In this document: positions 1-33,541 of the stretch, piece by piece | Numbering within the stretch: position 1 is the stretch's first letter | Layout of the letters: every line of letters starts with the position of its first letter | From: Prevotellaceae bacterium | GTDB lineage: Bacteria > Bacteroidota > Bacteroidia > Bacteroidales > UBA932 | Direction of reading: 5' to 3' | Length of the DNA: 33,541 nt | Assembly (NCBI GenBank): GCA_031270335.1 | Contig: JAISXV010000103.1 | Span: 1-33,541, forward strand | Translations under genes and position numbers: made by a program | The notes under the pieces: generated by a model | What the model saw: only the letters and a program-made list of their open reading frames with translations | What the model was told of the DNA's origin: nothing | Database searches by the model: none

Positions 1-807
1 CCGCAGGCTCTTGTCGATAAGATTAAATCGCTCAAAAACTACGAACATCGCGTACTTTACTACGGTCCGTTGAAAAAAGAACAGATTGTGGAGATTATCA
101 ATCAGAAACATGCTGTTGCCGACAAGTTGCAACCTGTTCCCGAAGCCGTCAAATTTGTTGAACAGGAAACAAACGAAAATAAGGTGTATCTGGCTCATTA
201 TGATGCAAAACAGATTTATTTCTCAATGATATCGAAGGGCGAAACGGGTTACAACAAGGCGATTGAACCCGACCGTCAGTTGTATAACAACTATTTCGGC
301 GGCGGAATGAACGGGATTGTGTTTCAGGAGATGCGCGAAGCAAGGGGTCTGGCTTACAGCGCCGGAGCCTCGTATTCGTCGCCCGGAAAGCCCGACAGGT
401 CGTACTATCTGACTACCATGATTGCTACGCAAACGGACAAACTCGCCGATGCAAACGCAGCATTCCTCGAAATATTGAACAACATGCCCGAATCGGAAAA
501 GGCTTTCGGACTGGCGAAGGAGAGTATTCTGTCGAACATCCGCACTGCAAGGACGTTGCGTGAAGCCGTATTCTGGAGTTATCTTAGCGCGAAAGAGTTC
601 GGTTATGATTACGATTCGCGGAAAGATGTTTTCGAAAAGGTGAAGGATATGACTTTGGCGAATGTCAAGGCGTTTCAGGAGAAATATGTCAAAAACCGCT
701 CTTATACTTATTGTATATTAGGCGATACGAACGATATGGATATGAATTATCTGAACAGTCTGGGAAAAGTACAGAAACTGACACAGGAAGAAATTTTTGG
801 ATATTAA
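1..807 (+). CDS. M16-family (insulinase-like) peptidase, C-terminal part; 5' end outside window
   Basis: Frame is open from base 1 (PQALVDKIKSLKNYEHRVLYYGPLKKEQ...) and runs into the listed ORF; FGGGMNGIVFQEMREARGLAYSAGASY is typical of the M16 C-terminal domain. Confidence 0.85.
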   Translation, partial: PQALVDKIKSLKNYEHRVLYYGPLKKEQIVEIINQKHAVADKLQPVPEAVKFVEQETNENKVYLAHYDAKQIYFSMISKGETGYNKAIEPDRQLYNNYFGGGMNGIVFQEMREARGLAYSAGASYSSPGKPDRSYYLTTMIATQTDKLADANAAFLEILNNMPESEKAFGLAKESILSNIRTARTLREAVFWSYLSAKEFGYDYDSRKDVFEKVKDMTLANVKAFQEKYVKNRSYTYCILGDTNDMDMNYLNSLGKVQKLTQEEIFGY

Positions 808-833
808 ATTAAAAATAAATTAAACTAAATTAA

Positions 834-1385
834 ATGGGTAAAAAAGCTGTAATTGTGGTAGATATGCTAAACGATTTTGTGACCGGCGCTCTTGGTTGCG
901 ATCGTGGACGGGCAATTGTTCCGGCGCTTCAGAAGTTAGTGTATGCTGCCCGTGAAAATGATGTATATGTCGTGTATGCAAACGACTGTCACATCAAAGG
1001 CGTCGATGCCGAACTGAAACTTTGGGGCGACCACGCTATCAAAGGTACGTACGGCGCAGAGGTTATCGACGAACTGAAACCGGATGAAAAAGATTTCGTT
1101 GTGCCTAAAAGAAGGTACAGCGGATTTTTTCAAACCGACTTGCATCTGTTGCTGCGTGAACTCGACGTCGATACGGTTATCGTAACGGGTCTCCACACGC
1201 ACATGTGTGTAAGACACACGTCGGCAGATGCTTACTGTTGGGGTTTCAACATCGTCGTGCCAAAGGACGCTACCGATTCGTTTACGGAAGAAGACTATAA
1301 CATCGGGATCAAATACCTGAAAGAAGTCTATGGCGCTGAAATTACGACCGTCGATGAACTGATCAATTCGTTTACGAATAAATAA
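834..1385 (+). CDS. Isochorismatase/nicotinamidase-family cysteine hydrolase
   Basis: VVDMLNDFV (Asp), PKRRYSGFF (Lys) and TGLHTHMCVRHTSADA (Cys) match the D-K-C triad pattern of the family. Confidence 0.85.
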   Translation: MGKKAVIVVDMLNDFVTGALGCDRGRAIVPALQKLVYAARENDVYVVYANDCHIKGVDAELKLWGDHAIKGTYGAEVIDELKPDEKDFVVPKRRYSGFFQTDLHLLLRELDVDTVIVTGLHTHMCVRHTSADAYCWGFNIVVPKDATDSFTEEDYNIGIKYLKEVYGAEITTVDELINSFTNK

Positions 1386-1411
1386 GTTTCATTGCAAAAA
1401 AAAACAAAACT

Positions 1412-1450
1412 GCGCCCGCGATTTTTGAAGTCGCGGGCGCGTTTTATTTG
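1412..1450 (+). terminator. Rho-independent terminator after the isochorismatase gene
   Basis: Perfect 10-bp stem gcgcccgcga / tcgcgggcgc (1412-1421, 1431-1440) with a 9-nt loop, followed by gttttatttg. Confidence 0.85.
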
Positions 1451-1466
1451 TTTCTCAATTTTTGAT

Positions 1467-1474
1467 TATCTTTG
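1467..1474 (+). promoter_or_regulatory. Bacteroidetes-type -7 element (TATCTTTG) upstream of nadD
   Basis: Exact TAnnTTTG match about 27 nt upstream of the nadD ATG; an upstream TTTG at 1447-1450 is at a short spacing (16 nt). Confidence 0.5.
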
Positions 1475-1500
1475 CCCCTCGAATTTTAAAGTAAAATGGT

Positions 1501-2094
1501 ATGATGGCTTCGAATGTGGTAATATTTTCGGGTTCGTTCAATCCAATACATATTGGTCATTTGGCGATAGCTAATTATGTCGTCGAATTTACCGGCGCCA
1601 ACGAATTTTTATTTGTTGTGAGTCCGCATAATCCTTTTAAGTCTAAAAGCGAACTTGCCGGTTTTCATCATCGGCTGAATATGGTGAAGATTGCTTTCGA
1701 AGGACTTGATTTGCCGATCGCGGTGAGCGATATCGAAAACACTCTGCCGCAACCATCTTACACTATCAACACTCTCAACGCTCTTTCGGAAAAATATCCC
1801 GGCAAAAACTGGTCGTTGCTAATTGGCGCTGATAATCTTGTCAATTTTCACCTCTGGAAAGATTCTGCGAAAATTATCGAACAGCATCGTTTACTGGTAT
1901 ATCCGCGTGCCGGATTCGACTATAACGACGAATTTTACGAAAAAAATAATGCTGTGAAATTAAACGCTCCGATAATGGAAATATCTTCGACATTTATACG
2001 CAACAATATTTCCAAAGGTCATAACCTCAAGGCGCTACTCCCTAATGGCGTGTACGAATATATCCACGAACACGGACTTTATCTTGTCAATTGA
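1501..2094 (+). CDS. nadD: Nicotinate-nucleotide adenylyltransferase
   Basis: FSGSFNPIHIGHLAIANYV (GxFxPxHxGH), LLIGADNLVNFHLWKD, YPRAGF and ISSTFIRNNI are NadD hallmarks. Confidence 0.92.
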   Translation: MMASNVVIFSGSFNPIHIGHLAIANYVVEFTGANEFLFVVSPHNPFKSKSELAGFHHRLNMVKIAFEGLDLPIAVSDIENTLPQPSYTINTLNALSEKYPGKNWSLLIGADNLVNFHLWKDSAKIIEQHRLLVYPRAGFDYNDEFYEKNNAVKLNAPIMEISSTFIRNNISKGHNLKALLPNGVYEYIHEHGLYLVN

Positions 2095-2100
2095 GCATTT

Positions 2101-5100
2101 TCATGTACTTTTCCACAAAATCCAGTACGTATTTATTGTCTGTTTTTTGCCGGCAACGATGGTATGCGAAAATCCGTATTTACCGAAAATCTCGCAAATA
2201 TCTTTTGTTGAGAAAAAGTTGAGACGGTTATTTGTCTTGTTGAATTTGAAGATTTTAGTAGATAGAAACTCTGTTATTTTGTTGAAGTTATGACTGCCGG
2301 AGTCGGCGTCACGGATGATGATTTTGCCGTTCGGATTCAGTTTTCCCGATATTTGGCGTGCGATGTTTGCTATGTCGTCCGGTTTTACGTAATGTAGCAC
2401 ATCGCTGAATATAAAACAGTCAGCCTGTTCGAAATCATACTTTGTGATATCGGCATGTTCGAAATTCACTTTGCTTGTTTTGATGTAGCAATTGGCGGCG
2501 AGGGTAATCTTGTCTTCGTCGTAATCGATGGCAGTGATTGTTCTACCGGCTGATTTCATGGACAATATGTACGACAAAAAACCGTAACCGCAGCCGGCGT
2601 CCACGATTTTTCCTTTCGACGGAACAAATTTGTCGAAATCGCAGTAAGCGTCTTCTATTTTCAGTTTTATCCGCAGATACCACTCTAACACAGGACCTTT
2701 GTACATAAACGCATCCTGCAGTTTTCGGATACAGTATCGCGAATTAGTCGCCTCCTCGCCCAATTTCGGATATTCGCGCCTGTAGAACGCTGCTATTTCT
2801 TTGGTTCGTTCCCTGTAACCGTCTCCAAACAGTTTATTATCAGGAGAAATCCTGTCGAAAAACTTCAACGTAATCTGATTGGGATATACGGTGAAACAGC
2901 CTTTGTGCAGAGTTTCGTAATTGTTTTGCAACATAATCGGAAGAATGTCAACGCCAAGCTGTTCTGCCAGAAAAAACGCTCCTTTGTGGAAACGTTTGAT
3001 TTCCGAATTGTCGCTTCGTGCGCCTTCGGGAAAAATCATTATCGAATATCCATCGTTCAATGTATTGCGATAAATATCAGGCAAATCCATCCCGCCCGAC
3101 AAAGAATGAAATCCGGCAAATCTCACAAACAGACCCATGACCGGCGAATTCCAAACCCAGTCCTTCACCACAAACACGATTTTCGGCGACAAGGCAAGTA
3201 TTTGCAGTATATCAATCATTGACTGATGATTAGAGATGATTATCGCAGGTTTTTTCAACGTCTCATTATGCGGGTTGATTGTGATTTTCTTTACCGTAAA
3301 CGACAGTAAAATAATGCTTTTAGCCAGAAAATGAATACAATACAGCAATATTGCCCGTTTTTTCTTCCGGCTTGCAGGAAGAATATGGATAATCATGCTG
3401 ATAACCGAAAGCGTCAAACATCCCGCAACAAAATAAGTGAAGAAAAACAGACTGTTAGCTACCGTAAGGAGACTTATCGGCGGATGACCTTTCGAAACGG
3501 GCTTTGCGATTAATATCCGGAACAAAAACGGCTGCAATGTCTGCGAAATAAACAGTACCGACAATATTCCGAGAATCGAAATACTTGCTAACGAATATAT
3601 TGCCGGATGTTTTGCGAACAATAAGGCTCCAAAACCTGTCAATCCCGTTAATCCTGAGATAATTATGCTCATCCGGACTACTGAGGCATGAGTTTCGCTC
3701 TTTTTGTACGACTTGAGGCAACCGTCGGTGGTGAAGATACAGAAATCGTCGCCAAGTCCGAAAATAAACGTTGACAGTATGATATTTACGATGTTGAACT
3801 TGATGCCAAACAAGCCCATTATCCCCAATATCCAGATCCACGAAACAAGCATGGGGAGAAAAGTGATAAGCGTCAATTCTATACGTCCGTATGAGAGCAA
3901 AATCGCCAAAAATACCAGTAACGAAGTGTAAAACGTAATCGTATTGAAATCATTGCCCACCGAATCCACCAAATTCTCCGTTATCAACTGTTTGTTAAAG
4001 ACTTTGGCATGTCCGCTTTTGTTGATGACGCCGGCAATTTCGTTGACGTCTTCCGGCGAGGCTATTACTTTTGAAATCAGAGTACTGATGAGGCTGTCGG
4101 AATAAAAGTAATCTTTTCCAAAAACCTCAATGAGCGAGGCATAATCTTCGTCGGGAATTATATCCGCTTTGCCTTCGAGAGTTGCAAAAAAACTGTCGAA
4201 AGAATCAATATTCAGTTCTTTCGCTGTAAATACCTGTTTGATAGATTCTTTTTCGTGTGTTCGTGAGTTGTTTTTCCAGTAGTTGTTCCATTTATCCGCT
4301 CTTTCCTGCTGTATATATTTTGGCGGAACAGCCTTTGCCACACCAATATACTCGCAACGGTATCCTGCCGACGAAAGACTGTCGGACAAAAGAAATGTTT
4401 TGTACGAATTGCTAAGCGCTTCTTCGGGCGTATCTCCCTTTGACACAATCAATATGCTGTTTTTTGTCGCCAGAATATCGTTAAATTGCCGTTCTGCTTC
4501 CCTCGCAGTTTTCGACATGTAGTTCAACTTGTTTAAATCGCTCTCATACTCAACGTTAAAGGAAAAATACAGCAACGCCGGAGTGAGCGCGGCGATAATA
4601 ATTAAAGGTACGGGCTTTTTGTCTAACGGATAGACGCTTAGCTTCTCGAAAAACCTGCGCGTTCTGTTTGTCTTTTTCGAATCGGGAATTTTTCCGAACA
4701 GATGCGGCAAAAATATCAACGAAAACAGCGCAGCGCCAATAAGACAGAACGCTCCGAAAAGTCCGAAATCCTTCAACAGCGGCGAACCTGTAAACGTCAG
4801 ACACAGAAACCCTCCGACAGTCGTCAGGCTGCCGACGGTCATCGGAAAAACCATTGATTTTATCGTTTTCTCTACATTTCGGTTATGTATGTAGTGAGTG
4901 AAAAAATGTATCGGATAATTCACCGCAATACCCAGAATGACAGCGCCCGAGCCAATTGCAATCAACGACAGCGAGGTCTCGAAAAGACTGACCATTGCCA
5001 ACGAAAACAAAGCGGCAAACGACACTGTCGCTACAATCAGCAAAGGCAGTCGCTTTTTCCCGAATATCGAAATCAACAACAAGAGTATCACCGCTATAAC

Positions 5101-5940
5101 TACGGTCAAAGTTACGTAAATGTCTTTCTGCACCTGTACCGAGTTTCCAACGGCAACAAGCGGAGCGCCAAAGTATTGCACTCTGTAATCTTTGTATTTT
5201 TCGAAACCTGCGACAGCATTGTTGAAATCGCCGGTTATCCTGTCCAAAATCTTAATCAAGACTGCGTTGTTTTTCGTTTCGCCGTATTTGTTCTTGGGAA
5301 TCATCATGATAATGAGATTCTTTTCGTCGCCTGAGAAAAAATATCCGTCGATTGTGATTAAAGTCGAAGCTGTCTGCATCTCTTTCATTTTCAGCAAATG
5401 GTTGAAAGTGAAACCGGCGGGGTCGTACAGCAGTCCTTCACGTGCGAAAGTCCCTCCGGGAGTGGACATTGTACGTATATATCCGCTCAAGACCGAATCT
5501 AACCTCTCCGCAGGAATCAACACCTCGTCACCGTATTTTTCGGCGCCGATAAACATGGGAAAATTCTGGGCTATAATGGAATAGACCTTGACGAAATCGT
5601 CCTGCGACAGGTTCGTTCTCACTTCGCTGAGCAATTCGCCGCATCCGGTTTTGATTACTTCGGTCAAAGTGTCGGCAATAGCCATAAGTACTTCTTTATC
5701 AGATTCGCCGGTCTCGGAATATATTCGCAATATCAGTTGCTCGGTGGACTTCGTTTTGTTGAGAAGCGAAGTAAGTTCTTCTGTTTCAGCATCTGTATTC
5801 AACATCTCCGAAATATCTTCTTCAAAAGATATTCCCGACGCTAAAACGGCGCATAAAGCTATGACCGACAGCAGAAAAACGTTTCTTACTTTCGGATATT
5901 CAGCGAAATACCTGTAAATATTAGCAAATACATTCTCCAT
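2101..5940 (-). CDS. Trifunctional fusion: MMPL/RND-like exporter + lysophospholipid acyltransferase + class I SAM methyltransferase
   Basis: N-terminal half carries repeated TM segments with MMPL-type GLGDDFCIFTTDG; NHQSMIDIL (HX4D, 3211-3231) and FPEGARS mark the LPLAT domain; VDAGCGYGFLSYIL marks the methyltransferase. I prefer the ATG at 5940 (MENVFANIY, preceded by AGGA) to the tracked start at 5988. Confidence 0.88.
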   Translation of the reverse strand: MENVFANIYRYFAEYPKVRNVFLLSVIALCAVLASGISFEEDISEMLNTDAETEELTSLLNKTKSTEQLILRIYSETGESDKEVLMAIADTLTEVIKTGCGELLSEVRTNLSQDDFVKVYSIIAQNFPMFIGAEKYGDEVLIPAERLDSVLSGYIRTMSTPGGTFAREGLLYDPAGFTFNHLLKMKEMQTASTLITIDGYFFSGDEKNLIIMMIPKNKYGETKNNAVLIKILDRITGDFNNAVAGFEKYKDYRVQYFGAPLVAVGNSVQVQKDIYVTLTVVIAVILLLLISIFGKKRLPLLIVATVSFAALFSLAMVSLFETSLSLIAIGSGAVILGIAVNYPIHFFTHYIHNRNVEKTIKSMVFPMTVGSLTTVGGFLCLTFTGSPLLKDFGLFGAFCLIGAALFSLIFLPHLFGKIPDSKKTNRTRRFFEKLSVYPLDKKPVPLIIIAALTPALLYFSFNVEYESDLNKLNYMSKTAREAERQFNDILATKNSILIVSKGDTPEEALSNSYKTFLLSDSLSSAGYRCEYIGVAKAVPPKYIQQERADKWNNYWKNNSRTHEKESIKQVFTAKELNIDSFDSFFATLEGKADIIPDEDYASLIEVFGKDYFYSDSLISTLISKVIASPEDVNEIAGVINKSGHAKVFNKQLITENLVDSVGNDFNTITFYTSLLVFLAILLSYGRIELTLITFLPMLVSWIWILGIMGLFGIKFNIVNIILSTFIFGLGDDFCIFTTDGCLKSYKKSETHASVVRMSIIISGLTGLTGFGALLFAKHPAIYSLASISILGILSVLFISQTLQPFLFRILIAKPVSKGHPPISLLTVANSLFFFTYFVAGCLTLSVISMIIHILPASRKKKRAILLYCIHFLAKSIILLSFTVKKITINPHNETLKKPAIIISNHQSMIDILQILALSPKIVFVVKDWVWNSPVMGLFVRFAGFHSLSGGMDLPDIYRNTLNDGYSIMIFPEGARSDNSEIKRFHKGAFFLAEQLGVDILPIMLQNNYETLHKGCFTVYPNQITLKFFDRISPDNKLFGDGYRERTKEIAAFYRREYPKLGEEATNSRYCIRKLQDAFMYKGPVLEWYLRIKLKIEDAYCDFDKFVPSKGKIVDAGCGYGFLSYILSMKSAGRTITAIDYDEDKITLAANCYIKTSKVNFEHADITKYDFEQADCFIFSDVLHYVKPDDIANIARQISGKLNPNGKIIIRDADSGSHNFNKITEFLSTKIFKFNKTNNRLNFFSTKDICEIFGKYGFSHTIVAGKKQTINTYWILWKST

Positions 5941-7006
5941 TTTTTTTCCTGCATTGCAACAAAGTATGTCCGACGCCTGTGTCGTCAATACTTTTTTCGA
6001 CAGACAATCCCGCTTTGTCTATCAGTTCATAGAAAACATCAGAGGTGTACATCCGGCTGTTTCCATTGGCTATTGCAGTGAAATACAGCGAAGTCATAAT
6101 CAGGCAAAATGCCGAAGTTTCGAAACGTTGCCTGTCCCAGAAAGGCTCAAGAATGAAGACGCTAGTATCTTCGTTCATCGCTTTAACACAGCGATTTAAT
6201 ATCGAAACGATTTCATTTTCGGAAAAACAGTCAAGGAACTGGCTGAGCCAGATGGCGTCGTATCCTTTCGGAAGAGAATTGCGTTCGTCTAACAGATTGG
6301 TTTCCACGAAAGTTATACGTTGCAGGAGATTTTTCTCTGCTGCGTTTTGTTTCGCCATTTCAAGCTGTCCGGGAAGGTCAGCGATTGCTACATGCACTTC
6401 CTGATTGTGTTGCAGACACTTACAAGCAAATTTGCCGGTATTTCCGCCTATGTCCAGTATTTTTTTGGGCTGAATTTCAAATACATGTTTCAGACACTGG
6501 TCAAAAGCGACGTCTGAATAGTAATGGTCAAAAGCGAACCAGCTTGTGCGTACATTTTCAGGAAGTTGCGATAGACCTTCGTACACCGTATTCCACTCTC
6601 CGAACGTCTTCAATCCTTCCGGTTTTCCTGTGCGGACAGATTCTTCGAGACGAAACATTCCGTTGTAACACACATCATTAACAAAATCCGTATTTGCAAC
6701 CGTAAAATCGTTGTGCATGAAAAAATAAGCGGTTTTGGTGAGGAAAAACTTTTCGTCGTCACGGTATAACAATCCAATTGCCAGACCCGCCTCGCAAAGC
6801 ACTCTGACGCCATATTCCGACAATTGTGTTCCTGTTGCAATATCGCTTAACGACAGTCCCTTACCTTTCTCTTTTTCGATTAAATCAAGTATTCCAAGAT
6901 TTTTCAACGCCCTCGACGCCTGAAAAATAACGGGAGCAAACGCAATCCAGTTTGCCTGCCGTACAGCCTCAATAGCCTTTAACGAATCGTTGTTATAATA
7001 GTCCAT
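5921..7006 (-). CDS. COMT-like SAM-dependent O-methyltransferase with N-terminal dimerisation/winged-helix domain
   Basis: LDIGGNTGKFACKCL SAM motif and LSQFLDCFSENEIVSILNRC; N-terminal helical domain LSDIATGTQLSEYGVRVLCEAGLAIGLL. Confidence 0.8.
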   Translation of the reverse strand: MDYYNNDSLKAIEAVRQANWIAFAPVIFQASRALKNLGILDLIEKEKGKGLSLSDIATGTQLSEYGVRVLCEAGLAIGLLYRDDEKFFLTKTAYFFMHNDFTVANTDFVNDVCYNGMFRLEESVRTGKPEGLKTFGEWNTVYEGLSQLPENVRTSWFAFDHYYSDVAFDQCLKHVFEIQPKKILDIGGNTGKFACKCLQHNQEVHVAIADLPGQLEMAKQNAAEKNLLQRITFVETNLLDERNSLPKGYDAIWLSQFLDCFSENEIVSILNRCVKAMNEDTSVFILEPFWDRQRFETSAFCLIMTSLYFTAIANGNSRMYTSDVFYELIDKAGLSVEKSIDDTGVGHTLLQCRKKNGECIC

Positions 7007-7015
7007 ATCAATATA

Positions 7016-8164
7016 TTACCGTTTTTCGAAACATACCGCCGCATTACACCCGCCGAATCCCGACATGGTTTTGATGAAACGAGTCATTTCCCTGTTCTCT
7101 AATTTAGTCTGTATGTTGAGTTTACTACTTGTTCCGCAATCGCTGTAACCGAGCGAAGGTATCAGAATGTTATTGACGAGGCTTTCGATACAAATCACTG
7201 ATTCCATGACGCCTGCCGCTCCCAAAGTGTGTCCGGCATATTGTTTGAGGCTGTGAACAGGAATGTCTGAAACGCCTGCTTCGGCAAACGCCTTGCTTTC
7301 CATTTCGTCGTTGTATATCGTCGCCGTGCCATGCGCCGAAAGAAAATCGAATGTGTTGCTATCTGCCTCATTGACAGCTTTCTTTATTGCTTCGGCAAGT
7401 TCTTCACCTGTACGCGAAGGTCCGGATATGTGGTTGGCGTCGTTTGTCGTCGCTCCTCCCGTCAGATATATTTTGTTGTGATTAAAGTGATTATCGCTGT
7501 TTCTCCGCAAGACGACGGCGGCAGCGCCTTCGCCGAGATTGATTCCGTTTCGTGCCTTGTCGAAAGGACGGCATAGCTGGTCGCTAAGCGCAAACAGCGA
7601 ATTAAATCCCGACAGGACAAAATCGTTGACCGTGTCGGCTCCAATAATTACCGCATAATCATAGTCTTGCGCTTCCAAAAACCTTTTACCCGCAATCATC
7701 GCCGACAGTCCCGACACACAAGCGTTTGAGACGATATAAAACGGCGGCTTTTTTCCTGCAATATTCCCGTACTCAGTTGATAATTTGTCGATTACTTTCT
7801 TTACCGACAGATGGATATTCAAGTTGGCGGCGGAGGGATTTGTTTCAATCTCTTCGATTCCGCCTTTTGTGGTTGCGACAATAACCAAAACTTTGTCGTT
7901 GAATGAGATACCGGATTTTTCCAGAACTTCTTTTCCCGCGCTCCAGATTAAACGCTCAAACCTGTTCCAGCCTTCAAACGGACATAACATTTTCAGCCTG
8001 TTGTTCTGTTCTTCCGAAAAATAAGCGGCATAAACAGGATGTTCCAAAAAATCTTTCCGGAGTTCCTTCAAGCCCGATTTTCCTTCGACAATGGAATCAA
8101 AGACGTCTTTAGCCGAAAAACCCAAAGGATGAATGATGGTATATGATTCTATTTCAGGCGACAT
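7016..8164 (-). CDS. Beta-ketoacyl-ACP synthase (KAS II/FabF-like)
   Basis: Cys-His-His active site present: SNACVSGLSAM, SAHGTATIYND, KQYAGHTLGAAGVME. Confidence 0.88.
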   Translation of the reverse strand: MSPEIESYTIIHPLGFSAKDVFDSIVEGKSGLKELRKDFLEHPVYAAYFSEEQNNRLKMLCPFEGWNRFERLIWSAGKEVLEKSGISFNDKVLVIVATTKGGIEEIETNPSAANLNIHLSVKKVIDKLSTEYGNIAGKKPPFYIVSNACVSGLSAMIAGKRFLEAQDYDYAVIIGADTVNDFVLSGFNSLFALSDQLCRPFDKARNGINLGEGAAAVVLRRNSDNHFNHNKIYLTGGATTNDANHISGPSRTGEELAEAIKKAVNEADSNTFDFLSAHGTATIYNDEMESKAFAEAGVSDIPVHSLKQYAGHTLGAAGVMESVICIESLVNNILIPSLGYSDCGTSSKLNIQTKLENREMTRFIKTMSGFGGCNAAVCFEKR

Positions 8165-8176
8165 GTTCGAAAAACC

Positions 8177-9058
8177 TTATTCTGCCGTTTCCATCCGGTT
8201 TAACGAATCAATCATTCTCTCCAGACTTGAAAACCAGTGATTAATGTCAATTTCATATACCGATTTTATTTTAGCCTTGTTCAGGACTCCATATTTCGGA
8301 CGTTTTGCGGGAGTAGGATAATCGCTTGTTTCTATGGGATATATCTTACATTCCAATTCGTTCAGTTTCATTATTGCGCAAGCGAAATCGTACCAGCTGC
8401 AAACTCCTTCGTTGCTGTAATGGAAAATCCCGGCGACAAATTTTTTTTCACCCGAATTAATTTTGCCTGCAATCGCAAGTATTGCCGACGCCAAATCTTC
8501 TGCATACGTGGGAGTTCCGACCTGATCGAAAACTACGTCGAGCGATTTGCGCTCCTGACCCAACCGTATCATCGTCTTGACGAAATTGTTCCCGAATGTT
8601 GAATACAGCCACGAAGTCCTTATAACCAAAGATTTGGGATAACTTAACGCTTCGAGTTCGGCAGCTGCCTTACTTTTTCCGTATTCCGACTGCGGAGCGA
8701 CCAAATCGCGTTCTACGTAAGGCGTCGGCGATTTCCCGTCGAAAACGTAATCGGTGGATATCTGAATCAGGTACGAATCGTGTAACGAACACGATATCAC
8801 CAGATTCTTCACTGCATCGACGTTGATTTTCCACGCAAGCCGTTTCTCCGATTCTGCCTTATCGACAGCGGTATAGGCTGCGCAATTGATGACAAAATCA
8901 GGTTTTACTTCATCAAAAAACGTCGCACACGCTTGAATATCCGTTATATCCAATTCGTCCACATCGGTAAATACAAAATCAAACTTCGCATCTTTCGATA
9001 ACTTTTTCAATTCACTGCCAAGCTGCCCTTTGGCTCCCGTTACAAGTATCTTTTTCAT
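8177..9058 (-). CDS. rfbD: dTDP-4-dehydrorhamnose reductase
   Basis: VTGAKGQLGSELKKL Rossmann motif, VINCAAYTAVDKAE, QISTDYVFDG, TSWLYSTFGNNFVKTM. Confidence 0.93.
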   Translation of the reverse strand: MKKILVTGAKGQLGSELKKLSKDAKFDFVFTDVDELDITDIQACATFFDEVKPDFVINCAAYTAVDKAESEKRLAWKINVDAVKNLVISCSLHDSYLIQISTDYVFDGKSPTPYVERDLVAPQSEYGKSKAAAELEALSYPKSLVIRTSWLYSTFGNNFVKTMIRLGQERKSLDVVFDQVGTPTYAEDLASAILAIAGKINSGEKKFVAGIFHYSNEGVCSWYDFACAIMKLNELECKIYPIETSDYPTPAKRPKYGVLNKAKIKSVYEIDINHWFSSLERMIDSLNRMETAE

Positions 9059-9059
9059 A

Positions 9060-9974
9060 TTATTTGTTCACTCGAAATTTTTCGTTGCCTGTTTCGAAAA
9101 AGTCAATTATCTGATTCAATGCCGCTACGGCTGCATTGATGTTTGCTTCTTCGGTTTCGGCGCCCATTTTCTTGGGTGTAGCGAAATATCTCATTCCAAA
9201 TTCTTTCATCTTTTCGTGACTGTCAGGCATCACGTCCGTACCGTACTTTATCCCCGGATTTTTCCTCATAGCGTTCAGCAAATCAATTTCATCGATGACT
9301 TCCTTGCGAGCGGTATTAATCAGTATGACGCTTTTCTTCAAGTTCTCCAATATATCCTTATTTATTGATTTAATGGTAGATGGAATCGCCGGAATGTTTA
9401 TCGAAATGACGTCGTTGTCCGAATAGAGTTCGTTGACCGATTTCACAGGAACAACGCCGTCGTCAATAAGGACGCTGTCGTCCACAAACGGGTCGAAAGC
9501 AGATACTTCCATTCCAAAACCTTTTGCCAAGCCCGCAACTAATTTTCCGACATTGCCATAAGCATGTATTCCAAGTTTTTTACCTTTCAGTTCGCTTCCT
9601 GTTCCGGGCAAAAACGTATTCCGGGCAAGGTAAATCATCAGACCCAGCGAGAGTTCTGCAACAGCGTTCGAATTTTGTCCGGGCGTGTTCATTACTACGA
9701 TGTTTCGCTCGCTACACGACTGCAAATCAACATTGTCGTATCCTGCTCCGGCGCGTACAACTATCTTTAAATTCGTAGCCGCATTCACGACCTCAGCCGT
9801 AACTTTGTCGGAACGTACTATCAACGCATCTGCGTCTTTAACTGCCTCTTCCAAATCGGATTGCTCTTTGTATTTTTCGAAAATAACCAATTCGTGTTTT
9901 GCTTGGGCAAGTTCTTTCAGTTGATTCACCGCAACTGATGAAAACGGTTTTTGTGTTGCTAATAATATTTTCAT
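9060..9974 (-). CDS. serA: D-3-phosphoglycerate dehydrogenase, short form with Lys at the catalytic His position
   Basis: VRAGAGYDNVDL, NTPGQNSNAVAELSLGLM, GIHAYGNVGKLVAGLAKGFGM, NTARKEVIDE; YFATPKKMGAETEEAN replaces the usual TPHxGxST motif. Confidence 0.85.
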   Translation of the reverse strand: MKILLATQKPFSSVAVNQLKELAQAKHELVIFEKYKEQSDLEEAVKDADALIVRSDKVTAEVVNAATNLKIVVRAGAGYDNVDLQSCSERNIVVMNTPGQNSNAVAELSLGLMIYLARNTFLPGTGSELKGKKLGIHAYGNVGKLVAGLAKGFGMEVSAFDPFVDDSVLIDDGVVPVKSVNELYSDNDVISINIPAIPSTIKSINKDILENLKKSVILINTARKEVIDEIDLLNAMRKNPGIKYGTDVMPDSHEKMKEFGMRYFATPKKMGAETEEANINAAVAALNQIIDFFETGNEKFRVNK

Positions 9975-10015
9975 TTCTAATGCTTTATTTTGTTATACTA
10001 TCTTTATATCCGGCA

Positions 10016-10023
10016 CAAAGATA
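10016..10023 (-). promoter_or_regulatory. Bacteroidetes-type -7 element (TATCTTTG on minus strand) upstream of serA
   Basis: CAAAGATA on + strand, an exact TAnnTTTG on minus, about 42 nt upstream of the serA start. Confidence 0.4.
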
Positions 10024-10046
10024 TATATTTTTTTCAAAATACAATA

Positions 10047-10154
10047 GATTCGCCTGACGCCGAAAAATTAAAAGAATTGCTGGACAACATTGAACAATCG
10101 TTTTTTCGCTATGAAATAGACAAAAGCGAGCGTAACAATTTGAAATGCACTTAA
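10047..10154 (+). other. Short coding-like stretch without a credible start (possible gene remnant)
   Basis: Reads [35 protein letters not shown] then TAA at 10152-10154; frame open back to a TAA at 9978-9980, but that part is AT-rich. Confidence 0.25.
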
Positions 10155-10167
10155 AAAGCAGCGAAAT

Positions 10168-10198
10168 TTTGATAATCGAAAAAAACGTTTTACCTTTG
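10168..10198 (+). promoter_or_regulatory. Bacteroidetes-type promoter for tRNA-Ser
   Basis: TTTG (10168-10171), 19-nt spacer, TACCTTTG (10191-10198), ending 11 nt before the tRNA 5' end. Confidence 0.7.
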
Positions 10199-10209
10199 CA
10201 CCCGCAATT

Positions 10210-10294
10210 GGAGAGATGGCAGAGTGGTCGATTGCGGCGGTCTTGAAAACCGTTGAACCGAGAGGTTCCAGGGGTTCGAATCCCTTTCTCTCCG
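10210..10294 (+). tRNA. tRNA-Ser (anticodon UGA)
   Basis: 85-nt cloverleaf with GGAGAGA/TCTCTCC acceptor pairing, anticodon loop CTTGAAA, long variable arm, T-loop GGTTCGAATCC; CCA not encoded. Confidence 0.95.
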
Positions 10295-10358
10295 CTGATA
10301 GATTGATAGTTATCGTTTAGATTTGTATCCGGTTTTGTATTAAAAAAGGAATGGAAAA

Positions 10359-11006
10359 ATGAAAAAAATTGCAGTAATTCTCTCCGGATGTGGAGTGTCG
10401 GATGGCGCCGAAATACACGAAGCCACTCTTGCATTATTAGCAATCAGGAAGGCTGGATGTGATTATTCGGTATTTGCGCCCGACAAAGAACAGACAGATG
10501 TAGTGAATCATTATACCGGCGCTAATGTGCAGGAAAAAAGAAATATCCTTGTCGAAGCGGCGCGTATCGCGAGAGGAAGAGCCTTGCCGCTCGCCGAACT
10601 CAATCCCGAAAAATTCGACGCAATCGTTTTTCCCGGAGGATTCGGTGTAGCAAAAAATCTTTCGGACTTTGCATATAAGGGTGAAAACTATTCTGTTATC
10701 CCCGAAGTGGAAAAAGTTTTGCGTAAGGCAAACGAACTGAAAAAGCCCATTGGAGCGATGTGTATCTCGCCTGTTTTGCTTGCTAAAGTATTCAAAGGCT
10801 GCAAAATAACATTGGGAGCGGTCAGCGATGCGTCGAAAGCTGCCGAAAAGAACGGAGCGGAACATGTTGTCGTCGGTCACGGCGAAACAGTTGTAGATGA
10901 GAAATACAGACTTGTTACGACTCCGGCGTACATGCTCAACGCTAATATTGAGCAGATTGCCGAAAGCGCTGATAATTTGATAAAAGAACTGTTGAAACTT
11001 ATTTGA
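10359..11006 (+). CDS. elbB: Isoprenoid biosynthesis glyoxalase ElbB (DJ-1/PfpI-like)
   Basis: MKKIAVILSGCGVSDGAEIHEATLALLAI, FPGGFGVAKNLSDFA, GAMCISPVLLAKVF. Confidence 0.92.
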   Translation: MKKIAVILSGCGVSDGAEIHEATLALLAIRKAGCDYSVFAPDKEQTDVVNHYTGANVQEKRNILVEAARIARGRALPLAELNPEKFDAIVFPGGFGVAKNLSDFAYKGENYSVIPEVEKVLRKANELKKPIGAMCISPVLLAKVFKGCKITLGAVSDASKAAEKNGAEHVVVGHGETVVDEKYRLVTTPAYMLNANIEQIAESADNLIKELLKLI

Positions 11007-11621
11007 ATGCAGATATTCAATGACAGTGAGGGTTACGAAAAACTGCAGGGACCCGAGGACGTCGAAAAGACACAACAACTGAGCGTTTTGTACCGGCAAA
11101 TCATCGAACTGCTGGGCGAAAACAGCGAACGCGAAGGTCTGCTGAAAACTCCGAAACGTGTAGCGCGAGCAATGCAGTTTCTTACGCAAGGTTATGATAT
11201 TGACCCTGCTGCGATAATTAATTCGGCAAAGTTCAAGGAAGATTACAAGCAAATGGTTCTGGTTAAGGACATTGAAATGTATTCGATGTGCGAACATCAC
11301 ATACTTCCGTTCTATGGGAAAGTGCATGTGGCGTATATTCCAAACGGATATATCACCGGATTGAGCAAGATTGCCAGAGTTGTCGATGCTTTTTCGCGCC
11401 GGTTGCAGGTGCAGGAACGGTTGACGCTCGAAATCCGCGACTGTATCCACGAGGCTCTGAATCCTTTGGGAGTGGCGGTAGTTATCGAAGCGGCTCATAC
11501 ATGTATGCAAATCCGCGGCGTTCAGAAACAAAATTCAGTAACCGTTACTTCTGCGTTTACCGGAGTGTTTCTCAAAGATAACCGTACAAGAGAAGAATTT
11601 ATTCATCTTATTAAAAATTGA
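11007..11621 (+). CDS. folE: GTP cyclohydrolase I
   Basis: [50 protein letters not shown] and [16 protein letters not shown]. Confidence 0.97.
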
Positions 11622-11649
11622 AAATTTATATAATTAAAAACACAGAAAA

Positions 11650-11934
11650 ATGGCAAATATTAGAAATTTAAAGAAAGATATCGCTTTTTTAGTTAGCGAA
11701 GTTATCTCCGACAGTCAACTGTTTATATTGCTTAATCCCAAGCAAAATACCGATGCGGCATATTCTATTATCGAAGATGCAGTCGAGATGTATAACCTTA
11801 TGTTTCAGAGGGCAAATCATCCCGACGGAAAAGATAACCCGAAATTGGTTAAGCAGCATTATCGGACTTTGCGGACAGATTTGTTAAGTCAAACCAACAG
11901 TCTTTTCGAGCGGATAAGCAAGCTGAAAGACTGA
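11650..11934 (+). CDS. Small uncharacterised protein (94 aa)
   Basis: Intact ORF in a co-directional run with normal amino-acid composition; no domain recognised. Confidence 0.65.
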   Translation: MANIRNLKKDIAFLVSEVISDSQLFILLNPKQNTDAAYSIIEDAVEMYNLMFQRANHPDGKDNPKLVKQHYRTLRTDLLSQTNSLFERISKLKD

Positions 11935-11956
11935 TTATTCCGTAACATATCCGGCT

Positions 11957-13471
11957 ATGCAAATCGAAATAATGGATACTAGCTTGCGCGATGGCGAACA
12001 GACATCGGGAGTGTCTTATACCGCATCCGAAAAATTACATATATCGCGCCTGTTGCTCGAAGAAGTGAAAGTTGACCGCATCGAAGTCGCTTCGGCACGT
12101 GTGTCGGCGGGAGAGTTGGAGGCTGTTCAACGAATAACCAAATGGGCAGATAAAAACAACCGTCTGGATCAGATTGAAGTGCTGGCATTTATCGACGGCA
12201 CGAAATCGCTGGACTGGATACGCAACGCAGGAGCGAAAGTGGTGAACCTGTTGAGCAAAGGCTCTCTCAAACATCTCATCGGTCAATTGCGCAAATCGCC
12301 GGAAGAGCATGTCGCCGATATTCGCAAACTCGTTGATACACTTGCGGAATCGGGAATGAAAGCGAATATCTATCTCGAAGACTGGAGTAACGGTATGCGC
12401 CATTCGAAAGGATATGTGTTTTATATGGTTGACCATCTGAAAGACATGTCGATACAACGTATTATGTTGCCCGATACGCTGGGAATGCTGTCGCCGAATG
12501 AGGTTTTTGATTTTTGTAAAGAGATGTGCAGCCGTTATCCGGATGTTCATTTTGATTTTCACGCTCATAACGACTATGACCTTGCCGTTGCCAACACTAT
12601 GGCGGCAGTGAAAGCCGGAGTGAAAGGTATCCATGCAACTGTTAACGGACTCGGCGAACGTGCCGGAAATACGCCTTTGGCAAGTATCGTCGCTGTGATT
12701 AAAGACCATACGGATAGACAGTTAAATGTAAACGAGGGCAAACTGACTTTTGTGTCGAAAATGGTGGAGACATTTTCGGGAATACGGATACCTGCAAACA
12801 AACCGGTCGTCGGGGAAAATGTCTTTACGCAGGCTTCCGGCGTCCATGCCGACGGCGATAATAAGGACAAACTGTATTACAACGACCTCCTTCCCGAACG
12901 TTTCGGCAGAGTCCGCAAATACGCGCTCGGAAAAACATCAGGGAAATCGAATATCCTTAAAAATCTTGAAGAAATGGGTATTCCGCTCGATTCCGAAGCC
13001 ATGCAACTCGTTACAAACCGCGTGATTGAACTGAGCGACCGTAAAGAAAACGTAACAGCGGAAGATTTGCCGTATATCATATCCGACGTTCTGCAAAGCG
13101 AAGGTGTCGAACAAAAAATCCGGATTCGCAATTATTCCCTGAATGTCGCCAAAGGATTGAAATCGGTGGCTACGCTCAGCATCGAAATCAACGGAAAATG
13201 TTACGAAGAAACTTCCGCCGGCGACGGTCAGTATGACGCTTTTGTGAACGCTCTGCGGAAAGTTTATGCTTCTCTGAACGTGGAACTGCCACGACTGACT
13301 GATTATGTGGTAACTATCCCGCCCGGAGGTAAAACGGACGCTTTAGTCGAAACCGTAATCACCTGGCAAAACGGTGGTAAGGAGTTCAGAACACGAGGAC
13401 TTGATTCGGACCAAACTGTTTCGGCAATTCAGGCTACCGTCAAAATGCTGAATATCGTTAATATTATTTGA
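11957..13471 (+). CDS. 2-isopropylmalate synthase / citramalate synthase family protein with LeuA regulatory domain
   Basis: MDTSLRDGEQTSGV, DFHAHNDYDLAVAN, VNGLGERAGNTPL, then a C-terminal LeuA dimer-like domain (GDGQYDAFVNALRK). Confidence 0.88.
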   Translation: MQIEIMDTSLRDGEQTSGVSYTASEKLHISRLLLEEVKVDRIEVASARVSAGELEAVQRITKWADKNNRLDQIEVLAFIDGTKSLDWIRNAGAKVVNLLSKGSLKHLIGQLRKSPEEHVADIRKLVDTLAESGMKANIYLEDWSNGMRHSKGYVFYMVDHLKDMSIQRIMLPDTLGMLSPNEVFDFCKEMCSRYPDVHFDFHAHNDYDLAVANTMAAVKAGVKGIHATVNGLGERAGNTPLASIVAVIKDHTDRQLNVNEGKLTFVSKMVETFSGIRIPANKPVVGENVFTQASGVHADGDNKDKLYYNDLLPERFGRVRKYALGKTSGKSNILKNLEEMGIPLDSEAMQLVTNRVIELSDRKENVTAEDLPYIISDVLQSEGVEQKIRIRNYSLNVAKGLKSVATLSIEINGKCYEETSAGDGQYDAFVNALRKVYASLNVELPRLTDYVVTIPPGGKTDALVETVITWQNGGKEFRTRGLDSDQTVSAIQATVKMLNIVNII

Positions 13472-13486
13472 AACAGAAAATATTTA

Positions 13487-14614
13487 ATGAAGATAGGATT
13501 CGACGCAAAAAGAGCGATTCAAAACAATACCGGCTTGGGAAATTACAGCAGATATGTTATTGAAATATTGTCAGAATATTATTCTGATAATCAATATATT
13601 CTCTTTGCACCACGCGAAAAGGAAAATGCTCGGTTGAAAACGATTTTGTCACGAACAAATATTTCTTTTGTTTTTCCTCACGGAATTTCCAAAACCTTTT
13701 CTTCGCTTTGGCGAATGTTCGGCATAAAAAAAGATATCCGAAAAAACGATATTGATGTCTATCACGGACTTAGCAACGAATTACCGGTCGGAATCAGACG
13801 AACGAACGCCAAATCCATCGTAACAATTCACGACTTGATTTTTCTCCGTTATCCCGAATATTACAAACTAATTGACCGTATAATTTATCGTTTCAAATTC
13901 AAACTTGCCTGCCGTAACGCCGACAAAATCATTGCCATAAGCGAGTGTACCAAACGGGATATCATTTCGTTTTTCCATATTCCCGAAGAAAAAATAATAG
14001 TTATATATCAGGGTTGTCATCCCAATTTCCGACAAAAAGTTTCCGGCGAAAAAAAGTCGGAGATATCGGAAAAATATTGTTTACCTGCCCGTTTTATCCT
14101 GTCCGTAGGAAGCGTTGAAACGCGTAAAAACCTGCTGCTTGCGGTGAAAGCATTAAAAAATATTCCGGAAGATATTCATTTAGTCGCCGCAGGAAAATCA
14201 ACGCCATATCAGTCGGAGGTGGAACAATACGCCGAAAAGGCAGGGCTGAAATCCCGTTTGCATATTCTTAATAATGTTTTATTTGAAGATTTACCGGCTT
14301 TATATCAGTCGGCGGCTGTGTTTGTTTATTCTTCGTTTTTCGAGGGGTTCGGTATTCCGGTTATCGAAGCTTTGACGAGCGAAATTCCAGTTATCGCAGC
14401 CACCGGTTCCTGTCTGGAAGAAGCCGGAGGTCCAGGCTCAATGTACGTTAATCCCAATAACGAAGCCGAATTGTCGAAAAAAATCATAGAAATTCTTACT
14501 GATAAAAACTTGGCAAAGAATATGATCGAAACAGGTAAAGAATATGTAAAACGCTTTTCGGAAAAAATCATCGCAGCAAAAATAGGATCTGAATTTTCAG
14601 AATTAAAGAATTAA
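13487..14614 (+). CDS. Glycosyltransferase family 4 (GT-B)
   Basis: FDAKRAIQNNTGLGNYSRYV, ILSVGSVETRKNLLLAVKAL, FVYSSFFEGFGIPVIEAL, GSMYVNPNNEAEL. Confidence 0.9.
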   Translation: MKIGFDAKRAIQNNTGLGNYSRYVIEILSEYYSDNQYILFAPREKENARLKTILSRTNISFVFPHGISKTFSSLWRMFGIKKDIRKNDIDVYHGLSNELPVGIRRTNAKSIVTIHDLIFLRYPEYYKLIDRIIYRFKFKLACRNADKIIAISECTKRDIISFFHIPEEKIIVIYQGCHPNFRQKVSGEKKSEISEKYCLPARFILSVGSVETRKNLLLAVKALKNIPEDIHLVAAGKSTPYQSEVEQYAEKAGLKSRLHILNNVLFEDLPALYQSAAVFVYSSFFEGFGIPVIEALTSEIPVIAATGSCLEEAGGPGSMYVNPNNEAELSKKIIEILTDKNLAKNMIETGKEYVKRFSEKIIAAKIGSEFSELKN

Positions 14615-14646
14615 CATAATAAAATAAATATAACGAAATATAAAAC

Positions 14647-15513
14647 ATGAAAATAGCAGGATTCAGTTTCATTCGTAACGCCATTCAGTACGATTATCCA
14701 ATTGTAGAAGCCATATTGTCAATACTGCCATTGTGCGACGAATTTGTTATTGCCGTAGGAAAATCGGACGACGACACCTTGGAACTAATCAAAAATATCA
14801 ACTCGCCAAAAATCCGTATCATCGAAACCGTTTGGGACGATTCGTTACGAAAAGGCGGAGCAGCGCTGGCACAGGAAACCGATAAAGCATTTCGTGCCGT
14901 TTCGGACGACGTGGATTGGGCGTTTTATATTCAGGCTGACGAATGTTTACACGAACAGTATCACGACATTGTAAGAGAAGCAATGCTGCGATGGAAAGAT
15001 GACGCTCATGTGGACGGATTGCTTTTTCATTACAAACATTTCTATGGTTCATACGATTACGTCGGCATTGCCCCATGGTGGTACAGAAACGAAATAAGAG
15101 TCGTCCGCAAAAACAAAAATATCTATTCCTACCGTGACGCGCAAGGTTTCAGAAAAGACGATAATAAAAAATTGAACGTCAAAGCCATTGACGCCGTTAT
15201 CTATCATTACGGCTGGGTGAAACATCCGTCTAAAATGCAAAAGAAAATCAACAGTTTCGTTAAACTCTATCGCAAAGACACTGAAAACAATATCGCCAAA
15301 GCCGAAGAGTTCGATTATTCAAACATTGATGCTTTGAGCCGTTTCGATGGAACTCATCCCGAAGTGATGCGTGAGCGCATCGAACGTATGAACTGGAAAT
15401 TCGACCACGACATAAGTAAACGAAATCTCTCGTTCAAATACAAATTCAAGATGTTAGTTGAAAAACTGACAGGTTACCGAATATTCGAATATTGCAACTA
15501 TAAAAAAATATAA
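14647..15513 (+). CDS. Glycosyltransferase family 2-like protein
   Basis: FSFIRNAIQYDYPIVEAILSILPLCDEFVIAVGKSDDDT, then WAFYIQADECLHE in the DxD-like region. Confidence 0.8.
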   Translation: MKIAGFSFIRNAIQYDYPIVEAILSILPLCDEFVIAVGKSDDDTLELIKNINSPKIRIIETVWDDSLRKGGAALAQETDKAFRAVSDDVDWAFYIQADECLHEQYHDIVREAMLRWKDDAHVDGLLFHYKHFYGSYDYVGIAPWWYRNEIRVVRKNKNIYSYRDAQGFRKDDNKKLNVKAIDAVIYHYGWVKHPSKMQKKINSFVKLYRKDTENNIAKAEEFDYSNIDALSRFDGTHPEVMRERIERMNWKFDHDISKRNLSFKYKFKMLVEKLTGYRIFEYCNYKKI

Positions 15514-16986
15514 ATGAAAATATTCACCAACGAACAGATTAAAGAAGCCGACAGATACACTGTCGAAAATGAGCCGGTTGCGTCCATTGATTTAATGGAG
15601 CGCGCGTCGGATGCAATCGCCGGATGGATTAGCGAAAACATCGACAAACAGATTCCGTTATTGTTTATCGTCGGCAAAGGCAACAACGGCGGCGACGGTC
15701 TTGCTGTCGCACGGATTCTCAAGCAAAAAGGCTTCGAATGTTCCATATATTTGGCGTATGGAAAAAACTTTCCGAACGAAGAATGTCGAATAAATCTGGA
15801 ACGATTGCCCGCTGGTATCCCGTTTATCGAAAATTTGAACGAAATTGACAAACATACGGTTATCGTTGACGCTTTGCTTGGCACGGGAATTTCGGGAAAC
15901 GTCAAAGAACCTGCGGCGAACATCATTTCGCAAGTCAACAGTCTGACGAACAAAGTGATTTCCATCGACTTGCCTTCGGGAATGAGTACAGAACCCCCTA
16001 CCCTACCCTGCTCGCCGCAAATCATCAAAGCCTGCGTCACTTTAACGCTTCAATTTCCGAAACTTGCGATGATGTCGCCCGAAACGGGAGAATATGCCGG
16101 AACAATAATCACGCTTCCTATCGGATTAAGCAAAACCTATCTCGAACAGACCGAATCGCCGTACCATTACATTGACGAAACTTTAATTGAAAGTCTCAAA
16201 AAACGACGGTCAAAGTTCGGATACAAAAACATTTACGGTCATGCGTTGCTTGTCTGCGGCTCGAAAAACATGATTGGCGCGGCAATTCTTGCCACAGGCG
16301 CGGCATTGCGGTCGGGTTGCGGTCTGGTGAGCGTGCATATTCCTTACGATGAACGTGTTGCTTTACAGACAAAGTTTCCGTCGGCAATATTAAGTTTCGA
16401 CAAATCCGGTTATTTTTCCGAAATACCGGACGAGATTTGCAAATACAACGCAATCGGGACAGGTTGCGGATTAGGAACGCATCCCGAAACAATGAAAACC
16501 TTCGAAACGCTGCTGAAATCCGTTAAAATCCCGATGGTTATCGACGCCGACGCTCTGAATCTCCTGTCGATGAATAAAGAGTTGCTAAAACATATTCCCG
16601 AAAATTCCATTTTGACTCCGCACCTGGGCGAACTGAAAAGACTTGTCGGCGAATGGAACAGCGAAGAAAACAAAAACCGGAAAATAACGAATCTTTCGTC
16701 GGAAACAAAGTCGATTATCGTGGTTAAAGGAGCGCACACAGCTATATGTCTTCCCGACGGCGAAATTTATTTCAACTCCACAGGTAACTCCGGTATGGCA
16801 AAAGGAGGTAGCGGCGACGTACTGACAGGACTGATTACGGGATTGTTAGCACGTGGATACAATAGTTTCGAAGCTTCCGTTTTGGGCGTTTATTTCCACG
16901 GACTTGCCGGCGACAAGGCTTGCGAAAAATATGGCTGCGAAAGTATGAACAGCCTCGATTTGATTGAGTTTTTATCAGCGAATTAA
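15514..16986 (+). CDS. nnrD/nnrE: Bifunctional NAD(P)H-hydrate epimerase / ADP-dependent NAD(P)H-hydrate dehydratase
   Basis: Epimerase half FIVGKGNNGGDGLAVARIL and VDALLGTGISG; dehydratase half AILATGAALRSGCGLVSV, VIDADALNLL, TPHLGELKRL, GNSGMAKGGSGDVLTGLITGLLARG. Confidence 0.95.
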   Translation: MKIFTNEQIKEADRYTVENEPVASIDLMERASDAIAGWISENIDKQIPLLFIVGKGNNGGDGLAVARILKQKGFECSIYLAYGKNFPNEECRINLERLPAGIPFIENLNEIDKHTVIVDALLGTGISGNVKEPAANIISQVNSLTNKVISIDLPSGMSTEPPTLPCSPQIIKACVTLTLQFPKLAMMSPETGEYAGTIITLPIGLSKTYLEQTESPYHYIDETLIESLKKRRSKFGYKNIYGHALLVCGSKNMIGAAILATGAALRSGCGLVSVHIPYDERVALQTKFPSAILSFDKSGYFSEIPDEICKYNAIGTGCGLGTHPETMKTFETLLKSVKIPMVIDADALNLLSMNKELLKHIPENSILTPHLGELKRLVGEWNSEENKNRKITNLSSETKSIIVVKGAHTAICLPDGEIYFNSTGNSGMAKGGSGDVLTGLITGLLARGYNSFEASVLGVYFHGLAGDKACEKYGCESMNSLDLIEFLSAN

Positions 16987-17027
16987 AGCGAATCATATCC
17001 CACAAAGACACAAAAATATCTTCATTC

Positions 17028-17603
17028 CTAAACGTCGGGAAAAAGTTTTCGGACACTTAACGTAATTTTCATGTTAAAATTATGATGACGCAAAGAAATT
17101 GATTCTATCTCATCATTATTATTGTAAATATAAACGACTTCGGCGAGTAATTTTCCTTTGCCTCGATATTCCGCTTTGCAAATCCGGTTTTGGGCATCGA
17201 AAGAATAATGCGCCGACTTTTTTTTCGGTAATATCACTGTGCAACTGTCATTTTCGCAGTTTTTGTTGTCGCCGAAAAGATACAGACCGGAGATAAGCGC
17301 AAAATCCTGCTGAAATTGCCGGAGGATAATTCTTCGTTTCAATTTCTTGATTACGTACAGTATTTTGTAGTCATTTTGAGAGATATACATGTCCATAAGT
17401 TTCGGACCGGCGACTGTGGTAAACAATATTCTGCATTTGTTTGCTTCGTCTTTCTTAATCACCATCACACCCGAAACGGTACGCCCCGAAACCTCCACAA
17501 CTGCATTAAAAAAAACTTCTCCGAACATTTCTTGCATGTCGCGGGCAAACAGAGCGGGACTGTTCGTCATCAACAATATACTAATCAACAAGAAACGCCT
17601 CAT
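17028..17603 (-). CDS. Exported protein of unknown function downstream of LolA-like gene
   Basis: N-terminal signal peptide (MRRFLLISILLMTNSPALFA) and a beta-rich body; overlaps the LolA-like gene by 23 bp on the same strand. Confidence 0.65.
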   Translation of the reverse strand: MRRFLLISILLMTNSPALFARDMQEMFGEVFFNAVVEVSGRTVSGVMVIKKDEANKCRILFTTVAGPKLMDMYISQNDYKILYVIKKLKRRIILRQFQQDFALISGLYLFGDNKNCENDSCTVILPKKKSAHYSFDAQNRICKAEYRGKGKLLAEVVYIYNNNDEIESISLRHHNFNMKITLSVRKLFPDV

Positions 17604-18240
17604 CAGTGATAGTGTTATTTGTCCTGATATTTTCGAAATACATCACAGTTTCGTCGCCCGAAGTCTCTTTCATAATCGTTTTTTCAATTATGAAAGTCAC
17701 TTTATTGATGTACAAATCAAATTTTTTGTAGTATTTTTTCAGTTCTTTCGATTTTGGAACGAGGACAATCAGATATGAACTTTCATTTTCAAGAATAGTC
17801 GAGCCAAAATCTTTTGAATCAAAGATTTTGCCATTGATTGCATATATTGTGATTTGGCTGATTTGCTCGAAAAGTCTGTTATTCTTCACAATCATCGACG
17901 AAGCGGCTCGTTCCCCGTCTTTGATGGTGATTTTTCCGTTGCGCATGGCAAATATAAATGCGTTGGGCTTGAAATATTCGATTTTCAAACAGTTATCGTT
18001 TCTGAATAACATTTGTCCTGTCGAACTCAGTTTGTTTGTGAGAAGCGTAATCTCCTTTTCCTGAACGAAATCCGCTTCGAGAGTTTTTATTCCTTCGGAA
18101 ACGGTTTTATATCGCTGTCTGAAAACATTTTCGTTTTCGACAGCCTTAAACTCTTCCGCTAATACACAATAATTTAACAAACACAAAAGAAATGCAAATG
18201 TGCAAATGTGTAAATATGATAAAAACGCTCTTCGTTTCAT
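17581..18240 (-). CDS. LolA-like outer membrane lipoprotein carrier family protein
   Basis: Signal peptide, then VSEGIKTLEADFVQEKEITLLTNKLSSTGQMLFRNDNCLKIEYFKPNAFIFAMRNGKITIKDG, the LolA fold pattern. Confidence 0.8.
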   Translation of the reverse strand: MKRRAFLSYLHICTFAFLLCLLNYCVLAEEFKAVENENVFRQRYKTVSEGIKTLEADFVQEKEITLLTNKLSSTGQMLFRNDNCLKIEYFKPNAFIFAMRNGKITIKDGERAASSMIVKNNRLFEQISQITIYAINGKIFDSKDFGSTILENESSYLIVLVPKSKELKKYYKKFDLYINKVTFIIEKTIMKETSGDETVMYFENIRTNNTITDEAFLVD

Positions 18241-19022
18241 TCGTCGTGCTGTTTTGCCTCCTCCCAGATTTCGTTCATTTCGTCCAAAGTCATTGATTTC
18301 AGGGAACGTCCCTGCCTGATAGTTTTGTTTTCGAGATATGTGAAACGACTGATAAACTTGCGGTTTGTCCGTTCCAGCGCCGTTTCGGGATTGATTCCGT
18401 AAAGACGGGCAGCGTTGACCATCGAAAACAGTAAATCGCCAAATTCGGCTTCCATTCTGTACTCGTCCATTTCGTTGATTTCGTGTAACAACTCCTGTTT
18501 TTCCTCCTCGAATTTATCCCAGACCTGCTCTTTCTGTTCCCAGTCGAAACCCACGGCGGCGACTTTATCCTGTATTCTGCCGGCTTTGATGAGGGCGGGC
18601 AACGACGCCGGAACTCCGGAAAGGACGGTTTTATTCCCGTCTTTTTCTTTGATTTTCAACTGTTCCCAGTTTTTAATCACCTCGCCGGAACTATCGGCTT
18701 CGACCTCGCCGAAAACATGCGGATGCCGGTATATCAGTTTATCGCACAAAGTATTGACGACGTCCGAAATATCGAATTTCTCCTGCTCTACGGCTATCTT
18801 CGAATAAAAAATGATATGCAGCAACAAGTCGCCGAGTTCCTTTTTTATATCGTTGAAATCGCCGCGAATAATGGCGTCGGAAAGCTCGTAAGTCTCTTCG
18901 ATAGAGAGTGTTCGCAACGAATCAATTGTCTGTTCCCTGTCCCACGGACATTTCTCCCGCAATTCGTCCATGACGTCCAATAATCGCTCGAAAGCCGGCA
19001 AATGTTTTTTGTTGTCCATCAC
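18237..19022 (-). CDS. mazG: Nucleoside triphosphate pyrophosphohydrolase
   Basis: LLDVMDELREKCPWDREQTIDSLRTLSIEETYELSDAI, EFGDLLFSMVNAARL, EEAKQHDE. Confidence 0.95.
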   Translation of the reverse strand: MMDNKKHLPAFERLLDVMDELREKCPWDREQTIDSLRTLSIEETYELSDAIIRGDFNDIKKELGDLLLHIIFYSKIAVEQEKFDISDVVNTLCDKLIYRHPHVFGEVEADSSGEVIKNWEQLKIKEKDGNKTVLSGVPASLPALIKAGRIQDKVAAVGFDWEQKEQVWDKFEEEKQELLHEINEMDEYRMEAEFGDLLFSMVNAARLYGINPETALERTNRKFISRFTYLENKTIRQGRSLKSMTLDEMNEIWEEAKQHDE

Positions 19023-20677
19023 TGTTTATTTTGTTTTAACCATGAATCTTTCAGTGTAACAGTGCGATTGAATATCAGTTTGTCGGGCGTCGAATCATAA
19101 TCGGGATAAAAATATCCGATACGCTCGAACTGTACGCTTTCTTTGACGTCTTTCAGCGAAGGTTCGGCAAAAGCGTTCGCCACAGTCAGCGATTCGGGGT
19201 TGAGATAATCCGTATATGTCTTGTCTTCAGGTATATCGTCCATGCTGTTTTCGGTAAACAAACGGTCGTACAGACGGACTTCTACCGGCAAAGCCTCGTG
19301 GACATTAACCCAGTGTATCGTGCCTTTCACCTGTTTAGCGCTACTGCTGCCGCTTTTGGTTTCGGGATCGTAAGTGCAGCGCAATTCTACGATTTCGCCC
19401 TCGTCGTTTCTGACAACTTCCTCACATTTGATGATATAGGCATATTTCAGACGGACTTCGCTGCCGGGAGCCAGACGGAAATATTTTTTTGGCGGAACTT
19501 CCATGAAATCGTTTTTCTCGATATACAACTCGCGTCCGAAAGTGATTTCCCGCGTTCCGGCGTCTGGATTTTCGGGATTGTTGATTGCGTGCAGAATTTC
19601 CGTTTGCGATTCGGGATAATTGATTATCACGATTTTCAACGGGTCGAGCACAACTAATCTGCGCTCGGCGCGTTTGTTCAAATCTTCACGCACACAGTTT
19701 TCCAAAAGCGAAAGTTCTATCATGTTCTGACGTTTTGCCACCCCTACCCTTTCGGCAAAATTACGGACGCTCTCGGGAGTGTAACCTCTGCGCCGTAAAC
19801 CGCAGATAGTCGGCATTCTGGGATCGTCCCAGCCCGAAACAATCCCGTTTTTCACTAATTCGAGCAGTTTACGCTTGCTCATCATGGTGTACGTAAGGTT
19901 CAGACGTGCAAATTCGTACTGATGCGAAGGAAATATTTCGAGTTTTTCGATAAACCAGTCGTACAAAGGTCTGTGAATATCGAACTCCAAAGTACAGATA
20001 GAGTGCGTGATATGTTCGTATGAATCCGACTGTCCGTGAGCGTAATCATACATCGGATAAATACACCATTTGTCGCCTGTGCGATGATGATTTGCGTGTA
20101 TAATCCGGTACATAATCGGGTCGCGCATCATCATGTTCGGATGCGCCATGTCGATTTTTGCACGCAGGACTTTGTCGCCGTCCTGAAATTCTCCGGCACG
20201 CATACGGGCAAATAAATCAAGGTTTTCGTCCACCGGACGGTCACGAAACGGACTGTTGACGCCGGCTTGCGTAATTGTTCCCCTGTTGGTTCGTATTTCG
20301 TCCTGATTCTGGTCATCTACATAAGCCAAATCCTTGCGAATGAGGTCTTGCGCCCAGACGTAAAGTTGTTCGAAATAGTCGGACGCATAATATTCGGCAA
20401 CCCATTCAAAACCCAGCCATTTGATGTCTTCCTTAATGGAATCGACATATTCAACGTCTTCTTTGACGGGATTGGTGTCGTCGAATCGCAGGTTGGTTTT
20501 TCCGCCATATTTCAGCGCCACGCCGAAATTCAGACAAATGGATTTAGCATGTCCTATATGCAGATATCCGTTCGGTTCGGGTGGAAAACGCGTTAAAACA
20601 GTATCACATTTTCCCTCATTCAGGTCATTTTCAATTATCTCCTCTATGAAGTTTAGAGTTTTATTTTCTTCTGTCAT
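19019..20677 (-). CDS. glnS: Glutaminyl-tRNA synthetase
   Basis: TRFPPEPNGYLHIGHAKSICLNFG, LRFDDTNPVKEDVEYVDSIKEDIKWLGF, TYTMMSKRKLLELV. Confidence 0.97.
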   Translation of the reverse strand: MTEENKTLNFIEEIIENDLNEGKCDTVLTRFPPEPNGYLHIGHAKSICLNFGVALKYGGKTNLRFDDTNPVKEDVEYVDSIKEDIKWLGFEWVAEYYASDYFEQLYVWAQDLIRKDLAYVDDQNQDEIRTNRGTITQAGVNSPFRDRPVDENLDLFARMRAGEFQDGDKVLRAKIDMAHPNMMMRDPIMYRIIHANHHRTGDKWCIYPMYDYAHGQSDSYEHITHSICTLEFDIHRPLYDWFIEKLEIFPSHQYEFARLNLTYTMMSKRKLLELVKNGIVSGWDDPRMPTICGLRRRGYTPESVRNFAERVGVAKRQNMIELSLLENCVREDLNKRAERRLVVLDPLKIVIINYPESQTEILHAINNPENPDAGTREITFGRELYIEKNDFMEVPPKKYFRLAPGSEVRLKYAYIIKCEEVVRNDEGEIVELRCTYDPETKSGSSSAKQVKGTIHWVNVHEALPVEVRLYDRLFTENSMDDIPEDKTYTDYLNPESLTVANAFAEPSLKDVKESVQFERIGYFYPDYDSTPDKLIFNRTVTLKDSWLKQNKQ

Positions 20678-20705
20678 CTTAATTTTATTACAATAAATCA
20701 GGACG

Positions 20706-20713
20706 CAAAAGTA
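20706..20713 (-). promoter_or_regulatory. Candidate -7 element (TACTTTTG on minus strand) upstream of glnS
   Basis: CAAAAGTA on + strand, an exact TAnnTTTG on minus, about 29 nt before the glnS start. Confidence 0.4.
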
Positions 20714-20873
20714 ACATTAAATTTTCAATTACACACAAACGCATAAAAATGTCATGAATATTATCTAAATTCATTCATAAAAAATAAGGAAGTAAAAAAG
20801 ATATAAATACTTTTTAATTTATTGAATTATTGTATTATACAATAGAAAAATCATCGAATAAAGCATCATTTTT

Positions 20874-20902
20874 TTTGTTATTAATAAAATAGACTAATTT
20901 TG
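20874..20902 (+). promoter_or_regulatory. Candidate Bacteroidetes-type promoter upstream of the MoxR gene
   Basis: TTTG (20874-20877), 17-nt spacer, TAATTTTG (20895-20902), about 30 nt before the ATG. Confidence 0.5.
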
Positions 20903-20932
20903 TGCGTTTAATAAAAACGACATTAGTAAAAA

Positions 20933-22039
20933 ATGGCAAAAGAAGAAGAAAAAAAAGATATACTGCGATTACCGGCTGAGTTACTATATTCCAATGAGTT
21001 GGATGCGTTGAAAATCGAAGATCAAAAAGAAGAGAAACCGGCGGGCTGGCAATTATCGCCGAAAGCGGTCTTGAAATTTATTGTTGGCGGGAAATCGGGA
21101 AAAGTCGATGTTACGCCAAAATATATCGGACATAACAGGCTTGTAGAGATTGCAATAGCCACTTTGCTCACCGACCGTTCGCTGTTGCTGATTGGAGAAC
21201 CCGGGACAGCGAAATCGTGGTTGTCGGAAAACCTTGCGGCGGCAATATGCGACGATTCGGCGAAAGTCATTCAGGGAACTGCCGGTACAGGCGAGGAACA
21301 CATCCGCTATTCGTGGAACTATGCTATGCTTCTGGCAAATGGACCATCGAACGAAGCATTGATTAAAAGCCCGATATACAGAGCAATGGAAACAGGTTCG
21401 ATAGCTCGGTTCGAAGAGATTTCACGTTGCGCTTCGGAAGTTCAGGACGCGCTTATTTCGATAATGTCCGAAAAGACGATTGCGATTCCGGAGTTAAGCA
21501 GGGAAGTCCCGGCAACGCGGGGATTTTCGATTATCGCAACCGCAAATACCCGTGACAGAGGCGTTAACGACATGTCGTCGGCATTGAAACGGCGCTTTAA
21601 CATCATTGTGCTTCCTTCGCCCGCCGATTTGGAAACCGAAGTATCAATTGTGTCGAAGCGAGTTAGAGAGATTTCGTCGAATTATCAGTTGAAAGCCGCC
21701 TTACCCTCGAGCGATTCTATCGAAAAGATTGTCACGGTGTTTCGTGAGTTAAGGCGAGGCGCTACCCTCGACGATAAGCAAAAACTGAAATCGCCAAGCG
21801 GAGTAATATCAACCGCCGAAGCTATTTCGTTGATAACAAACAGTATGGCATTAGCTGCGAGTTTCGGAAACGGTAATATCTCCGACGAAGATTTAGCCGC
21901 CGGATTGCAGGGAGCCGTTGTAAAGGACGAAGATAAAGACAAAATCGTCTGGAAAGAATACTTGGAAAACGTAATGAAAAAACGGGGCGCTTCGTGGAGA
22001 GGTCTCTATAATACCTGTTCCGAGATTAATAGAATATAA
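20933..22039 (+). CDS. MoxR-family AAA+ ATPase
   Basis: Walker A LLIGEPGTAKSWLSENLA, Walker B-like ARFEEISRC, sensor-like IIATANTRDRGVNDMSSALKRRFN. Confidence 0.88.
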   Translation: MAKEEEKKDILRLPAELLYSNELDALKIEDQKEEKPAGWQLSPKAVLKFIVGGKSGKVDVTPKYIGHNRLVEIAIATLLTDRSLLLIGEPGTAKSWLSENLAAAICDDSAKVIQGTAGTGEEHIRYSWNYAMLLANGPSNEALIKSPIYRAMETGSIARFEEISRCASEVQDALISIMSEKTIAIPELSREVPATRGFSIIATANTRDRGVNDMSSALKRRFNIIVLPSPADLETEVSIVSKRVREISSNYQLKAALPSSDSIEKIVTVFRELRRGATLDDKQKLKSPSGVISTAEAISLITNSMALAASFGNGNISDEDLAAGLQGAVVKDEDKDKIVWKEYLENVMKKRGASWRGLYNTCSEINRI

Positions 22040-22076
22040 ATCAAACAATTATTGCAAGATAAAAAAACAACAGATT

Positions 22077-23405
22077 ATGTCGAAAGTAACAGATTTTTTC
22101 ACAAAGATTTTTTCGTTTGTTACGCATGAAATCTGGCATCTGAACATCAACGTTCTGAGTAAAAGAAAAGCCTTTTGGGTGCGGCAGTTAAAAGTTATAC
22201 TCATCACAGTCAAGGAATTTAACAATGGAAAAGTGAATTTGCAAGCCTCGTCGCTTTCGTTTTATCTTCTCATGTCCATCGTTCCGATAGTTGCAATTGT
22301 GTTTGCCGTTTCATCGGGATTTGGCATTGAACAGTATCTAAGAACATGGCTGACAGAAACTTTTCCCGACCAGCAAGAAGTCGTAAACAAATTGCTAATG
22401 TTTGCCGAATCGGCGTTGAAAGACGCTCGCGGAGGCTGGATTACGGGCGTCGGAATTGGAATATTGCTGTGGTCGTCGTTGAGCATGTTCGTCAGGATAG
22501 AGGAGGCTTTGAATGCAATCTGGCAGGCAAAACGTCATCGTTCGTGGGCGCGTCGTTTTTCGGACTATCTGTCAATCATGCTTATAGCGCCTGTTTTATT
22601 GATTTTGTCCAACAGTATAACGGTTACATTTCAGTTCTATTTCGATTCGATAGTAGAGCAACTTCCTTTTCTTGGAACAATCAGACCGATTGCATTCAAC
22701 TTTTTACCGGTTCTTCTCATTTGGATAATTTTCACGCTAATCTACGTTGTGATGCCGAACGTCAAAGTACGTTTTGTTCCGGCGTTGATTGCAGCCATCA
22801 TTGCCGGCACCGTATTTTACTGGGTAGAACAGATTTACATCTATTCGCAGGTGAGCATATCGAAATACAATGCGATATACGGAAGTTTGGCAGCCATACC
22901 TTTGTTTCTGTTATGCGCCCGAATAGGCTGGCAGATAGTGCTTTTCGGCGCTGAACTCTCGTTTGCATATCAAAATATCGACAGTTACGAAGACGAAATC
23001 ATGGAGCAGGAACACATTAACCACATCAATTTCACGACAGTTGCCATATATGTGCTGAAAAATATTACCGATGTTTTCAAAGCGGGCGACCCTCCCAAAC
23101 TTGTATCCCGTCTGTCGGAGGAATTGGGGCTTTCGATAAGGTCGTTGAACGTGATAATCAAAGTGTTGATAAAGTGCGGACTGATTTTGGAAGTCAACAC
23201 GGCACATAAAGACGACGCTTACGTTCCTGCTATGGATATCAACAAGATAACCCTGAAATTAGTACTGAAAAAACTTGAAAATCTGGGCGGAAACATCACT
23301 TACGAAAAAACGCATACCGATGTGGAACGAATTTCAAATCTGGTCGAACATATTTACGACCATGCGGATAAAGAAATTTCCGAACTAAAAATAATTGACA
23401 TTTAA
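22077..23405 (+). CDS. YihY/BrkB-family inner membrane protein with C-terminal helix-turn-helix-like tail
   Basis: LQASSLSFYLLMSIVPIVAIVFAVSSGFG, ISKYNAIYGSLAAIPLFLLCARIGWQIVLFGAELSFAYQN; C-terminal LVSRLSEELGLSIRSLNVIIKVLIKCGLI. Confidence 0.92.
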   Translation: MSKVTDFFTKIFSFVTHEIWHLNINVLSKRKAFWVRQLKVILITVKEFNNGKVNLQASSLSFYLLMSIVPIVAIVFAVSSGFGIEQYLRTWLTETFPDQQEVVNKLLMFAESALKDARGGWITGVGIGILLWSSLSMFVRIEEALNAIWQAKRHRSWARRFSDYLSIMLIAPVLLILSNSITVTFQFYFDSIVEQLPFLGTIRPIAFNFLPVLLIWIIFTLIYVVMPNVKVRFVPALIAAIIAGTVFYWVEQIYIYSQVSISKYNAIYGSLAAIPLFLLCARIGWQIVLFGAELSFAYQNIDSYEDEIMEQEHINHINFTTVAIYVLKNITDVFKAGDPPKLVSRLSEELGLSIRSLNVIIKVLIKCGLILEVNTAHKDDAYVPAMDINKITLKLVLKKLENLGGNITYEKTHTDVERISNLVEHIYDHADKEISELKIIDI

Positions 23406-23411
23406 AGGATT

Positions 23412-24332
23412 ATGATGAAGAAAATTTATATTGTTTTTATTTTAGCTACATTCATTTCCTGTTCGAAACAAAGAATCATTCCCGAAAAGACTTTGGCTGA
23501 AATAATATACAAAATGTATATCACCGACGTTGTGTTGGCGACACACGAATATTCTATGCGTCACAAAGATTCGATCAGAATATACGAACCGATAGTCGAA
23601 AAATTCGGATACAATCTCGACGATTTGCGACGGACTTTTTTGAAATATACCGCTGAAGACAAAAAGTTGCAAGAAATTCTTAAACAGGTAACAGAGAAAA
23701 TCGAAGCCGAAAAAAACATTTATCAGGAACCGGCGCGAATCGAAAAATTATCCGAAAACATGAACGTCGGAGCCGATTCCATTTCAATATCTTCGCGAAT
23801 GGTAAGCAAGCAAAATATCGAAGTAAGATTAAGTGAACAAGGTGTTTACGACATTTCGGCAAGTTATTTTTTCTATAAAAACGACAGTACGCAAAATCCA
23901 AGAATGGCGGCTTGGCTCGAATCGAGGACGCACAAAGATTCGATAATCGAAAAACATGAACTCAGTTTGGTTAAAGATGATACTGTTTTTACTGATTATT
24001 CGTTGAGAATACAATTTAACAATCCTAATTTCAACATATTGAAGGTCTTTTGGCTGGATTGCGACAACAAACCGGACGCGCCGAAACCGGCAACATTTGC
24101 GTCGTTGCCTAAAACGCCTGTAAATAAACAGGTTGCCAATTCGAAGAAAAATCCGACGCCCAAAATTAAACCGGACACCATAACCCGGCAACATCTTATA
24201 ATCAAAAGAAAGTCTGTCAAATACAATTTCGAAGAATCAGATACTACCCGACTGAAAGAAAAAGACGAGTTCATGGGACCTCTTTCGTCTTTCGAGTTTC
24301 TTAACGTAAACGATTCAATAAGTTACAATTAA
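23412..24332 (+). CDS. Lipoprotein, DUF4296-like N-terminus
   Basis: Lipobox-like ATFISCSK; IIPEKTLAEIIYKMYITDVVLATHEYSMRHKDSIRIYEPIVEKFGYNLDDLRRTFLKY resembles DUF4296. Confidence 0.75.
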   Translation: MMKKIYIVFILATFISCSKQRIIPEKTLAEIIYKMYITDVVLATHEYSMRHKDSIRIYEPIVEKFGYNLDDLRRTFLKYTAEDKKLQEILKQVTEKIEAEKNIYQEPARIEKLSENMNVGADSISISSRMVSKQNIEVRLSEQGVYDISASYFFYKNDSTQNPRMAAWLESRTHKDSIIEKHELSLVKDDTVFTDYSLRIQFNNPNFNILKVFWLDCDNKPDAPKPATFASLPKTPVNKQVANSKKNPTPKIKPDTITRQHLIIKRKSVKYNFEESDTTRLKEKDEFMGPLSSFEFLNVNDSISYN

Positions 24333-24336
24333 AAAT

Positions 24337-25194
24337 ATGGAAGTTTACGACATCATAAACACAGAACGGAAGCCTTTACTAAAAGGTTGGATTAGAGCAT
24401 TATTGATTATAATACCGTTCTTTATATTTACCGGCGTTTTCGAGGTTATCGGATATTTTGTACTGGGACTGCAAGACGCCAAATCGAAAACATTTACTGA
24501 AACAACTATATCACAAATAATTAGTACTGCCGGCACATTTCTTCTTATTTATATTTTCACTCGTTTTATTGACCGAAAAGATTTCAAAAGTGTTGGTTTT
24601 CAGTTAAAAGGTTATACGAAAGATATTTTTTCAGGAATTGTTTTAGGAGCAGTAATAATGACTGTCGGTTTTTTAATCTTGCTGGCATTGAATGAGATAA
24701 AAGTTACGGACGTCGTTTTTAATATTTATAACTTATTTATAAGTATTGTTTTGTTTGTGTTTGTGGCATTCAACGAAGAAGTGTTTTTGCGAGGTTATGT
24801 TCTTAACAATTTTCTTCAGTCGATGAATAAATATTTGGCGTTGATACTTAGTTCGCTGATATTCTCGCTTTTACACATATTTAATCCGAATTTTGATTTG
24901 ATGAGTTTTGCAGGGATATTCCTGGCGGGAATATTACTTGGAATTTCGTATATATACACTAAAAATCTCTGGTTTCCAATTGCTTTGCATTTCAGTTGGA
25001 ATTTTTTTCAAGGGACGGTTTTTGGTTTCGAAGTAAGTGGACTGTCGATGTATTCTATTATTAATCAAGATACTGTAGAGAACAATCTGTTGAATGGAGG
25101 CGAATTTGGATTCGAGGGTTCAATTCTCTCTCATATATTTATTGTAATCGCCACTTTACTGATATGGCAGTTCGCAAAAAAACTTGAAAATTAA
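24337..25194 (+). CDS. CPBP-family intramembrane glutamic endopeptidase
   Basis: FNEEVFLRGYVLNNF (EExxxR), SLLHIFNP, ALHFSWNFFQG. Confidence 0.92.
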   Translation: MEVYDIINTERKPLLKGWIRALLIIIPFFIFTGVFEVIGYFVLGLQDAKSKTFTETTISQIISTAGTFLLIYIFTRFIDRKDFKSVGFQLKGYTKDIFSGIVLGAVIMTVGFLILLALNEIKVTDVVFNIYNLFISIVLFVFVAFNEEVFLRGYVLNNFLQSMNKYLALILSSLIFSLLHIFNPNFDLMSFAGIFLAGILLGISYIYTKNLWFPIALHFSWNFFQGTVFGFEVSGLSMYSIINQDTVENNLLNGGEFGFEGSILSHIFIVIATLLIWQFAKKLEN

Positions 25195-25225
25195 GGGTTT
25201 TTTGTTAAAAAATATAAAATAATTG

Positions 25226-25233
25226 TATCTTTG
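25226..25233 (+). promoter_or_regulatory. Candidate -7 element (TATCTTTG) upstream of the porT-like gene
   Basis: Exact TAnnTTTG with a TTTG at 25201-25204 (21-nt spacer); a second TACATTTG lies at 25247-25254. Confidence 0.45.
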
Positions 25234-25279
25234 GAACAAAATTTGCTACATTTGCATCTAAATTGAATAGATTAAAATT

Positions 25280-26059
25280 TTGACAGGAATAAAAAACATA
25301 TTAGTCGTAGCATTTCTTTTTTGTGTGTGTCAGTCTAACGCTCAGATATGGTGGGAGAAGCGAACTCCGCATACTTCTGTTTGGGAGTATCCTCGCTCTA
25401 ACTCAATGAATCTGCTCGACAGAGAATATTCACGCAATATCCATTTCGGTTTCGCTCTGGGACTTAATGCTTTCGATTTTTCGCGGATACAAAATTCGGG
25501 CAACACGGTTTCCATTCCGGGACAGGGAAATGTCGTACTTTATACCGATTTGATTCATCTGAAACCGGGATTCAGCATCAATGCAATTGCCGATTATCGT
25601 TTAGTAACAAATCTCGACATTCGTTTTATTCCGGGTATTTTCTTCGGACAGAGACAATTGGACTTTTATCGTCGCGACACGAGAGGACTTGTCAAATCAA
25701 TGTCTATTGCGTCTAACTACCTGGAATTTCCGGTTATCATCAAATACAGCGCCGACCGGTTCACTAATTTCAGACCTTACGTTCTCACCGGACTGAACGC
25801 AAGAGTCAATCTTAGCAATTCAATAAACATGGATTCAGAGCGTTATATCGAACTGCGAAAACTCGAACCTTTTGCTGAAATCGGTCTGGGATTCGATTTT
25901 TATTTTGACTATTTTCGCATGGGAATCGAATTTAAACTCTCCGCAGGCTTGCTCAATTGTCTGACCAACACCGAAGCCACTGGTAATGAATTTTATCGAC
26001 GGTCGTTAAAATCAATTCATTCGAATACAATAGGATTTACAGTCAGTTTTGAATTATAA
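25280..26059 (+). CDS. porT: PorT-like outer membrane beta-barrel protein (type IX secretion/gliding family), TTG start
   Basis: Signal peptide; NIHFGFALGLNAFDF, KPGFSINAIADYRLVTNLDIRFIPGIFFGQRQLDFY, SNYLEFPVIIKYS, RPYVLTGLNARVNL, EIGLGFDFYFDYFRMGIEFKLSAGL fit the PorT/SprT pattern. Confidence 0.78.
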   Translation: MTGIKNILVVAFLFCVCQSNAQIWWEKRTPHTSVWEYPRSNSMNLLDREYSRNIHFGFALGLNAFDFSRIQNSGNTVSIPGQGNVVLYTDLIHLKPGFSINAIADYRLVTNLDIRFIPGIFFGQRQLDFYRRDTRGLVKSMSIASNYLEFPVIIKYSADRFTNFRPYVLTGLNARVNLSNSINMDSERYIELRKLEPFAEIGLGFDFYFDYFRMGIEFKLSAGLLNCLTNTEATGNEFYRRSLKSIHSNTIGFTVSFEL

Positions 26060-26064
26060 ATGAT

Positions 26065-26898
26065 ATGATAATGGAAAATAAAGATATATTGATAGTTATA
26101 CCGGCGAGATATGATTCGTCGCGCTTACCTGGCAAACCTTTGGTGAAAATCAAAGGAATAGAAATGATTAAACGGGTTGCATCCATTGCCGCCCGCGTGT
26201 GCGACAGAAACGCCGACTGCTCATATATTGTTGCTACCGACGACGATAGAATCGTAAACTTCTGCAACGACAACAATATCAACGTCATTCTCACATCAAA
26301 AGATTGCAGAAACGGAACGGAAAGATGCCGGGATACTGTTGAACGTCTGAAACTTAGTCCGAAACTCATTATCAATCTGCAAGGCGACAATCCGCTTTGT
26401 CCGCCATGGGTTGTTCAGGACATCATCGATGAATGGAAAAGGATTGACGCTGACGTATATACGCCTGCCGTCCGCCTCAGTTGGGACGAATACGACAAAC
26501 TGATTGCTTCGAAAAAAGAAACTCCATTTTCGGGAACGACTGTCGTCGAAGACAAAAACGGATTTGCACTCGCTTTTTCGAAAAACGTAATTCCCGCGAT
26601 ACGTAAACCCGAACAGGCAAGAAATATCTTGAAAACCAGTCCTGTAATACGTCATATCGGTCTGTATGCCTACTCTTTCCAAACACTGAAAGAATATGAC
26701 GACAACGAAGAATCGCTATATGAAAAAAACTGTATCGAAGGTCTTGAACAGATGCGTTTCCTATACAATGGCTACAAAATCAAACTCGTAACCACCGACT
26801 ACCGCGGACGGGAAACTACAAGCGGAGTAGATTCTGCCGAAGACGTCCGGCGTGTCGAAGAAATTATTGAAAAATATGGGGAACCGGACGACAAATAA
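26065..26898 (+). CDS. Cytidylyltransferase of the 3-deoxy-manno-octulosonate cytidylyltransferase (KdsB) family, divergent
   Basis: VIPARYDSSRLPGKPLVKIKGIEMIKRV, INLQGDNPLCPP, TSGVDSAEDVRRVEEII. Confidence 0.8.
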   Translation: MIMENKDILIVIPARYDSSRLPGKPLVKIKGIEMIKRVASIAARVCDRNADCSYIVATDDDRIVNFCNDNNINVILTSKDCRNGTERCRDTVERLKLSPKLIINLQGDNPLCPPWVVQDIIDEWKRIDADVYTPAVRLSWDEYDKLIASKKETPFSGTTVVEDKNGFALAFSKNVIPAIRKPEQARNILKTSPVIRHIGLYAYSFQTLKEYDDNEESLYEKNCIEGLEQMRFLYNGYKIKLVTTDYRGRETTSGVDSAEDVRRVEEIIEKYGEPDDK

Positions 26899-27001
26899 AA
26901 AATAGAATTTTATATCGTTTAAAACATGAAAGTTACGTTTTTTTGCTATCGAAAGGATCATAAAAAACGGTTTTTTTTGAAAAATTTGGAAAAATAAATT
27001 T

Positions 27002-27020
27002 TCGATTATTCGATAATCGA
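27002..27020. repeat. Inverted repeat in the dnaA upstream region
   Basis: tcgattat-tcg-ataatcga, perfect 8-bp arms with a 3-nt centre. Confidence 0.8.
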
Positions 27021-27118
27021 TGGAAAAAATCGCCAAATATCCCTCATAAGTTCTATAATTAACAATCACATATAACTAATCTGCTATCTATTAATAATAT
27101 AATTTTTTTTTCGTTTCC

Positions 27119-27160
27119 ATTTTTTTGATAAAAAGCACGATATAATTTTTTTGATAAAAA
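27119..27160 (+). repeat. Direct repeat ATTTTTTTGATAAAAA (two exact 16-bp copies)
   Basis: Copies at 27119-27134 and 27145-27160, start-to-start distance 26 bp. Confidence 0.85.
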
Positions 27161-27174
27161 CAAGTAAAAAAAAT

Positions 27175-27205
27175 TTTGTAAAATAAATTTTTCTCACCAA
27201 CTTTG
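27175..27205 (+). promoter_or_regulatory. Candidate Bacteroidetes-type promoter for dnaA
   Basis: TTTG (27175-27178), 19-nt spacer, CAACTTTG (27198-27205; one mismatch to TAnnTTTG), 25 nt before the dnaA ATG. Confidence 0.5.
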
Positions 27206-27230
27206 CCGGATAAAAGTAAAAAAAATATCA

Positions 27231-28652
27231 ATGGAAGCGTATAGACAAGTTTGGGCTAATTGCCTGCAAATAATTAAGGATAATGTAGATAAGGGCGCTT
27301 ATGATACATGGTTTGCGCCGATAACTCCGTCGCGGTTGACTGACAACGTGTTGACAATCGAAGTGCCGACTCCGTTCTTTTACGAGTTTCTGGAAGAGCA
27401 TTATATCGATCTGTTGAGAAAAACTCTCCGAAAAGAATTAGGAAACTCAGCAAAACTCGAATACAGCGTCAAAGTTGTCAACGGCGCGCCTACATTCACG
27501 TATCCGGCACAAAACAAACCGAATTTAACAAACAGGAGCATCCCGTATCCCTATCCGAGTACACAGGACGAACCGAAAATCGTCAATCCTTTTACTATTC
27601 CCGGATTGAAAAAGTTGGAGATAGACCCTCAACTCAATCCGAACTATAATTTTACCAATTTCGTCGAAGGAGAATGTAACAGTCTGGCTCGTTCCGCCGG
27701 TTTGACCATTGCCCAAAATCCGGGTAAAACAGCTTTTAATCCGATGTTTATCTACGGTAATTCGGGTTTGGGAAAGACACACCTGTCGCAGGCTATCGGA
27801 ATAGAAATCAAGGAAAAACATCCCGATAAAATCGTCATATACGTTGATGCGCGAAAGTTCGAATCACAATACATCGACGCCGCTGTAATGAAAAATAAAG
27901 TAAACGATTTTCTTTATTTCTATCAAATGATGGATGTGCTTATCATTGACGACGTCCACGAATTTGCAGGCAAAACAAAAACGCAAAACGCTTTCTTCCA
28001 TATATTCAACCATCTGCACCAGATGGGTAAACAACTGATTTTGACTTCCGACAAACCTCCCGTTGAACTCCAAGGAATGGAACAACGTTTGCTGTCACGT
28101 TTCAAATGCGGACTTTTCGCCGAACTGAAAACGCCCGATTTGGCTACTCGCATCGCTATTCTCAACAAAAAAATATACAACGACGGAATAATAATTAGCG
28201 ATGAAGTAATAGAATATCTTGCGTCGAATATCACAAACAATATCAGGGAGTTGGAAGGAGCGTTAGTGTCGGTGCTTGCCCAATCGACCTTGATTAAAAA
28301 GGAGATAACCATCGCCCTCGTTGCCGACATGCTGGATAAACTCGTAAACACCGCAAGAAGAGAAATATCCATCGACGAAATCAAGCAAACCGTATGCGAT
28401 TTTTTTGCATTGCCCTACGACAAAATTGTATCCAAATCAAGAAAAAGAGAAATTGTTCTGGTTCGACAAATCGCTATGTATCTGAGTAAAAATCATACTA
28501 ATTATTCTACTGCTCAAATCGGCGACCAAATCGGAAAAAAAGACCATACTACGGTTATACATTCAATTAGAGCTATTCAGAACATGATTGATACTGATAA
28601 AGTATTCAAAAAAACAATGCAAAATTTGGAAAAAAAATTGATTGGATATTGA
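27231..28652 (+). CDS. dnaA: Chromosomal replication initiator protein DnaA
   Basis: NPMFIYGNSGLGKTHLSQAIG Walker A, VLIIDDVHEF Walker B, IRELEGALVSVLAQ, and domain IV signature GKKDHTTVIHSIRAI. Confidence 0.97.
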   Translation: MEAYRQVWANCLQIIKDNVDKGAYDTWFAPITPSRLTDNVLTIEVPTPFFYEFLEEHYIDLLRKTLRKELGNSAKLEYSVKVVNGAPTFTYPAQNKPNLTNRSIPYPYPSTQDEPKIVNPFTIPGLKKLEIDPQLNPNYNFTNFVEGECNSLARSAGLTIAQNPGKTAFNPMFIYGNSGLGKTHLSQAIGIEIKEKHPDKIVIYVDARKFESQYIDAAVMKNKVNDFLYFYQMMDVLIIDDVHEFAGKTKTQNAFFHIFNHLHQMGKQLILTSDKPPVELQGMEQRLLSRFKCGLFAELKTPDLATRIAILNKKIYNDGIIISDEVIEYLASNITNNIRELEGALVSVLAQSTLIKKEITIALVADMLDKLVNTARREISIDEIKQTVCDFFALPYDKIVSKSRKREIVLVRQIAMYLSKNHTNYSTAQIGDQIGKKDHTTVIHSIRAIQNMIDTDKVFKKTMQNLEKKLIGY

Positions 28653-28787
28653 GAACTGGAAATATACCGTTGAAAAATAACTGCAATGTTTTGTATTTAT
28701 TCATGTAATTGACTGTGTTAAACTAAAATTTAATCAAATTTTGTGGTGAATATAATATAACAAATTTAGTATAACAATATAAGTATT

Positions 28788-31208
28788 ATGAACTCAAGAA
28801 TAATTTTAGCAGCGACAGTAGTATTATTTATGCTGCAACAGGTAAAAATCTCTGCGCAAGTTGCCGACCTTGACGGAGGACCAATGGGAATCGAACGCGT
28901 AGCGATGTGTGTCGGTTCGCCGATTCCGTATCTTTCGACGCCTCCGAAAGACAGTCTTCTCCCGAACTGGGTACAGATTGACCTTGGCGCTGTTTATCCC
29001 GTCGAAGCGGTGAAACTGTATCCTTATTTTCAAGATCAAGCCTGGCCCGGAGCGCATTCGCATAATTTTCCTGTCCGTTTCCGTATCGAAGCGGCGGGAA
29101 GCGAAGCGTTTGCCAATTCATACACGGTGATAGACCAGACAAAATTCGATTTTGTCAGTTATCCGTTGGAAATTAAGACTTACAAACTTCCACAACCGGT
29201 ACAGGCGCGTTATGTACGGCTGACGGTTTTCAAGCCGGACGTCTTTGAACTTTGGCGTTTCGAAGTGATTTCGGAAGGAAAGGACGTCGCCGAAGGCAAG
29301 ACGCTCGCTGATTCCAATAATGGTAATCTGGGGAAACATTTCCTGTTGCGTCCGCAACGTCCCGTCGGCGAAAACGTATGGTTCGACCATCCCGAACAGG
29401 TTACAGCTCCGGAAACATGGAAGCCTGTCAAAGCGCCGTTGAAAACTCCTCGTAGCGGTGTGACTGTCGGAGGACTGTTTAAACAGACCTTAGACAAAAA
29501 TATCCATTACCTGTTTAACTCGTTCAGCGTACATGATATGGCGCACAATTTCCTCGAACGTGCGAATAAAGACGTCGGAAGAACATTCGAAGGTCCCAGC
29601 AGTTGGTTTACACGCGGACTGGGCGGCTCTATCGCCGGGCGTTTCCTGATGGGCGCCGGAAATACGTTGCGCTGGCAAAGCGACGAAGAACTGCGTCGCC
29701 GGATGGATGAACTAATTGATTATATCGAAATATGCGCTACTCCCGAAGGATATATCCACGGCTACGCCGAACGTACTATCCTGCAAGGACAAAACAATGG
29801 CTACGCACGCGGCTGGATTTCACAGGGACTTGTCGAAGCGGGAGTTGCCGGCAATCCGAAAGCCTGGCAACTGTTACGCCGTAGCGGTGATTGGTTCAAT
29901 TCCTGTCCGTATTTGCCCGAAATGATGTTTCGCGTCCCTATCGGCAATCAAGGAATGGTGGCAAACTCCCGGACCTACCTTGATACCGACATCGGCGTAC
30001 CAGCTGATATTCAGGTCTTACAACGATATTTTCAACTCAATTTCTGGCTCGACCAACTCATCGAGCGCGACCCGTCGGCTATCTGGCAATATCAATACGA
30101 ACGCGTTCACAGTTACCTCATCATCGTGCTGAACGCCTACATGGACATGTACATGGCTACCGGCGACCAATATTATCTGAAAGCGATGCATGGAGCCTGG
30201 GATATCTTTCACGAACATTTTACGCATACCGGCGGCAGTATCAGCGTGATTGAATCCTATACCTTTCCGCCGCGTCAGTTTCCGCCAAAATCCTATCATT
30301 TAAGAATGAGTACCGGCGAGTTGTGCGGAAATGTTTTCTGGGCGGTGTTTAACGAGCAGTTGCGTGTTCTGTATCCCGATAACGGAGAAAAATATGTTGC
30401 CGAAATCGAAAAGAGTATCTACAATATTGGCATTGCCAATCAAGACCGTGACAATGGGAACATTCGCTATCATGCGCGTCTTATCGGTAAAAAGGAAAAC
30501 GGCGGCTGCGGAGGCTCGTGTTGCGAAGGTCAGGGAACGCGGCTGTACGGGATGTTGCCGGAGTTTGTGTATAAGATTGCTGTTGATGGTCTTTATGTTG
30601 ATTTATTCAACGAATCGTCAATCGAATGGGAACAGGACGGCAAAAAACTTTCGCTGCATCAACACAGCGATTTTCCGTTGAATCCCGAAGTGAAACTGCA
30701 TTTCGAACTCACAGCGCCGGTTAAAAGCAAGATTCGTGTCCGTGTACCCTCGTGGGCTTCGTCGAAGATGGATATCTTTGTGAACGGCAAGAAAGCCGCT
30801 ACAGGAAATGCCGGCTCTTATGTTACGCTCAATCGCACGTGGAACAATAACGACGTCGTCAGTTTTACTCTGCCGATGGATTTTCGTATGACAAAATACG
30901 CCGGCGTCACCGATGATTTTACAGGAAAAGAGGCTTACGCTCTGGAATATGGTCCGTTGCTGATGGGACTTGTCGGCGACGAGGTCAAAAACGGCATTTT
31001 CAATCTTCCGTTTGCTGTAAACGAATTGAAATCAAAACTGAAACCGGTAGCCGGAAAACCGTTACATTTCAACGTCGAAGGAACAAACGGTGTTGAATAT
31101 GTTCCGTATTACGAAATCCACAAAGAAACGTTTACCTGTTATCCGTTTTTTACGACGAAATTCTCATCATTCCAAATACAATCTCGAAGTTCTATTTTAC
31201 CTTCATAA
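28788..31208 (+). CDS. GH127-like (DUF1680, beta-L-arabinofuranosidase family) glycosidase with N-terminal discoidin-like domain
   Basis: Signal peptide; discoidin-like [23 protein letters not shown]127 motifs GELCGNVFW (E-x-C) and [22 protein letters not shown]. Confidence 0.83.
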
Positions 31209-31876
31209 ATCGCTTTACCGATTATAACGCCTTCGCAACCTGTATTTTTGAGTAAGATGATGTCGTCGATACACGAAACGCCTCCGCTTGCTATCAGGTT
31301 TACAGACGTTTCACGTAAAATATCACTGTAGAGTTCTGTTGCCGCGCCCTGTAACATTCCGTCCTTGCCGATGTCGGTACAGATAACGTATTTAATTCCA
31401 TTTGCTTCGTGCTGTTTGATGAACTCCACGACGTCGATGGAAGAACTTTGCGTCCAGCCATGAGTAGATATTTTCCGATCGATGGCGTCGGCGCCGAGAA
31501 TGATTTTCCCGGATCCATATTGCGAAAGCCATTTGAGAAAGATTTCGGGATTTTTGACGGCGATGCTTCCGGCAGTGATCTGGTTAGCGCCACATTCGAA
31601 CGCTGTTTTCAGGTCGTCGTCGCTTTTCAGACCACCCCCGAAATCGACTTTGAGAGACGTCCGGGTTGCGATTTGTTCCAAAATCTTATGATTGACAATG
31701 TGATTTGACTTTGCGCCGTCGAGATCGACAAGATGAAGATACTTGATTCCGGCGGCTTCAAACTCCTTCGCGACCTCCAAAGGATTTTCGTTATAAATCT
31801 TTTTTGTTGCATAATCGCCTTTTGTCAGGCGGACGCATTTGCCTTCTATTATGTCAATTGCAGGAATCAGTCTCAT
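31139..31876 (-). CDS. hisA: Phosphoribosylformimino-5-aminoimidazole carboxamide ribotide isomerase
   Basis: [80 protein letters not shown]. Confidence 0.97.
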
Positions 31877-32451
31877 AATGCAAGAAAATTTTTCAATATC
31901 CGCTCCCCTGTCGAAGCCGATTTTTCGGGATGAAACTGGGTTGCGTAAAAATTATTTTTGTTGATTGCCGCCGCAAACGGCACGATATAATCGCAAACAG
32001 CAATGGTTTCCGGACAGATTTCGGCATAATAACTGTGTACGAAATAGAAATCGTGGACAGGCTCTATTCCCTTGAACAGTGGCGATTTGAGGTCTGTAAG
32101 ACTGTTCCATCCGATATGCGGAACTATGTCGAGAGGCGGAAACAACTTCACTTTCGTGTCGAATATTCCAAGACATTCGGCATCGCCCTCTTCCGACGAT
32201 CGACACATCAGTTGCAAGCCGAGACATATCCCCAAAACGGGCTGTTTCAGTTCGGGTATCAAAGTGTGAATGTTTTCATTACGAAGATAGTTCATTGCCG
32301 AACTTGCTTCGCCGACGCCCGGAAAAATCACTTTATCGGCAGAGAGTATTTCGTCTTTATCGTCGGTGATTTTGCAGGAACAGCCTAACCGGTCGAGCGC
32401 ATTTTTCACCGACGCTGTATTGCCTGCGTTATACTTGATTATTGCTATCAT
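31873..32451 (-). CDS. hisH: Imidazole glycerol phosphate synthase subunit HisH
   Basis: [70 protein letters not shown]. Confidence 0.97.
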
Positions 32452-33539
32452 AAACTTCCTTTTGTGCTTGGTATGTTATAGTTATCTGTTTGACGAACGG
32501 CGTATTTTACCGCTTTGGCGAAAGCTTTGAAGACGCCTTCGATTTTGTGATGTTCGTTGTCGCCTTCGGCTTTGATGTTGAGATTGCATTTAGCATTGTC
32601 GGAGAACGATTTGAAGAAGTGCATAAACATTTCGGTCGGGACTTCGCCGATTTTTTCGCGTCGAAATTCTGCTTCCCAGACAAGCCAGGGACGCCCTCCG
32701 AAATCGACGGCAACCTGAGCCAGGCAGTCATCCATCGGCAGGCAAAATCCGTAACGTTCAATGCCTTTCTTGCTTCCCAAAGCCTCAAGAAACGCTTGTC
32801 CGAGAGCAATGCCCGTGTCCTCAATCGTGTGATGTTCGTCGATGTGCAAATCGCCTTTTACACTGATAGTTAAATCCATGTTTCCGTGTCGGGCAATCTG
32901 TTCGAGTATATGGTCGAAAAAACCTAATCCGGTGGAGATATTGCTTTTACCGCTACCGTCGATGTTGAGACAGACGTCGATGTTTGTTTCCGCTGTTTTT
33001 CGGGAAACATGGGCGCAACGGGATATCTGTTTGAGATAAGCGTAGATTTTGCTCCATTCCGTAGTGGTCAAATCTGCATCGGGACAGGCGTCGGCGCTTA
33101 TCAGGATGGCTTTTGCCCCGAGATTTTTTGCGAGTTCCACGTCAGTCAGTCTGTCGCCAATCACAAACGAGTTTTTCAGGTCGTATCCTCCATGCAAATA
33201 TTTGTGTAACATGCCCGTACCCGGTTTTCGGGTCGGGAGATTTTCGTGCGGAAAACTTTTGTCGATATGTATATCCGCAAAAGTAATTCCTTCGTTTTCA
33301 AATGCACGGATGATTTTATTCTGCACAGGTAAAAAATCGTCTTCGGGAAATGATTCCGTCCCCAAGCCGTCCTGATTGGTAACCATTACAAGTTCGTAAT
33401 CAAGTTCTTTGGCGATTTTAGCGAGATTCTGAAAAACGCCCGGATAAAATTCAAGTTTCTCAAGACTGTCAACCTGATAATCCGTTGACGGCTCGATAAT
33501 CAAAGTCCCGTCACGGTCGATAAATAGTACTTTCTTCAT
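32448..33539 (-). CDS. hisB: Bifunctional histidinol-phosphatase / imidazoleglycerol-phosphate dehydratase
   Basis: N-terminal HAD domain [34 protein letters not shown] domain [39 protein letters not shown]. Confidence 0.97.
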
Positions 33540-33541
33540 GT

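Follow-up and report, generated by a model that had tools for sequence, protein, structure and literature searches.

Three adjacent genes in the window (the whole stretch of 33,541 nucleotides of Prevotellaceae bacterium DNA that was analyzed) very probably encode FlxI, FlxJ, and FlxU of the flexirubin-type aryl polyene pathway, dispersed over at least six places in the genome; the probability of this reading is put at about 0.87. The pathway is a known one in an unusual, dispersed arrangement, and the trio looks stranded because the usual single pigment cluster is broken into at least six pieces. A single contiguous cluster is usual, but it is not required for function. The trio and the genes upstream of it are:

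2101–5940, minus strand: FlxU-type exporter fusion, 1279 aa (Pfam domains, collinear orthologs, ApeM/ApeD matches, motifs)
5921–7006, minus strand: FlxJ-family methyltransferase (ApeB-like), 361 aa (NF053543 score, ApeB match, structure 3dp7)
7016–8164, minus strand: FlxI ketosynthase, 382 aa (tree clade, 100/100; match to E. coli ApeO, E = 3.5e-39)
8177–9058, minus strand: rmlD, dTDP-4-dehydrorhamnose reductase (TIGR01214, 300 bits, above cut-off)
9060–9974, minus strand: serA-like 2-hydroxyacid dehydrogenase, the first gene of the same-strand run (Pfam/NCBIfam)

In the ORF listing of the window, a gap of 9 bp (7007–7015) separates the ketosynthase and methyltransferase genes, and the methyltransferase gene overlaps the fusion by 20 bp (5921–5940), exactly as in an earlier description made from the letters alone (the sequence-only reading). 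The listing begins the fusion with a TTG at 5988; orthologs from the same genus begin at the ATG at 5940, which gives the length of about 1279 residues that was originally proposed. The upstream host gene of the flxI piece is rmlD, at a distance of 12 bp.

The fusion contains MMPL, acyltransferase, and methyltransferase domains according to Pfam, in agreement with the three parts recognized earlier, and these are laid out as an MMPL/RND transporter, a PlsC-type acyltransferase (Pfam match from about residue 893), and a class I methyltransferase with its SAM motif at residues 1114–1120. The middle gene encodes a dimerization domain and Methyltransf_2, and in the third gene (7016–8164) both the N and C halves of ketoacyl-synt are found. 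The ketosynthase retains the cysteine in NACVSG and the histidines in AHGTAT and GHTLGAAG, so the intact C-H-H triad of the sequence-only reading stands, and the fusion retains HX4D, EGxR, and the SAM motif. The acyltransferase H and EG.R residues are invariant in all 128 FlxU orthologs. Proton relays of MMPL proteins usually have an Asp in TM4. In FlxU (residues 341 and 732; window 2101–5940, minus strand), the TM4 position is Asn in 82 of the 128 orthologs and Asp in only 19, and the TM10 Asp is invariant (128/128); judged from these residues, FlxU coupling may rest on a single Asp.

In a tree of 41 ketosynthases that took in FabF, FlxC, FlxN, and the E. coli APE ketosynthases, the window ketosynthase is placed in the FlxI clade, apart from FabF, and the FabF of this genome (C60) pairs with that of E. 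coli (96/92), away from the window enzyme. A housekeeping FabF, against which the sequence-only reading had advised a check, is ruled out by this placement. The middle gene scores 524 bits across the whole NCBIfam FlxJ model NF053543 (a little below the curated cut-off of 560), matches E. coli ApeB over residues 4–355 (E = 4e-109), has 3dp7 as its closest solved structure, and adjoins FlxI, as in Chitinophaga. Its initial description as a COMT-like methyltransferase was correct as to the domains but incomplete, as the enzyme is probably of the FlxJ/ApeB type, the pathway's own methyltransferase. FlxU matches E. coli ApeM and ApeD, which are two separate proteins there, and with a profile built from 128 FlxU sequences both matches become stronger (2.6e-40 and 4.1e-27, respectively); the C-terminal methyltransferase of FlxU has no match to ApeB. 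Chitinophaga and other Bacteroidales also have complete flx clusters whose exporter gene is collinear with FlxU from end to end. In a scan of a genome collection of 84,980 species, relatives that are collinear with the fusion over its full length turned up across Bacteroidota, with 340 candidate stretches and dozens of Bacteroidales genomes, consistent with the suggestion that the fusion is common in this group.

The gene order of the Chitinophaga skermanii cluster (L023) reads ketosynthase, methyltransferase, FAD enzyme, a 206-aa protein without a Pfam match, ACP, ketosynthase, ketosynthase-like protein, polysaccharide deacetylase, LolA, LolB, FabA-like dehydratase, glycosyltransferase, the fusion, FAD oxidoreductase, C45 acyltransferase, PPTase, and ligase. 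The functions assigned to flxI–flxY in C. pinensis (PMC3992019) agree with this order, which identifies the window genes as FlxI, FlxJ, and FlxU; we infer the flx letters from gene order. The likeness to aryl polyene and flexirubin clusters that had been noticed in the sequence is thus borne out by the FlxI clade, the FlxJ/ApeB match, and the orthology of FlxU.

The remaining pieces lie elsewhere in the window and on other contigs of the same genome:

17028–17603, minus strand: LolB2 of flexirubin transport (FlxR; NF053540, 89.2 bits, cut-off 60)
17581–18240, minus strand: LolA2 of flexirubin transport (FlxQ; NF053544, 162.9 bits, cut-off 125)
18237–20677, minus strand: glnS–mazG housekeeping genes (TIGR00440 and NF007113, above cut-off)
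C7: tyrS–FlxA–FlxB–FlxC–ACP–adoK
C106: FlxW–FlxY, then mutS2
C202: ACP–FlxN–FlxO
C274: acyltransferase–KS–ACP–rmlB
C176: FAD oxidoreductase–LolA2–dehydratase–dehydratase, the dehydratases being FlxF- and FlxS-like
C48: second MMPL

The names tyrS (C7), adoK, and rmlB were read from the translations and are not tool assignments. The flx genes are found at 2.1–8.2 kb and 17.0–18.2 kb of the window and on C7, C106, C202, C274, and C176, not in one contiguous cluster. The LolA2/LolB2 piece, 9 kb from the trio (17028–18240), was missed by the sequence-only reading; its LolA2 is 34% to the LolA of the Chitinophaga flx cluster, and glnS–mazG lie directly upstream, with overlaps of 4 bp by the ORF coordinates. 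FlxA, a tyrosine ammonia-lyase on C7, scores 725 bits against NF053541 (cut-off 700), FlxY, a 4-coumarate ligase on C106, 624 bits against NF053551 (cut-off 520), and the ketoreductase FlxB 397 bits against NF053542 (cut-off 340), while carrier proteins adjoin FlxC, FlxN, and the C274 KS. The reported absence of an ACP, ligase, ammonia lyase, ketoreductase, and dehydratase therefore holds for the window but not for the genome, which carries them on other contigs, and the cluster, described as reduced or scattered, is scattered but not reduced, since the supposedly missing enzymes are elsewhere. What had been taken for the novelty, the minimal context, reflects a known pathway that is dispersed rather than a minimal pathway of a new kind. 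The proposed search for a canonical cluster found no intact one, and a second MMPL and a V–LolA–F–S set do exist.

The FlxT glycosyltransferase, FlxP deacetylase, FlxK, FlxX PPTase, and a clear thioesterase were not found in 708 kb of the 2.91 Mb genome. A flexirubin in the narrow sense is an aryl polyene joined by an ester bond to a dialkylresorcinol and would call for DarA and DarB; tblastn found neither of them in the same 708 kb, a result that is not decisive. A genome-wide PF08545 search found one FabH-like enzyme only, but this model is a poor DarB detector: of two known DarB proteins used as controls, one reached 22.7 bits and the other gave no score, and the absence of DarB inferred from PF08545 was withdrawn because the model missed or barely scored these positive controls.

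The second MMPL and the genes associated with it are located at L015:733–3219 (G000:C48) and L224:4307–7323 (G000:C176) here, and on L225, L226, and L229 in relatives. In three related genomes (G004, G007, and G011), it is directly followed by the FAD oxidoreductase, then by LolA2 and two dehydratase-like genes. The genome of the window has the second MMPL on C48 and the FAD oxidoreductase–LolA2–dehydratases on C176. As G004 has this set but no FlxA, FlxJ, FlxU, or FlxY, the set may be a separate lipid export system. Elsewhere in the window, an 806-aa protein encoded just after dnaA (28788–31208, plus strand) shows a weak match to an aceric acid hydrolase model (88 bits, cut-off 950).

The window's MAG comprises 290 contigs and is 83.5% complete with 2.75% contamination, figures that leave some room for a mixture of two organisms in which the dispersal would be a binning or assembly effect; all members of the genus are fragmented MAGs. 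However, the tyrS–A and rmlD–I junctions recur in three or four separate MAGs of the genus at 73–90% identity, and unrelated housekeeping genes stand on either side of the piece on C7 and of the two in the window, so that such mixing is extremely unlikely. FlxA-B-C-D are placed after tyrS, FlxI-FlxJ after serA-rmlD, and LolA2-LolB2 after glnS-mazG. The first two placements are conserved in the genus: the order tyrS-A-B-C-D is shared with G007 and G011 and tyrS-A-B with G006, and the order serA-rmlD-I-J is shared with G006 and G007 and rmlD-I-J with G011. The W-Y-mutS2 junction was not seen in relatives. Other genera of the same family have kept an ordinary contiguous cluster.

Across the 13 genus members, FlxA, FlxJ, FlxU, and FlxY come and go together, allowing for genome incompleteness: all four are missing in five genomes, including G010 (95% complete) and G008 (89%), and at least two are present in seven. 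FlxU adjoins FlxJ only in the window's genome; it stands alone in G006, G007, and G009, and is found beside ACP-N-O (M-N-O) in G011. The adjacent, operon-like trio, which no other pathway gene touches, could be viewed as a reduced module that works alone, producing a methylated lipid anchored in the membrane and borrowing its carrier protein and reducing enzymes from fatty acid synthesis. Yet dedicated FlxA, B, C, N, O, W, and Y, carrier proteins, and LolA2/B2 reside in the same genome, FlxJ and FlxU share their presence/absence pattern with FlxA and FlxY, and the separation of FlxU from FlxI-FlxJ in four same-genus genomes means that the trio is not a conserved unit. This explanation is very unlikely, and a minimal self-contained module is rejected on these grounds.

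The flx genes are under purifying selection. Measured against same-genus copies, dN/dS is 0.13 for FlxU and about 0.07–0.11 for FlxA, FlxJ, and FlxI, compared with 0.13 for the neighboring rmlD and 0.05–0.06 for serA and tyrS, all of these values being rough with synonymous sites near saturation. Their closeness to the values of rmlD and serA indicates that the flx genes are working genes and not chance frames, and the dN/dS values together with the intact motifs rule out the trio as pseudogenes. A pigment pathway that was lost and left these pieces behind to decay might be suggested by the dispersal itself, by the canonical genes missing in the searched 708 kb, and by the fact that several genus members lack the entire set; with all frames open, catalytic motifs intact, and dN/dS (about 0.08–0.13) near that of housekeeping neighbors, this is unlikely.

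The dispersed flx genes may have entered the genus from outside. In the FlxU tree, the genus groups with an uncultured Bacteroidales MAG (L020), and both fall within a clade rich in Chitinophagia and Cytophagia, and in the ketosynthase tree FlxI and FlxN lean toward the Chitinophagia/Cytophagia versions rather than the family's own; the environmental sequence set was selected by similarity to the window. One genus member, G003, has ordinary Bacteroidales-type FlxA and FlxY (L235 and L236), and the others have a divergent type. Grouping with Bacteroidales withstood an AU test both for FlxA (p = 0.31) and for FlxY (p = 0.38), and the constrained-tree test of FlxU is confounded, as the Bacteroidales sequences do not form one clade anyway. 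Horizontal acquisition followed by dispersal is possible on these phylogenies. Contig C274 carries a second FlxC-type ketosynthase (L006:8847–10327) with its own carrier protein beside rmlB; unlike the C7 copy, it branches near same-family copies (weakly, 81/28), and the genome may carry FlxC genes of two origins.

The flxA–flxY cluster of C. pinensis (PMC3992019) has counterparts here of FlxA, B, C, I, J, N, O, Q, R, U, W, and Y, including both the full-length exporter fusion and the tyrosine ammonia-lyase. In contrast to the present genome, where the genes occupy at least six places, C. pinensis has one contiguous cluster with the DAR genes apart; no counterparts of its K, P, T, X, and DarA/DarB turned up when a quarter of the genome here was searched. 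The ape cluster of E. coli CFT073 (apeA–R; PMC8253772) shares ApeB with FlxJ over the full length, and FlxI and FlxN relate to ApeO, FlxO weakly to ApeC, and FlxU to ApeM and ApeD; there, however, ApeM and ApeD are separate and the genes clustered, whereas here one polypeptide joins both with an extra methyltransferase, and the starter would come from tyrosine via FlxA. Flx clusters of same-family Bacteroidales (G020, G023, G056, G059, and G068) contain the same gene families in the order I-L-N-O-P-Q-S-T-U-(V)-W-Y, but they are contiguous, and it is with Chitinophagia/Cytophagia, not with them, that FlxU, FlxI, and FlxN of the window branch. The arcuflavin/xanthomonadin clusters share with flx clusters a conserved exporter, LolA, glycerophospholipid acyltransferase, and glycosyltransferase, and in Azoarcus the genes lie in two clusters, compared with six or more pieces here; the arcuflavin/xanthomonadin starter is derived from chorismate (PMC3949708). 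A literature search, with most subscription journals outside its reach, returned no paper reporting a dispersed flx pathway by title or abstract.

By homology to the characterized FlxA and FlxY of C. pinensis (PMC3992019) and to Ape proteins whose roles come from E. coli genetics (PMC8253772), a route can be proposed. FlxA would deaminate tyrosine to 4-coumarate, which FlxY would activate by ligation, and FlxC, FlxI, and FlxN, with the chain-length-like FlxO, would then carry out type II elongation on acyl carrier proteins. Reduction by the FlxB ketoreductase and dehydration by the FlxF/FlxS-like dehydratases would produce the polyene, the aryl ring of which FlxJ would methylate. The acyltransferase domain of FlxU, predicted to do the job proposed for ApeD, and the C45 acyltransferase FlxW would mediate esterification or attachment of a lipid anchor, after which the product would pass through the inner membrane via the RND part of FlxU and be carried to the outer membrane by LolA2/LolB2. 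The pieces may be co-transcribed with their host operons. A tentative scenario, somewhat less likely than an even chance, is that a gut Bacteroidales clade took up a Chitinophagia/Cytophagia-type flexirubin cluster, split it, and fixed the pieces downstream of tyrS, serA-rmlD, and glnS-mazG; pigment synthesis would then be expressed from essential operons and no longer have a cluster to itself, and its product might have an anchor that lacks dialkylresorcinol.

Cluster-finding programs expect natural-product genes to lie side by side, and a dispersed pathway would escape them or, as here, resemble a puzzling fragment. The FlxU fusion physically joins the exporter, the anchoring acyltransferase, and a methyltransferase, which suggests that aryl polyenes receive their lipid anchor at the exporter in the inner membrane. 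If the pieces are driven from housekeeping operons, this genus would provide a natural case of a specialized pathway wired into core expression.
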